Shown here: in pieces, positions 1 through 64,000 of the stretch
Position numbering within the stretch: the first letter of the stretch is position 1
Layout: the number at the start of each line of letters is the position of its first letter
Source: Bacteroidota bacterium
Lineage (GTDB): Bacteria > Bacteroidota > Bacteroidia > B-17B0 > Aurantibacillaceae
Length of the DNA: 64,000 bases
NCBI GenBank assembly: GCA_019638705.1
Contig: JAHBTI010000018.1
Location: forward strand, 1 to 64,000
Direction: 5' to 3'
Made by a program: the position numbers and the translations under genes
Notes under the pieces: generated by a model
Database searches by the model: none
Told to the model about the DNA's origin: nothing
The model's input: only the letters and a program-made list of their open reading frames with translations

Positions 1-1
1 G

Positions 2-106
2 CTGCGCGGATTACTTGTAAAACTAACGCTCTTTATTTTTGGCTTACTCCTTATAAAAACAACCGCCATTAAATGGCAACTTGGGTTAATTATTTATTTT
101 GTGTAA
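2..106 (+). CDS. C-terminal tail of a membrane protein (partial)
   Basis: Frame 2 is open from the left edge of the window to a TAA at 104-106 and encodes about 34 residues. They are strongly hydrophobic ([11 protein letters not shown], then LGLIIYFV at the very end), which looks like the last membrane segment of a protein that begins outside the window. It would converge on sdhB and overlap its 3' end by 17 bases. The piece is too short to name a family, and a chance open frame cannot be excluded. Confidence 0.3.
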
Positions 107-854
107 GCGTTGCACCCAAATACTCACGGTTCATGCGAGCAATGTTTTCCAAAGAAATGGATTTAGGACATTCGGCTTCGCACGCGCCTGTGTTGGTGCA
201 GTTGCCAAATCCTTCTTCGTCCATTTGTTTCACCATGTTGAGTACGCGGTCTTGTTTTTCAACCTGACCTTGCGGCAACAACGCCAACTGAGAAACTTTA
301 GCCGAAACAAACAGCATGGCACTTGAATTTTTGCAAGCAGCTACGCAAGCACCGCAACCAATGCAAGCCGCAGCGTTAAAGGCTTCATCGGCTTCGTTTT
401 TACCAATTAAAATATTGTTTGCGTCTTTTACGTTGCCTGTGTTCACCGAAACGAAACCGCCTGCCGACATAATGCGGTCAAACGAAGAACGGTCAACCGC
501 CAAATCTTTAATAACAGGAAACGCCGCGCTGCGCCATGGTTCTACAACGATTGTATCACCGTCTTTAAAGCTGCGCATGTGCAACTGACAAGTTGTGATG
601 CCTTGTTTTGGTCCGTGCGGGCGACCGTTAATGTACATACTGCACATACCGCAAATGCCTTCGCGGCAATCGTGGTCAAAGGCAATCGGCTCTTTGCCCG
701 AAGAAATCAGTTGTTCGTTTACTACGTCAAACATTTCCAAAAAACTCATGTCAGGCGAAATGCCTTTAGCGTCGTAGGTTTCAAAGCGACCTTTTTCGTT
801 TTTATTTTTTTGTTTCCACACTTTAAGTGTGAGGTTCATATTTCCGTGACTCAT
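90..854 (-). CDS. sdhB: succinate dehydrogenase / fumarate reductase iron-sulfur subunit
   Basis: Electron-transfer subunit of complex II, passing electrons from the flavoprotein to the menaquinone-reducing membrane subunit on the inner face of the cytoplasmic membrane. It has 254 residues, normal for the non-classical (Bacteroidota/epsilon-type) SdhB. All cluster ligands are visible: a plant-type [2Fe-2S] set (Cys63, 68, 71, 89), then [11 protein letters not shown] (Cys164-174) and a second Cys set (219, 225, 229) for the [4Fe-4S] and [3Fe-4S] centres. It is the last gene of sdhC-sdhA-sdhB, separated from sdhA by 77 bases of AT-rich palindromic sequence. The call is secure; direction (succinate oxidation or fumarate reduction) cannot be read from sequence. 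Confidence 0.96.
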
Positions 855-857
855 ATT

Positions 858-930
858 TTTTAATTTGATAATTAGTTAATTTGATAATTCGGCAATTGAC
901 TCATTGCCACATTGTCTAATTGTCACATTG
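858..930. repeat. AT-rich palindromic filler between sdhA and sdhB
   Basis: This gap is made of short related words such as TTTGATAATT, TAGTTAATTTG and a small inverted pair GGCAAT...ATTGCC, plus two copies of a word like CACATTG. The words resemble the perfect palindrome at 47926-47981 (TGGCAATTAGTTAAT). It lies inside the sdh operon and has no coding potential or T-tract terminator. Confidence 0.55.
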
Positions 931-931
931 A

Positions 932-2920
932 TTAAGCATAGTTACGTTGTGCTAATTTAATACTCTCAAATTTTAATTCTTCTTTGTGAAGTTCAAAGTT
1001 GCTTTCGCCTTTGTATTCCCACGCGGCTACATAAGCGAAGTTGTCGTCATCGCGTTTTGCTTCGCCGTCAGGCGTTTGGTATTCTTCGCGGAAGTGCCCG
1101 CCGCAACTTTCATTACGGTGAAGTGCATCGGTACACATCAATTCGCCCAATTCTAAAAAGTCAGCTACGCGGTGTGCTTTTTCCAATTCAGGATTAAATT
1201 CGTTTTGCTCACCTGTAACGCGAACGTCTTTCCAAAACTCAGCGCGCAATGCTTTAATTTCTTCAATGGCTTCTTTTAAACCTTGTGCATTGCGAGCCAT
1301 GCCGCATTTATTCCACATAATTTTTCCGAGTGCTTTGTGGAAATGGTCAACTGATTTCGTCCCTTTTATTGAGAATAATGTGTTGATGCGTTCTTGAACT
1401 TCTGTTTCTGCTTTCACAAATGCTTCGTGGTCTGTCGGGATTGCTTTGGTGCGAATTTCTTCCGACAAATAATCGCCGATTGTGTAAGGAATAACGAAAT
1501 ATCCGTCAGCCAAACCTTGCATCAACGCTGATGCGCCCAAACGGTTTGCGCCGTGGTCGCTGAAATTGGCTTCACCCAAAGCGTATAAGCCCGGAACGGT
1601 GGTCATCAAATTATAATCAACCCACAAACCGCCCATAGTGTAGTGCACCGCAGGATAAATACGCATTGGCATTTCGTAAGGGTCTTCGTCGGTAATTTGC
1701 TTGTACATATCAAACAAGTTGCCGTATTTTTCTTTCACCACAGCCACGCCCAATTCGCGAATTTGCTCTTTGCTTGCGCTGTGAATGCCTTTTTTATTTG
1801 CTTCAATTTGTCCGTAACGCATGGTGTTTGCGGCAAAATCCAAATACACTGCCATTTTACTTGTTCCTACTCCGTAACCTGCATCACAACGCTCTTTTGC
1901 TGCGCGGCTTGCCACGTCGCGGGGAACTAAATTTCCGAAAGCAGGATAACGGCGTTCCAAATAATAATCGCGTTCTTCTTCGGGAATATCGTTTGGTTTG
2001 CGGGTATCGCCTTGTTTTTTAGGCACCCAAATACGTCCGTCGTTACGCAAACTTTCACTCATCAAAGTTAATTTTGATTGGTGGTCGCCGCTAACAGGAA
2101 TACAAGTCGGGTGAATTTGCGTGTAGCAAGGATTACCGAAGAACGCGCCTTTTTTGTGCGCTTTCCAGGCTGCGGTAACGTTACTGCCCATAGCGTTAGT
2201 TGAAAGATAAAACACGTTTCCGTAACCGCCTGTACATAATAAAACCGCGTGTCCGAAATGACGTTCTAATTTTCCTGAAACTAAATCTCTTGCAATAATA
2301 CCGCGGCACTTACCGTCAATGTTCACAATGTCCATCATTTCGTGACGAGCCATTAATTGCACAGTTCCCATACCTACTTGGCGTTGCAAAGCGGAGTATG
2401 CGCCCAATAATAATTGTTGCCCTGTTTGACCTGCGGCATAAAAAGTACGTTGCACCTGCGTTCCGCCGAAAGAACGGTTGCTCAATGTTCCGCCGTATTC
2501 GCGGGCAAAGGGAACGCCCTGCCCCACGCATTGGTCAATAATATTTCCCGACACTTCGGCTAAACGGTGTACGTTGGCTTCACGAGAGCGATAGTCGCCG
2601 CCTTTAATGGTATCGTAAAACAAACGGTAAACGCTGTCGCCGTCGTTCTGATAATTTTTTGCAGCGTTAATACCACCTTGCGCGGCGATAGAGTGTGCGC
2701 GGCGCGGCGAGTCCTGAAAACAAAATACTTTTACTTTATATCCCATTTCGGCTAACGTGGCTGCGGCTGATGCGCCCGCCAAGCCCGAGCCGACAACGAT
2801 TACCTCAAGGCTGCGTTTGTTTGAGGGATTTACCAAGTGAACCGTAGAACGGTATTTTGTCCACTTGTTTTCCATTGCACCTTCGGGAATTTTTGCATTT
2901 AATTTTGGTGAAGTTGACAT
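932..2920 (-). CDS. sdhA: succinate dehydrogenase / fumarate reductase flavoprotein subunit
   Basis: Catalytic subunit of complex II, interconverting succinate and fumarate at a covalently bound FAD. It has 662 residues. The dinucleotide-binding glycine motif GSGLAGAS sits at about residues 44-51, and the FAD-linking histidine is His76 in the HSIAAQGG motif. The substrate-domain signature [11 protein letters not shown] and the late FAD contact [19 protein letters not shown] are present. The middle gene of sdhCAB, it follows sdhC after 39 bases of AT-rich sequence. Length and an N-terminal extension of about 35 residues before the FAD motif match the Bacteroidota branch of the family. Confidence 0.97.
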
Positions 2921-2959
2921 ATTCTTTATTTACAATTTATAAATTGACAATTTACGATT

Positions 2960-3640
2960 TTATTTTACCCAACCTGCATACATGGCAATCGGCATAAGCG
3001 CGAAGATGAGCGGAACGATGATGGAGAACCATAAACCAAGTGCTTTAATAAGCGGCGTGTATTTTTTGTGATTTAAACCAAAGGTTTGGAAAGCCGACTG
3101 AAAACCGTGCATCAAGTGATAAGCCAAAGAAATCATTGCCAGCACATACACAATCACTACCCAAAGTTGAGAGAACGTAACTTGCATTACGGCATACAAA
3201 TCTTCGTGTCCGTTAGCGTCTTCGGTGGGAATGCCTGTGAAGCGCGACACCACCCAAAAGTGCGCCAAGTGAATAATAAGAAACATTAAAATTAATGTTC
3301 CCAACAAACCCATAGAGCGGCTGTACCATTTTGAATTGGCTGCGCCGTTTGTGCTGTGATACGCCACAGGGCGGGCTTTTCTGTTCTCCAGCGTGAGAAC
3401 CAACGCTTGCACAATGTGTAAAATAATGCCTAAGAACAACACAATTTCCATAGCGCGGATAAGCCAGTTAGTTGCCATAAAATGCGCGCCGATGTTAAAC
3501 ATCAAGCCACCGTCATTAAAAAAAATGAAAGCGTTAAGAAAACAATGCACTACGAGGAATGAAATTAAAAACAAACCTGTGATGCCCATAATAAATTTTT
3601 TGCCGATTGAGGAAGATAAAAATCCTGCTTTTTTACTCAT
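2960..3640 (-). CDS. sdhC: succinate dehydrogenase cytochrome b subunit (membrane anchor)
   Basis: Single-polypeptide, five-helix di-haem cytochrome b anchor of complex II that reduces menaquinone. It has 226 residues from the ATG at 3640. Hydrophobic segments lie at about 20-45, 60-80, 110-135, 160-185 and 200-222, and histidines suited to haem binding occur in VVHCF, HIVQAL, HLAHFW and HLMHGF. A start at TTG 3667 would give nine more residues but lies inside the -7 promoter element TACATTTG (3665-3672), so the ATG at 3640 (MSKKAGFL) is preferred. First gene of sdhCAB. Confidence 0.95.
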   Translation of the reverse strand: MSKKAGFLSSSIGKKFIMGITGLFLISFLVVHCFLNAFIFFNDGGLMFNIGAHFMATNWLIRAMEIVLFLGIILHIVQALVLTLENRKARPVAYHSTNGAANSKWYSRSMGLLGTLILMFLIIHLAHFWVVSRFTGIPTEDANGHEDLYAVMQVTFSQLWVVIVYVLAMISLAYHLMHGFQSAFQTFGLNHKKYTPLIKALGLWFSIIVPLIFALMPIAMYAGWVK

Positions 3641-3664
3641 AACGTTTTGAAAAGATTGCGAGGG

Positions 3665-3672
3665 CAAATGTA
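3665..3672 (-). promoter_or_regulatory. -7 promoter element of the sdhCAB operon
   Basis: The minus strand reads TACATTTG, matching the Bacteroidota -7 consensus TAnnTTTG, with a TTG about 20 bases further upstream. The element overlaps a possible TTG start of sdhC and rules it out in favour of the ATG at 3640. Confidence 0.6.
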
Positions 3673-3827
3673 TTAAGCAAAACGTTTAGAAACAAGGAAT
3701 AGATTTAGCACAAGCAGAAAGCGATGAAACATACGCTTTTAAAAACGCTGAATTAGTAAGGGGTATAGGGGCAGGGGTTTTTATTTAGAATGGGTTTAAA
3801 TATATTTTGTTAAGGAGGGGTAAGGGC

Positions 3828-3855
3828 TTGTCAAAAACTGTTTGTCAAAAACTGT
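3828..3855. repeat. exact 14-base tandem duplication framed by an inverted repeat
   Basis: TTGTCAAAAACTGT occurs twice back to back (3828-3841, 3842-3855). The pair is framed by the inverted arms AAGGGCTT (3822-3829) and AAGCCCTT (3860-3867). It lies 56-83 bases before the preferred start of the restriction-modification gene, and the second copy supplies an in-frame TTG. It could be an operator, or a slippage site whose 14-base unit would shift the frame of an upstream start. Function is inferred only from position. Confidence 0.6.
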
Positions 3856-3910
3856 GGAAAAGCCCTTTAACTTTAGATTTACTTTTAAGCGTACCTTACA
3901 AATCAATTCA

Positions 3911-6900
3911 ATGAGCATACTCGCCATAAAACAATATCATACCGAAGTAGAAAAAATTGTTCGCTTTGGCGGAACAAAAAAAGAAACTGCCATTCGCAAT
4001 GCGTTTTATAATTTGTTGAATGAATATGCTAAAGCCAAAGGCTTGCTGCTAATTCCCGAAATTACAATTAAAACTGCCAAAGGCAATAATGTTGCGCCCG
4101 ACGGAACGCTCAAAGACAGTCTGCGTCAAGATTGGGGCTACTGGGAAAGCAAAGACGAAGCGGACGACATTAACGAAGAAATCCGCAAAAAATTTGCCAA
4201 AGGCTATCCGAAAGACAACATACTTTTTGAAGACAGCCAAACTGCAATTCTATATCAAAACGGAGCGGAAGTGCAGCGCGTGAAAATGCAAGAAGCCGAA
4301 AATCTCGATAGTCTCATTCGCGCGTTTATGGATTATGAGCGAGCCGAAGTAACAAACTTCCGCAAAGCGATTGAACTTTTTAAGCAAGACGTGCCGCAGG
4401 TAACCGACACACTGCGCGATTTGCTCATAAAACAAGAAAAGGAAAATAAAAAATTTGTGGAGGAGCGCGACAGTTTTTTGCAACTCTGTCAGGAAAGTAT
4501 CAACCCGAATGTAACGGCAAACGATGTGCGCGAAATGATTATTCAGCACATTTTAACCGAAGATATTTTCAATACCATTTTTGATGAAACGCAATTTCAC
4601 CGCGAAAACAACATTGCTCATCAGTTAGAAAAAGTGATTGAAACGTTTTTTACGGGAGGCGTAAAACGCACGGCTCTTGCCAAACTGAAAAGCTATTCGC
4701 AAACCATAAACGCAGCAGCAGCGAGCATTGCCGACCACCACGAAAAACAAAAATTTTTAAAAGTAGTTTACGAAACGTTTTATAAAAGCTATAACCCAAA
4801 AGCGGCAGACCGTTTGGGTGTGGTTTATACGCCAAACGAAATTGTGAAGTTTATGATTGAAAGCACCGACTATTTGCTTCATAAACATTTCGGCAAATAT
4901 ATGGAAGACAAAGGCGTTGAAATTCTTGACCCTGCAACAGGAACAGGAACTTTTGTGTGCGACATTATTGATTACATACGCAAAGAAAAACTCGCTTACA
5001 AATACCAACACGAAATATATGCCAACGAAGTGGCAATACTGCCGTATTATGTGAGCAACCTCAACATTGAGTTTACTTACAAACAAAAAATGGGCGAATA
5101 TGCCGAGTTTGAAAACCTTTGTTTCGTGGACACATTGGACAACATAAAAGGTTTAAATGAAATTGTTACAGGAAAATATAGTAAATACCAATCAACGGGT
5201 AATCTGTTTGGTAACATTTCGGAGGAAAACAGCCAACGGATTAAACGGCAGAATGAGCGTGACATAAGCGTTATTATTGGCAATCCGCCATACAACGCCA
5301 ACCAAGCCAACGAAAACGACAATAACAAAAACCGCGAATACAAAATAATTGACCAACGCATAAAAGATACGTTCATCAAAGCAAGCACAGCGCAAAAAAC
5401 AAAAGTCTATGATATGTATGCGCGCTTTTATCGTTGGGCGTTTGACAGATTAAATAAAAACGGCATTATAGCTTTTATTACCAATCGCAGTTTTATTGAC
5501 AGCCGAACGTTTGACGGTTTCAGGAAAGTGGTGGCAAGTGAGTTTAACCACATATACATTTTGGATTTAGGTGGTGATGTGCGAGCTAATCCCAAACTTT
5601 CGGGCACAAAGCACAATGTGTTTGGCATACAAACAGGGGTGGCTATTATGTTTTTGGTGCGTAAGAATAATATTATTGAGGTAGAAACGGAAAAGGAATA
5701 CAAGGCTGCGATAAGAGAATATAAAATTTCAGAAAGCAAATTGTCTGCTCTTGGCGAGCCTGTTGTAAAATATGGCGAAAAAGAATTTTTTAGCACTGAT
5801 TCGGTGCGCATTATGTACGCACGAAGACCTGAATTTGAAACTGCGCAAGAGAAAATTCATTTCTTAGGCACTACCAAATTTGAAAATGTTGATTTTGAAA
5901 AAATACAACCCGACAAAAACAACAACTGGATAAATTTAGCGGATAACGATTTTGAAACACTATTACCGTTGTGCAGCAAAGAAGTAAAGGCAGGAAAATA
6001 CGGAGGGGCTGTGTTTGAGTTGTTTTCTCTTGGTGTGGTTACTGCTCGTGATGAATGGGTTTATGATGAAAAAGAAAGTAACCTTGAAAAGAAAATAAAG
6101 TTTTTGATTGATGTTTATAACAAGGACGCCGCCAAACATAAGGGTAAAGAACAAAAAGAAATCAGAAATGTTATAAACTATTCCATTAAGTGGTCGCGTG
6201 CCGTAAAAAATGATTTAGCAAAAGGAATAAAATACAAGTATGACAAAAAACTGATTGTAGAAAGCTTGTATCGTCCTTTCGTGAAACGAAAATTGTATTT
6301 CAGTAAGCAGTTGAATGAAATGCAATATTTAATGCCTCAAATTTTTCCTGAAAAAAAGAGTTCAAATGTATTAATAGGATTTTTACAAGGCGAACGGCAA
6401 CCCTTTTCCACATTTTCTACTAACATTATATGTAACTACGCAATGTTTAGTGCGGATTATGCCCAATGCCTTCCTCTCTACCGCTACGGTGAAAACGGCA
6501 AACGTATTGAAAACATTACCGATTGGGGTTTGGAGCAGTTTCAAAGGCATTATAAAAATAAGAAGATAACTAAGGAGCAAATTTTTAGTTATGTGTATGC
6601 GGTGTTGCACAATCCTGCGTATCGCAAAAAGTATGCGTTAAATTTGAAGCGTGGGTTTCCGCGTATTCCGTTTTATGATGATTTTGGTAAATGGAGCGCG
6701 TTGGGCAAAAAGTTAATGGATTTGCACATTGGTTATGAAAATGTAAAACCGTTTCCATTGAAAGTTGAAAAATTGAAACCGGAGGGTGAACCAAAAGCAA
6801 AATTAAAAGCAGACAAAGAAAACGGTGAAATTATTTTAGATGAGATTACTGTATTGAGCAATATTCCTAAAGAAGCATGGGAATATAAATTGGGCAACCG

Positions 6901-7090
6901 CTCTGCTTTGGAATGGATACTTGACCAATACAAAGAAAAAAAGCCGAGCGCCCCAACCATTGCCGCGCAATTTAACACTTATAAATTTTCTGACTACAAA
7001 GATGAGGTCATTGAATTGCTGAAACGTGTTTGCACGGTAAGTGTAGAAACAATGAAAATTGTAACTCAAATGCAAAGTGAAAACGAGTAA
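3911..7090 (+). CDS. single-polypeptide restriction-modification enzyme (nuclease + N6-adenine methylase, type ISP C-terminus)
   Basis: Predicted to methylate adenine in a target site and cut unmethylated DNA. From the ATG at 3911 it has 1059 residues. The N-terminus carries a PD-(D/E)xK-like nuclease core (Pro63-Asp64, then Glu79-Ser80-Lys81). A helical linker follows, then the methylase with S-adenosylmethionine motif DPATGTGTF (about residue 338) and catalytic NPPY (about 457-460). The C-terminal 450 residues resemble the type ISP target-recognition/C-terminal region (e.g. LHNPAYRKKYALNL). I find no Walker A or DEAD-type helicase, which classical type ISP enzymes of about 1500 residues have, so it may work like a type IIG enzyme. 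A TTG start at 3842 would add 23 unconvincing residues. No separate specificity subunit or R gene lies beside it; it faces convergently into an unrelated operon, eight bases away. Confidence 0.85.
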   Translation: MSILAIKQYHTEVEKIVRFGGTKKETAIRNAFYNLLNEYAKAKGLLLIPEITIKTAKGNNVAPDGTLKDSLRQDWGYWESKDEADDINEEIRKKFAKGYPKDNILFEDSQTAILYQNGAEVQRVKMQEAENLDSLIRAFMDYERAEVTNFRKAIELFKQDVPQVTDTLRDLLIKQEKENKKFVEERDSFLQLCQESINPNVTANDVREMIIQHILTEDIFNTIFDETQFHRENNIAHQLEKVIETFFTGGVKRTALAKLKSYSQTINAAAASIADHHEKQKFLKVVYETFYKSYNPKAADRLGVVYTPNEIVKFMIESTDYLLHKHFGKYMEDKGVEILDPATGTGTFVCDIIDYIRKEKLAYKYQHEIYANEVAILPYYVSNLNIEFTYKQKMGEYAEFENLCFVDTLDNIKGLNEIVTGKYSKYQSTGNLFGNISEENSQRIKRQNERDISVIIGNPPYNANQANENDNNKNREYKIIDQRIKDTFIKASTAQKTKVYDMYARFYRWAFDRLNKNGIIAFITNRSFIDSRTFDGFRKVVASEFNHIYILDLGGDVRANPKLSGTKHNVFGIQTGVAIMFLVRKNNIIEVETEKEYKAAIREYKISESKLSALGEPVVKYGEKEFFSTDSVRIMYARRPEFETAQEKIHFLGTTKFENVDFEKIQPDKNNNWINLADNDFETLLPLCSKEVKAGKYGGAVFELFSLGVVTARDEWVYDEKESNLEKKIKFLIDVYNKDAAKHKGKEQKEIRNVINYSIKWSRAVKNDLAKGIKYKYDKKLIVESLYRPFVKRKLYFSKQLNEMQYLMPQIFPEKKSSNVLIGFLQGERQPFSTFSTNIICNYAMFSADYAQCLPLYRYGENGKRIENITDWGLEQFQRHYKNKKITKEQIFSYVYAVLHNPAYRKKYALNLKRGFPRIPFYDDFGKWSALGKKLMDLHIGYENVKPFPLKVEKLKPEGEPKAKLKADKENGEIILDEITVLSNIPKEAWEYKLGNRSALEWILDQYKEKKPSAPTIAAQFNTYKFSDYKDEVIELLKRVCTVSVETMKIVTQMQSENE

Positions 7091-7098
7091 TTTCGTTT

Positions 7099-7584
7099 TC
7101 AAAAAATCAAATAATTCTTACTCGCTAAATCATTCGGTTCTATGCTTTGCACCTGAATAATGTCGGGAATGGTTTTTATGCGTTCAATAATTTTGTGGGT
7201 GTAAGTGTAATATTCCTCGCCTTTCACTATTAAAAAATAATCGGTTTTCGGAAGTTCTTTAATTAAGCGCACACTTTCGTTTACATCAAGTCCTGCAAAT
7301 AAATCGTTATTTGCGTTTGTATTTGCATTTGGTTCTTCAAAATTGCTGGTGTTGGGTATCATAAAATATTCCAAATGCAGGGCTTCGTCAGAAAAACTGT
7401 AAAGAGAAAATTTAAACAGTTTTCCGCCTTTCAGCATAAATTCCTCGTAGCTGTTTAATGCCAAATTTATCTGCAACACATCGTTGAGTGCCGACACCAT
7501 AAAATATTGGTTTTCGGAGCAGGTAATGCCCAATAACGAAAAATCAAAATCATCTGCACCACTATGTAAAACGTGTTTAGCCAC
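7099..7584 (-). CDS. IPExxxVDY family protein
   Basis: A 161-residue protein of unknown biochemical role. It fits the Bacteroidota IPExxxVDY family by size and by its fixed place directly after rnc in the acpP-fabF-rnc cluster. The eponymous motif is poorly preserved; the best match is IPDIIQVQSI near the C-terminus. No signal peptide or membrane segment is visible, so it is probably cytoplasmic. Its first codons overlap the end of rnc by eight bases, implying translational coupling. The family call rests on synteny as much as on sequence. Confidence 0.7.
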   Translation of the reverse strand: MAKHVLHSGADDFDFSLLGITCSENQYFMVSALNDVLQINLALNSYEEFMLKGGKLFKFSLYSFSDEALHLEYFMIPNTSNFEEPNANTNANNDLFAGLDVNESVRLIKELPKTDYFLIVKGEEYYTYTHKIIERIKTIPDIIQVQSIEPNDLASKNYLIF

Positions 7585-8326
7585 TTTCTTGTTGCAATTC
7601 TTCTAAGGTAAGTTGCGCCGCTTTTTGTTCGGCTACGCGCTTGCTAAATGCTTCAAATTTGATGTAAGGTTTTTCGTTTACAAACACCTGCACGGTAAAC
7701 AATTTGTTTGTGCCTTGCCGCACTTCGTTCAGCAATTTATACTCTAAAGTAAACTTATGTTTCTGACAAAAAATTTGCAACTGGCTTTTGTAATCGTCGT
7801 TTGTGTTGGCTATTTCGTCCACATCCACATGAATTTTTATGATTTTAGAAATCACAAAAATTTTTGTTTTATTATATCCTTGGTCAATGTAAACCGCGCC
7901 AATAAAGGCTTCAAAGGCATCGCCAAAGGCACTTGATTTTGTTTTTTCAGAATGCGTAAGGCTTGTTTTTAAAAAATAATTGAACCCGAATTTTACAGCG
8001 AGTTCGCGCAAACTTTGCCCGTTTACAATGCGGCTGCGCAGTTGGGTTAAAAAACCCTCGTCTTTGTAAGGATAAATTTTAAATAAATAATCAGCAACAA
8101 TAGCACTGAGAACTGCATCGCCCAAATATTCCAAGCGTTCGTTGCTCACGGTAGTTCCACTGCGCTTCATAGCCACACTGCTGTGAAAAAATGCTTGTTG
8201 GTAAACAGAAATATTTTTTGGGGAATAGCCTGTGGTGGTTTTTACCCACATTTTAAACTCCTTATCGCGCTTCGCACTTTTGTTTGTGGTAGTGCTGATG
8301 AGCGATAATATTTTTTTCAGAGCCAA
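7577..8326 (-). CDS. rnc: ribonuclease III
   Basis: Double-strand-specific endoribonuclease for rRNA and mRNA processing. It has 249 residues. The catalytic signature ERLEYLGDAVL starts at residue 64 with the Mg2+-binding acidic residues, and the second acidic site lies in AFGDAFEAFIGAVYIDQGY. A double-stranded RNA-binding domain occupies about residues 178-246 (YKSQLQIFCQK..., ending in AEQKAAQLTLEEL). An N-terminal extension of about 25 residues is typical of Bacteroidota homologues. It follows fabF by 11 bases in the same operon. Confidence 0.95.
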   Translation of the reverse strand: MALKKILSLISTTTNKSAKRDKEFKMWVKTTTGYSPKNISVYQQAFFHSSVAMKRSGTTVSNERLEYLGDAVLSAIVADYLFKIYPYKDEGFLTQLRSRIVNGQSLRELAVKFGFNYFLKTSLTHSEKTKSSAFGDAFEAFIGAVYIDQGYNKTKIFVISKIIKIHVDVDEIANTNDDYKSQLQIFCQKHKFTLEYKLLNEVRQGTNKLFTVQVFVNEKPYIKFEAFSKRVAEQKAAQLTLEELQQESG

Positions 8327-8337
8327 AGCACCGAATT

Positions 8338-9591
8338 TTAAGGATTGAATTTCTTAATCACTACGGCAGCGTTGTGTCCGCCGAAACCAAAAGTATTGCT
8401 GATTGCGAAATTGATTGTGCGTTTCTGCATTTTATTCAATGTCAGGTTTAACGCAGGGTCAATTTCGGGGTCAGCCGTTTCGTGATTAATGGTTGGAGGA
8501 ACAATATCATTTTTTACCGCCAAAATAGTGGCAATGCCCTCTATTGCGCCTGCCGCGCCAAGCAAATGCCCCGTCATGCTTTTGGTAGAACTGATATTCA
8601 TGTTATAAGCGTGCTGTCCAAACACGTTTTGAATGGCTTTTAATTCTGCCACATCGCCAAGCGGTGTGCTTGTGCCGTGTGTGTTGATGTAGTCAATTTC
8701 GTTTCCTGTAAGTCCCGCATCTTTTAAGGCGCGGTTCATTACCAAAGTTGCGCCCAAACCTTCGGGGTGCGGGGCGGTGATGTGATATGCATCGGCACTT
8801 GCGCCGCCGCCAATCACTTCGGCATAAATTTTTGCACCGCGCGCTTTGGCGTGTTCGTATTCTTCCAAAATAATGGCTGCGCCGCCTTCGCCCAGCACAA
8901 AACCATCGCGGTCTTTATCGTAAGGGCGCGATGCCTTTGCAGGTTCATCGTTGCGTGTGCTCATGGCTTGAACGGCGTTAAAACCTCCCACGCCGCTTTC
9001 GTTAATGGCTGCCTCACTTCCGCCCGCTACAATGGCGTTTGCTTTTCCCAAACGAATGTAATTGAACGCATCAATTAAGGCATTGGTAGATGAAGCGCAA
9101 GCCGAAACAGTGGTAAAGTTCGGTCCTCTTAACCCAAAACGCATAGAAATATGACCGCTGCATATATCGGCAATCATTTTCGGAATGAAAAAAGGATTGA
9201 AACGCGGTGTACCGTCGCCTTTGGCAAAAGCAAAGGTTTCTGTTTGAAAGGTATCCAAACCACCTATACCGCTTCCCCAAATAACGCCGATTTCGTTTTT
9301 GTCCACATTGGCGGTATCTAAACCGCTGTCTGCCATAGCTTGCACGCTGGCAGCAATGCCGTACCACGAAAAGGCGTCTAATTTGCGGGCTTCTTTTTTG
9401 TCAAAATAATCATCAGGATTAAACCCTTTTACCTCGCAGGCAAAGCGGGTTTTAAACTTAGATGCATCAAAACGTGTAATAGGTGCAGCACCGCTTACGC
9501 CATTAATGAGGTTATTCCAATAATCACTTACGCTGTTTCCCAATGGGGTAACAGCACCAAGTCCTGTAACTACTACACGTTTTAACTGCAT
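8338..9591 (-). CDS. fabF: beta-ketoacyl-ACP synthase II
   Basis: Elongating condensing enzyme of type II fatty-acid synthesis, joining malonyl-ACP to a growing acyl chain in the cytoplasm. It has 417 residues, standard for FabF. The Cys-His-His triad is intact: Cys165 (SACASS), His305 (NTHGTSTP) and His342 (MTGHLLG). It follows acpP by six bases, the usual acpP-fabF pairing, so enzyme and carrier protein are made together. Confidence 0.97.
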   Translation of the reverse strand: MQLKRVVVTGLGAVTPLGNSVSDYWNNLINGVSGAAPITRFDASKFKTRFACEVKGFNPDDYFDKKEARKLDAFSWYGIAASVQAMADSGLDTANVDKNEIGVIWGSGIGGLDTFQTETFAFAKGDGTPRFNPFFIPKMIADICSGHISMRFGLRGPNFTTVSACASSTNALIDAFNYIRLGKANAIVAGGSEAAINESGVGGFNAVQAMSTRNDEPAKASRPYDKDRDGFVLGEGGAAIILEEYEHAKARGAKIYAEVIGGGASADAYHITAPHPEGLGATLVMNRALKDAGLTGNEIDYINTHGTSTPLGDVAELKAIQNVFGQHAYNMNISSTKSMTGHLLGAAGAIEGIATILAVKNDIVPPTINHETADPEIDPALNLTLNKMQKRTINFAISNTFGFGGHNAAVVIKKFNP

Positions 9592-9597
9592 ATTAAA

Positions 9598-9834
9598 TTA
9601 TTTTGCGTTTGCTTCAATGTAAGCGATAGCATCGCCTACGGTGCTGATTTTTTCAGCTTGTTCATCAGGAATGGCAATGTTAAATTCTTTTTCGAATTCC
9701 ATGATGAGTTCTACCGTGTCCAATGAATCAGCCCCTAAATCGTTAGTGAAGCTGGCAGTTGGAGTTACTTCTTTTTCATCAACGCCTAATTTATCAACGA
9801 TGATTGATTTTACTTTGTTTGCAATGTCTGACAT
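9598..9834 (-). CDS. acpP: acyl carrier protein
   Basis: Small acidic carrier (78 residues) that holds growing acyl chains on a phosphopantetheine arm attached to Ser37 in the motif [11 protein letters not shown]. Length, acidity and the four-helix pattern are normal. First gene of the acpP-fabF-rnc-IPExxxVDY operon. The likely promoter is the TATTTTTG element at 9860-9867 on the minus strand. Confidence 0.97.
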
Positions 9835-9859
9835 TATTTCTTTGATTTTAAATTCGGCA

Positions 9860-9867
9860 CAAAAATA
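9860..9867 (-). promoter_or_regulatory. -7 promoter element of acpP operon
   Basis: The minus strand reads TATTTTTG, fitting TAnnTTTG, with TTTG about 18 bases upstream as a -33 box. It lies 25 bases from the acpP start. Confidence 0.55.
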
Positions 9868-9950
9868 AAAATATCATGCCTAAAACAAAATTTTGAGGGT
9901 AAAAAATACGTTTGTATTTGCCTCACAAGCAAAAAACGGTGTATAAGTGC

Positions 9951-10274
9951 TTAAAATTGAGATTGCTCGGCAACAGGAGCATTGGTAAGAATTTGTGAAA
10001 TTTTTCTCACGCGCTCTTTTTGCGACTGAAAATCGTTTTTTAACCGTTCTCTGAAGGTTTTTGCTTTTTCTTCTTTAAAAGCAGGGGCATACATAATATA
10101 ACCCAAAGAGGCAATGGTAAACGTTATGCCCAAAGTATAAAACAGCAACTGCCCCGAAAACTCCTGACCGATATATACTTTAAACTTGTGAATTAAGCCT
10201 GCCTGTGCAGCCTCAATGTTTAAAAACAACAGGCTGACAAGAATGATAATTGTTTTAAGTGTTCTCTTTTTCAT
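9951..10274 (-). CDS. small membrane protein of unknown function
   Basis: A 107-residue protein from the ATG at 10274 (a start at 10301 would add nine residues). Residues 1-22 look like a signal peptide (KKRTLKTIIILVSLLFL, then AAQAG), and a second hydrophobic segment at about 40-60 (LLFYTLGITFTIASLGYIMY) is followed by a basic, helical tail rich in Lys and Arg. I do not recognise a family. It lies between acpP and lptB on the same strand with 66 bases to lptB, so it may be transcribed on its own or lead into lptB. Confidence 0.7.
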   Translation of the reverse strand: MKKRTLKTIIILVSLLFLNIEAAQAGLIHKFKVYIGQEFSGQLLFYTLGITFTIASLGYIMYAPAFKEEKAKTFRERLKNDFQSQKERVRKISQILTNAPVAEQSQF

Positions 10275-10367
10275 TTGGAAATCTGATGTGGAACTTACCA
10301 TTACACGACAGGGAAAGAGAAAAGGTTGGGTGAAAGAATAAAAAAATGTTCAGGCAATTTTTTGAGG

Positions 10368-11093
10368 TTATTTCCTCAACTCAAAATTCTCGCCCAAATA
10401 CACTTTGCGCACCTGCTCGTCGTTTGCCAAATCTTCGGCTGAGCCGCTTTTTATTACGCTGCCCGAATAGAGCAAATAGGCACGGTCAGTTATACTTAAT
10501 GTTTCGTGCACGTTGTGGTCGGTAATTAAAATGCCTATGTTTTTGTCTTTAAGTTTGCGCACTACGGTTTGTATGTCTTCTACGGCAATGGGGTCAACGC
10601 CGGCAAAAGGCTCGTCCAACAAAATAAATTTAGGGTCAGTTGCCAAGGCACGGGCTATTTCGGTTCTGCGGCGTTCGCCACCGCTCAGCTGGTCGCCCAA
10701 ATTTTTACGCACATGATGCAGCGCAAATTCGTCTAATAAACTTTCGGCTTTTAAATGTTGTTCTTTTTTGGTGAGTTTGGTCATTTCTAAAATGGCGTAC
10801 AAATTATCTTCAATGCTCAACTTGCGAAACACCGATGCTTCCTGCGGCAAATAACCAATGCCCAACTGTGCGCGGCGGTACATAGGCTCTTTGGTAATGT
10901 CTTTATCGTCCAAGAAAATTTTTCCGCTGTTGGGTTTTACCATGCCCACAATCATATAAAACGAAGTGGTTTTTCCCGCACCGTTCGGACCAAGCAAACC
11001 TACAATTTCGCCCTGCGCCACCTGCACCGACACATTATTTGCCACCGTGCGCGTTTTATACTTTTTTACTAAATTTTCGCTTCTTAAAATCAT
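10368..11093 (-). CDS. lptB: LPS export ABC transporter ATP-binding protein
   Basis: ATPase that drives extraction of lipopolysaccharide from the inner membrane with LptF/LptG. It has 241 residues. Walker [10 protein letters not shown] is at residues 35-43, the ABC signature is LSGGERRR, Walker B is [12 protein letters not shown] and the switch histidine is in LITDHNVHE. The [12 protein letters not shown] region is characteristic of LptB rather than LivF-type transporters. It follows the DUF5686 gene by four bases. The matching outer-membrane LptD is encoded about 39 kb away, at 49934-52525. Confidence 0.94.
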
Positions 11094-11097
11094 GATG

Positions 11098-13563
11098 CTA
11101 CAAGGCTAACTGAAATCCGAATTTGATGCCAAAGTTATCAATCTTTCGCGGCATTTGGTAGGTAAACCGCCAAAAGGCATCAACCCGAAAAATTTTAAAA
11201 ATATTTTCAATGCCCGCACTTGCTTCAAGGTACGCACCTTTATCTAAAGCAGATAATGTTTCGGGAAAAATTAAGGCAGCCTTATTTTTGTTGTTTACCG
11301 AACCCCACAAGGCTTTGGCAGACAGCACCTCGCGCCATTTGAGTTTTCGCAACAAGGGAATTTTGTTTAAAAACAAGCCTTCAAAATGATGAAATAACGA
11401 TACGGAAGCATATTGGTCGCTCACAAATTCGTAATAATTCATCATATTAAAAGCGGCGTTATCGGAAATGTAGGTTTGGTTGCCTCCGTGCAGCTCCATT
11501 AAAGGATATGGCAGTGTTCCCCAGATTTTTCCGCCTGCCAGCACATAATCGGTATAGCCGAGAATGGGTGTGATGCGAATGCGGTGGCTTACGTTCATTA
11601 CTGCTTTATGATAATCGTATTGCCCCTTAAATACATTTTGTAAAGACTTGGCGTAATTTAACTGAATGATAGGGTAACGGGTATCAATAGATATGCGTGT
11701 AAATCCCTCGCCCACAAATTTCTCTTTCCATGCAAAGCGAATGTTTATGCGGGCTTCGGTATTGGTAATAGAGCCTTGCTCTGCGGTAGTGCCGTCCAGC
11801 TTTTTGTACTGATATTCTCCTCCGTTCAAAGCCGTCAGTTCGCGCCCCACTAATGTAAAGCGCGTGGTTAATCCCGGAAACCACTCGCGCTCATAATAGG
11901 CTTGGGTAGTGCTTACGCGCGTAAAAATGATGTTTGGCGTGGTGCGAAACAACGAAGCAAACGCGTTGTCCTGCGAAAAGCCGTTGGTACTTTGCCCAAG
12001 AATTTCGTTATCGCTTTTAAAGTTAATACCCACTATTTGGCGGTGTGGTTTTTTGGTAAGAAAAGTTTTAAAGCCCAGGGCGTATTTCCATTTTTCGTCG
12101 CGTATGCCATAAGCCACATAACCGTTCAGCTCATACCATTTGCTGAACAGCTGACTGGTGCGCCCGCCAAATCTAAGCCGCAAACCTTCCACAATGTTGT
12201 ATGACACCAAATTTGTATAGGGTCCTATTTCAAAATTGTTTACTTCTTTGTAGCCGCTCACTATCATATAAAAAATGTCCACCCACGTTTTGTATATGGG
12301 CAAAGACTGAATGGTGTCAATCATTTTAAATACTTTTAGTTCGCGCTGGGTAAGGCTGTCGTGGCGGTTTTCAGCCCAAAACGCATCGCTGCGTTTGGTG
12401 GCATCTTCGCTTACTTCAATTTTGTCGGCAAAGGCATAAAACGCATCGTCTTTTGCTTGGTTTGCAACAAATTTTTTGTACGAGGTGGTTTTTCTGCCGT
12501 AAAAACCCGTTGTGTTTTTGGTGGGCGAAAAATCAATAACTAAGCGGTCTTTGCTTAAAAACCAAGTGCTGTCGCTGTACGAAAACTCCTGAATAATGTT
12601 GGCGGTGTTTATAAAGTTAAGGTTGGCTTCTTTGGGCAGGCTCATTTCCAAACGCTTTACACCCCAGGTGGTGTCGGCAATCCAAATGTTTCCGGTAAAA
12701 CTAAGCTCTTGCGTGCGCTTGGGTTTAAAGCTGAGATGATACAGATATTGGTTGTTTTCAAAAACACTGTCCTGCAAATAAAACTTGTAATAAAACAAAG
12801 CGTTTTCGCTCAGGGGGCTTGGCAATTGTTTGCTAAACACGATGATGTTATTGTCGTAAATGTTTATGTTTAAATACATATCGCCCATTACCTGCGATAT
12901 GCTTTCGTTTTCTACACCCGTAATTTTTGAAGCAATTACCACTTCTTTTTTGCGCAGGGGGTTACTTTTATAATACACCTGCGATAAGTTTTCTATAATA
13001 AAAAACGGCAGCGATGGTTTTTCGCCGCTAAACGTGCTGTCCACATTATCAAACACAAAAGCAATGGGTTTCAGCAGTTTGTTGTTACGCATATCTTTCG
13101 GAATGCGGGCAAGGTCAAATTCTATTTTGTTATAGGTTTCGTATTCGTAAGCCGCAAGTTTGTTGCGGTTGTTGTGACTTTTATGTTTTATGGCGTTGCG
13201 AATAATGCGGTGCGCGGGGTTTTCGCCTGCATCCACCACAATTTCGTCCAAAGCAAAACCACCCTCGTTGCTCATGGGGAAATTAATTTCCTGCGTTTGC
13301 AAATTTTTGTTGATTGCGCGTGCCATACGTTTATAACCCACATAACTTGCAATTAAGCTGTCGCCAAGCTGCGAGGTTTTAATTACAAAGTTGCCGTCAA
13401 AATCGCTTTGTGTGCCAATGTTTAATCCTTTAATAATAACAGGCACAAAGGGCAGGGCTTCTTTGCTTTGGGCTTCAAAAATTTTTCCGCGAATGACATA
13501 TTGTGCCTTTGCAAAAAAGGGAACTAAAAGCAGTAAAAAAAAAGGAATGCCTTTTGGCTTCAT
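11098..13563 (-). CDS. DUF5686 / carboxypeptidase-regulatory-like outer-membrane protein
   Basis: An 821-residue predicted outer-membrane protein. Residues 1-20 are a signal peptide ([14 protein letters not shown]). Residues 21-110 form a CarboxypepD_reg-like domain ([19 protein letters not shown], then DGNFVIKTS). The rest matches DUF5686, with a conserved block [18 protein letters not shown] near residue 110 and a C-terminal half of alternating strands that looks like a beta-barrel ending in a hydrophobic/aromatic strand ([10 protein letters not shown]). The role is unknown; the family is Bacteroidota-specific and is sometimes annotated with TonB-linked proteins. The lptB gene starts four bases after it on the same strand, so they are probably cotranscribed. 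Confidence 0.85.
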
Positions 13564-13665
13564 GCGCGTTTAAAAATACAAAATAAGAATTAAGTGAAAG
13601 GGTTCTTTTTATTCAGGGTATCAACACCAAAAATTCTGGGGAGTGTGGGTAAGTGAAACAAAAAT

Positions 13666-14019
13666 TTATTTAGCGCAAAGGCAATCGTATCCCCTATTTA
13701 TATATGGCTCTCTATCATTAATGGTTTTTGTGCTGGCTTGGTCTTTTCTGTATATAGAATCCCAGCGAATTACAATTATTGTATCAGATGAATATTTTTC
13801 GTAAAAAGTTTGTATTGAATCTGCAAGAGTTTTATCGGTATTAAAGTTAATTGTAGAGCAATATGTTTTTTGAGTAATTGTTGTGTCTGTTTTGGTATCT
13901 TTTGCTGTGAGGATAGTGCAACCAAGTTCGCGTACGCAATCACAACTGCCTGCACAAGCATAAAGTAAAGTTGAAACTATTATAATTATTAATGCGTTGA
14001 TGAATTTCATGTTTTTCAA
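13666..14019 (-). CDS. small predicted lipoprotein, unknown function
   Basis: A 117-residue protein with an N-terminal hydrophobic stretch (FINALIIIIVSTLLYAC) ending in a lipobox-like LYAC at about Cys22, so it is probably a lipoprotein. Five further cysteines (CDC, GC, YC and CLC near the end) could form disulfides or bind metal. I recognise no family. It stands alone between the DUF5686 gene and purM, 17 bases downstream of the purM stop on the same strand. Confidence 0.65.
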   Translation of the reverse strand: MKNMKFINALIIIIVSTLLYACAGSCDCVRELGCTILTAKDTKTDTTITQKTYCSTINFNTDKTLADSIQTFYEKYSSDTIIVIRWDSIYRKDQASTKTINDREPYINRGYDCLCAK

Positions 14020-14036
14020 AAATATAAAAACAAACT

Positions 14037-15239
14037 CTAATACTCAAACACACCAAACTCCGATTTCACCGTTACTTTTTTACCCTTGCCTTTTTCAACG
14101 CGACCGATAATTTGTGCGTCCACATTAAAACTTTTGCTGATGTCAATGATTGTTTGCGCTTGGGTTTCGCTTACATACAATTCCATGCGATGCCCCATGT
14201 TAAAGACTTTGTACATTTCTTTGTAATCGGTGTGGCTTTGCTCGTGAATGGTTTTAAACAATGGCGGCACGGCAAATAAATTATCTTTTATAACGTGCAA
14301 ATCGTCATTTAAAAAATGTAACACTTTGGTTTGCGCGCCACCGCTGCAATGCACAATACCGTCAATATTTCCTTTTAATTCTGAAATTACTTTTTTAATA
14401 ATTGGTGCGTAAGTGCGTGTTGGCGATAACACCAATTTTGCAGCATCAATAGTTTCAGAAATTTCTTTTCCGTTTTTGTCTTTATATGAAACAGAAATTT
14501 TATCCGTCAAATTTAAACCGCCTGTATAAACAACATTTTCAGGCAAAGCGTTATCATAACTTTCAGGAAATTTTTTAGCGACTGATTTATTAAATACATC
14601 GTGTCTTGCGCTTGTTAAACCGTTGCTGCCCATACCGCCGTTGTATGCGTTTTCGTAAGTGGCTTTGCCGTAGCTGCACAAACCTACAATCACGTTTCCT
14701 GCTTTTATATTGTCGTTTGAAATAACTTTTTCGCGTTCCATGCGGCACATTACGGTGCTGTCCACAATTACGGTGCGCACCAAATCGCCCACATCAGCAG
14801 TTTCACCGCCCGTGCTGAAAATAGAAATGCCGTTGTCGCGCAAATTTTGCAACACTTCTTCCGTGCCGTTTATGATTGCAGAAATTACCTCACCCGAAAT
14901 CAAATTTTTATTTCGTCCTATGGTTGATGACAACAAAATATTATCCGTTGCGCCCACACAAATTAAATCGTCCACGTTCATAATCACCGCATCTTGCGCA
15001 ATGCCGCGCCACACACTTAAATCGCCTGTTTCTTTCCAATACATATAAGCGAGCGAAGATTTTGTTCCCGCGCCGTCTGCGTGCATTACCAAACAATGTT
15101 GGTTGCTTCCGCTCAAAGTATCGGGCACAATTTTGCAAAATGCTTTCGGAAACAGTCCTTTGTCTAATTTGGAAATTGCCGCGTGCACATCTTCTTTGCC
15201 CGCCGACACACCGCGCAGTTGGTATTTATTGTCGCTCAT
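14037..15239 (-). CDS. purM: phosphoribosylformylglycinamidine cyclo-ligase (AIR synthetase) homologue
   Basis: Closes the imidazole ring in step five of purine synthesis using ATP. From the ATG at 15239 it has 400 residues, the size of the Bacteroidota PurM branch; the open frame extends 19 residues further without support. The N-terminal metal/ATP region (HADGAGTKSSLAY, then MNVDDLICVGAT), the glycine-rich GGETADVGD and the C-terminal PurM fold segment (YKVFNMGHRMELYV) are all present. It stands alone in this window, with no other pur genes. Confidence 0.9.
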   Translation of the reverse strand: MSDNKYQLRGVSAGKEDVHAAISKLDKGLFPKAFCKIVPDTLSGSNQHCLVMHADGAGTKSSLAYMYWKETGDLSVWRGIAQDAVIMNVDDLICVGATDNILLSSTIGRNKNLISGEVISAIINGTEEVLQNLRDNGISIFSTGGETADVGDLVRTVIVDSTVMCRMEREKVISNDNIKAGNVIVGLCSYGKATYENAYNGGMGSNGLTSARHDVFNKSVAKKFPESYDNALPENVVYTGGLNLTDKISVSYKDKNGKEISETIDAAKLVLSPTRTYAPIIKKVISELKGNIDGIVHCSGGAQTKVLHFLNDDLHVIKDNLFAVPPLFKTIHEQSHTDYKEMYKVFNMGHRMELYVSETQAQTIIDISKSFNVDAQIIGRVEKGKGKKVTVKSEFGVFEY

Positions 15240-15465
15240 AATCAGGCGCAAAAGTAATGTTTTACGATTATGTAATGAATAATTGCCCCGTCGCACCTTT
15301 AAAATATATTGATATTCAACTATTTAATAGGTGAAAAATGAGTTATTCATCTATTTTTTACCGAAAAAACTGCCCAAACATGAGTTGGATAAAATTAAGG
15401 GGGGATAGTAAAATTACCCAAAAATGGGTAGGTTTTGTAAAAATTGTATGGTGTATATTTACCCC

Positions 15466-15545
15466 CGTAGTTTTAGTGTTAAACCCGCGAGTGCGTAGTT
15501 TCACTTTGTTGGGAAAAGAGGCTTTTAATTAAGCCTCTTTTTTTG
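15466..15545 (+). ncRNA. candidate small RNA with intrinsic terminator
   Basis: The 246-base gap between purM and the J-domain gene holds a promoter-like TATATTTA (15454-15461) with TTTG at 15434-15437, then about 80 bases ending in a strong terminator. Inside is a second possible hairpin: CCC-GAGTG pairing with CACTT-GGG across the 15484-15513 region. No convincing protein is encoded. It may be a free small RNA, or a short transcript ended just before the downstream gene. I do not recognise an Rfam family (not SRP RNA, tmRNA or RNase P). Confidence 0.4.
15515..15544 (+). terminator. intrinsic terminator upstream of the J-domain gene
   Basis: Ten-base perfect stem AAAGAGGCTT / AAGCCTCTTT with loop TTAATT, running into a T tract (15538-15544). 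No annotated plus-strand gene precedes it, which is the reason to suspect a small RNA at 15466-15545. Confidence 0.8.
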
Positions 15546-15559
15546 TTTGGGTCATTTGC

Positions 15560-15567
15560 TAACTTTG
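15560..15567 (+). promoter_or_regulatory. -7 element abutting the J-domain gene start
   Basis: TAACTTTG matches TAnnTTTG exactly. It is followed by eight consecutive C residues and then the TTG start codon at 15576. The predicted transcription start falls only about five bases before the start codon. Confidence 0.6.
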
Positions 15568-15575
15568 CCCCCCCC

Positions 15576-16097
15576 TTGGTTAATTACTATCACATATTGG
15601 GCTTAGAAACAGGCGCAAACATGGAAGCCGTAAAAATTGCCTTTCGGCGTTTGGCAAAATTGTATCACCCCGATATGAACCCCGAAGACAAAAACCGTTT
15701 TGAGATTATTTTAAAAGCTTATGAAACTTTGTCAGACCAAAGTTTACGCAAGACTTACGATTACAAACTAAATTATTTTGAAACAACACAAAAGTATGTA
15801 AGCGAGAAAAAAACCGCAACAACCAAAACGTGGAGTTTTGACGAAAAGGAATTAAAACGCCGACAGTATTATAACGAGTACATAAAAAAACATGCCAAAC
15901 AGGCTTCGGAATACGCAGCCGAAACGGAAAGCGCAAAACCTTACAACGAGTTTAAATATATTTTGTTTGCCACACCTTTGGCGGTAATTTTATTTTTGCT
16001 GATTATGAATGTTGCTTCGCGCGACAGAGCAGAGGTAATAAACAGCAATTTGCTGCAAACAAAAAAAGACACACTTTACACAAAACCAAAACCATGA
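15576..16097 (+). CDS. membrane-anchored J-domain protein
   Basis: Predicted DnaK co-chaperone tethered to the membrane. From a TTG start it has 173 residues. The J-domain occupies residues 1-65 (VNYYHILGL, then the HPD tripeptide at 31-33), and a single hydrophobic segment lies near residues 125-147 (LFATPLAVILFLLIMNV) with a short basic tail. The next in-frame ATG lies inside the J-domain, so TTG 15576 is the sensible start; the frame extends to TTG 15543, but that lies in the terminator T-tract and upstream of the -7 element. Its stop overlaps the epimerase start (ATGA), so it leads a J-protein / epimerase / ferredoxin operon. Confidence 0.82.
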   Translation: MVNYYHILGLETGANMEAVKIAFRRLAKLYHPDMNPEDKNRFEIILKAYETLSDQSLRKTYDYKLNYFETTQKYVSEKKTATTKTWSFDEKELKRRQYYNEYIKKHAKQASEYAAETESAKPYNEFKYILFATPLAVILFLLIMNVASRDRAEVINSNLLQTKKDTLYTKPKP

Positions 16098-16498
16098 TAC
16101 AAAAAATAGAACACATTGGCATTGCCGTAAAAAATTTGGAAACAAGCAATGAGTTGTTTAAAAAACTTTTCGGCAACTCACACTACAAAATTGAAGCCGT
16201 AGAAAGCGAGGGCGTAAGCACTTCTTTTTTTATGCTGGGCGAAACAAAAATTGAATTGCTGCAAGCTACAAATAACGAAAGTTCCATTGCAAAATTTATT
16301 GAAAAAAAAGGCGAGGGCATTCATCACATTGCTTATGCCGTTAATAACATTGAAGCAGAAATGCAACGTTTAAAAAACGAAGGCTTTGAACTGATTAACG
16401 CGCAACCCAAAGACGGCGCGGATAACAAACGTATTTGTTTTTTACACCCGAAAACCACAAACGGTGTTTTAGTTGAATTGTGTGAGGATAAAAAATAA
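16094..16498 (+). CDS. mce: methylmalonyl-CoA epimerase
   Basis: Interconverts (2R)- and (2S)-methylmalonyl-CoA, linking succinyl-CoA and propionyl-CoA. A 134-residue glyoxalase-fold protein with paired beta-alpha-beta-beta-beta modules. The metal ligands are visible as His7 (IEHIGIAV), Glu near FMLGETKIELL, His in GIHHIAY and Glu in VLVELCE at the C-terminus. Its start overlaps the J-domain gene by four bases, and ferredoxin follows after four bases. No methylmalonyl-CoA mutase gene lies in the window. Confidence 0.92.
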   Translation: MIQKIEHIGIAVKNLETSNELFKKLFGNSHYKIEAVESEGVSTSFFMLGETKIELLQATNNESSIAKFIEKKGEGIHHIAYAVNNIEAEMQRLKNEGFELINAQPKDGADNKRICFLHPKTTNGVLVELCEDKK

Positions 16499-16502
16499 AA
16501 TT

Positions 16503-16829
16503 ATGAGCGACATAAAAATAAACATTCAAAATCCCGATAACAGCGTTACTACATTAGACGCGCCAACCGACATGGGCTTGAGCCTTATGGAATTTTTAAA
16601 AGGAAATGAATACGATATTTTAGCAACTTGCGGCGGTATGGCATTATGCGCCACTTGCCATGTGCAGGTAATTAGCGGGTTTAACAAACTTCCCGAAATT
16701 TCAAACGATGAATATGCGATGTTGGATACATTGCCAAATATTACCGATACTTCGCGTTTGGCTTGTCAGTTGCGGCTGAACGAAGATTTGGATAATGTTA
16801 CCGTAAAAATTATGGGCGACGGACTTTAG
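16503..16829 (+). CDS. adrenodoxin-type [2Fe-2S] ferredoxin
   Basis: Small electron carrier of 108 residues from the ATG at 16503 (the open frame reaches 16473, inside the upstream gene). The four cluster ligands are Cys43, Cys49, Cys52 (C-x5-C-x2-C) and Cys88 in LACQL, the adrenodoxin/ISC-ferredoxin pattern. It is third in the J-domain / mce / ferredoxin operon; the pairing with a J-protein recalls Fe-S assembly operons (hscB-fdx), but this J-protein has a membrane anchor and is not HscB. Redox partner unknown. Confidence 0.9.
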   Translation: MSDIKINIQNPDNSVTTLDAPTDMGLSLMEFLKGNEYDILATCGGMALCATCHVQVISGFNKLPEISNDEYAMLDTLPNITDTSRLACQLRLNEDLDNVTVKIMGDGL

Positions 16830-16833
16830 AAAT

Positions 16834-17634
16834 TTAGTATGGACTTTGTTTTCTAATTAACACAGAAAATAATTTCGGGAAAAACCACCTGATTTTGATA
16901 ATCAACAATTCTTTGCCGCCCACAAAAATTTCTTCTTTGTTTTTTTGAATGGCAGAAATTATTTGCAGCGCACATTCTTCGGCACTCATGGCATTTGCAT
17001 GACTTTTGTCCATTTCGTTGTGTTTTTTTCCGTCGGAAGTAACTGCATTTAAAGAAACGTTTGTTTTAATTTTCCCCGGGCAAACAATCAACGTTTTAAT
17101 GCCGAATTTTTCGGTTTCTAAACGTAAGGATTCAAAAAAACCGTGCAAGGCGTGTTTTGCCGCGCTGTATGATGAACGTAAATAAAACCCGAATTTTCCC
17201 GCAATACTGCTGATAACAACAATGTGTCCGCTTTTTTGACGTTTCATGTATGGCAACACGGCTTTGCTCAAACTCACATACGAAAAATAATTTACTTCCA
17301 TGAGTTGGCGGTCAATTTCCAACGGTGTTTCAATCGCTTCACTTCTTTGACTGTAACCGCCGTTGTTTACCAAAATATCAATTCTGCCGAATTTATTTAT
17401 CACCTGCGCTGCCAATGCCGAAGCATTTGAGGTATCACTTAAATCAAAAGGCAAAATCAACATATCTAAGTCAGCTAATTTGGTTTGTGCTGCAACGCGC
17501 TCCAATTCTTCTTTTCGGCGGGCTGATAAAATTAAGCGGGCTTCACGTTTCGCCAACTCTAACGCCAATGCCTCGCCAATGCCCGATGAAGCACCTGTTA
17601 TCCAAATAACTTTGTCTTTAAATTCGTTTTTCAT
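16834..17634 (-). CDS. short-chain dehydrogenase/reductase (SDR)
   Basis: NAD(P)-dependent oxidoreductase of 266 residues. The cofactor motif TGASSGIG is at 13-20, NNGG at 90-93, and the catalytic set is Ser142/143, Tyr156 and Lys160 (YSAAK). The C-terminal stretch is hydrophobic/basic (IIKIRWFFPKLFSVLIRK), as in membrane-associated SDRs of the DHRS7/YqjQ kind. The substrate cannot be assigned. It converges on the ferredoxin gene, with only four bases between stops, and is a single-gene unit. Confidence 0.88.
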   Translation of the reverse strand: MKNEFKDKVIWITGASSGIGEALALELAKREARLILSARRKEELERVAAQTKLADLDMLILPFDLSDTSNASALAAQVINKFGRIDILVNNGGYSQRSEAIETPLEIDRQLMEVNYFSYVSLSKAVLPYMKRQKSGHIVVISSIAGKFGFYLRSSYSAAKHALHGFFESLRLETEKFGIKTLIVCPGKIKTNVSLNAVTSDGKKHNEMDKSHANAMSAEECALQIISAIQKNKEEIFVGGKELLIIKIRWFFPKLFSVLIRKQSPY

Positions 17635-17718
17635 TTTGAAATTAGAAATCCAAAATTACCTAAATAAATTCTTTAGGAAGAGAGGATTTTATATGAACAG
17701 TTTGTTTTTAGGTTAAGT

Positions 17719-17784
17719 TGCTCGCCAAGTCGCTAAAAGAAAGCGAAACAAAAAACTTTGCGTCTCCGCGCCTTTGCGAGAACA
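17719..17784. repeat. imperfect palindrome after metH
   Basis: Arms beginning GCTCGCCAAGTCGC and ending GCGCCTTTGCGAG pair imperfectly. The word AAACTTTGCG recurs near 31380 (GCGACTTTGCG) and 31312-31325 on the other strand. It resembles short extragenic palindromes common in Bacteroidota and lies immediately downstream of the metH stop, where it could end transcription. Confidence 0.45.
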
Positions 17785-17787
17785 AAA

Positions 17788-20700
17788 CTAATAAGCCAAC
17801 ACCGTTCCCAACCACTTCTCTACTTCTTCCACACTCATATTTTTTCGTTTGGCGTAATCTTGCACTTGCTCTTTGGTAATTTTTCCTACGCCAAAATAAT
17901 GCGCTCGCGGATTAGCAAAATACAAACCGCTTACCGCAGCAGTCGGGTACATAGCCAAACTGTCGGTAAGTTGAATACCTGTATTTTTTTCAACGTCCAA
18001 TAATTTCCAAATGGTGCGTTTTTCGGTGTGGTCGGGTTGTGCAGGATAGCCGGGTGCGGGGCGAATGCCTTTGTATGTTTCTTTAATCAATTCTTCGTTA
18101 GAAAGATTTTCGCTTTTGGCATAACCCCAAATTTCTTTGCGCACTTTTTTGTGCATCAATTCTGCAAAGGCTTCTGCCAAGCGGTCTGCCAATGCTTTGA
18201 GCATAATAGCAGAATAATCGTCAAAATCTTTTTCAAATTTTGAAATGTGTTTTTCAATGCCGAAACCTGTGCTTAATGCGAATGCGCCAATGTAGTCACA
18301 CTTCTCGACTTCGCTCGAAGTGACAGGTTTAATGAAATCTGAAAGAGCAACATTATATTGTCCTTGCGGTTTTTTGGTTTGCTGACGAATAGAGTGAAAC
18401 ACAAAATTTTCTTTTTCGGTTGTGAGGTTTATATCATCGCCGTTCGCGTTCGCAGGATAAATGCCAATCACCGCTTTTGCAGTCAGCCATTTTTCCAAAA
18501 TAATTTTGCTCAACATGTTTTGCGCATCGTCAAATAATTTTTTTGCTTCTGCGCCGCGTTCTTTGTCGTTAAAAATTTTCGGGTAAGACCCTTTCATTTC
18601 CCAAGAGTGGAAAAACGGTGTCCAGTCAATGTATTCAGAGATTTCTTTTAAATCGTAATCGGTAAAAACTTTTGTGCCGATGAAATTTGGTTTTGCAATT
18701 TCCGTGTTATTCCAGTCAATCGGAAATTTATTTTGTCGCGCTTCTTCCAACGAAATAAATTTATTTTGAGATTGCGCGTTTTTGTTTTGCTCACGCACAC
18801 GCTCGTAATCTTTGTTTACTTCTACTAAAAATTCTTTGCGCAACTCTTCCGAAATTAAATTACTCGCTACAGGCACAGATTTACTTGCGTCGTTTACATG
18901 CACTACCGCGTGAGAATAATTCGGCGCAATTTTTACCGCCGTATGAACTTTAGACGTGGTCGCGCCGCCAATTAACAAAGGAATATTAAAATTTTGTCGC
19001 TCCATTTCTTTGGCAACGTGTACCATTTCGTCCAACGATGGTGTAATCAATCCGCTTAAACCGATGATGTCCACATTTTGTTTTTTGGCTTCTTCCAAAA
19101 TTTTTTCGGAAGATACCATCACGCCCAAATCAATAATTTCATAATTGTTGCAAGCGAGAACAACGCCCACAATGTTTTTACCAATATCGTGAACGTCGCC
19201 TTTTACGGTGGCGAGCAAAATTTTTCCGTTGTTTTTTTGCACGTTGCCGCTTTGTTTTTTTTCTTCTTCCAAATAAGGAAGCAAATACGCCACCGCTTTT
19301 TTCATCACGCGCGCACTCTTTACCACTTGCGGTAAAAACATTTTTCCGCTTCCGAATAAATCGCCCACCACGTTCATTCCGTCCATTAAAGGACCTTCAA
19401 TAATTGACAAAGTTTTGTCAAAAGCTTTGCGACATTCTTCCACATCTTGCTCAATGTAATCGGTAATGCCTTTTACGAGCGAGTGTGTAATACGCTCTTT
19501 TACCGTGCCGTTGCGCCATTCAGCTTCCACTTTACTTTCTTGTGTGCCCGAATGTGAATTTTTTATTTCTTCGGCTTTAGTAATCAAACGTTCGGTTGCA
19601 TCATCGCGGCGATTTAACAAAACATCTTCTACCAATTCCAGCAAATCTTTTTCAATATCGTCGTAAACTACGAGTTGCGCGGGATTTACGATACCCATGT
19701 CCATACCGTTTTTTACGGCGTGAAATAAAAACGCGCTGTGAATGGCTTCGCGCACATGGTCATTACCTCTGAATGAAAAGGAAACGTTGCTTACACCGCC
19801 GCTTACTTTTGCGAAAGGCAAATTTTCTTTAATCCATTTTGTGGCATTGAAAAAATCAAGCGCGTTTAAGCGATGTTCTTCCATGCCCGTAGCCACAGGA
19901 AAAATGTTGGGGTCAAAAATAATGTCCTGTGCAGGGAAATGAATTTTGTTTGTCAAAATATCGTAAGCGCGTTTGCAAATTTCTTTTCTGCGTTCCAACG
20001 TATCGGCTTGCCCTTGCTCGTCAAACGCCATGACGATGACTGCCGCGCCATATTGTTTTATTTTGCGTGCCTGTTCAATAAATTTTTCTTCGCCCTCTTT
20101 CAACGAAATAGAATTAACGATTGCCTTGCCTTGCACACATTTCAAACCCGCTTCAATCACCGTCCATTTGCTGCTGTCAATCATAATCGGAACGCGGGAA
20201 ATATCAGGTTCGGAAGCAATGAGGTTTAAAAATTTTGTCATCGCTGCTTCACCGTCCATCATACCCTCGTCCATGTTCACGTCTATCACTTGCGCACCGC
20301 CTTCTACCTGTTCGCGGGCAATGGACAAAGCTGCTTCGTAATTTTCTTCCTTAATTAAACGCAAGAATTTTTTTGAACCTGTAACGTTGGTGCGTTCACC
20401 CACGTTCATAAAATTGCTTTCGGGACGAAGTGTTACAGGCTCTAATCCGCTCAGGTGCATGAGTGTATCAGCTTCGTGTTTTTTGCGAGGCTTTGATTTT
20501 TCTGCTAACTCGGCAATGCGTTTAATATGCGCGGGTGTTGTGCCGCAGCAACCACCAACGATATTTAAAAATCCTGCTTTGAGAAAATCTTCTATCTGAT
20601 GTCCCATTTCGTGCGCATCTTGGTCGTACTCGCCAAACTGATTTGGCAAACCTGCGTTAGGATATGCAGAAATATAAAACGGTGCTTTGTTACTCAACTC

Positions 20701-21465
20701 TTCCAAATACGGACGCATATCTTTCGCGCCCAGAGCGCAATTCAAACCAACGCTCAATAAGTCAACGTGAGAAACGGAATTTAAAAATGCTTCGGTAGTT
20801 TGTCCTGATAATGTTCTTCCGCTTGCATCGGTAATTGTTCCTGAAATCATCACTGGCAGAGAAATATTTTTTTCTTCAAATACTTGTTGTGCTGCAAATA
20901 AAGCTGACTTTGCATTCAACGTGTCGGTAATGGTTTCAATCAACAATAAATCCACACCACCGTCCACCAAACCTTCAATTTGTTCTTTGTAAGCGGCAGT
21001 CATTTCGTCAAAGCTCACGGCGCGGAAACCCGGATTATTTACATCGGGTGACATAGAAAGCAGTTTGGTTGTTGGTCCCATTGCACCCGCTACAAAGCGA
21101 GGTTTTTTGGGATTTTTAGCAGTGTATTCATCTGCTATTTTGCGTGCTACTTTTGCGGCTGCAAGGTTTAGTTCGTAGCAAATAGTTTGCAAATCGTAAT
21201 CTGCCATTGACACGCGGTTGCTGCTGAAAGAGTTAGTTTCAATAATATCTGCGCCTGCTTCCAAATATTGTTTGTGAATTTCGGCAATCACATCAGGGCG
21301 CGTAATGCAAAGCAAATCGTTGTTGCCTTTTTGGTCTTGATTAAAATTTTTAAAACGTTCGCCTCTGAAATCCGCTTCAGTCAATTTGTATTGTTGAATG
21401 AGCGAACCCATGGCTCCGTCAATGACGAGCACTCGTTTTTCTAATTCTTTTTTTATGTTGTTCAT
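17788..21465 (-). CDS. metH: cobalamin-dependent methionine synthase
   Basis: Transfers a methyl group from 5-methyltetrahydrofolate to homocysteine via cobalamin. From the ATG at 21465 it has 1225 residues, a full-length four-module enzyme. These are homocysteine binding (about 5-325, zinc motif GGCCGT), pterin binding (about 350-620, [14 protein letters not shown]), cobalamin binding (about 645-890, [11 protein letters not shown] with the axial histidine) and the SAM-dependent reactivation domain (about 900-1225, [15 protein letters not shown]). Expression is predicted to be controlled by the SAM-I riboswitch at 21687-21865. Odd point: bases 18295-18324 (about residues 1047-1057) are an extragenic-type palindrome that encodes a local insertion near TSSEVEKC in the activation domain. 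Confidence 0.97.
18295..18324. repeat. extragenic-type palindrome inside metH
   Basis: GTCACACTTC...GAAGTGAC forms a near-perfect hairpin around CTCGACTTCGCTCGA. Its core TTCTCGACTTCGCTCGAA (18302-18319) is the exact reverse complement of 45082-45099, in an intergenic repeat 27 kb away. Here it is read through in frame as part of MetH. Confidence 0.75.
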
Positions 21466-21480
21466 ATACTGTTTTAAAAT

Positions 21481-21600
21481 AAACCACATAGGAACATAGG
21501 CTGCATAGTGCTATGTCATTCTGAGCGATAGCGAAGAAACTCATAGATGCTTCCTTCGTCAGCATGACAAAAGATGTTTATGTGTTCTATGTGGTTAAAT
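21481..21600. repeat. nested palindromic element in the metH leader
   Basis: Outer arms AACCACATAG (21482-21491) and CTATGTGGTT (21587-21596) enclose a second palindrome running from TGTCATTCTGAGCG (21514) to ATGACA (21564-21569) with GCGAAGAA and TTCCTTCG blocks. The TGTCATTCTGAGCG word is a familiar Bacteroidota extragenic repeat. It fills nearly all of the leader between the riboswitch terminator and the metH ATG. Confidence 0.75.
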
Positions 21601-21610
21601 TACATTTCAT

Positions 21611-21646
21611 AAAATAAAAAATCCCTTCACGTTATCGGAAGGGATT
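21611..21646 (-). terminator. riboswitch-controlled terminator before metH
   Basis: On the minus strand AATCCCTTC (21646-21638) pairs with GAAGGGATT (21628-21620), followed by TTTTTATTTTA. The 5' arm can instead pair with leader sequence just after P1: TCGGAA...ATTAG against CTAAT...TTCCGA. This gives a plausible antiterminator when SAM is absent. Confidence 0.8.
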
Positions 21647-21686
21647 AGCATTATTGTTTTTTGTTGTTATTACTAATTTGTTTCCG

Positions 21687-21865
21687 ACTTATTTTTCCTC
21701 AATTAATTTTTGAGAACGAATTACCACCTTCTTTTTCGTTTAGTTTTTAGTTTGAAGTTTTTAGTTTGAAGTTGGCTGACTTCAAACTTCTTACTTCAGA
21801 CTTCCAACTTAAAAAAGGGTTGGTAAAGCTTCACAGGGCGTATCCCTCTGCTTTTCTGAATAAGT
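21687..21865 (-). promoter_or_regulatory. SAM-I riboswitch aptamer controlling metH
   Basis: Read on the minus strand, P1 is ACTTATT (21865-21859) pairing perfectly with AATAAGT (21693-21687). The core between follows the SAM-I consensus: TTATTCAGA, then GCAGAGGGATACGCCCTGTG, AAGCTTTACCAACCC, later AAGGTGGTAATTC and a P4 hairpin CTCAA/TTGAG. It ends just before an intrinsic terminator and 222 bases before metH, so high S-adenosylmethionine should end transcription early. P3 is unusually long because a repeat (21746-21812) fills its loop. Confidence 0.9.
21746..21812. repeat. AACTTCAAACT repeat inserted in riboswitch P3 loop
   Basis: TTTAGTTTGAAGTT blocks followed by ACTTCAAACTTC and ACTTCAGACTTCC form a hairpin with AGTTTGAAGT / ACTTCAAACT arms. 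It lies exactly between the two P3 strands of the SAM riboswitch (CTTTTTT and GAAAAAG). The same word in tandem is found inside hisS at 27769-27796. Confidence 0.75.
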
Positions 21866-22002
21866 GTTTTAAAAGAACGCGGTGCAAAAATAATGATTTA
21901 ATGTTATTCAAAAAAACTCTGTACATAATTCAACAATTTTTTCATGGGTATGCCGTAATGTATATTAGTACATTTGCCTGTATTAAGACAAAAGAACATT
22001 AA

Positions 22003-22010
22003 TATCTTTG
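22003..22010 (+). promoter_or_regulatory. -7 element of mqnA
   Basis: TATCTTTG matches TAnnTTTG. Only eight bases (CGCCCCTT) separate it from the ATG at 22019, so the predicted leader is about five bases or fewer. Confidence 0.55.
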
Positions 22011-22018
22011 CGCCCCTT

Positions 22019-22777
22019 ATGAATACTGAAAAAATTCGCGTTTCCATTGTAAACTACACTAATACTCTGCCTTTTAAATGGGCGTTGAACCGCAGCGAAT
22101 TGTTGAACAAAATTGAACTGCACCAAGACATTCCGAGTATTTGCGCACAGAAATTAAAATTTAATCAAGTGGACATTGCGCTTGTGCCTGTTGCCTTGAT
22201 TTCGGAGTTGGACACTTATTTTGTGGAAACCGATTTTTGCATTGGTGCAAACGGAAAAGTGGACAGCGTGAATTTGTACAGCGAAGTGCCTTTGAACGAA
22301 ATAAAAACCATTACTTTAGATTATCAATCCAAATCTTCCATTACGCTCACCAAAATTTTAGTAAAATTTTTTTGGAAACTGAACGTAAATTTTGTGGAAG
22401 CAAAGCCCGGTTTTGAAAATGAAGTAAAAGGTGCAAACGCCGCAGTTGTTATCGGCGACAGAACTTTTGCTTTGAAAGGAAAATACAACTACACTTTTGA
22501 TTTGGCAAGTGAATGGCAAAAATTTACCAATCTTCCTTTTGTGTTTGCCGCATGGGTAAGCACCGAAAAATTGCCGCAAACGTTTATTGATGAATTTAAT
22601 GCCGTTTTAAAACATGGCGTTGAAAACGTTGTAAAATCGGTAGAAGAAGATTACACTGGAAAAATGTTAAGCAAAGAAGCAACGATTGAATATTTAACTC
22701 GGCGCGTTGACCACCGTTTGACTGACGATAAACGCAAAGCAATGGAATTGTTTTTGAGTTACATCAAACAACTTTAG
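22019..22777 (+). CDS. mqnA: chorismate dehydratase of the futalosine menaquinone pathway
   Basis: First enzyme of the futalosine route to menaquinone, removing water from chorismate to give 3-enolpyruvylbenzoate. From the ATG at 22019 it has 252 residues; the open frame runs 15 residues further upstream but that covers the promoter. It is a periplasmic-binding-protein-like fold without a signal peptide. The family's start IRVSIVNYTNTLPF and the block QVDIALVPVALISEL are visible. Menaquinone made here would serve complex II encoded at the left of the window. Single gene, ended by a strong hairpin at 22806-22840. Confidence 0.88.
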   Translation: MNTEKIRVSIVNYTNTLPFKWALNRSELLNKIELHQDIPSICAQKLKFNQVDIALVPVALISELDTYFVETDFCIGANGKVDSVNLYSEVPLNEIKTITLDYQSKSSITLTKILVKFFWKLNVNFVEAKPGFENEVKGANAAVVIGDRTFALKGKYNYTFDLASEWQKFTNLPFVFAAWVSTEKLPQTFIDEFNAVLKHGVENVVKSVEEDYTGKMLSKEATIEYLTRRVDHRLTDDKRKAMELFLSYIKQL

Positions 22778-22805
22778 ATGTTACTTTAAGAAAATCACCA
22801 AACTA

Positions 22806-22840
22806 AAAAGTCCTGCAACATTGCAGGACTTTTCTTTTTT
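22806..22840. terminator. bidirectional terminator between mqnA and sucD
   Basis: Stem AAAAGTCCTGCAA / TTGCAGGACTTTT followed by CTTTTTT on the plus strand and preceded by an A-rich run that serves the minus strand. It separates two convergent genes. Confidence 0.88.
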
Positions 22841-22860
22841 ATAATAAAACTGAAAAATAA

Positions 22861-23745
22861 TTACGCTTTCACGCCTTTCAACAAGGCAGCCATAGTTTTA
22901 CCGATTTCGGCAGGGCTTTCGCAAACGGTGATGCCGCACTCGCGCATAATTTGCATTTTAGCTTGTGCCGTGTCTTCCGCGCCGCCAACAATTGCGCCTG
23001 CATGTCCCATAGTACGCCCTTTTGGTGCGGTTTGTCCCGCAATAAAACCAACCACAGGTTTTTTATTGCCATTCGCTTTAATCCAGCGCGCAGCATCGGC
23101 TTCGTAGCTTCCGCCAATTTCGCCAATCATAACAATAGCTTCGGTTTCAGGGTCATTCATCAATAATTCAACCGCGTCTTTTGTAGGTGTTCCAATAATT
23201 GGGTCGCCGCCAATACCAATGGCAGTAGTAACTCCCAAACCTGCTTTGGCAATTTGGTCAGCCGCTTCGTAAGTTAAAGTACCTGATTTAGACACAATCC
23301 CAACCTTTCCTTTTTTAAACACAAAGCCCGGCATAATGCCAACTTTGGCTTCGCCCGCAGTAATTACACCGGGACAATTTGGACCAATTAAACGAACAGC
23401 TTTTCCTTTTAAATATTCTTTGGCATAAATCATGTCTTTTACAGGAATACCCTCCGTAATGCATACTATTACTTTAATGCCTGCATCGGCAGCTTCCATA
23501 ATGGCATCAGCCGCAAAAGCCGCAGGCACAAAAATAATGGAAACATCTGCGCCTGTTTTGGCAACCGCATCGGCTACGGTATTAAACACAGGGCGGTCAA
23601 GGTGCTGCGTGCCGCCTTTATTTGGTGTTACACCGCCAACCACGTTAGTTCCGTATTCAATCATTTGAGTGGCGTGAAACGTTCCTTCGCCGCCTGTAAA
23701 GCCTTGTACAATGACTTTTGAGTTTTTATTTACTAATACTGACAT
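22861..23745 (-). CDS. sucD: succinyl-CoA synthetase alpha subunit
   Basis: Forms succinyl-CoA (or the reverse, with nucleotide triphosphate synthesis) in the TCA cycle together with SucC, which is not in this window. It has 294 residues. The CoA-binding N-terminal domain starts with [19 protein letters not shown], the signature GPNCPGVI is at about 121-128, and the phosphorylated histidine is His248 in [10 protein letters not shown]. Monocistronic here, with a possible -7 element TACTTTCG at 23766-23773 on the minus strand. Confidence 0.96.
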
Positions 23746-23856
23746 AAAGCAAAATTTTGAGAAAACGAAAGTAACTACTTATTTTCTAATAGGCAATTTT
23801 AATGTGAACAAAGGGTTTGTAAAGGCAATAAAGAAATTTTCAAAGCGAATGGCTTC

Positions 23857-24093
23857 TTACTCAATGTCCCACACGCTTGGTCTTTTGCGCGTATAAAATG
23901 GCTTAAAATAATTTTTGTGTTCCAAAATAAACGCCATAATAAAGTAAATGATAATCGGGCTGCCAAACGTAAAAAAAGAGAGGTAAATAAAATACATTCT
24001 CACCGTGTTGGTTTTAATGCCGAGTTTTTTTCCCCACCACGCACACACACCAAAGGCGCGCTGCTCAAACCAATGTGAAATGCTTTTTATCAT
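23857..24093 (-). CDS. PspC-domain membrane protein
   Basis: A 78-residue protein covering one PspC domain: an amphipathic start ([20 protein letters not shown]), the NTVRMYFIY segment and a transmembrane stretch ([18 protein letters not shown]) at about 38-58. PspC proteins sense or respond to envelope stress in other bacteria; a role here is inferred. Its start region overlaps the upstream non-coding part of the divergent DjlA-like gene, so both share a control region of about 70 bases. Confidence 0.82.
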
Positions 24094-24135
24094 CGTTGCA
24101 AAAGTATAAAAAAACCACAGAGGCTAACTTCTTTT

Positions 24136-24143
24136 TATATTTG
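24136..24143 (+). promoter_or_regulatory. -7 element of the DjlA-like gene
   Basis: TATATTTG matches TAnnTTTG and lies 18 bases before the GTG start at 24162. It argues against the longer open frame that begins at 24075. Confidence 0.55.
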
Positions 24144-24161
24144 CGCCTCAAAATTCAAAAC

Positions 24162-24917
24162 GTGTTTAAGTTCATTTTTGCCCTTGCGGGTTTATTGTTT
24201 TTCCAAAATTTTTCGGGCATATTCATTGGTTTTATTATCGGCTCGGTAATAGACAATATGAAACTAATTAATCTTTCGGGCGGCGAAAACAGCGGCGATG
24301 TGTTTGATTATTACCGCCAGCATTCCGCGCGTTCAAGCGAAGATTTTGCTACCATGCTCATGGCTCTGTCTGCCGCAGTAATGAAAGCCGACGGCAAACC
24401 ATTAAAAGTAGAATTGGAATACATTAAAAACTTTTTTGCGCATCAGTTCGGCTCGCAATACGCACACCAACATTTGCAGGTACTCAAGCATTTTTTGGGC
24501 GTACAGCAAATTCCGTTGGAGCAAATTTGCGCCGACATTCGTGCGCGTACCCAAGTGGAAGTGCGCATTCAGTTGTTGCATTATTTATTTGGCATTGCCC
24601 GTGCAGACGGTTATGTGGCAACGCAGGAAATTTCGGTATTGCGCCGCATTGCCGCTTTGCTGGAAATTCCTGCTTCCGATTTTGAGAGCGTAAAAAGTAT
24701 GTTCCATCGTGATGTGAATGCAGATTATCACGTTTTGGGCATTGAACCTACCGCCACCGAAGAAGACATTAAAAAAGCCTACCGTAAAATGGCGGTGCGT
24801 TATCACCCCGACAAAGTAGTGCACATGGGTGAAGAATACCAAAAAGGCGCGAAAGAAAAATTTCAAAAAGTACAAGAGGCTTACGAAAACATTAAGAAAG
24901 AGAAGGGAATAAGTTAG
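24162..24917 (+). CDS. DjlA-like co-chaperone (membrane segment + TerB + J-domain)
   Basis: Predicted membrane-anchored DnaK co-chaperone. From the GTG at 24162 it has 251 residues, with hydrophobic segment 1-28 ([11 protein letters not shown], then [13 protein letters not shown]). A central TerB-like acidic helical domain follows at about 55-175 ([20 protein letters not shown] and [14 protein letters not shown]), then a C-terminal J-domain at about 185-251 with HPD at 215-217. This order is that of DjlA. It diverges from a PspC gene, which hints at an envelope-stress setting. The GTG start is chosen from promoter position and the membrane segment. Confidence 0.85.
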
Positions 24918-24987
24918 TCGCAAGTCTTTAGTCGTAGGTCGCAAGTCAGAGGCAAACTAAGGACTTACAACTAATGACCTGCGACTT
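24916..24987. repeat. long imperfect palindrome between djlA-like gene and acyl-CoA dehydrogenase
   Basis: AGTCGCAAGTC, TTTAGTCGTAGGTCGCAAGTC on one arm pair with GGACTTACAACTAATGACC and TGCGACTT on the other. It belongs to the AAGTC-rich class of Bacteroidota extragenic repeats and starts in the djlA-like stop codon. Confidence 0.7.
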
Positions 24988-25000
24988 ATATCTAAATTCT

Positions 25001-25008
25001 TACATTTG
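25001..25008 (+). promoter_or_regulatory. -7 element of the acyl-CoA dehydrogenase gene
   Basis: TACATTTG, 17 bases before the ATG at 25026. Confidence 0.55.
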
Positions 25009-25025
25009 CACTTCATTTTTAAATT

Positions 25026-26210
25026 ATGGCAGCAGACAATTTTCAGGCTCACGACTATTATTTAATGGACGAGCTTTTAACCGATGAACACAAACTTATT
25101 CGCGAAACCGCTCGCGCTTGGGTGAAAAAAGAAGTAACGCCAACGGTGGAAGATTTTGCGCAAAAAGCAGAATTTCCAAAACACTGGATTAAAGGTTTGG
25201 CTTCTATCGGTGCGTTTGGTCCTTATATCCCCGAAGAATACGGCGGACCGGGACTTGACCAAATTTCTTACGGAATAATTATGCAGGAAATTGAGCGCGG
25301 CGACAGCGGTTTGCGTTCAACGGCTTCGGTGCAAAGTTCTTTGGTAATGTATCCTATTTACGCTTACGGCAGCGAAGAACAACGCCGCAAATATTTACCA
25401 AAATTGGCTTCGGGCGATATGATGGGCTGCTTCGGTCTAACAGAACCTGATTACGGCTCAAATCCTGCAGGCATGATTACCAATTTTAAAGATGCAGGCG
25501 ACGGAAAACACGTTGTACTAAACGGCGCAAAAATGTGGATTAGCAACGCGCCCTTTGCGGATATTGGCGTGGTGTGGGCAAAAGATGAAGAAGGTGTAAT
25601 TCGCGGACTGATTGTAGAACGTGGCATGAAAGGCTTTACAACACCCGAAACACACGGCAAATGGAGCTTGCGGGCAAGTGCCACAGGCGAATTGGTGTTT
25701 GATAATGTTTTAGTTCCCAAAGAAAATATTTTCCCGAACGTGAAAGGATTGAAAGGACCTTTGGGCTGCCTGAACTCTGCGCGTTATGGCATTGCCTGGG
25801 GCGTTATCGGCGCGGCAATGGATTGTTACGACAGCGCGTTACGTTATAGCAAAGAACGCATTCAGTACGGAAAACCAATCGGTGCGTTTCAGCTCACGCA
25901 AAAAAAATTAGCCGAAATGATTACCGAAATTACCAAAGCGCAATTACTCACCTGGCGTTTGGGAGTTTTGAAAAATGAAAACCGTGCCACACCTGAACAA
26001 ATCAGTATGGCAAAACGCAACAACGTAAACATGGCTTTGCAAATTGCGCGCGAAGCGCGTCAAATTCACGGCGGTATGGGCATTACAGGTGAATATCCTA
26101 TTATGCGCCACATGATGAATTTAGAAAGCGTGATTACTTACGAAGGCACTCACGATATTCATTTGCTCATTACAGGCAGAGATGTTACGGGCTTTAATGC
26201 GTTTAATTAA
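25026..26210 (+). CDS. gcdH: glutaryl-CoA dehydrogenase-type acyl-CoA dehydrogenase
   Basis: FAD enzyme predicted to oxidise and decarboxylate glutaryl-CoA to crotonyl-CoA in lysine/tryptophan breakdown. It has 394 residues. Blocks typical of the glutaryl-CoA branch are present: SVQSSLVMYPIYAYGSEEQ, CFGLTEPDYGSNP, KWSLRASATGELVFDNVLVP and LNSARYGIAWGVIGA. The catalytic base is about Glu373 in TYEGTHDIH. These blocks are close to those of human GCDH from memory, so substrate assignment is better than for most acyl-CoA dehydrogenases, but it is not proven. Single gene with its own promoter. Confidence 0.88.
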   Translation: MAADNFQAHDYYLMDELLTDEHKLIRETARAWVKKEVTPTVEDFAQKAEFPKHWIKGLASIGAFGPYIPEEYGGPGLDQISYGIIMQEIERGDSGLRSTASVQSSLVMYPIYAYGSEEQRRKYLPKLASGDMMGCFGLTEPDYGSNPAGMITNFKDAGDGKHVVLNGAKMWISNAPFADIGVVWAKDEEGVIRGLIVERGMKGFTTPETHGKWSLRASATGELVFDNVLVPKENIFPNVKGLKGPLGCLNSARYGIAWGVIGAAMDCYDSALRYSKERIQYGKPIGAFQLTQKKLAEMITEITKAQLLTWRLGVLKNENRATPEQISMAKRNNVNMALQIAREARQIHGGMGITGEYPIMRHMMNLESVITYEGTHDIHLLITGRDVTGFNAFN

Positions 26211-26262
26211 TTCTCACCACAGAGGCACAACGCTTTCGCGAAGAAGCAGAGAACACAGAGTT
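26211..26262. repeat. CACAGAGGCACA-type extragenic repeat
   Basis: TCACCACAGAGGCACAACG, CTTTCGCGAAG, CAGAGAACACAGAG. Related words occur at 29807-29883 and 46691-46760, always between genes. Confidence 0.6.
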
Positions 26263-26271
26263 ATAAAAAAG

Positions 26272-26309
26272 AAAACCGCCGTGATGTAAATACTCGCGGC
26301 GGTTTTTCG
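26272..26309. terminator. terminator between gcdH and MaoC gene
   Basis: Stem AAAACCGCCG / CGGCGGTTTT with a 15-base loop, followed by TTTCG and a further T-run. An A-rich 5' flank lets it serve the convergent MaoC gene too. Confidence 0.8.
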
Positions 26310-26337
26310 TTTTTCCCCTTTGGGGGGTTGGGGGGCA

Positions 26338-26742
26338 TCACTTCTTTATTTTATCCACATTCATAATAGTGGCTTCACCGCTTGTGCAAACAAAGCCCTC
26401 TGGATTTTTAATAATCGTTTCTATCACGGCGCGGTTTTTGTCTTTATTTACTTCCCTTACCGTAAAGGTGGCTTCATAAGGCGTGTCCACATACATGGGC
26501 TTTAAAAACTGCAAACTTTGTTTCAGGTAAATTGTTCCTTCACCCGGAAACAAAGTACCAAATACCTTACTGAACAATGCCGCGCCCAGCATACCGTGCA
26601 TAATCGGTTTTCTGAACTGAGATTTGGCAGCGTATTCGGCATCAATGTGAACAGGATTATTATCGCCCGTAACTTTTGCAAATTGGTTTACGTCTTCTTG
26701 CGAAAACTGAAAATTGTGTGTGTAGGTTTCATTTACTTCCAT
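26338..26742 (-). CDS. MaoC-family (R)-specific enoyl-CoA hydratase-like protein
   Basis: A 134-residue hot-dog-fold protein. The MaoC hydratase motif FAKVTGDNNPVHIDAEYA (about residues 21-38) carries the Asp-His catalytic pair, followed by PIMHGMLGAALFSKVFG. Members hydrate trans-2-enoyl-CoA to (R)-3-hydroxyacyl-CoA, feeding beta-oxidation or polyester synthesis. No PHA genes are nearby, so the physiological role is open. Monocistronic, convergent with gcdH. Confidence 0.86.
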   Translation of the reverse strand: MEVNETYTHNFQFSQEDVNQFAKVTGDNNPVHIDAEYAAKSQFRKPIMHGMLGAALFSKVFGTLFPGEGTIYLKQSLQFLKPMYVDTPYEATFTVREVNKDKNRAVIETIIKNPEGFVCTSGEATIMNVDKIKK

Positions 26743-26826
26743 AAGTATATTTTATTAATGCGAACTAAAGTAAGGGTTTCCTTTCATTTTAAAAAATTTG
26801 TCTTATTTACCGCCGAGATTTTATGT

Positions 26827-26897
26827 AACATTGATAATTGAAAAAGAACATTTGTAACATGGTTTTCAAACCTGTTCAATGGAAAATTATCAATGTT
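26827..26897. repeat. palindrome upstream of hisS
   Basis: Perfect 13-base arms AACATTGATAATT (26827-26839) and AATTATCAATGTT (26885-26897), with an inner GGTTTTCAAACC hairpin. The 192-base gap between the MaoC and hisS genes otherwise holds only the hisS promoter. Confidence 0.7.
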
Positions 26898-26909
26898 CAA
26901 TTTTACTTT

Positions 26910-26917
26910 TATTTTTG
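26910..26917 (+). promoter_or_regulatory. -7 element of hisS-hutH
   Basis: TATTTTTG, 17 bases before the hisS ATG. No T-box is expected in this phylum and none is seen. Confidence 0.5.
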
Positions 26918-26934
26918 CGACAAGATTTTAATAC

Positions 26935-28323
26935 ATGAAACCTTCCATTCCAAGAGGCACACGAGACTTTAGCCCTTCTGATATGCAGAAGCGCAACTAC
27001 ATTTTAAACTGCATTCGCAAAAATTTTGAACTCTTCGGCTTTCAGCAAATTGAAACGCCTGCTATGGAAAACATCAGCACACTCACAGGAAAATACGGTG
27101 ATGAGGGCGACCAACTGATTTTTAAAATTCTCAATTCGCGCATACACGAAAGCAAAAACAAAGAGGTGATGCGAAAAGAATTTGAACTCTCTTTACAATC
27201 TTCTCGTAACTCCGAAGAACTCACCGAAAAAGCCTTGCGTTACGATTTAACCGTTCCCTTTGCGCGTTATGTGGTGATGAACCAAAACGACATTACATTT
27301 CCCTTTCGCCGCTACCAAATACAACCCGTGTGGCGCGCCGACAGACCACAGAAGGGGCGTTACCGCGAATTTTACCAATGCGATGCCGACATGATTGGCA
27401 GCAATTCTTTAACCAATGAATTAGAATTAATTTCCCTGATTGATAAATCATTTTCGGAATTGAATGTTCCTGTGATTTTGAAATTCAATAACCGAAAAAT
27501 TTTAACCGCACTTGCCGAAGTGATTAACGAACGCGATAAAATTATTGACATCACCGTTGCGATTGATAAATTAGACAAGATTGGTAAAGAGGGCGTGAAC
27601 AAAGAACTTTTGGAAAAAGGCATTTCGCAGGAAGCCGTAAATAAATTGCAACCGCTTTTAGATTTTAAAGGAACAAACGAAGAAAAAGTTGAAGTATTAA
27701 AAAATTTGTTGGGCAATAACGAAACAGGAAAAAAAGGCATTGAAGAAATTGAATTTATTTTAAACGCCAACTTCAAACTTCAAACTTCAAACTTAGAACT
27801 TGATATTACTTTAGCTCGCGGTTTAAACTACTACACAGGAACTATTTTTGAAGTAAAAGCAAACGCAGGAACATTTACACCAAGCATTTTGGGCGGCGGA
27901 CGTTACGATGACCTCACGGGAATTTTCGGATTACCGAATATGAGCGGCGTGGGCATTTCCTTTGGCATTGACCGCATTTATGATGTAATGGAAGAACTGA
28001 ATGTATTTCCCGAACAAATCAGTAAAGCGGCATCATGTTCTATGTTGTTTACGCACTTTGACGAAGTTTCGCAAGCGCATTGTTTACAATTGGCGGTAGA
28101 ATTGCGCAATCAAAATATTTCCTGCGAAGTATATCCCGATGTAAGCAAAAAAATAGGCAAGCAATTTGATTACGCCAACAAAAAAAATATTCCTTTTGTG
28201 TGCACCGTTGGCAGCAACGAAATAGAAAAACAAATTTATGCTATTAAGTACATGGAAAGCGGAAACAAACAAGAGTTGAATTTGCAAGACATGATTGATT
28301 ATTTAAAAACAGAATTAAAATGA
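26935..28323 (+). CDS. hisS: histidyl-tRNA synthetase
   Basis: Charges tRNA-His. A 462-residue class II synthetase. It opens with RGTRDFSPSDMQKRN; motif 2 is YQIQPVWRADRPQKGRYREF; the histidine motifs are LARGLNYYTGTIFEV and GGGRYDDLTGIFGLP; motif 3 is GVGISFGIDRI. The anticodon-binding domain fills the last 90 residues. Bases 27769-27796, just before the LARGLNYYTG motif, are a tandem CTTCAAA repeat encoding FKLQTSNL, apparently of extragenic-repeat origin. Its stop overlaps hutH (ATGA), coupling the two genes. Confidence 0.96.
   Translation: MKPSIPRGTRDFSPSDMQKRNYILNCIRKNFELFGFQQIETPAMENISTLTGKYGDEGDQLIFKILNSRIHESKNKEVMRKEFELSLQSSRNSEELTEKALRYDLTVPFARYVVMNQNDITFPFRRYQIQPVWRADRPQKGRYREFYQCDADMIGSNSLTNELELISLIDKSFSELNVPVILKFNNRKILTALAEVINERDKIIDITVAIDKLDKIGKEGVNKELLEKGISQEAVNKLQPLLDFKGTNEEKVEVLKNLLGNNETGKKGIEEIEFILNANFKLQTSNLELDITLARGLNYYTGTIFEVKANAGTFTPSILGGGRYDDLTGIFGLPNMSGVGISFGIDRIYDVMEELNVFPEQISKAASCSMLFTHFDEVSQAHCLQLAVELRNQNISCEVYPDVSKKIGKQFDYANKKNIPFVCTVGSNEIEKQIYAIKYMESGNKQELNLQDMIDYLKTELK
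27769..27796. repeat. tandem CTTCAAA repeat inside hisS
   Basis: CTTCAAA occurs three times in tandem (27771-27791) plus a partial unit, followed by TAGAACTT. It matches the word AACTTCAAACTTC of the riboswitch insertion at 21746-21812. It is translated in frame as part of HisRS. Confidence 0.75.
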
Positions 28324-29807
28324 TTTTTACCATTGACCCTCAAAAACGTTTAACCATTTCAGAATTAGAACGTTTTTTGCACGACAAAGAAGCTACGGTT
28401 TCTCTTTCCGATAACGCACGAAAAGCAATCAGCGCGTGTCGTGATTATTTGGACAAAAAATTAAAAACACAAACAAGCCCTGTGTATGGCATTAACACAG
28501 GCTTCGGCTCATTGTGCAATGTAATTGTACCCGACAGCGATTTGGAACAATTGCAGGAAAATTTGGTGAAAAGCCACGCCTGCGGCATGGGCGATGAAGT
28601 ACCGCAAGAGATTGTGAAGCTGATGTTGTTTTTAAAAATTCAATCTTTGTCTTACGGTAAAAGCGGTGTGCAACTGCAAACCGTAGAAAAATTATGCGAC
28701 TTGATTAATCACAAAATTTACCCTGTGGTGTTTCAGCAAGGCTCGTTGGGTGCAAGCGGCGATTTAGCGCCATTGGCGCATTTGTGTTTGCCTATTTTGG
28801 GTTTGGGAAAAGTAAATTTCAAAGGTTCAAAATTAGATACCAAAGTTGTTTACGAGCAACTCGGTTTAAAAGCCATGCGCTTAAAATCCAAAGAGGGCTT
28901 GGCTTTGCTGAACGGCACGCAATTTATGAGTGCCTACGGAATTTACAATCTCATTCAATCACACCGTTTAAACAAAGCGGCAGATTTAATCACCGCCATT
29001 TCCATTGATGCCTTTGATGCGCGCATTGACCCTTTTAAAGACCATTTGCACACCATTCGCGCACACGCAGGACAATTGCAAACTGCACGCGCCATCAGAA
29101 AAAATTTAGATGACAGCGAAATTATTACACGCGAAAAACAACAGGTGCAAGACCCTTATTCATTCCGTTGTGTGCCGCAAGTACACGGTGCTACAAAAGA
29201 TACGGTGGCTTATGTTACTTCCGTTTTTGAAACAGAAATAAATTCGGTAACGGATAATCCTACCGTGTTTCCCGAAGAAGACGAAATTTTGAGCGGCGGA
29301 AATTTTCACGGACAACCTTTGGCTTTGGCTTTGGATTTTCTGTGTATCGCTATGTCAGAATTGGCGAGCATTTCGGAGCGCAGAATTTATTTGTTGATTT
29401 CGGGGCAAAGAAATTTACCCGCATTTTTAGCACCGAACGCGGGATTAAATTCAGGATTTATGATTCCGCAATACACCGCCGCAAGCATTGTGAGCCAAAG
29501 TAAACAGCTTTGCACACCTGCAAGTGCCGACAGCATTGTGAGCAGCAACGGACAGGAAGACCATGTGAGCATGGGCGCAAACGCCGCCACAAAATGTTTT
29601 CAGGTGGTAAACAATACTGAAAAAGTATTGGCGATTGAGTTGCTGAATGCTGCACAGGCTTTGGAATTTAGAAAACCCTTGCGCTCTTCAACCATTATTG
29701 AAAATGTAATTTCGGAATACAGAAAAAGTGTTCACTTTATGCGCGATGATGAAGTGCTGCATGATTTAATGAAAGCCTCGCAGAAATTTTTGCAGGAACA
29801 TTTTTAA
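28320..29807 (+). CDS. hutH: histidine ammonia-lyase (aromatic amino-acid lyase family)
   Basis: Removes ammonia from histidine to give urocanate. A 495-residue protein. The MIO cofactor precursor Ala145-Ser146-Gly147 lies in GSLGASGDLAP; the catalytic Tyr56 is in VYGINTGFG; and SHACGMGDE at 85-93 carries the histidine that favours histidine over tyrosine in HAL. The later QEDHVSMGANAA block is intact. It overlaps hisS by four bases. No hutU, hutI or hutG is present in the window, so a role in secondary metabolism cannot be excluded. Confidence 0.88.
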   Translation: MIFTIDPQKRLTISELERFLHDKEATVSLSDNARKAISACRDYLDKKLKTQTSPVYGINTGFGSLCNVIVPDSDLEQLQENLVKSHACGMGDEVPQEIVKLMLFLKIQSLSYGKSGVQLQTVEKLCDLINHKIYPVVFQQGSLGASGDLAPLAHLCLPILGLGKVNFKGSKLDTKVVYEQLGLKAMRLKSKEGLALLNGTQFMSAYGIYNLIQSHRLNKAADLITAISIDAFDARIDPFKDHLHTIRAHAGQLQTARAIRKNLDDSEIITREKQQVQDPYSFRCVPQVHGATKDTVAYVTSVFETEINSVTDNPTVFPEEDEILSGGNFHGQPLALALDFLCIAMSELASISERRIYLLISGQRNLPAFLAPNAGLNSGFMIPQYTAASIVSQSKQLCTPASADSIVSSNGQEDHVSMGANAATKCFQVVNNTEKVLAIELLNAAQALEFRKPLRSSTIIENVISEYRKSVHFMRDDEVLHDLMKASQKFLQEHF

Positions 29808-29883
29808 ACACGGAGGCACAAAGACAGGGAGGCACAGAAAAAAACAAACTCAGTATTTTTGCGCGCCTCAGAGCCTCTGTGTT
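29807..29883. repeat. extragenic palindrome between hutH and pit
   Basis: AACACGGAGGC (29807-29817) pairs with GCCTCTGTGTT (29873-29883), one G-T wobble. Same family as 26211-26262 and 46691-46760. It occupies the whole gap between two convergent genes and may act as a terminator. Confidence 0.7.
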
Positions 29884-29890
29884 GAAATAG

Positions 29891-31300
29891 TTACAGTATC
29901 CACCTGAACAACAAAAACAATCCGCCTGAAAGAATAATGGTTACAGGCAAGGTGAGCAACCAAGTTAATACAATGGTTTTAATTGTTCCTTTCTGCAAAT
30001 TCTTTAAGCCTTTTTTGGCAACCATAGAACCCGCAATACCTGATGACAACATGTGTGTTGTGCTTACGGGCAAGCCTTTCCAACTTGCCAAACCAATACC
30101 GATACTTGCAACAATTTCGGCACTTGCGCCCTGCGCGTAGCTCATGTGCTGTTTACCGATTTTTTCGCCGATTGTTTTTACAATGCGTTTCCAGCCCACC
30201 ATAGTGCCTAATCCAAGGCACAATGAAATTAAAATGACAACCCATTTCGGCGCAAACTCGGTGAGTTTTTTGCAGGCGGTTACTTCCCGGCGCAGCACTT
30301 TTATTTCGTTTGCGCTCAACGCCAAATTTTCGCCGTGAATGAGTTTTTCAGAACCTTTAATAATTTGAAGAATATCTGTTCTTAACGCAAAACGTTTGTT
30401 TACGTCAATGTCTTTCGCGCTGAATTTGCTTCCTGTTTCCGCTCCAAAATGTTGTGCGCAGGCTAACACTTCACGGCGTAATGTTTTTTCTTTGGCGGCA
30501 AGAACCGTTGTGTCCACTTTTTGAATGAGGTGTTCAATTCTTGCCACATTACCGTTTACGCTGTTTAAATTAACGGCGGTGTCAATAGCATAATGTGCAG
30601 GGATTATGGAAATTAAAATCAACATAATTAAACCCACGCCTTTTTGTCCGTCGTTTTGTCCGTGAAAAAAACTTACCGTGCCGCAAGTTCCCCAAAGCAA
30701 CATTCTAATCCAAATCGGCGGTTTCTTGCCGGGAATTGGTTCTTTGTAAATGGTTTCGTTTGTAATGAGGCGTTTAAAAATAAACATCACAATAATTGCG
30801 AGCGAAAAACCAAGCAGGGGCGAAAACAATAAAGCCAAACCTGTTTCTTTGGCTTTGTCCCAGTTCACCGCCGTTAAACCATAATTGCCCGGCAAGAAAT
30901 AAAAGGCAATACCAATGCCCAGAATAGACCCGATAAGTGTGTGCGAACTTGAAGAAGGAATGCCCAGATACCAAGTGCTGAAATTCCAAACAATAGAACT
31001 TAGGAGTAAAGCCAAAATAATGGCAGCACCGTGATAAGGATTAGTGTCCAACAAAACGTCCATGGGCAGCAGGTTTACAATGCCCATAGCCACGGCAATA
31101 CCGCCAAACATTACGCCCACAAAATTTAAAATACCGCTGTAAACCACCGCCACCGTAGGTTTCATGGAATTGGTGTAAATTACCGTAGCCACCGCGTTTG
31201 CCGTGTCGTGAAAGCCGTTGATGAATTCGAAAAAACAGGCTAATACAATGCAGATGATTAATAAGGCAGCTAATGTGTTATCTATTCCCAATCCGAACAT
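29891..31300 (-). CDS. pit: PiT-family inorganic phosphate transporter
   Basis: Low-affinity phosphate (or metal-phosphate) symporter of the cytoplasmic membrane. It has 469 residues. The duplicated PiT signature is present: FINGFHDTANAVATVIYT near residue 27 and GASAEIVASIGIGLASWKGLPVSTTH near 400. About ten to eleven hydrophobic segments are split by a hydrophilic region at about 255-350 with many Lys, Glu and Arg, longer than in E. coli PitA and seen in the Bacteroidota branch. Single gene with promoter at 31323-31330. Confidence 0.93.
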   Translation of the reverse strand: MFGLGIDNTLAALLIICIVLACFFEFINGFHDTANAVATVIYTNSMKPTVAVVYSGILNFVGVMFGGIAVAMGIVNLLPMDVLLDTNPYHGAAIILALLLSSIVWNFSTWYLGIPSSSSHTLIGSILGIGIAFYFLPGNYGLTAVNWDKAKETGLALLFSPLLGFSLAIIVMFIFKRLITNETIYKEPIPGKKPPIWIRMLLWGTCGTVSFFHGQNDGQKGVGLIMLILISIIPAHYAIDTAVNLNSVNGNVARIEHLIQKVDTTVLAAKEKTLRREVLACAQHFGAETGSKFSAKDIDVNKRFALRTDILQIIKGSEKLIHGENLALSANEIKVLRREVTACKKLTEFAPKWVVILISLCLGLGTMVGWKRIVKTIGEKIGKQHMSYAQGASAEIVASIGIGLASWKGLPVSTTHMLSSGIAGSMVAKKGLKNLQKGTIKTIVLTWLLTLPVTIILSGGLFLLFRWIL

Positions 31301-31322
31301 AAGTGTAAAATTTGCAAAGTCG

Positions 31323-31330
31323 CAAAACTA
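31323..31330 (-). promoter_or_regulatory. -7 element of pit
   Basis: The minus strand reads TAGTTTTG, 22 bases before the ATG at 31300. Confidence 0.5.
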
Positions 31331-31410
31331 TTAGTTTTGAGCAATAGCCATGTTAAATTAATATTATGAAAACGGCTCGCGACTTTGCGTTGCTAACATA
31401 CGTTTTTTTC

Positions 31411-31418
31411 TACCTTCG
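31411..31418 (+). promoter_or_regulatory. -7 element of DUF2490 gene
   Basis: TACCTTCG, a TAnnTTCG variant of the -7 box, with nine bases to the ATG at 31428, giving a predicted leader of about five bases. Confidence 0.45.
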
Positions 31419-31427
31419 CAGCCCATA

Positions 31428-32138
31428 ATGAAAAAATTTTTCGCGATTTTATGCGTAACGCTTTGTTTGTCAGCAAAAGGACAAAACGACCCGCAATGGG
31501 GCGCGTGGAATATTGTGAATGCAGAATACGAATTTGCCAAAAATTTTATTGGCTATTTTGAATTGCAGGCGCGTTCGCAAACCATGTTTAACCGCTATTT
31601 TTACTACGAAACAAAAGGCGGTGTAACTTATAAAATCAATAAAAATTTTAAAGCATTTGTGGGCGGTGGGCGTTACAACACGTTTAAAACCGAACAGAAT
31701 TTTCACGACAAAATACAAACAGAATTGCGTGTATGGGAGCAGTTTATCATTACGCAGTCGCTGAACCGCTTAAAATTTGAACACCGTTACCGTGCCGAAC
31801 AAGCCTTAATTAATCAAAAATACCGCAACCGTTTTCGTTACAGGTTTAATGTGATTGTGCCGGTTAATAAATCCAAAGTAGAGCCAAAAACGTTTTTCGT
31901 TTCAGTAGGCGACGAACTTTTTTTAACCCACAAAGCACCGTTTTTTATGCGAAACCGTTTTTTCGCAGGTTTCGGGTATCAGGTTAATTCTTTTCTTACG
32001 CTGCAAACAACATGGGTAAATCAATACAACTACACCCTGATAAGCGGCGGTGCAAAAAACTTTTGGCAAATTGCCGTAAACTTTAGGTTTATGCGCAGCG
32101 ACAATACCTTTGAGCATATTCCGGCGCAACGGGATTAA
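31428..32138 (+). CDS. DUF2490 outer-membrane beta-barrel protein
   Basis: A 236-residue predicted outer-membrane protein. Residues 1-18 are a signal peptide (FFAILCVTLCLSAKGQ). The rest alternates polar and aromatic residues in about ten strands typical of a barrel, with the DUF2490 blocks DPQWGAWNIVNAEY, LEFEHRYR-like segment KFEHRYRAEQAL, and RNRFRYRF. The function of the family is unknown. It precedes fabI on the same strand by 49 bases, but fabI has its own promoter. Confidence 0.82.
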   Translation: MKKFFAILCVTLCLSAKGQNDPQWGAWNIVNAEYEFAKNFIGYFELQARSQTMFNRYFYYETKGGVTYKINKNFKAFVGGGRYNTFKTEQNFHDKIQTELRVWEQFIITQSLNRLKFEHRYRAEQALINQKYRNRFRYRFNVIVPVNKSKVEPKTFFVSVGDELFLTHKAPFFMRNRFFAGFGYQVNSFLTLQTTWVNQYNYTLISGGAKNFWQIAVNFRFMRSDNTFEHIPAQRD

Positions 32139-32155
32139 ATTTGGCTTGTTAATGT

Positions 32156-32163
32156 TATATTTG
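32156..32163 (+). promoter_or_regulatory. -7 element of fabI
   Basis: TATATTTG, 24 bases before the fabI ATG. Confidence 0.55.
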
Positions 32164-32187
32164 CCTCAATAAACACAAACAAAAATT

Positions 32188-32991
32188 ATGGCTTACAATT
32201 TATTAAAAGGGAAACGCGGCATTATTACAGGCGCGTTAGATGAAAACTCAATTGCTTGGAAAGTGGCTTTGCGTGCACACGAGGAAGGCGCAACCTTTAC
32301 TTTAACCAACGCGCCAATTGCTATGCGTATGGGCGAAATAAATAAACTTGCCGAACAAACAGGCTCAAAAATTATTCCTGCCGACGCCACCAGCACCGAA
32401 GATTTGGAAAAACTTTACACCGAAAGCATGAATGTGCTGGGCGGAAAAATTGACTTTGTGCTTCACTCCATAGGCATGAGCGTAAACATTCGCAAAAACA
32501 TTCCTTACACCGAATTAAATTACGATTTCTTTCAAAAAGGCATTGATGTTTCGGCTTTGTCGCTGCACAAACTATTGGCAACGGCTCATAAATTAGATGC
32601 TTTAAACGAACACGCTTCGGTGGTGGCACTCACATACATTGCTGCACAAAAAGTATATCCTTTTTATACCGATATGGCAGACATTAAAGCCATGTTGGAA
32701 AGCATTGCGCGTACATTTGGCTACCACTACGGCAAACAAAAGAAAGTGCGCATAAACACCATTTCGCAATCGCCGACTAAAACTACAGCAGGCGGTGGCA
32801 TTAAAGGTTTTACCGATTTCTTTGATTTTGCAGAACAGCAATCACCTTTAGGTAATGCAAGTGCCGACGAATGTGCCGATTACTGCGTTACCTTGTTCAG
32901 CGATTTAACACGCAAAGTTACCATGCAAAATTTGTATCACGACGGCGGATATTCTTCAACAGGCGTGAGCGCGGAGCAGTTGATGAAGTAA
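32188..32991 (+). CDS. fabI: enoyl-[acyl-carrier-protein] reductase (NADH)
   Basis: Last reductive step of each fatty-acid elongation cycle. A 267-residue divergent SDR. The FabI nucleotide loop GALDENSIAWKVA replaces the usual glycine motif, and DFVLHSIGMS follows. The catalytic residues Tyr150, Tyr160 and Lys167 keep the spacing of E. coli FabI (146/156/163). The region before Tyr160 is AAQKVYPF rather than the more common GAERAIPN, a Bacteroidota-type variation. Works with acpP/fabF at 8.3-9.8 kb. Confidence 0.92.
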   Translation: MAYNLLKGKRGIITGALDENSIAWKVALRAHEEGATFTLTNAPIAMRMGEINKLAEQTGSKIIPADATSTEDLEKLYTESMNVLGGKIDFVLHSIGMSVNIRKNIPYTELNYDFFQKGIDVSALSLHKLLATAHKLDALNEHASVVALTYIAAQKVYPFYTDMADIKAMLESIARTFGYHYGKQKKVRINTISQSPTKTTAGGGIKGFTDFFDFAEQQSPLGNASADECADYCVTLFSDLTRKVTMQNLYHDGGYSSTGVSAEQLMK

Positions 32992-33022
32992 GTTAACAGG
33001 AACGCAGGTGAATATTTAGAAA

Positions 33023-33643
33023 CTAAAACACTTTGTAATAAATCATCGGTTTATCAATGTTGATGAAATAAATTTTCATCTCTTTTACTTTATCAAATTT
33101 TACGGCATTTTCAACAACATGATGTATTGCCGATGTTGCAATTTTTTTCATGGCTGTTGTGTAAATAAAAAATACAGGATATTTTTCGTTCATTTCTCCG
33201 ATTTTATTTTGTCCCGTTAAATATTGTGTAAAATTCCAAATACTGAAATTTACAGAATCTAAAGAGATAGCAGATTTAGGAATAAAGGTTTCAAATCGGT
33301 CATGTATGTTCCAATCTATTTTAAAACGTTTTGGGTTGGCGTAACAATTGGCATGAAAAGAAGCTAATGTATCGTTATCAAAATACATAATACAAAGGGG
33401 CTGCGAAAAATCATCCCTTCTATCTTTATTTTTCGGCATCTTGCACCATGTATTGTATTCAGTAGTATCAAAATATAATTTTTCGTACGGAATGCTTTTC
33501 AAATCCAAATTATCTACAAAAATCTCTGCATTGCTTTGACTAAATTGTTTGAGTGGTGTAATGCCGATTTTCTTATATAAAATTGCTCGGCATGAAGTAA
33601 ATAAAATTCCAAATGTTACAATAACTAAAATTTTTTTCATCAC
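33023..33643 (-). CDS. predicted lipoprotein of unknown function
   Basis: A 206-residue protein with a short hydrophobic start (KKILVIVTFGILF) ending in a lipobox-like FTSC (Cys18), so probably lipidated and exported. The rest is rich in aromatic and charged residues without a domain I recognise; HDRFETFIPKS and YPVFFIYTTAMKKIA are its most conserved-looking stretches. It starts with two ATGs (33643, 33640). The -7 element TATCTTTG (33646-33653) lies so close that the second ATG, or a nearly leaderless message, is likely. Confidence 0.65.
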   Translation of the reverse strand: MMKKILVIVTFGILFTSCRAILYKKIGITPLKQFSQSNAEIFVDNLDLKSIPYEKLYFDTTEYNTWCKMPKNKDRRDDFSQPLCIMYFDNDTLASFHANCYANPKRFKIDWNIHDRFETFIPKSAISLDSVNFSIWNFTQYLTGQNKIGEMNEKYPVFFIYTTAMKKIATSAIHHVVENAVKFDKVKEMKIYFINIDKPMIYYKVF

Positions 33644-33645
33644 AT

Positions 33646-33653
33646 CAAAGATA
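33646..33653 (-). promoter_or_regulatory. -7 element touching the start of the 33023-33643 gene
   Basis: The minus strand reads TATCTTTG with only two bases to the first ATG and five to the second. The predicted transcription start falls at the start codon itself. Confidence 0.5.
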
Positions 33654-33700
33654 GTTTAAAATAAAAAAATCAAGTAACGTATTTCTATATTCAAATACAT

Positions 33701-33731
33701 TTTGTACAGCCGCATAAAACAGCTAATTTTA
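33701..33731 (+). promoter_or_regulatory. promoter of the polyprenyl synthase gene
   Basis: TTTG (33701-33704), 19-base spacer, TAATTTTA (33724-33731): a close match to the Bacteroidota TTTG-N19-TAnnTTTG promoter. The TTG start codon is at 33739, so the leader is about four bases. Confidence 0.65.
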
Positions 33732-33738
33732 GCGCACC

Positions 33739-34716
33739 TTGTCAAAAACCGTTGATGATATAAAAAAGCCTGTGTCGCTGCACTTGGAAGCCTTTGAAGA
33801 AAAGTTCAAAGATGCAATGAAGAGTTCGGTTCCTTTGTTGGATAAAATCACCAATTACATTGTAAAACGCAAGGGCAAACAAATTCGTCCCATGTTTGTG
33901 TTTTTGTCGGCGCAAACAAGCGGTGAAATAAATGAAAGCACACACCGTGCGGCGGCGTTGATAGAACTGCTTCACACAGCAACATTGGTTCACGATGATG
34001 TGGTGGACGACAGCAACGAACGGCGGGGGTTTTTCAGCCTCAATGCTTTATGGAAAAATAAAATTGCGGTGTTAATCGGTGATTTTTTGTTGGCAAAAGG
34101 TTTGCTGCTTTCATTGGACAGCAACGATTTTCATTTGCTCAAAATTGTGAGTAAAGCCGTGCAGGAAATGAGCGAAGGCGAACTCTTGCAAATTGAAAAA
34201 GCACGCCGCTTGGATATTTCGGAAGAAATTTATTTTGACATCATCACAAAAAAAACAGCAACGCTGATTGCCGCTTGCTGTGCGGCGGGTGCGGCTTCGG
34301 TTACAAACAACGAAGAAACGATTGCCATTGCAAAAGAATTTGGAACACTCACGGGCATTGCCTTTCAGATAAAAGACGATTTGTTTGATTTTGGAAATGA
34401 CGATAACATAGGCAAACCAACAGGCATTGACATCAAAGAAAAGAAAATGACCTTGCCTTTGATTTACGCGCTGAACAAGGCTTCGTGGAGCGAGAAAAGA
34501 AAGATGATTAATATTATTAAAAATCACAACGAAGAAAGCGAACAGGTAAAAAAAGTAATTGATTTTGTGATTGCCAAAGGCGGCATTGCTTATGCCAACA
34601 AAGTAATGCACGAGTATAAAGAAAAAGCATTGTCGGTGTTGTACAAACTGCCTGCAAGCGAAGCCCGCAACAGTTTGGAGCGTTTGTTGATTTATGCCAT
34701 TGAAAGAAAAAAATAA
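33739..34716 (+). CDS. polyprenyl diphosphate synthase
   Basis: Trans-prenyltransferase, probably making the octa- or nonaprenyl side chain for menaquinone or a related lipid carrier. It has 325 residues from a TTG start. The first aspartate-rich motif is HDDVVDD with KGKQIRPM before it; the second is KDDLFDFGND; GKPTGIDIKEKKMTLPLIYA is the late substrate block. No ATG start is available upstream of the first motif, and the promoter lies eight bases ahead, so TTG 33739 is well supported. Three bases separate it from the MORN lipoprotein gene. Confidence 0.9.
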   Translation: MSKTVDDIKKPVSLHLEAFEEKFKDAMKSSVPLLDKITNYIVKRKGKQIRPMFVFLSAQTSGEINESTHRAAALIELLHTATLVHDDVVDDSNERRGFFSLNALWKNKIAVLIGDFLLAKGLLLSLDSNDFHLLKIVSKAVQEMSEGELLQIEKARRLDISEEIYFDIITKKTATLIAACCAAGAASVTNNEETIAIAKEFGTLTGIAFQIKDDLFDFGNDDNIGKPTGIDIKEKKMTLPLIYALNKASWSEKRKMINIIKNHNEESEQVKKVIDFVIAKGGIAYANKVMHEYKEKALSVLYKLPASEARNSLERLLIYAIERKK

Positions 34717-34719
34717 TTT

Positions 34720-35217
34720 ATGAAGCACTTAACACATTTGTCTTTTATCTGCACCGTTCTGTTTTTAGTTTCGTGTAACAGCGAACCCAAAGAACTTACT
34801 GAACAGGAACAACGCATTTACGATTCTGTTTCCAAAGCGGAACAAAAACGTGTTTCTGACTCTTTAAAACGCGGAAATCCTTTGCTCATTTTACCTCCCG
34901 ACAGTGAATACACAGGAACGTACATTGACAAATACCCAAGCGGCATTGTAAAATTTAAAGGTTTTTACCGTTTCGGCGAACGGCACGGACAATGGTTTTC
35001 CTTTTACCCGAATGGTTTAATGTGGAGCGAAATGCACTACGATAAAGGCTTGCGGCATGGCGTAAACAACACCTTTTATTTAAACGGCAAACCACGCTAC
35101 ACGGGCTTCTACAAAAACGACAAGCGCGACAGTATCTGGACGTTTTACGACACTTTAGGCAACCTTGCCGAGAAAGTGCTGATGAAAAATGACAGGGAAG
35201 TGAAACGCCTGCCTTAA
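34720..35217 (+). CDS. MORN-repeat lipoprotein
   Basis: A 165-residue predicted lipoprotein (hydrophobic start, LVSC lipobox at about Cys19). The C-terminal half has three MORN_2-type repeats, seen as GFYRFGERHGQWFSFYPNG, MHYDKGLRHGVNNTFYLNG and GFYKNDKRDSIWTFYDTLG. Such proteins are sometimes annotated 'YwqK family antitoxin', but no toxin gene is adjacent, so a surface or structural role is as likely. Same transcription unit as the polyprenyl synthase gene. Confidence 0.82.
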   Translation: MKHLTHLSFICTVLFLVSCNSEPKELTEQEQRIYDSVSKAEQKRVSDSLKRGNPLLILPPDSEYTGTYIDKYPSGIVKFKGFYRFGERHGQWFSFYPNGLMWSEMHYDKGLRHGVNNTFYLNGKPRYTGFYKNDKRDSIWTFYDTLGNLAEKVLMKNDREVKRLP

Positions 35218-35325
35218 TCCCTTTCAACTCAGCCTCCGCTACCGCAAGGTTAAACAAATCTTAAAAAAAGCAGGGCAAACGGCTGACTTTTAATTTTTAA
35301 CTTTTTCCTTTTAGCTTAAAAAGCC

Positions 35326-35333
35326 TATCTTCG
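35326..35333 (+). promoter_or_regulatory. -7 element of typA
   Basis: TATCTTCG (TAnnTTCG variant), 22 bases before the typA ATG. Confidence 0.45.
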
Positions 35334-35355
35334 CGCCCTCAAAAAAATTACATTC

Positions 35356-37167
35356 ATGTCTGAAATCAGAAACATTGCCATTATTGCGCACGTTGACCAC
35401 GGTAAAACTACCTTGGTGGACAAAATTCTTCACACCTGCAAACTGTTCCGCGAGAACCAGCAAACAGGCGAATTAATTCTTGACAACAACGATTTGGAGC
35501 GCGAACGCGGCATTACCATTTTAGCAAAAAACGTTTCTGTTACTTATAAAGGAACAAAAATTAATATCATTGACACCCCCGGGCACGCCGACTTTGGCGG
35601 TGAGGTGGAACGTGTGATGAACATGGCTGACGGTGTAATTCTGTTGGTGGACGCTTTTGAAGGACCAATGCCGCAAACGCGCTTTGTTACGCAAAAAGCC
35701 ATTCAGGCAGGCAAAAAAGCCATTTTGGTAATTAATAAAGTGGACAAACCAAATTGCCGTCCCGAAGAAGTTCACGATGCGGTGTTTGATTTGTTTTTCA
35801 ACTTAGAAGCCACCGAAGAACAGTTGGATTTTCCTACGGTTTACGGTTCTTCCAAACAAGGTTGGATGGGTGCGGATTATAAAACGCCAACTTCTGACAT
35901 CACCTATTTATTAGACACCATTCTTGAAAAAATTCCTGTTGCGCCAAAACGTGAGGGAACTTTGCAAATTCAAATTACCTCGTTGGATTATTCGTCGTTC
36001 TTGGGGCGTATCGCCATTGGGCGTGTGTATCGCGGAACAATCAAAGAAAATATGCCTGTGAGTGTGGTGAAACGCAACGGCACTATTCAAAAATCGCGCA
36101 TTAAAGAATTGTATGTGTTTGACGGTTTAGGAAAAGTGAAAGTGAGCGAAGTGGAAGCAGGCGACATTTGCGCCTTTACAGGCATTGAGGGTTTTGAAAT
36201 CGGTGATACTGTTGCTGATTTTGAAAATCCCGAAGGCTTACCATTAATAAGCATTGACGAGCCGACGATGAGTATGTTGTTTACCATTAACAACTCGCCA
36301 TTTTACGGTAAAGACGGAAAATATGTTACTTCACGCCACTTGCGCGACCGCTTGTATAAAGAGTTGGAAAAAAATCTTGCTTTGCGTGTAGAAGAAACCG
36401 CATCGCCCGATTCGTATTTGGTGTATGGTCGCGGTATTCTTCACTTGTCGGTATTGGTAGAAACCATGCGCCGCGAGGGTTACGAATTGCAATTAGGACA
36501 GCCGCAGGTTATTGTGAAAGAAATTGACGGCGTGAAATGCGAGCCTGTTGAGGTTTTAACGGTGGACGTTCCGCAGGAATCGGCTTCAAAAGTAATTGAC
36601 TTGGTAACGCAGCGCAAAGGCGATTTGCTTATTATGGAACCAAAAGGCGATTTAACGCACATTGAATTTGAAATTCCAAGCCGCGGTATTATTGGTTTGC
36701 GTAATAACGTATTAACGGCAACCGCAGGTGAAGCCATTATGGCGCACCGTTTCAAAGCTTACGAACCTTGGAAAGGCAATATTCCGAGCCGTATTGCAGG
36801 CGTACTCATCAGCAAAGACAAAGGACAAGCCGTTGCATACTCCATTGACAAGTTGCAGGACAGAGGCAAGTTTTTTGTGGAAGCAGGCGAAGATATTTAT
36901 ACAGGCATGATTATCGGCGAACACATTCGCCCCGATGATTTGGTAGTGAATATTTGTGCCGAGAAAAAATTAACCAATATGCGTGCAAGCGGTTCTGATG
37001 AAAAAATGCGCATTGCTCCTAAAATTAAATTCAGCTTGGAAGAATCAATGGAATATATTCAGGCAGATGAATACGTTGAAATCACACCCAACTTTATTCG
37101 CTTGCGCAAAATTTATTTGGACGAGAACGAGCGCAAACGCATGGGCAAACAGTTGGAAGCGCAGTAG
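35356..37167 (+). CDS. typA: ribosome-associated GTPase TypA/BipA
   Basis: Translational GTPase acting on the 50S ribosome, important for assembly and stress growth. It has 603 residues. G1 [10 protein letters not shown] is at 10-19, the switch ERERGITI at about 50-57, G3 [10 protein letters not shown] and G4 NKVDKPN. The later BipA-specific domains are complete ([26 protein letters not shown], then [21 protein letters not shown]-like end). Monocistronic, with a terminator at 37196-37230. Confidence 0.97.
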
Positions 37168-37195
37168 TTTTTTAGCCGCAAGATTTTAGTCATAA

Positions 37196-37230
37196 GTCGT
37201 TAGTTCTTTGTTCGGGCTAACGGCTTTTTT
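37196..37230 (+). terminator. terminator of typA
   Basis: GTCGTTAG (37196-37203) pairs with CTAACGGC (37217-37224, one wobble), followed by six T. It overlaps the stop codon of the convergent nuclease gene. Confidence 0.6.
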
Positions 37231-38281
37231 CTTTGGCAATAATAATGTAAACAGGAAAATGGTCGCTGTAACCGCCGTTATATATGCCGCCGCCGTAAGT
37301 AGAAAAAGGATAGCCTTTATAGTTGCCGAAATCGTTGCGCAAAAAATCTTTGTTAAACACGCGCACGGTGTGGTAGTTCCAAGTGTCAAATTCGTTGCGC
37401 TGCGGTACTAAATTTTTGTTCAGCAAAATTTGGTCAAACAAATTCCAACTGTCGCGGTAAGCTATCGTTCCTGTTCCGTCCTTATACAAATTTTCCATAG
37501 GATTAAAGTAGTTGTGGTTGTTTGCTTTCGCTTGCTGAATGTTGGCATAAGTGCCGATTATTTTTTTCACACTCTCGTCAATCGGGTCATCGTTAAAATC
37601 GCCCATAATAATAATTTTACTTTCGGGATTGGCAACGGCAACGCTATCCGCAATGTGGCGCGCTACTCTGGCAGCGCGGTTTCTGCTGTCGCGGCTTGCC
37701 AACTCACCACCGCGCCGCGATGACCAGTGATTTACCAACACCGTTAAAGGCTCGCCTGTAAACAATCCGCTTACCACCAAAATATCGCGGGTTTTGTAAT
37801 TGGAATCAGCCATTTGCACACGATACGACACGGCGTTTGTAACTTTAAAATAGTTTGGATTATAAATAAACGAAGGGTCAATGCCCCGCGCATCGGGTCC
37901 CTCAATGTGAACAATTTGATAATTACGTTTTGCAAGGCGTGGCGATTTTACCAAATCCTGCACCACTTTTTTGTTTTCCACTTCGCACATACCCAAAACA
38001 GCCAAACCGTCGGGCGTGGCATCAGTTGCCATTTGACTGATGACCTCTGCCAAATGCTCAATTTTTGTGCGGTAGCGTTCGCCTGTCCACGCATTAATGC
38101 CCTGCGGCGTAAATGCATCATCGTTTTTCCGGGGGTCGTTTACCGTGTCATACAGGTTTTCCACATTCCAAAACCCAACAGCAGCAATGTAGTAATGTTT
38201 GTTCTTATCTAATGTTTGAGCGTTTGCCACGCTTGCAAACCAAAGCAGCAACAAAAAAGCGCGTGTGTGTTTTAACATCAT
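37217..38281 (-). CDS. secreted endonuclease/exonuclease/phosphatase (EEP) family protein
   Basis: A 354-residue Mg2+-dependent phosphodiesterase-type enzyme with a signal peptide (FLLLLWFASVANAQ), so it acts in the periplasm or outside. The EEP active site is complete: WNVENLYD, CEVEN (metal Glu), VNHWSSRRGG, IIMGDFNDDP, FDQILL and the terminal GYSDHFPV with the catalytic Asp-His. Substrate could be DNA, RNA or a phospho-sugar/lipid; relatives are annotated as extracellular nucleases. It diverges from a TonB receptor with only 117 bases between, suggesting shared control and a joint role in using a phosphate-containing polymer (inference). Confidence 0.87.
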   Translation of the reverse strand: MMLKHTRAFLLLLWFASVANAQTLDKNKHYYIAAVGFWNVENLYDTVNDPRKNDDAFTPQGINAWTGERYRTKIEHLAEVISQMATDATPDGLAVLGMCEVENKKVVQDLVKSPRLAKRNYQIVHIEGPDARGIDPSFIYNPNYFKVTNAVSYRVQMADSNYKTRDILVVSGLFTGEPLTVLVNHWSSRRGGELASRDSRNRAARVARHIADSVAVANPESKIIIMGDFNDDPIDESVKKIIGTYANIQQAKANNHNYFNPMENLYKDGTGTIAYRDSWNLFDQILLNKNLVPQRNEFDTWNYHTVRVFNKDFLRNDFGNYKGYPFSTYGGGIYNGGYSDHFPVYIIIAKEKSR

Positions 38282-38297
38282 AAACCAAAAAACGTTT

Positions 38298-38305
38298 CAA
38301 AAGTA
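38298..38305 (-). promoter_or_regulatory. -7 element of the EEP nuclease gene
   Basis: The minus strand reads TACTTTTG, 16 bases before the start at 38281. Confidence 0.5.
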
Positions 38306-38338
38306 GTGAATAAACGTTGTGCTGAAATGCTGTGTGAA

Positions 38339-38370
38339 TTTGTAATCCATGTAATTAATTTTTATGTTCG
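38339..38370 (+). promoter_or_regulatory. promoter of the TonB receptor / DUF5689 unit
   Basis: TTTG (38339-38342), 20-base spacer, TATGTTCG (38363-38370), then 28 bases to the ATG at 38399. It lies back to back with the nuclease promoter. Confidence 0.5.
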
Positions 38371-38398
38371 CACAGAATACCAACGTGAAAAAGAAAGC

Positions 38399-40948
38399 AT
38401 GATAAGAAACCCACTTTTTTCCTTAGCTCTTTTCATTTTTTCAGGCAGTATGTTTGCGCAGTTTAATTTGCAACAAGACAGCTCTTCGGTAAACGACAGA
38501 CAAACCATGGATACCGTAAGTGCAGTTGCAAGCATTCCTATTTTCAGCACAAGCGGCGATGATGCCGATTTGGATATTGACAATCAAGATGTCTCAGCCT
38601 TACTGCAATCAAGCCGCGATGTGTTTACGCAAATGGCAAGTTTTCAATTTGGCGTGGCGCGTTATCGCATGAGGGGGCTGCCGCTTGAAAATCAACATAT
38701 ATTAATTAACGGCGTTAGTTTAAATAATTTGGAAAACGGTTTTACTTCGTGGAGCAGTTGGGGCGGATTGAATGATGTAACGCGCTTTGTTGAAAATCGT
38801 GTGGGCAACGTAAACAGCCGTTACGGATTTTCGGGCGCGGGCGGTTACACCAACATTGATTCAAAAGCATCGTCGTTTAAAAAAGGCTCACGTTTTACAT
38901 ATTCGTTGGCAAACCGCATTTACCGCCACCGCCTTATGTTTACACATACAACAGGAATGTTGGAAAACGGTTGGGCTTTGACCTTTTCCGCTTCAAACCG
39001 CTACGGAAACGAAGTATATATACCCGGTACATTTTTTAATGCAAGCTCTTTTTATTTAAGCCTTGATAAACACCTTAACACAAAACATCTGTTCAGTTTC
39101 ACGGGTTTTGTTGCGCCTGTGCAGCAGGGGCGCGCAGCGTATGCCACCAAAGAAACTCTTGAATTGGCAGGCACACATTATTACAATCCTAACTGGGGGT
39201 ATCAAAACGGAAACGTGCGCAATGCAGCGGTGAGCAGCAATGTACGCCCTGTGTTAATGCTCTCGCACATATTTAATTTGGAAGAACACGCGCGTTTAAC
39301 CACTTCCATAGTTTACAATTTCGGAAAAAATTCACTTACAGGTTTGCAATGGAATTCCCCAAAAAATCCCAAACCCGATTTTTACAGAAACTTACCAAGT
39401 TATTATTATGACCGCGCCGAAACGGAGCTTGGCGACCAAACAACTGCTGCGTGGTTAAACGATATGAACACACGGCAATTACATTGGGACAAAATGATTA
39501 GCGTAAATCAAAACAATTTTTACACCCTGCCTTCAGAAACAGGGCAAAATGCAAACACTACCGAAACACGCGCCGTGTATGTGCTTGAAAACCGTGTAGA
39601 GGATTTAAAAAACTTCGGTTTTAACACCGTATTTAATAAGCGCATTAACCGCTTGTTTGTATCGGCAGGAATGAACGCTAATAGATACAAAAACAGAAAA
39701 TACAAAGTCATGGAAGATTTGCTTGGCGCAACGTATTGGATAGACCACGACCGCTTTGGCTCTATGTTGGGCATTGACCCTGTTTATATGCAAAACGACA
39801 TTGAAAATCCCGACAGAAAAGTAAAAGTTGGCGATGTGTTTGGTTACGATTATGCCATCAACGTAAACCGTGCCGAATTGTGGGGGCAAGCCGAATACAA
39901 CTTTGGCAACTTTGAATTATACGAAGCGGTAACCTTATCACACAGTTCAATATGGCGCGAGGGCTTTATGGCAAACGGAAAATTTCCTAATGACAGCAAG
40001 GGCTTGAGCGATAAACTGAATTTTCTTAATTACGGCATAAAAGCAGGAGCGGTTTACAAAATTAACGGCAGGCATTTTATTACTGCCAACGGAACTGTTT
40101 TAAACCGTCCGCCCGATGTGGCAAACTCGTTTTTGTCGCCGCGTGTGCGCAATACCGCAGTAGGCAATATAAGCAACGAAAAAGTTTTTTCGGGCGATAT
40201 TAACTACATGATAAAATACCCTGCACTGAAAATGCGGCTGACGTATTTCAACACACAGATAAACAACCAAACGTGGTTGCGCACCTATTGGGACGATAAC
40301 TTTAACAACACCGTAAACCTGATTATGAAAGGCATGAACCAAAGTTATAAAGGTGTGGAATTTGGTATTGAAAAAAATCTGCTGATTGCACATACTGTTC
40401 AGGGTGCGTTTAGCTACGGACAATATATTTACAGCAACCGCCCAACGCTGGAAGCATGGCAGGACAATAACAACGCCGCATTGTATCAGGGCAGAACGGC
40501 GTATTTGGAAAATTACAAAATTGGTTCAACACCGCAAGTGGTGGCAGGTGTGGGCTATCGCTACACGGCAAAAAAATACTGGAGTATTGGCATTAACGTT
40601 AATTACTTTGACCAAATTTATGTAGAACCAAACCCTGACCGCCGTACAAAAGAAGCCATTGATAAATATGTAAGTTCCGAAAAAGAACACTACATACAAG
40701 TTGTGCAGCAGCAAAAACTCCCCAATTATTACACCATTAACCTCAACGGCGGAAAATCATTTCGCATTAACCGAAAATATTTCCTCAACCTAAATGTGAG
40801 TATTAACAATCTTACCAATAACAAAAACAATATTGTAAGCGGCTTTGAGCAGTTGCGTTGGGACAGCGGCAACATCAACAAGTTTGACAACAAATATATG
40901 TATATGCAGGGCATCAGTTTTATGTTAAACATGAATTTCAGTTTTTAA
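38399..40948 (+). CDS. TonB-dependent receptor
   Basis: Outer-membrane active transporter powered by TonB/ExbB/ExbD. From the ATG at 38399 it has 849 residues, beginning with a signal peptide (FSLALFIFSGSMFAQ); a longer frame from 38306 covers the promoter. A plug-like domain is visible at about 50-170 (FGVARYRMRGLPLENQHILINGVSLNNLE, then GGLNDVTRFVE and GAGGYTNIDSKAS). About 22 barrel strands follow, ending in an aromatic residue (MLNMNFSF). It lacks the CarboxypepD_reg domain of SusC, and the next gene is not SusD, so this is not a classical polysaccharide locus. It is followed after nine bases by the DUF5689 lipoprotein gene. Confidence 0.88.
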   Translation: MIRNPLFSLALFIFSGSMFAQFNLQQDSSSVNDRQTMDTVSAVASIPIFSTSGDDADLDIDNQDVSALLQSSRDVFTQMASFQFGVARYRMRGLPLENQHILINGVSLNNLENGFTSWSSWGGLNDVTRFVENRVGNVNSRYGFSGAGGYTNIDSKASSFKKGSRFTYSLANRIYRHRLMFTHTTGMLENGWALTFSASNRYGNEVYIPGTFFNASSFYLSLDKHLNTKHLFSFTGFVAPVQQGRAAYATKETLELAGTHYYNPNWGYQNGNVRNAAVSSNVRPVLMLSHIFNLEEHARLTTSIVYNFGKNSLTGLQWNSPKNPKPDFYRNLPSYYYDRAETELGDQTTAAWLNDMNTRQLHWDKMISVNQNNFYTLPSETGQNANTTETRAVYVLENRVEDLKNFGFNTVFNKRINRLFVSAGMNANRYKNRKYKVMEDLLGATYWIDHDRFGSMLGIDPVYMQNDIENPDRKVKVGDVFGYDYAINVNRAELWGQAEYNFGNFELYEAVTLSHSSIWREGFMANGKFPNDSKGLSDKLNFLNYGIKAGAVYKINGRHFITANGTVLNRPPDVANSFLSPRVRNTAVGNISNEKVFSGDINYMIKYPALKMRLTYFNTQINNQTWLRTYWDDNFNNTVNLIMKGMNQSYKGVEFGIEKNLLIAHTVQGAFSYGQYIYSNRPTLEAWQDNNNAALYQGRTAYLENYKIGSTPQVVAGVGYRYTAKKYWSIGINVNYFDQIYVEPNPDRRTKEAIDKYVSSEKEHYIQVVQQQKLPNYYTINLNGGKSFRINRKYFLNLNVSINNLTNNKNNIVSGFEQLRWDSGNINKFDNKYMYMQGISFMLNMNFSF

Positions 40949-40957
40949 TCCACTATT

Positions 40958-42262
40958 ATGAAAGCAATATCTTTTTCAATTATCACGCTGATTGTTTTTT
41001 CGGTTTTTGTTTCCTGTAAAAAAGAATACGATATACCGCCTGTTAAAACGCCCGAAAGTTCCCCTGCCATTACCATTAAACAGATAAAAGCAAAATTTTT
41101 GGGCGAAGATTTGGTGTATCGCTTTGTAGCCGACAGCAGTTTGTATTGCACCGTAACCGCCGATGAAACAAGCGGCAATTTGTATAAAACCATTTATGTG
41201 CAGGACAGCACCGGAGCTATTGCCATAAAATTAAACTACGGCAGCAACGGCAGATTGTTTATTGGTGATAACATTCGCATTAATTTAAAAGGAACAACGC
41301 TAAACGATTACGGCAGCGTTATTCAGTTAGATTCTGTGGACATGGACAAACACATTATCAAGCAGTCAAGCGGCAATGTTGTAACGCCCTTAACAGTAAG
41401 CATTGATGACATTATTGCCAATTCTGCGGCAACAAACACTTTGCAGTCGCGTTTGGTAAAACTTGAAAATGTAGAATTTACAGAAGCAGACCGCAACATA
41501 CCCTATGCCGATGCCATTGGCAAAGCCACCAAAGAAAGAACCCTGCGCAGTTGCAAAGGCAGCACCATGACGGTACGCAGCAGCGGCTTCGCTAATTTTG
41601 CAGGCAGCAAAACACCAAACGGCAACGGAAGTTTTATTTGCATCGTAAGCCAATACAGAAGCACACCCTCATCACGAACGTATTTTCAGCTTACGCTTCG
41701 CAACCCTGTTAATGATGTAAACATGAACGGAACGTTGTGTAACAACGGCGGTGGCGGCGTAGTAACGGAAACAGTAACCATTCCTGTGGTAAAAGATTTT
41801 AGCGACAACGATGTAACAAGCGGCGGTTGGGTAAATGTAAACGTAAGCGGTGCGGCAAACTGGGTAACAAGCAGCGCAGGCACTGTAAGCACCAAGCCGT
41901 ATATTCAGGTAAGCGGCTATTCGGGCGGTAATCAGGTTTCGGAGGCATGGTACATTTCGCCTGCCATTGATTTAAGCACATCTGTCAATCCTGTATTAAG
42001 CTTTCAAAATGCGTACAATTATTCGGGAAACCCTTTGAAATGTTACGTTTCCACAGATTATACCTTAGGCAACCCGAACAATGCCACATGGACGGAATTA
42101 AGTTTCACGCGCTCTTTGGGGAACTGGGCATTTGTGAGTTCGGGTACTGTGCCATTAAGCAATTACAAAACCAACCGCACGCGCATTGCCTTTAAATACA
42201 CAAGCACCACATCGGGAGCTTCCACTTGGGAGCTTGACGATATTGTGATAAAGGAAGAATAA
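40958..42262 (+). CDS. DUF5689 surface lipoprotein with choice-of-anchor J-like domain
   Basis: A 434-residue predicted lipoprotein (IVFSVFVSCKK, Cys20). Residues about 35-250 match DUF5689, an OB-like fold domain: IKAKFLGEDLVYRFVADSS, ATNTLQSRLVKLENVEF and QYRSTPSSRTYFQLTLRNP. Residues about 270-434 look like a carbohydrate-binding-type jelly roll of the choice-of-anchor J kind (SEAWYISPAIDLSTS, FKYTSTTSGASTWELDDIVI). It probably sits on the outer surface as the binding partner of the TonB receptor, with which it is cotranscribed. Confidence 0.82.
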   Translation: MKAISFSIITLIVFSVFVSCKKEYDIPPVKTPESSPAITIKQIKAKFLGEDLVYRFVADSSLYCTVTADETSGNLYKTIYVQDSTGAIAIKLNYGSNGRLFIGDNIRINLKGTTLNDYGSVIQLDSVDMDKHIIKQSSGNVVTPLTVSIDDIIANSAATNTLQSRLVKLENVEFTEADRNIPYADAIGKATKERTLRSCKGSTMTVRSSGFANFAGSKTPNGNGSFICIVSQYRSTPSSRTYFQLTLRNPVNDVNMNGTLCNNGGGGVVTETVTIPVVKDFSDNDVTSGGWVNVNVSGAANWVTSSAGTVSTKPYIQVSGYSGGNQVSEAWYISPAIDLSTSVNPVLSFQNAYNYSGNPLKCYVSTDYTLGNPNNATWTELSFTRSLGNWAFVSSGTVPLSNYKTNRTRIAFKYTSTTSGASTWELDDIVIKEE

Positions 42263-42293
42263 AAGAAAATATTATTCCATTCCGCAAGATTTA

Positions 42294-43022
42294 TCACAGT
42301 TTGTAATTTAGCCCAAACCCAAGCCCTGCAAAAACAGTATAGTTTGTAAGCCCCAAGTACTTCCTATCGGGTGAATATATGGAGTATCTAAATGTCGGGT
42401 CAATAATCAATTCCAATCTTTCTGCAAGTTTTATTTCTGTGCCAAAACTGAGGCATAACAGACTTTGCTGATATTTAAACTTATCATCGTGTATATCGTG
42501 TATGGTTCTGTAATAACTAATACTATTATTATAATTATTGGGTATTGCATATACGTTAATTCGTTTAGTTTCGTTTTTAAATGAAAAACCTGTAATTATA
42601 CCAAGTGAAATATAAGAATTGACATTTCTCTTTTCTTTTAAGTAATACATTTTTAGTATTAATGGAATTTCAATATACTCAGTAGTTGTGTATATATAAC
42701 AATTTCCACCACTACCGCCACCAGTACAAAATCCTCCACTCCAAGAACCGTGATTCAAACGTGTCCGTATATAGCTGAGTCCGCTTGTTAGAGCGTAAGC
42801 GTTTGATAATTTTTTTTCGCCCGTCAATCCTGCAAGAAAAGTATAATTAATTCTATTTGAAGTTTCGTGATTTGTCAAAATTGTCGGCATTATGAATGTG
42901 CCGATTTTCCATTTTTTTTCGCTTAACACTTCGTTTAACTCTCGGTCGTAATATTGTCCGAAAGTGTTAAGCGTTACAATCAGAAATAAAAATAGTGAGA
43001 GTTTATTTATTAAAGTTTTCAT
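42294..43022 (-). CDS. PorT-like outer-membrane beta-barrel protein
   Basis: A 242-residue protein with a signal peptide (LINKLSLFLFLIVTLNTFGQ) and eight or so predicted strands, ending FAGLGFGLNYKL. Segments YTFLAGLTGEKKLSNAYALTSGLSY and SLGIITGFSF are typical of the outer-membrane beta-barrel (OmpA/PorT-like) domain found throughout Bacteroidota. A GGGSGG-CYIY loop near residue 105 is low complexity. Its start codon overlaps (ATGA) the stop of the sorting-domain remnant upstream. Confidence 0.78.
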   Translation of the reverse strand: MKTLINKLSLFLFLIVTLNTFGQYYDRELNEVLSEKKWKIGTFIMPTILTNHETSNRINYTFLAGLTGEKKLSNAYALTSGLSYIRTRLNHGSWSGGFCTGGGSGGNCYIYTTTEYIEIPLILKMYYLKEKRNVNSYISLGIITGFSFKNETKRINVYAIPNNYNNSISYYRTIHDIHDDKFKYQQSLLCLSFGTEIKLAERLELIIDPTFRYSIYSPDRKYLGLTNYTVFAGLGFGLNYKL

Positions 43023-43237
43023 TGCACAACAATTTTTTGAGTGAAAATCTTGTCTTTAAAGGTAATGGAAATAAAATAAATGCCCAAACTCGGACTATTA
43101 AGCTGAACTTCGTTTCCTGAAAAAGAATTTTCTTCAAATATTTTTTGCCCAAGCAAATTAATAACCTGAACTTTTACTTTTTCGTTTTTGATGTAATTGA
43201 AAAATGTTTTCAGAAAAAAATATGACCTAAAGCACAT
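43019..43237 (-). pseudogene. remnant of a T9SS cargo protein (C-terminal sorting domain only)
   Basis: A 72-residue frame whose last 55 residues are a type IX secretion sorting domain: VKVQVINLLGQKIFEE, then SPSLGIYFISI and the basic end FTQKIVVQ. There is no signal peptide and no cargo domain; a stop lies two codons before the ATG. The usual YPNP motif is absent, but another frame nearby reads FFSENI, as expected from a frameshifted YPNPFSENI-like sequence. It therefore looks like the 3' end of a decayed gene, now joined by ATGA overlap to the barrel gene. Confidence 0.6.
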
Positions 43238-43486
43238 TTCCTAATGGCATTTTTCAAAGGCATAAAAAGATTAACATTTTCTTAATCTTCTTGCCAATTA
43301 TACAGAAAATACCGCCACTTATAAAGTTGTACGCAAATAATTCAATAAACTCTGCAATATTTGTAGATGAAATAGCGTTAAATCAAGAAAAATAGATTTT
43401 TTGGTAAAAACTATTTTAGTTAAGTTTGGCGACTTAAAAAATTCGTAGAAAAATCAATTAAAAAACATAAAACAAATAAAAGCAAT
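43238..43486. other. non-coding gap before exbB
   Basis: About 250 bases separate the sorting-domain remnant from exbB. I see no gene, strong hairpin or repeat. The near-match AATATTTG at 43357-43364 may be the exb promoter, giving a leader of about 120 bases. Part of the left side may be eroded coding sequence of the former T9SS cargo gene. Confidence 0.4.
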
Positions 43487-44290
43487 ATGAGCACAAAAAA
43501 AACATCGGGAGGTTTCCCATTAGCAATTTCAGCATTAGCAATCGTTATCTGCATTGTCTTGGGCTGGTTTATTTACTTATTTGTATTGGGCGCACCAAGC
43601 AATTTTGAAGGCGGCGACCCCGACAAAGGACACCCCCACGGCTTATTGGGAACAATGTATAAAGGTGGTGTAATTGTGCCGTTCCTGTTAGGGTTCTTTA
43701 TTACCGTTTGGACATTTGCCATTGAGCGTTTTGTTACCATTCAAAAAGCTAACGGAAAAGGCAGAACCGATAAATTCATCGCAAAAATTAAATCGCTTAT
43801 TTCTGCGCACGATTTTGACGGCGCAAAAGCAGAATGTGATAAACAGGGCGGTTCTTTGGCTAACGTGGTTCACGAGGGCATTGAAAAATACCAATATGTG
43901 AAAAGCGACAGCACAATGGATAAAGAAGCTAAAGTACACGCCATTCAAAAAGCCATTGAAGAAGCAACAGCCCTTGAATTGCCAATGTTGTCAAAAAACA
44001 TGGTGGTTATTTCAACCCTTGCCTCTATTGGTACGTTGGCAGGTTTGATTGGAACGGTTGTGGGTATGATTCGCGCCTTTGCGGCGTTATCTGCGGCAGG
44101 TGCGCCCGATACATCGGCGTTGGCAACAGGTATCTCTGAGGCTTTGGTAAATACCTTGGTGGGTATCGGAACATCGGCGTTTGCGATTATCTTCTACAAC
44201 TTTTTCTCTAACCGCGTTGACCAGATTACTTACGCTATGGACGAAGCAGGTTTCTCAATCATTCAGGAATTTCAATCAACCGAAAAATAA
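43487..44290 (+). CDS. exbB: MotA/TolQ/ExbB proton channel protein
   Basis: Proton-channel subunit that energises TonB. It has 267 residues and three membrane segments (about 12-35, 65-85 and the pair around 165-235). The family core is ASIGTLAGLIGTVVGMIRAFAAL followed by ATGISEALVNTLVGIGTSAFAII. The loop between the first two segments carries a short insertion (GAPSNFEGGDPDKGHPHG), common in Bacteroidota. First gene of exbB-exbD-exbD-tonB. Confidence 0.93.
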   Translation: MSTKKTSGGFPLAISALAIVICIVLGWFIYLFVLGAPSNFEGGDPDKGHPHGLLGTMYKGGVIVPFLLGFFITVWTFAIERFVTIQKANGKGRTDKFIAKIKSLISAHDFDGAKAECDKQGGSLANVVHEGIEKYQYVKSDSTMDKEAKVHAIQKAIEEATALELPMLSKNMVVISTLASIGTLAGLIGTVVGMIRAFAALSAAGAPDTSALATGISEALVNTLVGIGTSAFAIIFYNFFSNRVDQITYAMDEAGFSIIQEFQSTEK

Positions 44291-44354
44291 TTTTTGGGTT
44301 TTGAAACATTGAACGATTTTAAACTATTTTGAACAACATTAAACAATAATTAAA

Positions 44355-45038
44355 ATGTCAAAAAAACCATCAAAAGGCGGCGCACCAAATCTGGACATGA
44401 CACCCATGGTGGACTTGGCGTTCCTCTTGGTAACGTTCTTTATGCTCACCGCGAGTTTTCGTATGGCAGAGCCTGTAACGGTTGATCCGCCCTCATCTAT
44501 CGGCGAAGTGGACTTGCCCGATAACCACATCATCGTAACCATTGACAACAGTGGTCGTGCATTTTTTGGTATCAGCAACACCTCCGCTAAAATGAACGCG
44601 CTGCGCGAAATGGGTAAAAAATACAATGTGGAGTTTACCGACTTACAAATTGTAAAATTCAGCGGTTTGCCGAGTATTGGCGTGGACATTAAAGACCTGC
44701 CACGTTACATTGACGCTAAGGAAGACGAACGCACCAACTTTCAGCCTCAAAAAGGTGTGCCTTTAGATACCGTTACGCCAAACAATCAACTGAAAGACTG
44801 GATTGCCATTGGCGGGCGCGAAGCGGTGAAAATGTACAATCAGGCTAAAGAAGACGCAGCAGCAAAAAACCAGGAGTTTAAAGCCGAAAAACCGCGCTAC
44901 GCAATTAAAGCAGACGGTAAAACAAAATACATATATGTAAAAGATGTAGTAAAAACGTTTACCGATTTAAAAGTTTATCAGTTCAACATGATTACTTCGC
45001 TGGAGGGCGGAGGTACTGTGATAGAACCTAAGAAATAA
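44355..45038 (+). CDS. exbD: ExbD/TolR biopolymer transport protein (first copy)
   Basis: Single-span partner of ExbB. It has 227 residues. The transmembrane helix carries the essential Asp in LDMTPMVDLAFLLVTFF (about residues 14-30), and a periplasmic domain follows. It shares the helix with the downstream copy, but the periplasmic parts differ, as in other Bacteroidota that use two ExbD proteins per complex. It is separated from exbD2 by a 100-base gap containing a palindromic repeat. Confidence 0.92.
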   Translation: MSKKPSKGGAPNLDMTPMVDLAFLLVTFFMLTASFRMAEPVTVDPPSSIGEVDLPDNHIIVTIDNSGRAFFGISNTSAKMNALREMGKKYNVEFTDLQIVKFSGLPSIGVDIKDLPRYIDAKEDERTNFQPQKGVPLDTVTPNNQLKDWIAIGGREAVKMYNQAKEDAAAKNQEFKAEKPRYAIKADGKTKYIYVKDVVKTFTDLKVYQFNMITSLEGGGTVIEPKK

Positions 45039-45045
45039 GAAATCA

Positions 45046-45115
45046 GATTTAAGATTTTGTCAGTTCGTAAGATTTTGTCAGTTCGAGCGAAGTCGAGAAC
45101 AAAAAATCTTAAATC
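45046..45115. repeat. palindromic repeat between the two exbD genes
   Basis: Outer arms GATTTAAGATTTT (45046-45058) and AAAATCTTAAATC (45103-45115) enclose GTTCGAGCGAAGTCGAGAAC. The 18-base core TTCGAGCGAAGTCGAGAA (45082-45099) is identical, on the opposite strand, to the palindrome inside metH at 18302-18319. A half-copy AAGATTTTGTCAGTTCG is duplicated within it. Confidence 0.75.
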
Positions 45116-45138
45116 ATAAATAAAAAAATTAAAAGAAA

Positions 45139-45801
45139 ATGGCAGAAATAGCAGAAGACGGCGGTGGCGGACACAAAAAAGGCGGGAAGAAACGCGCCAA
45201 GAAACAAAGCACCAAAATAGACATGACACCCATGGTGGACTTGGCGTTTTTGTTGCTTACATTTTTTGTGCTTACGGCAACATTCAGCAAACCAAAATCT
45301 ATGGAGCTGACTTTTCCTGCGCCACCCGAAAACATAGACGACCAGCCGCCGATTAAAAAAGGGATTACCTTTCTCTTAACAGGCGATGACCGTATTTTTT
45401 ATTACGAGGGTGAGTTTAGAGCAAAAGCCGATGAAAACGGTGAAAAAACCGAGATTACCGAATTGAGTTACGACCGCTCGAGTTTGCATAAATTTTTGTT
45501 GGACAAAAACAAAGATATGCAAGACCAAATTCGCGCGTTAAAGGAAAAGTTTGACACCAAGCAGTTGCCCGACACCACTTACAAACGCTTGGTAAGAGAG
45601 CGCAAAGCCGATAAAGACTCATACACCTATCTGATTAAAACCGACGACAAAGCCACTTACAGAAACGTGATTGATGTAATTGACGAACTGAACGTAAACG
45701 TGGTGGGCAAATATGTGATGGTGGACATTATGAAACAGGAACTGGATTTAGTAAACGAAAAACTTGGAATTGCATCTGCCGATGCAGCTCCCGCAAAATA
45801 A
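45139..45801 (+). CDS. exbD: ExbD/TolR biopolymer transport protein (second copy)
   Basis: Second ExbD-type stator, 220 residues. It starts with a cytoplasmic basic tract (HKKGGKKRAKKQ), then the helix KIDMTPMVDLAFLLLTFFVL with the conserved Asp at about residue 36. The periplasmic part includes a charged helical insert (KDMQDQIRALKEKF) not seen in the first copy. tonB follows after eight bases. Confidence 0.92.
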   Translation: MAEIAEDGGGGHKKGGKKRAKKQSTKIDMTPMVDLAFLLLTFFVLTATFSKPKSMELTFPAPPENIDDQPPIKKGITFLLTGDDRIFYYEGEFRAKADENGEKTEITELSYDRSSLHKFLLDKNKDMQDQIRALKEKFDTKQLPDTTYKRLVRERKADKDSYTYLIKTDDKATYRNVIDVIDELNVNVVGKYVMVDIMKQELDLVNEKLGIASADAAPAK

Positions 45802-45809
45802 TTTGAACA

Positions 45810-46607
45810 ATGAAACTTATAAATTGGAATAACCTCACCTTTGATAAGCGCAACGAATTGGTTTTTGCAGGCAGAAACCAAGCTTACGGGGCTTACGAGT
45901 TGCGCACAAATTACAACAAGCGCGTAACCTACATTATGGGCGGCATGGTTCTTTTTTCTTTCATGCTGTTGGGCATTAAAAAAATTGCCGACAGACCGCA
46001 GGAAGAACAGGAAATAGTGGAAACCATTAAAGTGGAGCAAATTGATTTAACGCCTCCGCCGCCTGTGGAAGAAATTCCACCGCCGCCACCGCCGCCACCG
46101 CCGCCGCCAATGGCTGAAATGGTGCGCTTTGTGCCGCCTGTAATTAAAGATAACGCGGTGGAAGAAGAGCCTCAGGTAATACAGGACGATGTAAAAGATA
46201 CGCAGGTGGGCACAAAAAACATAGAGGGCGATAAAGACATTGTTGAAATTCCTCAGGAAAAAGATATAGGTGATGGTCAGCAAGCCGAAATTTTTATCAT
46301 TGTGGAAGAAGAAGCGCAATTTCCGGGTGGTCTTGCGGCAATGGGTAAATACATTCAGCAAAACCTGCAATACCCTGCTATGGCGCGTGAAGCAGGCATC
46401 AGCGGAAAATGCCACTTAAAATTTGTGGTAAACAGTAAAGGTGAAATAGGCGATGTGCAGGTGCTGAAAGGTGTGCCGGGTTGCCCTGACTGCGACAAAG
46501 AAGCCGTTCGCGTTGTAAAATCAATGCCAAAATGGAAACCTGCAAAAATGACAGGACGTGAGGTAAACTGCTACTTTAACTTACCCATTAGCTTCAGAAT
46601 ACAATAA
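45810..46607 (+). CDS. tonB: energy transducer TonB
   Basis: Couples the ExbB/ExbD proton channel to outer-membrane receptors. It has 265 residues: cytoplasmic start, membrane helix at about 45-60 (YIMGGMVLFSFMLLG), a polyproline rod at about 75-102 (two short runs and one of nearly ten Pro), and a C-terminal TonB domain (about 170-265). The last contains QYPAMAREAGISGKCHLKF, the DVQVLKG strand and VVKSMPKWKPAKMTGREV. Two Cys in PGCPDCDKEA are typical of Bacteroidota TonB. Last gene of the operon before the terminator at 46625. Confidence 0.94.
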   Translation: MKLINWNNLTFDKRNELVFAGRNQAYGAYELRTNYNKRVTYIMGGMVLFSFMLLGIKKIADRPQEEQEIVETIKVEQIDLTPPPPVEEIPPPPPPPPPPPMAEMVRFVPPVIKDNAVEEEPQVIQDDVKDTQVGTKNIEGDKDIVEIPQEKDIGDGQQAEIFIIVEEEAQFPGGLAAMGKYIQQNLQYPAMAREAGISGKCHLKFVVNSKGEIGDVQVLKGVPGCPDCDKEAVRVVKSMPKWKPAKMTGREVNCYFNLPISFRIQ

Positions 46608-46624
46608 CAAAACTGTTTAACAAG

Positions 46625-46658
46625 AAAGGTCGCGAGGGATTTGCTTCGCGACTTTTTT
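46625..46658 (+). terminator. terminator of the exb-tonB operon
   Basis: GTCGCGA pairs with TCGCGAC around the loop GGGATTTGCT, with flanking AAAG/CTTT extension and a run of six T. Confidence 0.8.
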
Positions 46659-46690
46659 ATTTAGATGTTTCGCTTCGCTCAACATAATTA

Positions 46691-46760
46691 AACACAGAGT
46701 TCACAGAGAAACAGAGAACACAGAGAAAAGAAAAAACCCGTGCCTCTGAGCCTCTGTGTC
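46691..46760. repeat. CACAGAG extragenic palindrome after tonB
   Basis: AACACAGAG and repeated ACAGAG words on one side pair with CTCTGAGCCTCTGTGTC on the other. Same family as 26211-26262 and 29807-29883. Confidence 0.65.
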
Positions 46761-46773
46761 AAAAAAATAAAAA

Positions 46774-46983
46774 ATGAAATTTGGAAATCTTATCTCTTTT
46801 TGGTTTGGTGCAATCATGATTGTGCTTGTAACAAGTGGCGCATTCGCGTTTACATTCACCAATTTTATGGACGACAGATTATTCGGCACAAAGCGCGTAG
46901 TGTTTATTCTTATACTCATAGCTTACGCCATATATCGCGGTTTCAGATTGTATCACTTAATAAAAAATTCTGATGATAAATAA
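46774..46983 (+). CDS. small two-helix membrane protein
   Basis: A 69-residue protein with two hydrophobic stretches (FWFGAIMIVLVTSGAFAF and VVFILILIAYAIYRGF), a short basic end and no known domain. It overlaps the start of the PstS-like gene by 11 bases and probably is cotranscribed with it. Similar tiny membrane proteins sit beside TonB/PstS-like genes in Bacteroidota, but I cannot name a family. Confidence 0.65.
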   Translation: MKFGNLISFWFGAIMIVLVTSGAFAFTFTNFMDDRLFGTKRVVFILILIAYAIYRGFRLYHLIKNSDDK

Positions 46984-47917
46984 GATTTTAGATTTAAGAT
47001 TTAAGATTTCTGCGCGTTCTTTACTTCTTAAATCATACTTCATACTTCTGACTTTTTCCTCTTGCGAGTACGAAAAAGACAACACTCCTACCTCAGGAAA
47101 ACTAAAAGTGTATTACGATGAAGGCATTGAAACGCATTTACAAAGTCAGGTTTATACCTTTGAAGTGTTGTATGAAAATGTAAGCGTTGAATTAATACAA
47201 TCTTCCGAAAACCACGCCGTGCAAGCCCTGTATGCCGACAGTTGCGAAGCAATCGTCATTTCGCGCTTGCTGAGCGAAGAAGAAAAAAAAGTGTTTGCAA
47301 GTAAACAATGGTTTCCAAAATATTCTTTGGCAGCAAAAAGCGGCATTGCGTTTATCACCAATGTTCAAACGCCAATCAAAAAATTTTCTTACGATGAAAT
47401 TATTTCATTGCTCACCAACACGTCAGCCCTGAAAGACAGCGCAGACAAAGAAATAAAATTGAAAGTGCTGTTTGATAAAAACAATTCTTCGGTGTTGCAT
47501 TACATGATTGACAGTGTATTGCAAGGAAAAAAATTATCGCCCGATTGTAATAGTGCAAATTCTACTTTAGATTGCATTAATTATGTGGCACAAAACAAAA
47601 ATGTTATTGGAATAATTGATTTTGCTTGGCTTAGCGATGTGGACGACAGTTTGTTTAAAGCAAACAAAGACAAAATCAAATTTATTCCTGTAAGCAAAAA
47701 CGATACAGCGTATTATTACCCAGACCAAAGTAATTTTAAACTCGGTCTGTATCCGTTCACACGCGGCATTTACGTTATTCGCAAAACAGGCGATTTTACT
47801 TTAGCCAAAGGTTTTGAAAGTTTTGTGGCAGGACCAAAAGGACAACTCATGTTTTTGAAACAAGGCTTGCTTCCTGCACGGCAGAGCGAACGTTCTATTG
47901 AAGTGAAGACTAATTAG
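46973..47917 (+). CDS. PstS-like substrate-binding lipoprotein
   Basis: A 314-residue periplasmic-binding-protein-like lipoprotein. Signal region residues 13-31 end in LTFSSC (lipobox Cys31). The mature part resembles PstS: LKVYYDEGIETHLQSQ, AIVISRLLSEEEKKVF (the block where phosphate binders read 'SR'), GIAFITN and IGIIDFAWLSD. No pstC/A/B genes are nearby; its neighbours are tonB and a TPR protein. The first dozen codons (KILDLRFKI) are made of an AAGATTTTAGATTT-type repeat, so the start codon may be secondary. Ligand unknown; phosphate is a guess from fold. Confidence 0.75.
   Translation: MINKILDLRFKISARSLLLKSYFILLTFSSCEYEKDNTPTSGKLKVYYDEGIETHLQSQVYTFEVLYENVSVELIQSSENHAVQALYADSCEAIVISRLLSEEEKKVFASKQWFPKYSLAAKSGIAFITNVQTPIKKFSYDEIISLLTNTSALKDSADKEIKLKVLFDKNNSSVLHYMIDSVLQGKKLSPDCNSANSTLDCINYVAQNKNVIGIIDFAWLSDVDDSLFKANKDKIKFIPVSKNDTAYYYPDQSNFKLGLYPFTRGIYVIRKTGDFTLAKGFESFVAGPKGQLMFLKQGLLPARQSERSIEVKTN
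46984..47011. repeat. AGATTTAAGATTT tandem repeat forming the start of the PstS-like gene
   Basis: AGATTTTAGATTTAAGATTTAAGATTT is a tandem of about seven to nine bases related to the outer arms at 45046-45058. It is read in frame as KILDLRFKI at the N-terminus of the lipoprotein. Confidence 0.6.
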
Positions 47918-47925
47918 ACAAGGTG

Positions 47926-47981
47926 GCAATTAGTTAATGAGCCGATTAATTGTCTAATTATCAAATTAACTAATTGCCAAA
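47926..47981. repeat. perfect 15-base-arm palindrome
   Basis: TGGCAATTAGTTAAT (47926-47940) and ATTAACTAATTGCCA (47967-47981) are exact reverse complements around a 26-base loop containing a second related word (ATTAATTGTCTAATTA). Words match the filler at 858-930. The remaining gap to 48116 shows no gene. Confidence 0.8.
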
Positions 47982-48115
47982 ATTCTTTAAAAACACAACA
48001 ATAATTTTACATTTCATTCTTTGTATAATCACATAAATAAGTATTTTTAAATCCGTTTAACAAAAACCTCTGAAAGTCGCACAAGCAGCCGAAAGAGAAT
48101 GATTAGAAAGAAATA

Positions 48116-49867
48116 ATGATTATGAAGAAAGTATTTTTTACCGCATCGGCTGTGTTGTTTATCGCAGCAGGTTTTGCACAAACGCTGCAAGATGCCATCA
48201 CAAAAACAAACAACGAAAGTTTTGAATTGGCTGATGCCGATTTGCAAACCTTAATTAAACAACAGCCCACCAACGGCGTAAATTATTTTTACTTGGGCGA
48301 AAACTCGTTTAACAACGAGGATATTGACGGCGCAAACGCTTCGTACCTCAAAGGTGTGGAAGTGAACGCTACATATCCATTGAACTATGTGGGTTTGGGA
48401 AAAGTATTGTTGTTTAACGGAAAATTGGAAGAAGCCAACAAGCAATTTTTTCAGGCAAAAACCTTGGGGGCAAAAAACGCCGAAGTGTTTCGCAAAATTG
48501 CCGAAGCATGGTTGGTAACAGATAACAAAAATGCCGATGAAGCAATCAACTTGCTGAACATTGCCATTAAGTTAGAGCCAAAAAATGCAGAGAATTATAT
48601 TTTGCTGGGCGATGCGCAGTTCACAAAAAATCCGTCAGACGGCAGCACGCCGATTAAAAATTATCAAAAAGCAAGCGAGCTAAATCCGAAAAGCCCGAAA
48701 GGAATTTTGCGCGAAGGGCGTTTGTACGAAGGAGGAAGAAATTACAATTTGGCTTTGGAAAAATACAAAACGGCTTTAACACTTGACCCTAACTTTGCGC
48801 CTGCTTACCGCGAAATTGCCGAGTTGTATTCAAAAGCAGGGCAACAAACAAAGTCTATTGAAAACTGGCAAAAATACTTGTCAATGAACAACAAAAACGA
48901 TGCACGTTATTTGTACATGAACTCGCTGTATAGAAACAAACAATACGCCGATGCCATTACGGAATACGGCACGTTAAAAGCTAACAGCTTTAACAAACCC
49001 ATTATGGAGCGTTTGGCGGCGTACAGCTATTACGAAATGGGAAACAAAACCGACACCTTAGCTTATGCAAAAGGTTTGGAAGCCATGAATAAGTTTTTTG
49101 GTACGGCAGCTTCCGATTTTAAATTTTGGGCAAGCGATTTTGAATACAAAGGTTTGTTGCTAATCCGCACGGGCAGCGAAGCAGAAGGGCTTGCCGAAAT
49201 TGACAAAGGCATTGCTTTAGATGCTGCCGTTTGCAGCGATGCTTACACCAAACTCAGCAAAATTGCCGTTGAGAAAAAAGATTACGCAAAAGTAATTGCT
49301 TATGCCGAACGCAAACAATCGTGCGCAAACCCAACGTTCATCAACACCGATTATTTTGACATAGGCAAAGCATATTATTTTTATGCAAACGAAAAAGAAA
49401 GAAGTTTGAATGACTTGAAAACTGCGCTTACCAAGGCTAAAAAACCTTTGGCTGCGGCTGACATCAAGCAAAAAGAAGACAGCATTCTTGATTTAAGAAC
49501 AAAAGCCGATACAGCATTTAAAAACTTAACCAAGCTCAACCCAAGTTGGGAAGTTGGCTACCAGTGGCGTGGGCGTGTAAATTCTATGATTGATTATAAA
49601 GTAGAATTGGACACCACGAAAGCCCTGTATGAAAAAGTAATTGCTTTGGTAAAAACCGCAGAAGAAAAAGGTGCAAAAGCAAACAAAGCGGCACAAACCG
49701 AAGCGTTGGAATATTTGGGTTACTACTACGTTACCAAAAAAGACAAAGCCAATTCCGATTTAATGTTTAATCAGTTAAAAGAAATTGACCCTGCCAACGA
49801 AAAAGCAAAAAGTTATTTTGCACCGCCAAAACCTGCTGTGCCTGCAAAACCTGCGGGAGCGAAATAG
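48116..49867 (+). CDS. secreted TPR-repeat protein
   Basis: A 583-residue periplasmic or surface protein. A signal peptide (VFFTASAVLFIAAGFAQ) precedes at least six to eight tetratricopeptide-like helical repeats; clear ones include AEVFRKIAEAWLVTDNKNADEA (split as two helices), AENYILLGDAQF and APAYREIAELYSKAGQ. A low-complexity Pro/Ala/Lys tail ends the protein. The start may be the first or third codon (ATG 48116 or 48122). It follows the tonB/PstS-like genes, a common Bacteroidota arrangement whose purpose is not known. Confidence 0.85.
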   Translation: MIMKKVFFTASAVLFIAAGFAQTLQDAITKTNNESFELADADLQTLIKQQPTNGVNYFYLGENSFNNEDIDGANASYLKGVEVNATYPLNYVGLGKVLLFNGKLEEANKQFFQAKTLGAKNAEVFRKIAEAWLVTDNKNADEAINLLNIAIKLEPKNAENYILLGDAQFTKNPSDGSTPIKNYQKASELNPKSPKGILREGRLYEGGRNYNLALEKYKTALTLDPNFAPAYREIAELYSKAGQQTKSIENWQKYLSMNNKNDARYLYMNSLYRNKQYADAITEYGTLKANSFNKPIMERLAAYSYYEMGNKTDTLAYAKGLEAMNKFFGTAASDFKFWASDFEYKGLLLIRTGSEAEGLAEIDKGIALDAAVCSDAYTKLSKIAVEKKDYAKVIAYAERKQSCANPTFINTDYFDIGKAYYFYANEKERSLNDLKTALTKAKKPLAAADIKQKEDSILDLRTKADTAFKNLTKLNPSWEVGYQWRGRVNSMIDYKVELDTTKALYEKVIALVKTAEEKGAKANKAAQTEALEYLGYYYVTKKDKANSDLMFNQLKEIDPANEKAKSYFAPPKPAVPAKPAGAK

Positions 49868-49892
49868 AAATTATAAATTGAAATGAAGAATT

Positions 49893-49931
49893 AAAAATGC
49901 CGTGAGGTTTACACTCGCGGCATTTTTTTTT
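49893..49931. terminator. bidirectional terminator between TPR gene and lptD
   Basis: AAAAATGCCG-TGAG pairs with CTCG-CGGCATTTTT, with a T-run of nine bases on the plus strand and an A-run upstream that serves the minus strand. It separates convergent genes. Confidence 0.85.
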
Positions 49932-49933
49932 GA

Positions 49934-52525
49934 CTATTCAAACCTGTCCAAATATTGTTTTTGGTATGGGATTTTTAAATCGCTGAACATAGCGGATTTC
50001 ATGTTGAGTGAAATGCTGTAACTTTTGTTCATGCCAAAAGGCACCCAACTGATACTCGCCTGCCAGCATTTTAAATCGCGGTAAATGCTAAATCGCGTGT
50101 ATTCTATTCTTTGTCTGTCAAAATTAAAGTTGGTAGTAACGCCCATTTTCCAATATTTGGTGGGCATGGCATCGCCGCCAAAACTAAGCTGGTGCGTGGG
50201 TTGCAGGCGGTGGTCGTTGGGATTGGTGAGTGTTATGTTATATCCTATGGTTACGTTCCATGGCAATTTTTCCTGCGGACTTAAATCGCTTTTACTTCCT
50301 TTTTCTGCTCCGTTGGTTGTTTTTTCTGCATTCATTAATTTTTTTGCAGCTTCTATCATGTTGCTGCCAATGGTAGTGTTGGCGGCAATGCGAATGTAGG
50401 TGAGCCGTAAAATACGGTCATCATTGCCAAGCATAAATTTGTCTATTTTTCTATTTGCGGTTTTGTCGTACATATATGGATTAAAGGCAGAAGAAAAATT
50501 GATGTCAATGTTTTTAAACAACAACATTCGTGTGTTAAGCGCAACATCACTCATTTTAAAACTGTCGGCAGCAAAATTGTAAAAGGTGTTTATGCCCACG
50601 CCTTGCAGCAGCGATACTTTTTTGTACGTTACTCCTGTATCGCTTTTTTGTTTGATTTTTGCATCAATCATGTTGTTTAGGTTAATGCCCAAACCGTTTA
50701 CTTCACCGCGACCCGGTCCGCCAAACGTGCCACGCTCAAACACAGAATAATCCAACTGATTACCCAACGTGTCTTTTTGAACTTTTTGCCAAAAACCAAA
50801 ATGCGAAGCACCGAAATCGGGGGAGTATCTGTAAGTAAGCGTTGGTATTAACTGATGACGGATTTGTTTCAACCTGCCTTTTTTAAACATATAATCAAAA
50901 TACACTTTGGTATTAAAGTCGGTAGAGAAAGAACCGTTAAAACCCGTTGCAAATTCGTTCACACGCTGGTTGCGTATGCGTTGATAAACCGCTATCGTAT
51001 CTTCTTTTTTATCGCGCTTGACTTCTACCGTGTCCAAATAAAATTCTTTGCGAATGGTGCTCGGGTACATTTGCGCCGACAGATTAACGGCAGGTGTAAC
51101 GGTAATGTATTTTAAAACCGTAAAGTTGGTTGAAACAGAGCTGCTGTGTCTTAATCCGTAATTCATACTGTCTAAAATGTTTCCTTTAAAAATGCTGCTG
51201 TCTTTCCCCTTCAGCGTGTTTTGCGCTTCGGCTATGTAAGTAACACCAATTTTGTCCAGCGCATTTTGTTTGGCGACGTTTTCTCTTTTAAACGGAAAAA
51301 AACGGTTTACATTAAAGGTAAGCGATGGAAGCGTAATATTGATGTCGCGCGTTACAATGTTTTGATTGTGCATGGCATTTAAACTTAACGAGGAGCGTTT
51401 AAAAGTTTTTGTAAAATTGATGTTGGATAAATTGGTGCTTGCCAAAAAATCTCGCGAATTATCGGCTGCCACGCGGCTGAACGTTTGGTTTTGAGCAAAA
51501 TTTACGCTTGCGCCAAAGCGCATGGTAGGATTATTTTTATTGTCCTGCGTGTGTTGCCAGCGCACAGAATAAGCAATTTGTTTTTTAAACTGTGAGGGAA
51601 TGTCTTTATCACCGTTGTTGTATTGACTGTAACTAAGTCCCACCGCACCCCGCGACTTGTACAGCACATAGTAATTATTTGTTGTGTTTACTTTAAAACT
51701 TCCGTTTTGGTAAATATCGCCCTGAATGGTCATGTCCGTCATATCGTTAATGCCCAAATAATACCCTCCGCCAATAAGACCGTAGCCCCACCTATCGTGA
51801 TTGGTATAAGTGGGAAATAAAATGCCGTTGTGCCGTGTTTTGGTGTTGGGAAAAAAACCGAAAGGCAAGCCAAAAGGTGTGGGCGTACCACCAATTTCCA
51901 AATACATGGGTCCGGTTACAATTTTATCATCGGGAATAATTTTTGCTTTGGTGGCTTTAAAACGTGTGCGTGCATCGGCTTCCTTGCAGGGAATACATTC
52001 CATGCCTTTCATGTAAATAATATCGGTGCTGTCTTTTTTAATTTCCGTACCAATTACTAATAACTCCCCCTGATGTGTGAGTGCATTAAAAATTTTTCCG
52101 CGTTTGGTTTTCAGGTTGTACATGATTTTGTCGGCTTCCATAGTTTGCGCACCGTCTTTAAACACGGGTGTTCCCACTAATTTGCCCAAACTGTCTTTTT
52201 TGCCGTAAGCAGTTACTAAATTTTTGTTGTAATCCAATTCAATCGTTTCGGCTTCAATGTTCATGCTGCCATAATTTACTTTGGCTTTGCCGTACAAAAA
52301 GGCTTTGCGCTCGTTTGGCAGGGCTACAATACTGTCTTCGGCGGTGTAACTCACCTGTTCTTCCAGCATTTCTTCTTCGGGTTCGTTGTCGGTTAAGCGC
52401 AATGTATCTGCGTTTGGCGTTTGCAAGGTGTCGGGTGTTTGCGCTTGGGCATAAATTTTGCTCATACCAAGAGATATTAACACGGCAAAGAAGAAAAAAC
52501 GTTTATTATGTGTGAGGATTATCAA
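49934..52525 (-). CDS. lptD: LPS assembly outer-membrane protein LptD (OstA)
   Basis: Inserts lipopolysaccharide into the outer leaflet. It has 863 residues. A signal peptide (FFFFAVLISLGMSKIYAQ) is followed by the periplasmic LptA-like jelly roll (about 60-180, KAFLYGKAKVNYGSMNIEAE and KIMYNLKTKRGKI). The barrel then begins at about 215 with FGLPFGFFPNTKTRHNGILFPTY, the conserved OstA block. Cys pair MECIPCKEAD near residue 177 may form the plug disulfide. The Bacteroidota version is larger than E. coli LptD. It works with LptB at 10.4-11.1 kb. It diverges from an amidase gene. Confidence 0.9.
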   Translation of the reverse strand: MIILTHNKRFFFFAVLISLGMSKIYAQAQTPDTLQTPNADTLRLTDNEPEEEMLEEQVSYTAEDSIVALPNERKAFLYGKAKVNYGSMNIEAETIELDYNKNLVTAYGKKDSLGKLVGTPVFKDGAQTMEADKIMYNLKTKRGKIFNALTHQGELLVIGTEIKKDSTDIIYMKGMECIPCKEADARTRFKATKAKIIPDDKIVTGPMYLEIGGTPTPFGLPFGFFPNTKTRHNGILFPTYTNHDRWGYGLIGGGYYLGINDMTDMTIQGDIYQNGSFKVNTTNNYYVLYKSRGAVGLSYSQYNNGDKDIPSQFKKQIAYSVRWQHTQDNKNNPTMRFGASVNFAQNQTFSRVAADNSRDFLASTNLSNINFTKTFKRSSLSLNAMHNQNIVTRDINITLPSLTFNVNRFFPFKRENVAKQNALDKIGVTYIAEAQNTLKGKDSSIFKGNILDSMNYGLRHSSSVSTNFTVLKYITVTPAVNLSAQMYPSTIRKEFYLDTVEVKRDKKEDTIAVYQRIRNQRVNEFATGFNGSFSTDFNTKVYFDYMFKKGRLKQIRHQLIPTLTYRYSPDFGASHFGFWQKVQKDTLGNQLDYSVFERGTFGGPGRGEVNGLGINLNNMIDAKIKQKSDTGVTYKKVSLLQGVGINTFYNFAADSFKMSDVALNTRMLLFKNIDINFSSAFNPYMYDKTANRKIDKFMLGNDDRILRLTYIRIAANTTIGSNMIEAAKKLMNAEKTTNGAEKGSKSDLSPQEKLPWNVTIGYNITLTNPNDHRLQPTHQLSFGGDAMPTKYWKMGVTTNFNFDRQRIEYTRFSIYRDLKCWQASISWVPFGMNKSYSISLNMKSAMFSDLKIPYQKQYLDRFE

Positions 52526-52612
52526 ACTGAAGTGAATACTTTTATTCCACGTTTGCGCAGGTACACAAAACTACAATACTTAAACGTATCACAGGGTAGA
52601 TTATTGATTGAA

Positions 52613-54043
52613 ATGGTTAAAAAATTACAACACCTCTTTGTTCTTATTTTGCTTACAAGTTTGTTTGCGAGTTTTTCTTTTCATGTAAAGCAAGGCGGCG
52701 GACGGGTAAAAGTGGTGGTGATAGACCCCGGACACGGCGGTAAAGACCCGGGTTGCCTCGGTGTTACACACAAAGAAAAAGAAGTGGCATTGGCTGTTGC
52801 TTTAAAATTAGAAAAATACATTAAAGAAAATTTTAAAGATGTTACCGTTATCCTCACGCGCCGCGAAGATGTGTTTGTGGATTTGGAAGACCGCGCACAA
52901 ATTGCCAACAAAGCCAAAGCCGATTTGTTTATTTCCATTCATTGCAATGCAGCGGGGCAGCCTGTAATGATTAAAGACCCCAAGACGGGAAAGATAAAAC
53001 CCAAAACGTTTAAAAATTCACGCGGAAAAATTGTAGTGCTTGAAAAGCCAAACCCTGTGCCTTATGGAACAGAAACCTACGTTATGGGCATGAAAAACGA
53101 ACAGGGAAAAATGCAGGTTGCCTTGCGCGAAAACTCTGCCATGTTGTATGAAGACAATTACGAAAAACGTTACGAAGGCTTTGACCCCGAAAGCGAAGAA
53201 AGCTATATTATTATGAGCAATTACACTTCGGCTTACGTTATTCAAAGTGCCAACTTAGCCATGAAACTGCAAGCCGAATACACAAACAAAGCGGGGCGTA
53301 TTGACAAAGGCGTACACCGTCAAAGTATTTGGGTGCTGTGGCGTACATCTATGCCAAGCGTTTTAACAGAGCTTGGTTATCTCACCAATCCGTTGGAAGA
53401 AACATTTTTAGCCAGCGAAAAAGGACAGGATTATTTGGCGCAAGCCATTTTCAGAGGCTTTAGAAAATACAAAGATGAAATGGAAGGCGTGAAGCGCGAA
53501 TACAATGATGCCTTTGAAAATCAAGCCCCCTTGCAAAACGAAAATGTATTGGCTAAAAACGGCTTGTTGCAAAAGAGCGAAGTTGCCGAAGAAACAAAAA
53601 CTCCCGAAGAAAAACCCGAACTGCCTGAAACAAAAAAACAAGATAACCCGAAATCATCGGAAAACAGGCAGGATTCAGAGGTTATGCTTTCGCCCACAAA
53701 CATTGCCGAACAATTTATGAATGAAAGTATTGTTAGCGGCGAAACAACAAAAGAAGAAACAAAAACAGAGGCGCAAAACAACATTGTGTTTAAAGTTCAG
53801 TTTGCAAGCAGCGATAAAATGTTGGATTTAAAAGAAGACAGGTTTTCGGCGGTGATTGATGTTGATTTTTACAAAGTGGCAAATCTTTTAAAATACACAT
53901 CGGGAATGTTTGATAACGTGCAAGCCGCCGTTGAACACAAAAATTTTCTGAAACAAAAGGGTTTCCCCGAGAGTTTTGTGATTGCCTTTAAAAATGGGCA
54001 GCGCATTGATTTAGCCGAAGCCAAACGCTTGGCAGAGAAATAA
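52613..54043 (+). CDS. N-acetylmuramoyl-L-alanine amidase
   Basis: Zinc enzyme cutting the bond between MurNAc and L-Ala in peptidoglycan. From the ATG at 52613 it has 476 residues with a hydrophobic export signal (LFVLILLTSLFASFSF); the longer frame from 52508 overlaps lptD and lacks support. The Amidase_3 ligands are His41 (VIDPGHGGKDPG), Glu56 (KEKEVAL) and the SIHCNA histidine, with catalytic Glu in VLTELGYLTNPLEE. An acidic linker follows, then a SPOR-like C-terminal domain (VFKVQFASSDKML, FPESFVIAFKNGQ). An insertion of about 60 residues after SIHCNA is usual in Bacteroidota. Confidence 0.92.
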   Translation: MVKKLQHLFVLILLTSLFASFSFHVKQGGGRVKVVVIDPGHGGKDPGCLGVTHKEKEVALAVALKLEKYIKENFKDVTVILTRREDVFVDLEDRAQIANKAKADLFISIHCNAAGQPVMIKDPKTGKIKPKTFKNSRGKIVVLEKPNPVPYGTETYVMGMKNEQGKMQVALRENSAMLYEDNYEKRYEGFDPESEESYIIMSNYTSAYVIQSANLAMKLQAEYTNKAGRIDKGVHRQSIWVLWRTSMPSVLTELGYLTNPLEETFLASEKGQDYLAQAIFRGFRKYKDEMEGVKREYNDAFENQAPLQNENVLAKNGLLQKSEVAEETKTPEEKPELPETKKQDNPKSSENRQDSEVMLSPTNIAEQFMNESIVSGETTKEETKTEAQNNIVFKVQFASSDKMLDLKEDRFSAVIDVDFYKVANLLKYTSGMFDNVQAAVEHKNFLKQKGFPESFVIAFKNGQRIDLAEAKRLAEK

Positions 54044-54057
54044 AAAAACCTCAAATT

Positions 54058-54834
54058 TCACTTCCATTCATCTGGAATTATACACACAGGTATCGGCAAC
54101 ATTTTGTGTTGGTTGGCACGGTTGCGCGAAGTATAAATTTCCATGACCTGTTTTTGTCTTGTATTGAGTGCGTAAGTTTCTTTATTGGCAAGGTATGCCA
54201 TTGCCCATTCCAGTTCAGGATACGTTGCGCCGATTTGGTCTTCGTCGGTTCTTCCGTCGGTGAACAAACCGTCTGTCGGTGGCGCAGTTTGTATGCTTTG
54301 CACCACATCTAAAACCTTTCCTAATTCATACACCTGCGTTTTGTACAAATCCGCAATCGGGCTGATGTCCACACCGCCGTCGCCGTACTTGGTGTAAAAG
54401 CCAATACCAAAATCCTCTACTTTATTTCCTGTGCCTGCCACCAACAGTTTGTGATGTGTGGCAAAAGCATAAAGTGTGGTCATGCGCAAACGTGCGCGCG
54501 TGTTTGCCATAGTCAAAAAATCCTGAATATCTTTCGGAAAAACAGTTTCCAAAGCGTGTAAGGCAGCAGTCAGCTGAACGGTTTCCGTTTCCACATTACC
54601 GAATTTATGTTTCAGCCAAATAATGTGTTTGCTGCTTCTGTCAAATTCCTGTTGAGATTGATGAATGGGCATATTCAGCACCATGACACGCTTTCCTGTC
54701 ATGGCACATAGTGCAGAAGTTACCGCGCTGTCAATACCGCCCGAAATGCCGACAATAAATCCGTTGGTGCGCGAAGTGTCGGAATAATTTTTTAACCAGT
54801 TTACAATGTGTTCTATCACGGCGGTTGAGTTCAT
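54058..54834 (-). CDS. nadE: ammonia-dependent NAD synthetase
   Basis: Final step of NAD synthesis, converting nicotinate adenine dinucleotide to NAD. A 258-residue ATP-pyrophosphatase of the NH3-only type (no glutaminase domain). The P-loop is SGGIDSA at 31-37; later ATP/NaAD contacts include VAGTGNKVEDFGIGFYTKYGDGGVDISP (in pieces) and DEDQIGATYPELEWA. It converges on the amidase gene with 14 bases between stops. Confidence 0.93.
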   Translation of the reverse strand: MNSTAVIEHIVNWLKNYSDTSRTNGFIVGISGGIDSAVTSALCAMTGKRVMVLNMPIHQSQQEFDRSSKHIIWLKHKFGNVETETVQLTAALHALETVFPKDIQDFLTMANTRARLRMTTLYAFATHHKLLVAGTGNKVEDFGIGFYTKYGDGGVDISPIADLYKTQVYELGKVLDVVQSIQTAPPTDGLFTDGRTDEDQIGATYPELEWAMAYLANKETYALNTRQKQVMEIYTSRNRANQHKMLPIPVCIIPDEWK

Positions 54835-54909
54835 GCACTTTAACGAAAACTTGTTTGTAATTTATTGCTTTGTAAAATTAACGAGCAGCGAAGATATGTA
54901 ATTTTCGGT

Positions 54910-55563
54910 GTGGATTTAAGAGCCGTTCAGTACCAAAGAAATTCGGAAATATTGAAAAAATATTTGCCCGAACAGACTGTGGTTTTAATTGCGCAGTGGA
55001 TTGTGGAGTTTGATTTTAAACTCAAAATAAAACGCGAACGCAGCACGCGGCTTGGCGATTACACACCGCCACGCGCAGGCTTAAATCACCTAATCACGGT
55101 CAATCATAATTTAAACAAGTATGCGTTTTTAATTACGCTCGTTCACGAAATTGCGCATTTGGTTACTTATAACGAGTATAAAAATCGCGTAAATCCGCAC
55201 GGCGCAGAGTGGAAACAAAATTTTCAAAAACTCATGCAGCCCTTTTTAAATACAGATATTTTTCCTTTGGAAGTGTTTGCGGCACTTCGCAGATATTTGC
55301 AAAACCCTGCGGCGGCAAGTTGCACCGATATAACCTTACTCCGCACATTAAAACTGCACGATGAAAATTCAGACACCGTATTTTTGGAATACCTGCCATG
55401 TAATGCCGTGTTTTTATACAACGGCTCGCGGGTGTTTCAAAAGGGTGAAAAAATCCGCAAACGCTTTAAGTGCAAAGAAATTTCCACAGGGGCAATGTAT
55501 TTGTTTAATCCTTTAACGGAAGTTGAATTGTTTGAAGCAAAACAAAAAAGCCCCGAATATTAA
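54910..55563 (+). CDS. SprT-like zinc metalloprotease-fold protein
   Basis: Homologue of SprT/Spartan-type proteases. It has the zinc site HEIAH (LITLVHEIAHLVTYNEY) and the downstream HGAEWKQ that gives the third ligand. The C-terminal half shows a rubredoxin-like remainder (FLYNGSRVFQKGEKIRKRFKCKE) in which the usual zinc-knuckle cysteine pairs are mostly missing. The start is uncertain: the frame extends to TTG 54865, but that lies in a -7-like TTGCTTTG (54865-54872), so GTG 54910 (217 residues) is preferred. The stop codon lies inside the terminator hairpin. Confidence 0.8.
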   Translation: MDLRAVQYQRNSEILKKYLPEQTVVLIAQWIVEFDFKLKIKRERSTRLGDYTPPRAGLNHLITVNHNLNKYAFLITLVHEIAHLVTYNEYKNRVNPHGAEWKQNFQKLMQPFLNTDIFPLEVFAALRRYLQNPAAASCTDITLLRTLKLHDENSDTVFLEYLPCNAVFLYNGSRVFQKGEKIRKRFKCKEISTGAMYLFNPLTEVELFEAKQKSPEY

Positions 55564-55577
55564 ATTCGGGGCTTTTT
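55545..55577. terminator. bidirectional terminator overlapping the SprT stop codon
   Basis: AAAAAGCCCCGAAT / ATTCGGGGCTTTTT with loop ATTAA. The 5' arm encodes the last residues (KSPEY) and the loop holds the TAA stop. Confidence 0.88.
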
Positions 55578-55599
55578 AATTATCATTTCAAAAAACTAA

Positions 55600-58098
55600 T
55601 TATTCAATAATTAATTTTTTAGTGTGAGAAGCCACACCAACTTTTACGTTTACCAAGTAAATACCTGCACTTAATCCGTCCAAATCAACATTTACTTTGT
55701 TTGAGCCGATTACACCTGCCACCGAAGTTGTTTTTACTGTTTGACCCACAAGGTTCATTACAGCAACCTCAACTTTTGCATTGTCTTTCAAGTCAATTGC
55801 CAAAGTAGCATTGTTTTTTGCAGGGTTAGGATAAATAACGCTGCTGTGAACGCTGTTTAAAGCATTTTCTTTAATACCAACTATTTTAGCGCAAGCATCG
55901 TTGCTAAACGGACTGTTTCCTGCAGCACTTACAGCACTCACTTTGTAGCAATAGTCTGTATCGTATTCCAAACCTGTGTGCGCATAAGTAATAACATTAG
56001 CGGCTACTGTGGTTAATAGGCTATATGTGCCGGCGGCACTACCGATTGTGTAGTACAATTCAAAACCTGTTTCATCGCTGCTGTTATCAGTCCAACTCAC
56101 GTTATTTGTCAGGGTGCTGCCGTCATTAGCAACAGCCAATCCTGTTGGTGCTGTAGGGGCGGCAAGCTCTAACGAAAACGTAAGTGCCGAAGAAGCGTAA
56201 TAATGCACAACTGAAGCCTGAGAATTTTTGCTGCCGCTAGTGGTGATGCTCATTGGCAACATCATATTTACTCTGTAACCTGCCTGTGCTGTCGGAAATT
56301 CGCTCACTTTTTTAGATTTTGGTGAAGCGTAGTGAAAGAAAGCATCATTTTCTATATAATCATCACCAAGCGTGATGTTGTGTTTTTGCGGATACAATGT
56401 ATCTTCCACAGCGTTGTATGCACGAACAAACAAATTCGGTTCTCTGTTCCAGTATGTTTGCGTAAAGTCGTAATCAGAATCTGACCATGTGTATAAAATA
56501 TACTTGCCGTCTGCTGAGCGGCTTAATTGTAAGCGAGCATTAACGTTTGGTTTTGTAGCACCGTCTGCCGACCATGGGTTAGAACTAAAACCCCAACCTG
56601 GCCAACCCGCTGAGCCGCTGTTGTAGCCGGGTGATTCGCTGCCTAAAGAATCAACTAAAATAGGTTTCCACGGGCTGCCGCTTGCACCTGTATATATGAA
56701 ATCCCACAAATACGGTTTTTTGCCCGAAGTATAATGATCCCAAAAAAAAGTTTCTCCGCTGCCGCTGTCCACATATCCTTCATGTCCGTTGATAGAGTCA
56801 TTTACACCATAAAGTGTAGAAAAAATGTGTAAATTATTGTTTGCATCAACAATACCATCGAAATCTTCTTTCGCTGCAAAATTCGGATAACACCTTTGGC
56901 GTTTCGGAATAGACGGGTCTGTTAAAGACCTGAAGTTTGCTTCGTCCAAGTAATCAAGCACATACTCCATCTCAGGTAAAGTATAATCTATGCTCGGTAA
57001 CAAACTCCACGTTGGTGTACCGCCTGTGGCATCGTATTTCCATACTATAGGCTGCCACCCTTGGTTTACACTTGCATCTTGACCTACAGGAACGCCAAGT
57101 GTCCACATATAAGCTACCGTGCCGGCTTCGTTCCAGCACATATGCGGAGCAACATCAAATATAGGATTAACATTGTCACTGTATAATTCTACGCTGAAAG
57201 AGTGTGGGGCAAGGGGATTATTCACAACTGTAGAGTCCCATGCTGTCCACGAAAAACTTTGAGTGGAAGCATCTAAAGTCCCCTCATAAACAACAATCCC
57301 ACGGTAGTCGCCTGTGGTACTTGCACCATTAGCATCATTCACAAGATAAGCTGCCAAATAAACCTTTCCGTTTGCAGTAGAAGTTATTTCATAACGTGCA
57401 AAGTCTGCTTTGCCTACCGATGGATGATAAGGACCGCCATAAGTTATATTGCCCGACATAAATTGCATATCGGCACCCGCGCTGTTGGTCATTGCCGAAA
57501 GCGGTTTGCTTGCAAAAAAACTGCCCGCCCAGTTACCCGTAGCACTCGGGTTGTAAGGAAGCGCAGGACCTGTGCCTATTACATAAGCACCGCCTATGCT
57601 GGTATTGCCACTCGGGTTGTGAATGATACCTTGCGGATAACGCCCTGTTTGTGTACCGTGATTCCAAATACAGGTGCTGTCCCATGTATTGCCTCCATCG
57701 GCGGAAACTTGCGCCACAATAATACCACTGAGTAAGTCGTTGGGAATTGTTGGCGTTGCAATATAAGTTGCAGATTTTCTGTGGATAAACGAAACGGCGT
57801 TAAGTGCCTCGTTGTAATGTAACGGTTTTTGATTGTGTACAATTACACCGTAAGAATTTATTGAGCCTGAAATCGGATTCCATGTGGCCAAAGAGTTAGA
57901 TGCAGTAGCCGAAGTACGCTTAACAGGGTTTGTTTGTTGCTGAGGTGCAACCAACAGAGGTGCGGTTTCAGATAGTTTGTTCATCAGCGCTATTCTTTGC
58001 GCAGATGTATTCTCAGCCGAATGAATGCGGCGGTTTTGCTGCGGAAAAGCACTTATTGCTGCCAATAAGGCTGAACCAAGGAGTAATTGTTTTTTCAT
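55600..58098 (-). CDS. large secreted protein with Fn3 domain and T9SS sorting domain
   Basis: An 832-residue type IX secretion cargo. It has a signal peptide (QLLLGSALLAAISAFPQ), then a large region of about 600 residues with aromatic/Gly/Ser-rich, beta-propeller-like sequence (FIHRKSATYIATPTIPNDL, SADGGNTWDST, MCWNEAGTVAYMWTLG). A fibronectin type III domain lies at about 660-750 (PTGLAVANDGST, YCYKVSAVSAAGNSP), and the type A sorting domain at about 760-832 (VIYPNPAKNNATL, LSAGIYLVNV, end KKLIIE). The SADGGNTWDS motif is an Asp-box of BNR/sialidase-like propellers, but no catalytic site is recognisable. Confidence 0.85.
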   Translation of the reverse strand: MKKQLLLGSALLAAISAFPQQNRRIHSAENTSAQRIALMNKLSETAPLLVAPQQQTNPVKRTSATASNSLATWNPISGSINSYGVIVHNQKPLHYNEALNAVSFIHRKSATYIATPTIPNDLLSGIIVAQVSADGGNTWDSTCIWNHGTQTGRYPQGIIHNPSGNTSIGGAYVIGTGPALPYNPSATGNWAGSFFASKPLSAMTNSAGADMQFMSGNITYGGPYHPSVGKADFARYEITSTANGKVYLAAYLVNDANGASTTGDYRGIVVYEGTLDASTQSFSWTAWDSTVVNNPLAPHSFSVELYSDNVNPIFDVAPHMCWNEAGTVAYMWTLGVPVGQDASVNQGWQPIVWKYDATGGTPTWSLLPSIDYTLPEMEYVLDYLDEANFRSLTDPSIPKRQRCYPNFAAKEDFDGIVDANNNLHIFSTLYGVNDSINGHEGYVDSGSGETFFWDHYTSGKKPYLWDFIYTGASGSPWKPILVDSLGSESPGYNSGSAGWPGWGFSSNPWSADGATKPNVNARLQLSRSADGKYILYTWSDSDYDFTQTYWNREPNLFVRAYNAVEDTLYPQKHNITLGDDYIENDAFFHYASPKSKKVSEFPTAQAGYRVNMMLPMSITTSGSKNSQASVVHYYASSALTFSLELAAPTAPTGLAVANDGSTLTNNVSWTDNSSDETGFELYYTIGSAAGTYSLLTTVAANVITYAHTGLEYDTDYCYKVSAVSAAGNSPFSNDACAKIVGIKENALNSVHSSVIYPNPAKNNATLAIDLKDNAKVEVAVMNLVGQTVKTTSVAGVIGSNKVNVDLDGLSAGIYLVNVKVGVASHTKKLIIE

Positions 58099-58295
58099 TT
58101 TATCTTCTGGTATTAGTTAATTTTTTTAATATAATTAAGTGAGCTAAGATACTAATTAAAAAATTCTAATTCAAAATTTTAAGCAAATAATTCTGCATTT
58201 GGCAATAATTTTTAGGCAAATGAGCAAATTTGTATGATAAGCGATAAATCAAGTATGTAAACTTTCTACAGGTCTGTTTTTTTGGTTAAAAGCAA
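58099..58295. other. gap upstream of the T9SS cargo gene
   Basis: About 200 AT-rich bases. TATCTTAG on the minus strand (near 58145-58152) is a one-mismatch -7 element for the cargo gene. I see no other gene, repeat or RNA structure here until the hup terminator. Confidence 0.4.
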
Positions 58296-58297
58296 AC

Positions 58298-58335
58298 AAA
58301 AAAGCCCCGAGTTATATATACTCGGGACTTTTTTT
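58298..58335 (-). terminator. terminator of hup
   Basis: On the minus strand AAAGTCCCGAG pairs with CTCGGGGCTTTTTT around TATATATAA, with one G-T pair. It sits 16 bases after the HU stop. Confidence 0.85.
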
Positions 58336-58350
58336 AATCTGTCATGCAAA

Positions 58351-58632
58351 TTATTTTCCTTTGTTGACAGTACCTGCCAAATCTGCACCGGCTTTAAATT
58401 TCACTACTTTTTTAGCAGCGATTTTAATTTCTTTTCCGGTTTGCGGATTGCGACCTGTACGGGCAGCACGTTTAGCTACCGAGAAAGAACCGAAACCAAC
58501 TAAACCGATACGGTCACCTTTTTTCAAGGCTTTGTTGATTGATTCAATGGTTGCGTCTAACGCACGACCTGCGTCTGCTTTGGTCAATTTTGCACCTGAT
58601 GCGATTGCATCAACTAATTCTGCTTTGTTCAT
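58351..58632 (-). CDS. hup: HU-family DNA-binding protein
   Basis: Nucleoid protein of 93 residues that bends and compacts DNA as a dimer. Start [20 protein letters not shown] (helix pair), core [14 protein letters not shown], and the DNA-contact arm signature [17 protein letters not shown] with the invading Pro. The C-terminus is Lys-rich. Monocistronic with a clear promoter at 58681-58711 and its own terminator. Confidence 0.96.
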
Positions 58633-58680
58633 TTTTTTTTGTTAATTTAAGGGTTAAACAATTAATTTAATTTACCACAA

Positions 58681-58711
58681 CAAATATATGGCGAAATCCC
58701 CATGTGTCAAG
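58681..58711 (-). promoter_or_regulatory. promoter of hup
   Basis: On the minus strand TTG (58710-58708), 19-base spacer, TATATTTG (58688-58681): a near-consensus Bacteroidota promoter with a leader of about 45 bases. The leader is A-rich close to the ATG. Confidence 0.65.
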
Positions 58712-58713
58712 TG

Positions 58714-58768
58714 TTTCAGCGTAAAAAAACGCTGAAATTGTTGATAAGTAGGCGTTTTGTTGATAAGT
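58714..58768. repeat. hairpin followed by two direct TTGTTGATAAGT repeats
   Basis: TTTCAGCG / CGCTGAAA (58714-58721, 58730-58737) forms a perfect 8-base stem. Immediately after it TTGTTGATAAGT occurs at 58738-58749 and again at 58757-58768, 19 bases apart. The TGTTGATAA core differs at one base from the DnaA box complement TGTGGATAA. It lies upstream of the hup promoter, so it could also be an operator. Confidence 0.6.
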
Positions 58769-58885
58769 TGTCCCGAAATCAGCCCATAACAAGGCTTTTC
58801 AGGCGGGTTTATCGGGCTTGTATTGCTATGAGAGGGTTTAAGAAATACTCAAATTCCAATGTCTTAATATAATAAAGTTGTGATA

Positions 58886-59842
58886 TTAAACAAACAATGA
58901 GTTGGCATGGATGCGAAAGCCTTTTAAAAACTCCGAAACGGGCATACGGCGTTTGCCCTGCAACTGCAAATCTGTTAGCTCTATCATTCCGTTTTTGCCA
59001 TACACGTTCAAAAATGTTTTGTTATCGCTGCTTATCGTGCCAATCGGGTAGTTATGTTCTTGCAGGTTATATTTTGCGAAGAAGATTTTTATAATTAATT
59101 CCTTTCCGTTTTCATCTCTGAATTGTGTAAACGCAGTAGGATAAGGGCTAAGCCCCCGAATAAGATTGTAAATTTCCTTTACATCGTTATTCCAGTTTAT
59201 TTTGCAGGTGTCTTTAAAAATTTTTGGGGCGTGCGAAACATCATTATCGTTTTGAGAAATAAAATTTAAAGGTGTGTTTTGCATAACACTTTTTTCAATT
59301 TCTTTCACGGTTTTTAAAACCAAACCTGCCCCTGTTTTCATCAGGGCATCGTGCAATTCACCTGCGGTTTCCGTGTTACTGATTTTTATATGCTCCTGAA
59401 ATAAAATGTTTCCTGTATCAATTTCATGTTTCAGTTTAAAGGTAGTTACACCTGTTTCTTCTTCGCCTGTAATAATTGCCCAATTAATTGGTGCAGCACC
59501 TCTGAATTTTGGCAACAATGAGGCGTGTAAATTATATGTACCCAATTTTGGCATATTCCACACGGCTTCGGGCAGCATACGAAAGGCAACCACAATTTGC
59601 AAATCGGCTTGCAAGGCTTTTAATTCTTTCATAAAATGCCCGTCTTTTAAATTTGTGGGCTGTAACACGTTTAAGTTGTTTGTCAAAGCATATTGTTTTA
59701 CCGCAGATTGTTGCAATTGCTGACCTCTGCCGGCAGGTTTATCAGGCGCGGTAACTACGGCAACCACGTTAAAGTTATTTTTCACCAAAATGTCCAAACT
59801 TGCCACCGCAAATTCGGGTGTACCCATAAAAATCAGTTTCAT
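58886..59842 (-). CDS. fmt: methionyl-tRNA formyltransferase
   Basis: Formylates initiator Met-tRNA. It has 318 residues. The N-terminal formyl-folate domain begins MKLIFMGTPEFAVASLD and contains the family signature LHASLLPKFRGAAPINWAI (about residues 107-125) with the catalytic His and the following TGEEETGVTTFKL. The C-terminal tRNA-binding domain is complete (NLIRGLSPYPTAFT). It follows the T9SS cargo gene on the same strand but is separated from it by a terminator. Confidence 0.95.
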   Translation of the reverse strand: MKLIFMGTPEFAVASLDILVKNNFNVVAVVTAPDKPAGRGQQLQQSAVKQYALTNNLNVLQPTNLKDGHFMKELKALQADLQIVVAFRMLPEAVWNMPKLGTYNLHASLLPKFRGAAPINWAIITGEEETGVTTFKLKHEIDTGNILFQEHIKISNTETAGELHDALMKTGAGLVLKTVKEIEKSVMQNTPLNFISQNDNDVSHAPKIFKDTCKINWNNDVKEIYNLIRGLSPYPTAFTQFRDENGKELIIKIFFAKYNLQEHNYPIGTISSDNKTFLNVYGKNGMIELTDLQLQGKRRMPVSEFLKGFRIHANSLFV

Positions 59843-59854
59843 TGTGCTATATAA

Positions 59855-59888
59855 TAAAAAAGCCGCGAGGTTTGTGCTCGCGGCTTTA
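59855..59888 (-). terminator. terminator of the second T9SS cargo gene
   Basis: On the minus strand AAAGCCGCGAG / CTCGCGGCTTTTTT with loop CACAAAC, 18 bases after the stop and ahead of fmt. Confidence 0.85.
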
Positions 59889-59905
59889 ATTAAAAAAATA
59901 AAGGC

Positions 59906-62398
59906 TTATTCAACAATAATTTTCTTGGTTGCTTTTTCGCCGTTAGCTTCCACGCTGAGGAAGTAAACGCCTTTTGCGTTATTGGCAACATTAATGTTCA
60001 GAGAACTTGTGTTTTTCACGCTTTCTTCGTAAACCACCGAACCTAATACATTTATCATTTTAATGGTGTATATGCTGTTTGCGTTTGGCAAATACACGGT
60101 AAACTGCTCATGTGCAGGATTTGGATAAACACTTAAACGTTCTGAAAGTGTGTTTTCTGAAATGCCCACACAGGTATTTTCTATGACGTATGTTCTGCTT
60201 ACAGTATTAGTACCGCAAAAGTTAGTGCCCGATATTGAATAGGTAACATTCGAAGAGGAAACATTAGGAACAGGAATATCTATTACGGAAGTGGTTGAAC
60301 CATCACTCCAAATATAACTGTCTGCACCACCCGGAGAAACGCCAAGTGTTGTTGTTAGCGCACATACTGAAATGAGGGGGGTGTTCGGCAAAATAACAGG
60401 AATTGGTGTACGCGGAACTACTGCAATGGTTTGGCTGATAGAAGCAGTACCCGAACCGTTAGCAGCTCTTAACGTAACCGTATATACCTGCGTAGCAGTA
60501 ATGTTTGCGTTTGTGGAAGCATTGAATATGATACGTCTGCTTCCATTTGGAATAGGGTGAGCAGGACTTTGAGTTGCAGTAAAGGCAATTGGTTGGTTTG
60601 GATTACTGCTCGGAGACCATGTCCATAAATAGGTGTTGTTTGTGGCTCCGGGAACATTTTGTGTTTGATTCCATGCAAATACGGTAGCTGTTCTGCAAAC
60701 AACAGGTTCTAAGGTAAAGTTAGGGGAAGGAGCGCAATCGTTTACCACAATGGCTTGCGTTTCGGTTGTTGTGCCAAAAATATTTGTAGCAATGAGGCTA
60801 AGCGTATATGTGCCGGGATTTAGAACCTTTATTTCAGGATTAGCAACAGCAGGTGAAGGTGTGATAGTTGTGTTATTTGACGGCGAAATTGACCACGCTA
60901 AACCTGCAGCAGGATTAGCCTGAACCGTAGAATTAACGGCAAACGTTGCGTTATTACACGCCGATGTTGCAAGGGAAAAACTTACTGTTGGCGCGTTGCA
61001 GGAAATAACATTTACAACCTGAGAAGAAACGCTGGTGCTGCCTGAGCCAGCCACAGTAAGGCTAACAGTATAAGAACCCACAGACGGAAACGTAACCGAA
61101 GGAGCAAGCGCGCTTGTACTTGAAAAAACCACACCCACAGGGCTTGCCGACCATGTGTAAGATAAAGGTGCAGTACCCGTAGAATTATTTACCACAGTAG
61201 CACTTGGATTATTTGAACATAAGGTTGGAGGAAGATAAAAAGCAGAACTTGGAGGCGTAGTACTTGGTGCAAGAGAGCTGCTGAATTTATACAGGTTTGA
61301 AAACCCAAGTAACCCGTTAGAGTTTGTACCTACCCAACCTGCACTGGCACTTGCCATATCTACTTTTACATAAGTTATGCCGGTAGTTCCCCAATCTGTC
61401 CATGAAGAGCCATTATTGTTTGAATAAGAAATCATATCGTTGCTGTTTGTTGTATTGGAATTAAACCCCGCAGAAACGTAATAATTTGTACCCGGAACGG
61501 CAACGATTTCAGAAAGTCCTGTATTTGCAGGCGTGGGATTAATTAGCGACCAGGTTACACCGCCATTAGTTGTATTGTACATTTCGTATGTAGTACCGTT
61601 CCACACATAACATACACCGTCTAACGCGCTTGAGAAAGCAATTTCGGTAAGTGTGGTGTTGCTTGCCGCAACTGCAGAAACAGCCCATGTCAAACCTGCA
61701 TCGTTAGAACGGTAAATTCTCCCCGCGTTAGTTCCAAACCATATATTTGAGTTTCCGTGTTTGGCAAACAAATCAACAATGTTATACTCACCTGTCATTA
61801 ACGGATTTGGGATATTAGCTCCCGGCACCAATGCCCATGTGTTACCGCCATCAACCGTCCTCCAGATTTCGTATTCGTCTTGCCCACCCATATTTATAGG
61901 GTCGCCCACGGTTAAACCAATAGAAGGCGTAAGGAATGTAACAAGATTTAAAAATGATTGTGTATTGTTGGTGTACATACCGGCAGCAGTCATATTTACC
62001 CATGTAGTACCGCCGTTACTTGTTTTAAAAATTGCTCCGTTGCCCCCTGAAATTTGGTTGTAACAGGCAATCCATGCCGTGTTGGCATCAACCGCTTCCA
62101 AGTTTGCAACCTCCCATGGGTTGCCGCCTACACCGGGAATAACACCCGACACAAAAGTATTGCCGCCGTTAGTTGTTCTTGAATAATATTGCGTGGGATA
62201 CTGCCCACCTGATACGGCGTAGTCTCCACTAATAACCCATACTACGTTTTGGTCAACCGCGTCCAAAAACTTAATCCCTAGTGTGGGATTTGGGAATGCC
62301 GCCTGTTGAGAAGTTGCCCAGCTTGGGCTTGGAGTTTGTGCAAAAACAGAGGCTGTTACCGTTAATGCCGCAAAAACTGAAAGTAATTGTTTTTTCAT
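59906..62398 (-). CDS. large secreted protein with photosynthesis-stability-factor-like propeller, PKD-like domains and T9SS sorting domain
   Basis: An 830-residue type IX secretion cargo from the ATG at 62398 (an upstream frame of 17 residues is not supported). The signal peptide (QLLSVFAALTVTASVFAQ) is followed by YCF48/sortilin-like repeats at about 20-380, marked by recurring TNGG-x-T-W-like motifs (TSNGGTTWVN, TVDGGNTWAL, SNDAGLTWAV, TTNGGVTWSL). Two or three PKD/Ig-like domains follow (about 390-740). The sorting domain is at about 755-830 (LSVYPNPAHEQF, GVYFLSV, end KKIIVE). Probably a cell-surface or extracellular protein; no enzyme site is seen. Confidence 0.86.
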   Translation of the reverse strand: MKKQLLSVFAALTVTASVFAQTPSPSWATSQQAAFPNPTLGIKFLDAVDQNVVWVISGDYAVSGGQYPTQYYSRTTNGGNTFVSGVIPGVGGNPWEVANLEAVDANTAWIACYNQISGGNGAIFKTSNGGTTWVNMTAAGMYTNNTQSFLNLVTFLTPSIGLTVGDPINMGGQDEYEIWRTVDGGNTWALVPGANIPNPLMTGEYNIVDLFAKHGNSNIWFGTNAGRIYRSNDAGLTWAVSAVAASNTTLTEIAFSSALDGVCYVWNGTTYEMYNTTNGGVTWSLINPTPANTGLSEIVAVPGTNYYVSAGFNSNTTNSNDMISYSNNNGSSWTDWGTTGITYVKVDMASASAGWVGTNSNGLLGFSNLYKFSSSLAPSTTPPSSAFYLPPTLCSNNPSATVVNNSTGTAPLSYTWSASPVGVVFSSTSALAPSVTFPSVGSYTVSLTVAGSGSTSVSSQVVNVISCNAPTVSFSLATSACNNATFAVNSTVQANPAAGLAWSISPSNNTTITPSPAVANPEIKVLNPGTYTLSLIATNIFGTTTETQAIVVNDCAPSPNFTLEPVVCRTATVFAWNQTQNVPGATNNTYLWTWSPSSNPNQPIAFTATQSPAHPIPNGSRRIIFNASTNANITATQVYTVTLRAANGSGTASISQTIAVVPRTPIPVILPNTPLISVCALTTTLGVSPGGADSYIWSDGSTTSVIDIPVPNVSSSNVTYSISGTNFCGTNTVSRTYVIENTCVGISENTLSERLSVYPNPAHEQFTVYLPNANSIYTIKMINVLGSVVYEESVKNTSSLNINVANNAKGVYFLSVEANGEKATKKIIVE

Positions 62399-62548
62399 GT
62401 CTATGAATCTGAAATTTTTATTAAGTCCGTAAATGTAGAGATTTTTCACTTAAACATTTAAAAAAAATCATTTTTAACAATTTTCTGCCAAATCAACCTT
62501 AATGGCTTAAAAACAGTAAAATTCATAATTCCCTCTGCAAAAATCTGC

Positions 62549-62556
62549 TACATTTG
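62549..62556 (+). promoter_or_regulatory. -7 element of the ferredoxin-NADP reductase gene
   Basis: TACATTTG, 17 bases before the ATG at 62574. Confidence 0.55.
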
Positions 62557-62573
62557 CGAAAATTTTTTTGAAC

Positions 62574-63584
62574 ATGATTAATACCGACATAGCAATCATA
62601 GGGGCGGGTCCAGTAGGGTTATTCGCCATTTTTGAAGCAGGACTTTTAAAAATGCGTTGCCATTTGATTGACTATTTGCCGCAGGTTGGGGGGCAACTTT
62701 CTGAAATTTATCCTAAAAAACCCATTTACGATATTCCGGGTTACCCGTCAGTTCTTGCGCATGAATTAGTTGAAAATTTAATGAAACAAGCCGAGCCTTT
62801 TCACCCGACTTTTACGCTTGGCGAACGCATTGAAGCCCTGGAAAAACGCGATGAGCGTGATTTTTTGCTCACCACCAACATGGGTACTCAAATTCATGCC
62901 AAAGTGGTAGTAATTGCAGGCGGCTTAGGTGTGTTTGAACCCCGCAAACCCGAAGTGTCAGGCTTGGAAAAATTTGAAAACGGCAAAGGCATTAATTATA
63001 TGATTATTGACCCCGAAAAATACAGAGGTCAAAAAATGGTGATTGCGGGCGGTGGCGACAGTGCGCTTGACTGGACAATTTTTTTGAGCGATGTGTGCAG
63101 CGAATTGACTTTAGTTCACCGTAGCGAAAGTTTCAGAGGTGCGCCCGACAGCGTAAACAAAGTAATGCGTTTGGCACAGGAAGGAAAAATTAAATTGCAT
63201 TTAAACAGCAATCTTTTGTCGGTAAACGGAAACGAGCGTTTACAAAGTGTGGAAGTACTAAACACAAAAACACAAGAACAAATACGCATTGAAACCGAAC
63301 ATTTAATTCCTTTATTCGGGCTTTCGCCAAAGTTGGGACCCATTGAAAACTGGGGTTTGAATTTGGATAAAAACGCCATTGAAGTAAACACCGAAGATTA
63401 CAGCACCAACATTTCAGGCATTTACGCCATTGGCGACATTAACACATACAAAAACAAACTGAAACTGATTTTGTGCGGTTTTCACGAAGCGGCGTTGATG
63501 AGCCACAGCGCGTATAAATACATAAACCCGGGGATTAAATACACCATGAAATATACAACGGTGCAAGGTGTGCATGAGTTTTGA
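62574..63584 (+). CDS. ferredoxin/flavodoxin-NADP+ reductase (thioredoxin-reductase-like type)
   Basis: Two-dinucleotide-binding-domain flavoprotein of 336 residues. The FAD motif GAGPVG is near residue 9, the NAD(P) motif GGGDSALDW near residue 157, and the late FAD site IYAIGDINTY near residue 285. It lacks the CxxC redox centre of thioredoxin reductase, and the block HLIDYLPQVGGQLSEIYPKKPIYDIPGYP (in pieces) matches the YumC/type-2 FNR family. Probable partner: the [2Fe-2S] ferredoxin at 16.5 kb or a flavodoxin (inference). The start at TTG 62568 two codons upstream is less likely. Confidence 0.9.
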   Translation: MINTDIAIIGAGPVGLFAIFEAGLLKMRCHLIDYLPQVGGQLSEIYPKKPIYDIPGYPSVLAHELVENLMKQAEPFHPTFTLGERIEALEKRDERDFLLTTNMGTQIHAKVVVIAGGLGVFEPRKPEVSGLEKFENGKGINYMIIDPEKYRGQKMVIAGGGDSALDWTIFLSDVCSELTLVHRSESFRGAPDSVNKVMRLAQEGKIKLHLNSNLLSVNGNERLQSVEVLNTKTQEQIRIETEHLIPLFGLSPKLGPIENWGLNLDKNAIEVNTEDYSTNISGIYAIGDINTYKNKLKLILCGFHEAALMSHSAYKYINPGIKYTMKYTTVQGVHEF

Positions 63585-63691
63585 TGTAGGCGATTCTGAA
63601 TCTAAAATAAGGCTTAATCCGCTCTCTTATAACTTATTCTAACATAAATTCTAAACAGGCTCTCAAACCTTTGAAAAATTTTAAACAAGAC

Positions 63692-64000
63692 TTAGGCAAT
63701 TCTCACCAACTTACTCAAAGGAATTTCCAACACAATTGTTGTGCCTTGTTCGCTTGAATGTATGTTGAAATTTCCGCCAATGTTTTCGGCGCGGTGTTTC
63801 ATATTCAGCAAGCCGTTGCCTTGCGTATTTTCCTGCGAAATGCCTTTGCCGTTGTCCGCAATGTGCAAATTAAATCGGCTGTTGTTAAAATTTACGGTCA
63901 TTTCTACCTGCGTGGCTTGGGCGTGTTTCACTATGTTTTGCAGGGCTTCTTTGGCTATAAAGAAAATATTGCGGTGCGCTTCATGATTTATTTTTTCTGC
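63692..64000 (-). CDS. sensor histidine kinase, C-terminal ATPase part (truncated by window end)
   Basis: The minus-strand frame is open from the right edge of the window to the stop at 63692 and encodes 102 residues. It starts in the middle of a HATPase_c domain: HRNIFFIAKEALQNIVKHAQAT (N box), NGKGI (G1 box) and GLLNMKHRAENIGG (G2). This arrangement is that of NarX/DesK-type (HisKA_3) kinases, which usually pair with a LuxR-type regulator. A GTG at 63931 is an internal codon, not the start. Confidence 0.85.
   Translation of the reverse strand, partial: AEKINHEAHRNIFFIAKEALQNIVKHAQATQVEMTVNFNNSRFNLHIADNGKGISQENTQGNGLLNMKHRAENIGGNFNIHSSEQGTTIVLEIPLSKLVRIA

What the first reader, a model, noticed from the sequence alone, without database searches (positions are those of the whole stretch)
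3911..7090. Restriction-modification in one protein: PD-ExK nuclease, N6-methylase and type ISP C-terminus without a helicase
Seen: PD...ESK at residues 63-81, DPATGTGTF and NPPY motifs, and ISP-like C-terminal blocks, but no Walker A or DExx box in 1059 residues. Known: type ISP enzymes (LlaGI, LlaBIII) cut after ATP-driven translocation. Inference: this enzyme should cut near its site without ATP, as type IIG enzymes do, or it may be a defence protein with a different trigger.
Basis: partly seen in the sequence, partly recalled or inferred. Interest (0 to 1): 0.55.

Follow-up and report, generated by a model that had tools for sequence, protein, structure and literature searches.

The report
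A DrdV-like one-protein restriction-modification enzyme
The gene makes one protein that both marks and cuts DNA, closely matching a bacterial restriction enzyme (DrdV) whose structure is already solved, so it is an ordinary member of a known kind.

Summary
Window 3911-7090 (+) encodes an intact 1059-residue protein: PD-ExK nuclease (1-148), helical coupler, N6-adenine methylase, and C-terminal specificity domain, with no helicase. It is a full-length homologue of DrdV (PDB 7LO5/7LVV; phmmer E = 0; Foldseek E = 2.7e-98 at 49% identity), a Type IIG/IIL enzyme with the same order of domains. The nuclease model matches DrdV residues 2-160 at Z 26.4, 1.2 A rmsd over 159 residues. D64, E79 and K81 are invariant in 65 of 65 aligned sequences, and NPPY in 65 of 65. 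Six helicase-bearing relatives form a separate clade. PADLOC already has a Type IIG model for it (E = 1.7e-295). Most likely it methylates one strand of an unknown asymmetric site and cuts a fixed distance away after several site-bound copies assemble, without ATP. Its site is unknown: residues 701-860 are the least conserved part. Verdict: new member of a known kind, low interest.

The parts
3911..7090 (+). Type IIG/IIL (DrdV-like) restriction-modification enzyme, 1059 aa, intact
3911..4354 (+). PD-ExK nuclease domain, residues 1-148 (D64, E79, K81)
   Evidence: AlphaFold model pLDDT 90.8; DrdV residues 2-160 at Z 26.4, rmsd 1.2 A, 159 aligned; motif invariant in 65 of 65
4355..4738 (+). helical coupler, about residues 149-276 (Pfam stretch 157-275)
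   Evidence: PF22240 E 3.9e-14
4739..5665 (+). N6-adenine methylase, about residues 277-585; DPATGTGTF 340-348 and NPPY 458-461
   Evidence: PF02384 and PF07669; NPPY in 65 of 65
6011..7018 (+). C-terminal specificity domain (Type_ISP_C), residues 701-1036; residues 701-860 are variable and probably read the target
   Evidence: PF18135 E 2.5e-99; mean identity 37.1% at 701-860 against 71.9% in the methylase

Best explanation
A single-chain Type IIG (also called IIL) restriction-modification enzyme of the DrdV kind. The C-terminal domain and methylase bind a short asymmetric DNA site; the methylase puts a methyl group on the N6 of one adenine on one strand, slowly; if several unmethylated sites are bound at once, the monomers gather so that two nuclease domains meet on one duplex and cut it a fixed distance downstream. 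No ATP or translocation is needed. Shown here: domain order, intact catalytic motifs, the nuclease fold, absence of a helicase, full-length homology to DrdV. Inferred from DrdV: one-strand methylation, the assembly of several bound copies, the short fixed cutting distance, ATP independence. Unknown: the target sequence.
For: Best PDB sequence match over the whole length is 7lo5/7lvv, 716 and 404 bits, E = 0; 7LO5 is named as DrdV in a figure legend of PMC11842806 (passage read) and in the Foldseek table. Foldseek ranks 1-6 are DrdV chains, E 2.7e-98 to 3.1e-90, 49% identity. The nuclease profile finds DrdV alone below E 0.4 (1.8e-61; the next match 0.47). Nuclease domain 55% identical to DrdV over 153 residues without gaps. 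Catalytic residues invariant in 65 of 65. PADLOC REase_MTase_IIG E 1.7e-295. DrdV biochemistry as told in PMC10201449 (passages read): site CATGNAC, cuts 10 and 8 bases downstream, tetrameric assembly, slow methylation against fast cleavage. DrdV listed as 6mA, IIG, CATGNAC in PMC6430315 (passage read).
Against: No biochemical or methylome data for this protein. The whole-chain model superposes on DrdV with a large rmsd (7.3-8.4 A), so the relative domain placement is not settled. Residues 418-436 and 463-473 are of low confidence. The primary DrdV structure paper is not held under the DOI I tried, so the mechanism rests on later papers' accounts.
Confidence: 0.93

Rival explanations
1. A Type ISP enzyme that lost its helicase recently and is now only a methylase with a leftover nuclease.
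For: PF18135 and PF22240 are shared with Type ISP enzymes; public records label helicase-less relatives 'type ISP restriction/modification enzyme'.
Against: The nuclease is of the DrdV type and not the Mrr type that Pfam finds in 4 of 4 helicase-bearing relatives scanned. The 6 helicase-bearing proteins form one clade with support 1.000 and a long branch, apart from this protein. 64 of 64 aligned relatives from other genomes keep the nuclease residues D, E and K.
Confidence: 0.03
2. An orphan methylase in practice: the nuclease is present but inactive in this strain.
For: No activity data exist for this protein; it is a lone copy in its genome.
Against: D64, E79 and K81 are all present; no stop or frameshift.
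Confidence: 0.03
3. A defence protein with another trigger, for instance like the methylase of the MADS system.
For: PADLOC mads_2 matches residues 22-559 at 2.9e-33.
Against: That match is far weaker than the Type IIG model (1.7e-295), and no evident partner genes stand beside it: the neighbours are read as sdhC, a small protein gene, rnc and fabF.
Confidence: 0.01

Closest known systems
DrdV (Deinococcus wulumuqiensis 479; PDB 7LO5, 7LVV), Type IIG/IIL
   Same: Same domains in the same order over the whole length, no helicase, same PDG...YWESKDEAD motif, 49% identity in the structural alignment.
   Different: Target unknown here; 30 residues longer (1059 against 1029 aa); the C-terminal half scores lower against DrdV than the N-terminal half (404 against 716 bits).
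LlaGI and LlaBIII, Type ISP
   Same: Coupler, methylase and C-terminal specificity domain are homologous.
   Different: They carry an Mrr nuclease and an SF2 helicase motor, and cut after ATP-driven translocation (abstract of PMC4666363; passages of PMC4872093); here the helicase is absent and the nuclease is another kind.
MmeI, Type IIL prototype
   Same: Single chain with endonuclease and methyltransferase (passages).
   Different: No MmeI sequence was compared here and no MmeI chain is among the rows shown; DrdV is the close relative.

Membership tests
Type IIG/IIL (DrdV-like) | Nuclease, methylase and specificity domain in one chain, in that order | tested here: met
Type IIG/IIL (DrdV-like) | PD-ExK nuclease with intact active residues | tested here: met
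Type IIG/IIL (DrdV-like) | No helicase motor | tested here: met
   no helicase family at E <= 1; 149 residues before the coupler against 705-740 in helicase-bearing relatives
Type IIG/IIL (DrdV-like) | Cuts at a fixed distance from its site without ATP | not testable with these tools
   needs purified enzyme
Type IIG/IIL (DrdV-like) | m6A on one strand of an asymmetric site | not testable with these tools
   needs a methylome; NPPY motif present
Type ISP | SF2 helicase-like ATPase between nuclease and coupler | tested here: not met
   ResIII and Helicase_C found in 4 of 4 helicase-bearing relatives scanned as a positive control
Type ISP | Mrr-family nuclease | tested here: not met
   no Mrr family at E <= 1, while Mrr_cat_2 is found in 4 of 4 Type ISP relatives scanned; the nuclease profile finds DrdV only below E 0.4
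Type ISP | Type_ISP_C specificity domain | tested here: met
   PF18135 E 2.5e-99

The most novel reading that the evidence does not exclude
The enzyme reads a target sequence not yet assigned to any restriction enzyme, because its recognition stretch (residues 701-860) is the most diverged part of the protein.
Probability: 0.5. Interest if true: 0.2.

Novelty: new member of a known kind. Interest (0 to 1): 0.1.

Why it matters
It adds one intact, widely related member to the DrdV kind and shows that the public label 'type ISP' is given to proteins without the motor that defines Type ISP. Its practical use would be as a possible new cutting specificity. It opens no new question of mechanism.

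Tried and rejected
Type ISP membership was tested and rejected: helicase and Mrr nuclease are both missing. The letters DEAD at residues 82-85 were considered as a helicase box and rejected, as they follow the nuclease's ESK and DExH/D is not conserved among helicase-less relatives.

No structured RNA reached a family's gathering score at 3400-7700. Direct and inverted repeats around the gene were short two- or three-copy matches with no sign of terminal repeats of a mobile element. Copies of DrdV's motif CATGNAC in the window (7 and 13 on the two strands) say nothing about this enzyme's own site. Of 50,697 phage records, 5 hold a match and 2 a match over at least 80% of the protein; those 2 are Listeria records that align only from residue 151. 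Codon-position-3 GC of the gene (0.39) lies within the range of seven neighbours (0.38-0.49), so composition does not mark it as foreign.

The paper library has no copy under the DOI that I recalled for the DrdV structure paper; what is said of DrdV's mechanism comes from passages of PMC10201449, PMC11842806, PMC11997821 and PMC6430315.

Full report
What is there. Window 3911-7090 (+) is an open frame of 1059 codons from ATG to stop. It is a single copy in its genome. Pfam gives coupler (PF22240), N6-methylase (PF02384, PF07669) and Type_ISP_C (PF18135) in order, and no helicase at E <= 1. The first 148 residues match no Pfam family in that scan but hold PD...ESK at 63-81.

What it is. The best solved-structure match by sequence is chain 7lo5_A, aligned from residue 1 to near the end in two stretches of 716 and 404 bits, E = 0; LlaGI and LlaBIII come next and align only from residue 149. 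7LO5 is DrdV (figure legend of PMC11842806; title). An AlphaFold model from 65 sequences has mean pLDDT 83.4 and pTM 0.70; Foldseek puts six DrdV chains first (E 2.7e-98 to 3.1e-90, 49% identity), then LlaGI and LlaBIII (27-31%). The nuclease domain alone, modelled from 33 sequences (the window's and 32 of the 64 relatives), has pLDDT 90.8. It matches DrdV residues 2-160 at Z 26.4, rmsd 1.2 A, 159 residues aligned, and next BpuSI, another Type IIG enzyme, at Z 11.6, rmsd 3.2 A, 130 aligned. PADLOC's best model is REase_MTase_IIG, E 1.7e-295.

Relatives. A scan of genome contigs gave 174 relatives of 189 candidate stretches; 80 were kept. I aligned 64 of those 80 with the window protein; the other 16 I left out by hand because they were split, partial, or close to one already chosen. 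D64, E79 and K81 are invariant in 65 of 65, P63 in 64, S80 in 62, and NPPY in 65. Mean identity to the window protein is 55.5% in the nuclease, 71.9% in the methylase, 37.1% at 701-860 and 64.9% at 861-1059, as expected when the specificity part changes and the rest is kept.

Helicase-bearing relatives. From plasmid records I fetched ten hits and used nine; L120 was dropped because no gene is annotated under the match and it came in two pieces. Six have 705-740 residues before the coupler and a DEAH box; eleven, the window protein among them, have 145-149. Pfam was run on four of the six and finds Mrr_cat_2, ResIII and Helicase_C in 4 of 4; it was run on two others of the eleven, and on the window protein, and finds none of the three families. 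In a FastTree tree of the shared part (17 proteins) the six group with support 1.000 on a branch of 1.08. The tree is unrooted, so it does not say which architecture came first.

How it most likely works. As DrdV does (passages of PMC10201449): a monomer binds an asymmetric site, methylation of single sites is slow, and cleavage is fast once several bound copies assemble and two nuclease domains meet downstream of a target. For this protein that is inference from homology; the anatomy is shown.

Surroundings. Upstream on the other strand lie genes that I read as sdhC, sdhA and sdhB; Pfam gave no match for the sdhC product and the other two were not scanned, so those names are recalled. Downstream are a 161-aa protein gene without a Pfam match, rnc and fabF. 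In ten same-genus stretches taken beside sdhC the enzyme gene is absent (0 of 10); nine of the ten run 8.4-8.5 kb, one (L113) 3.6 kb. The sdhC gene and the 161-aa gene lie on one contig in 6 of the 9 relatives searched with both, 26-222 kb apart (26-46 kb in five of the six), against 3.4 kb here. So the enzyme sits where the local gene order differs from that of its relatives. The Type_ISP_C family occurs in 8 of 60 genomes searched, the window's own included; of the other seven, two (L086, L087) look DrdV-like at 49-60%, though the loci held do not reach their nuclease ends, and five align only from residue 287 at 24-28%.

Verdict. New member of a known kind; low interest.

Noticed in passing
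window 3667-7099: The two genes that flank the enzyme lie 26-222 kb apart in the 6 of 9 same-genus genomes where both are on one contig, so the enzyme gene sits at a place where the gene order of this genome differs.
   Followed up: partly
L115, L116 (plasmid records): Helicase-less relatives are annotated in public records as 'type ISP restriction/modification enzyme', although the defining motor is absent.
   Followed up: partly
L087 (genome G019, same genus): A DrdV-like relative interrupted by one TAG stop.
   Followed up: no
window 3828-3855: A perfect tandem pair of the 14-base unit TTGTCAAAAACTGT upstream of the gene; meaning unknown.
   Followed up: no

Follow-up and report, generated by a model that had tools for sequence, protein, structure and literature searches.

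The window, by which we mean the whole stretch of 64,000 nucleotides that was analysed, contains a full SAM-I riboswitch upstream of the B12-dependent methionine synthase gene metH (positions 21686–21866, minus strand). The switch is probably functional, and the tip of its P3 helix probably serves as a recurrent docking site for dispersed hairpin elements built of 7-nt units (heptads), which are swapped between species. A covariance-model scan with RF00162 returned a full-length match (model positions 1–108 of 108) on the minus strand from 21866 to 21686, with a score of 65.5 bits (E = 5.4e-13) that exceeds the gathering score of 44.4 bits. An RF00162 search of the 3.22-Mb genome to which the window belongs (G000) located SAM-I matches at 21686–21866 (minus strand) alone. 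A first-pass annotation had placed a SAM-I riboswitch before metH and had described a perfect P1 and a terminator/antiterminator pair; the scan and the sequence bear out all three. The features discussed below are these:

21686..21866, minus strand: SAM-I riboswitch aptamer, P3 insert included (RF00162 covariance-model match)
21859..21865, minus strand: P1 5' strand, ACTTATT (sequence, covariance-model alignment)
21687..21693, minus strand: P1 3' strand, AATAAGT (sequence, covariance-model alignment)
21811..21819, minus strand: base of P3, 5' side, CCCTTTTTT (sequence, fold)
21737..21810, minus strand: 74-nt heptad hairpin inserted in P3 (7-nt periodicity, MFE, genomic matches)
21778..21810, minus strand: 5' arm of the insert, AAGTTGG AAGTCTG AAGTAAG AAGTTTG AAGTC (sequence, fold)
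21739..21773, minus strand: 3' arm of the insert, AACTTCA AACTAAA AACTTCA AACTAAA AACTAAA (sequence, TRF period 7/14, fold)
21727..21736, minus strand: base of P3, 3' side, AAAAAGAAGG (sequence, fold)
21635..21687, minus strand: antiterminator region (sequence; TCGG-CCGA becomes TCAG-CTGA in relatives)
21611..21646, minus strand: intrinsic terminator, stem AATCCCTTC/GAAGGGATT with U-run (sequence; same stem in most relatives)
17788..21453, minus strand: metH, cobalamin-dependent methionine synthase (Pfam PF02574, PF00809, PF02607, PF02310, PF02965)
27769..27800, plus strand: heptad array inside hisS, built of words from the family of the P3 insert (TRF, ORF, HisRS alignment)

The P1 strands ACTTATT (21865–21859) and AATAAGT (21693–21687) pair perfectly, and the expression platform contains both a terminator and a mutually exclusive antiterminator. 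Two antiterminator pairings can be read from the sequence, TCGGAA (21687–21682) with TTCCGA (21640–21635) and ATTAG (21677–21673) with CTAAT (21648–21644). In relatives, TCGGA/TTCCG is replaced by TCAGA/TTCTG with both sides changed, and the segment behind P1 matches the 5' side of the terminator in nearly all relatives in which a terminator was found. All five expected MetH Pfam domains are present in the gene downstream. Binding of SAM would stabilise P1 and block the antiterminator, leaving the terminator to stop metH transcription; the antiterminator would form when SAM is absent. From its family membership we infer that the switch binds SAM and that metH responds to it, also in vivo.

Another palindromic repeat is found downstream of the terminator, ahead of the metH start codon (21482–21596, minus strand). 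It has the ends AACCACATAG/CTATGTGGTT and carries GTCATGCTGACGAAGGAAGCATCT in its inner part, and pieces of it (26–36 nt at 92–97% identity) recur in the sampled DNA of the same genome.

The insert in P3 is a palindrome of degenerate 7-nt units, in which AGTTNNA arms face TNNAACT arms. Five heptads of the AAGTNNG type are followed by a short centre and by five heptads of the AACTNNA type, and the predicted fold indicates that the insert can form one hairpin that prolongs P3. Both the 7-nt periodicity (z = 7.5) and the folding energy (MFE z = -4.0 against dinucleotide shuffles) stand out. The element is located where the first pass had placed it, between the two P3 strands, and its length is about 74 nt rather than the 67 bases given there. 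The tip of P3 faces away from the ligand pocket, and since the elements are palindromic they should merely lengthen P3, so that the aptamer still folds.

The resident element belongs to an AACT-heptad family with abundant further copies across the genome, in agreement with the earlier observation that words of the P3 insert recur. A search of the 3.22 Mb with the 74-nt insert as query returned 58 partial matches (E ≤ 10), of which about half lie at E < 0.02. The best match other than the insert reaches E = 7.7e-10, and several matches span a whole palindrome of 60–72 nt at 72–76% identity. The exact AACT heptad triple AACTNNNAACTNNNAACT has 103 copies compared with 24 for a reversed control, raw repeat counts being inflated by chance matches, and the figures for DNA beyond the window derive from chunks selected in part for repeat matches, together with whole-genome pattern searches. 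Within the genus, the count of this triple is exceeded in G010 alone (150), and in most genomes it is below 20. The copies sit in short intergenic spaces and some lie within predicted reading frames; direct heptad arrays that lack a second arm are also present. One array is formed by four AACTTCA units in the coding frame of hisS (ANFKLQTSNLEL). The first pass had cited hisS for an extragenic repeat; the word family is indeed there, but inside coding sequence. We considered that this array might lengthen the protein and rejected the idea, as alignment to a solved HisRS reveals no extra residues in that loop.

An array with another core, TAAGATT / AATCTTA, is found at 46981–47009 of the window and belongs to the AATCT family, which occupies P3 in other species.

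We located SAM-I switches in 56 of 60 relatives. In the metH-type switch, 32 of the 37 genomes of the genus (G000 included) carry a P3 insert of 66–116 nt, mostly 79–91 nt, and in the remaining five the insert measures 14–42 nt. Compared with shuffled sequence, and counting an insert as periodic at z of at least 2.9, 27 of the 32 long inserts have a 7-nt period (z 2.9–8.9; 28 of 33 with G041), and for several the predicted fold is much more stable than that of shuffles. The hairpins of G008 (L140) and G034 (L146) have periods of 9 and 8 nt, respectively, and no clear period is seen in G004, G005, G017, and G020, the last of which leans to 7 (z 1.9). Beyond the genus, the relatives of the class that we inspected at sequence level have a short P3, except G041, a member of another family that carries its own, different heptad hairpin; the association with P3 has thus arisen at least twice or is patchily shared. 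The P3 loops of the metH leaders differ widely in sequence and do not represent one conserved aptamer part. The compensatory change in the antiterminator is seen across genomes with a long P3, which argues that the attenuator is under selection with the inserts in place. Together with the full-length RF00162 match and the conserved core, this covariation suggests that aptamer and switch are intact around the repeat, as had been proposed. Of the earlier picture of a repeat that landed opportunistically in a neutral loop, the dispersed repeat class and the intact switch thus stand, but a single landing does not: 32 of the 37 genomes of the genus have a long P3 hairpin, and these hairpins are exchanged block-wise between species.

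Other arrangements around SAM-I switches were noted in the relatives. A methyltransferase-like ORF lies between the switch and metH in G003, G022, G030, G033, and G008 (L092, L095, L096, L104, and L140), and an ORF starting with a KENQNIE motif directly follows the switch in G036 and G014 (L106 and L113). Many relatives (L123–L145) have a second, divergent SAM-I type with a GAGAGAATAGGCTC core and a normal P3, located before genes that resemble homoserine acetyltransferase or O-acetylhomoserine sulfhydrylase. The RF00162 search did not return this type in the genome of the window.

Comparison of P3 between species revealed identities that are high in some pairs (0.92–0.96) and at or near the level of shuffled sequence in others that are equally or more closely related. 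G012 and G032 share 0.96 of P3 while their metH genes are 0.815 identical; the P3 values for G016/G030 and G026/G035 are 0.93 and 0.92. In G006 and G021, the 5' part of the aptamer and the J3/4-P4-P1 part are both completely identical (1.00), the linker is 0.96 and metH 0.879 identical, but P3 only 0.65, with shuffled sequence at about 0.55. Judged from these alignments, P3 sequence turnover between species is all-or-none, with the flanks intact. On a metH DNA tree (one gene, with open forks and five rows half filled or less), the P3 families require 14 changes over 28 labelled rows, compared with 15–20 in 200 label shuffles, and they thus carry a slight phylogenetic signal. The homology of some P3 families is uncertain because the sequence is of low complexity.

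A second intergenic locus, unrelated to the switch (G006:C14:273100), likewise carries heptad hairpins, whose families vary with the species and overlap with those seen in P3. The G022 P3 hairpin and the second locus of G016 agree at 83% over 58 ungapped bases, and the P3 hairpin of G010 is 76% identical to the second locus of G019 over 71 bases. In G012 this locus is empty, with 8 nt (G012:C4:77749-77756, L299) compared with hairpins of 60–80 nt in close relatives; the filled/empty pair shows no clear target-site duplication of the kind left by MITEs, and its flanks have diverged. The presence of heptads is linked between the two loci: genomes with heptads in P3 have them at the second locus in a ratio of 17 with to 8 without, compared with 0 to 9 for genomes whose P3 lacks them (Fisher p = 0.0009, kinship ignored). 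Within genomes, the similarity of P3 and second locus is weakly above permutation (p = 0.009, and 0.04 without the near-duplicate G021, kinship ignored), and we did not retain genome-wide heptad 'dialects' maintained by concerted evolution, for which these same values (p = 0.009; 0.04 without G021) are weak. Period-7 arrays reach 45 per Mb in G001, while other periods stay at about 1 per Mb. In G027, where P3 and the second locus are both short, three hits were obtained in 348 kb, one of them a run of N, and period 7 does not dominate the repeats. A rule by which P3 copies the most abundant heptad of its own genome holds for G000 (AACT) and fails generally: in genomes whose P3 contains GTTTC, AATCT, or CAATT, these patterns are rare, several P3 families have few further copies in their respective genomes, and the exact CAATT triple occurs in G016 and G030 in P3 only.

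The reading we favour is that P3 has long been a docking site at which elements made of palindromic 7-nt units may insert, disappear, and substitute for one another between species; dispersed elements would be gained and lost at a tolerated site, with exchange of alleles contributing. A chance insertion in the present strain only is highly improbable. Four species with a short P3 do fall into the nearest metH clade, but long heptad hairpins are present in G022, the supported sister of G000 on the metH tree, and in most of the genus. That selection maintains the hairpin as a component of the switch, for instance in the timing of transcription or in protein binding, with length and pairing kept, sequence free, and heptads as the raw material, we consider improbable. 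Its near-universal presence in the genus, at a rather constant size, leaves room for a functional role, and the pair with 96% identity in P3 at 81.5% in metH would fit such a role. Against it, an unrelated locus outside any SAM switch harbours hairpins of equal size and from the same families, P3 is short in most other families of the class and in five genomes of the genus (14–42 nt), and two of these five, G027 and G028, keep a standard terminator and antiterminator.

Two further routes concern how P3 is replaced. Leader DNA received by transfer might recombine through the conserved aptamer flanks, with no mobility of the element at this site; as an account of the whole, this is rather unlikely. 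It would explain identical P3 alleles in distant branches of the metH tree and could use flanks of 45–50 nt that are almost identical, but leaves unexplained the same families at the second locus in other species and the dispersed genomic copies. It is also unlikely that the hairpins are made in place by 7-nt slippage and arm-to-arm templated repair, their likeness across loci reflecting a shared mutational habit. Direct arrays without a second arm exist, the hisS array leaves protein length unchanged, and heptamers are abundant in most bacterial genomes, with polymerase slippage as the proposed cause (PMC4679880). Rewriting in place would nevertheless need enormous rate differences between pairs (0.96 compared with shuffled-level identity), and 83% identity over 58 ungapped bases across loci is hard to reach by convergence. 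We infer that inserts are tolerated in vivo and that P3 is replaced through mobility of the elements rather than by exchange of transferred alleles or by rapid rewriting in place. For the heptad elements we found no transposase, terminal signature, target duplication, or donor-recipient event, and the RAYT motif MPNHxHx[LIV] is absent from about 2 Mb sampled across nine genomes (partial coverage). More speculatively, the dispersed hairpins might form a class defined by its 7-nt period and palindromic arms and not by sequence, whose many families replace one another at fixed sites, the P3 tip being one; this form might be recognised by an element-specific mobilising machinery or be written by a heptad-copying process, a proposal that we hold tentatively.

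To our knowledge, the source of long 'variable insertions' in riboswitches is seldom known. Here such a source can be named, and the swap can be localised to closely related species. One aptamer comes in many natural replicates with different P3 hairpins, which renders the tolerance of an RNA switch to insertion directly testable. Our findings also point to a class of 7-nt-periodic hairpins in uncultured Bacteroidia of which we found no description in the literature searched, where 7-nt-periodic hairpins swapped inside a riboswitch have indirect precedents only.

Comparison with REPINs, the REP elements that RAYT enzymes (Y1 tyrosine transposases) mobilise (Bertels and Rainey 2011, PMC3116915), reveals short, mostly extragenic, dispersed palindromes in several families that form hairpins from inverted doublets; the many copies found here (103 compared with 24 triples) are likewise palindromic. 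The present elements differ by their internal 7-nt periodicity, by having no fixed REP core across families, and by the absence of a RAYT in the sampled DNA; copies in G000 share a degenerate 7-nt word, with whole-element identities of about 72–76%. Heptamer arrays such as TAACTGA, known from some Bacteroidetes, are exact direct repeats located mostly before start codons, and heptamers are the most abundant repeats of 5–11 nt in most bacterial genomes (MacGregor 2015, PMC4679880). Intergenic 7-nt units are common to both, but we rejected an assignment to exact direct tandem heptamers, as the units here are degenerate, lie in two inverted arms, and vary in their cores by species. As a member of the SAM-I (S-box) family RF00162, the switch has a full aptamer match, an attenuator layout, and a gene of methionine metabolism, and differs in a P3 that a repeat element has lengthened to 88 nt. 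Insertions at P3 are already known to be tolerated; the identity of the insert, its recurrence across the genus, and its swapping appear to be new. Barrick and Breaker (2007, PMC2258182) described 'variable insertions' in riboswitches. As in those cases, a long non-conserved stem-loop occupies a tolerated site and leaves the core undisturbed; here, in contrast, it is traced to dispersed families of 7-nt-periodic hairpins that are swapped block-wise between close species.
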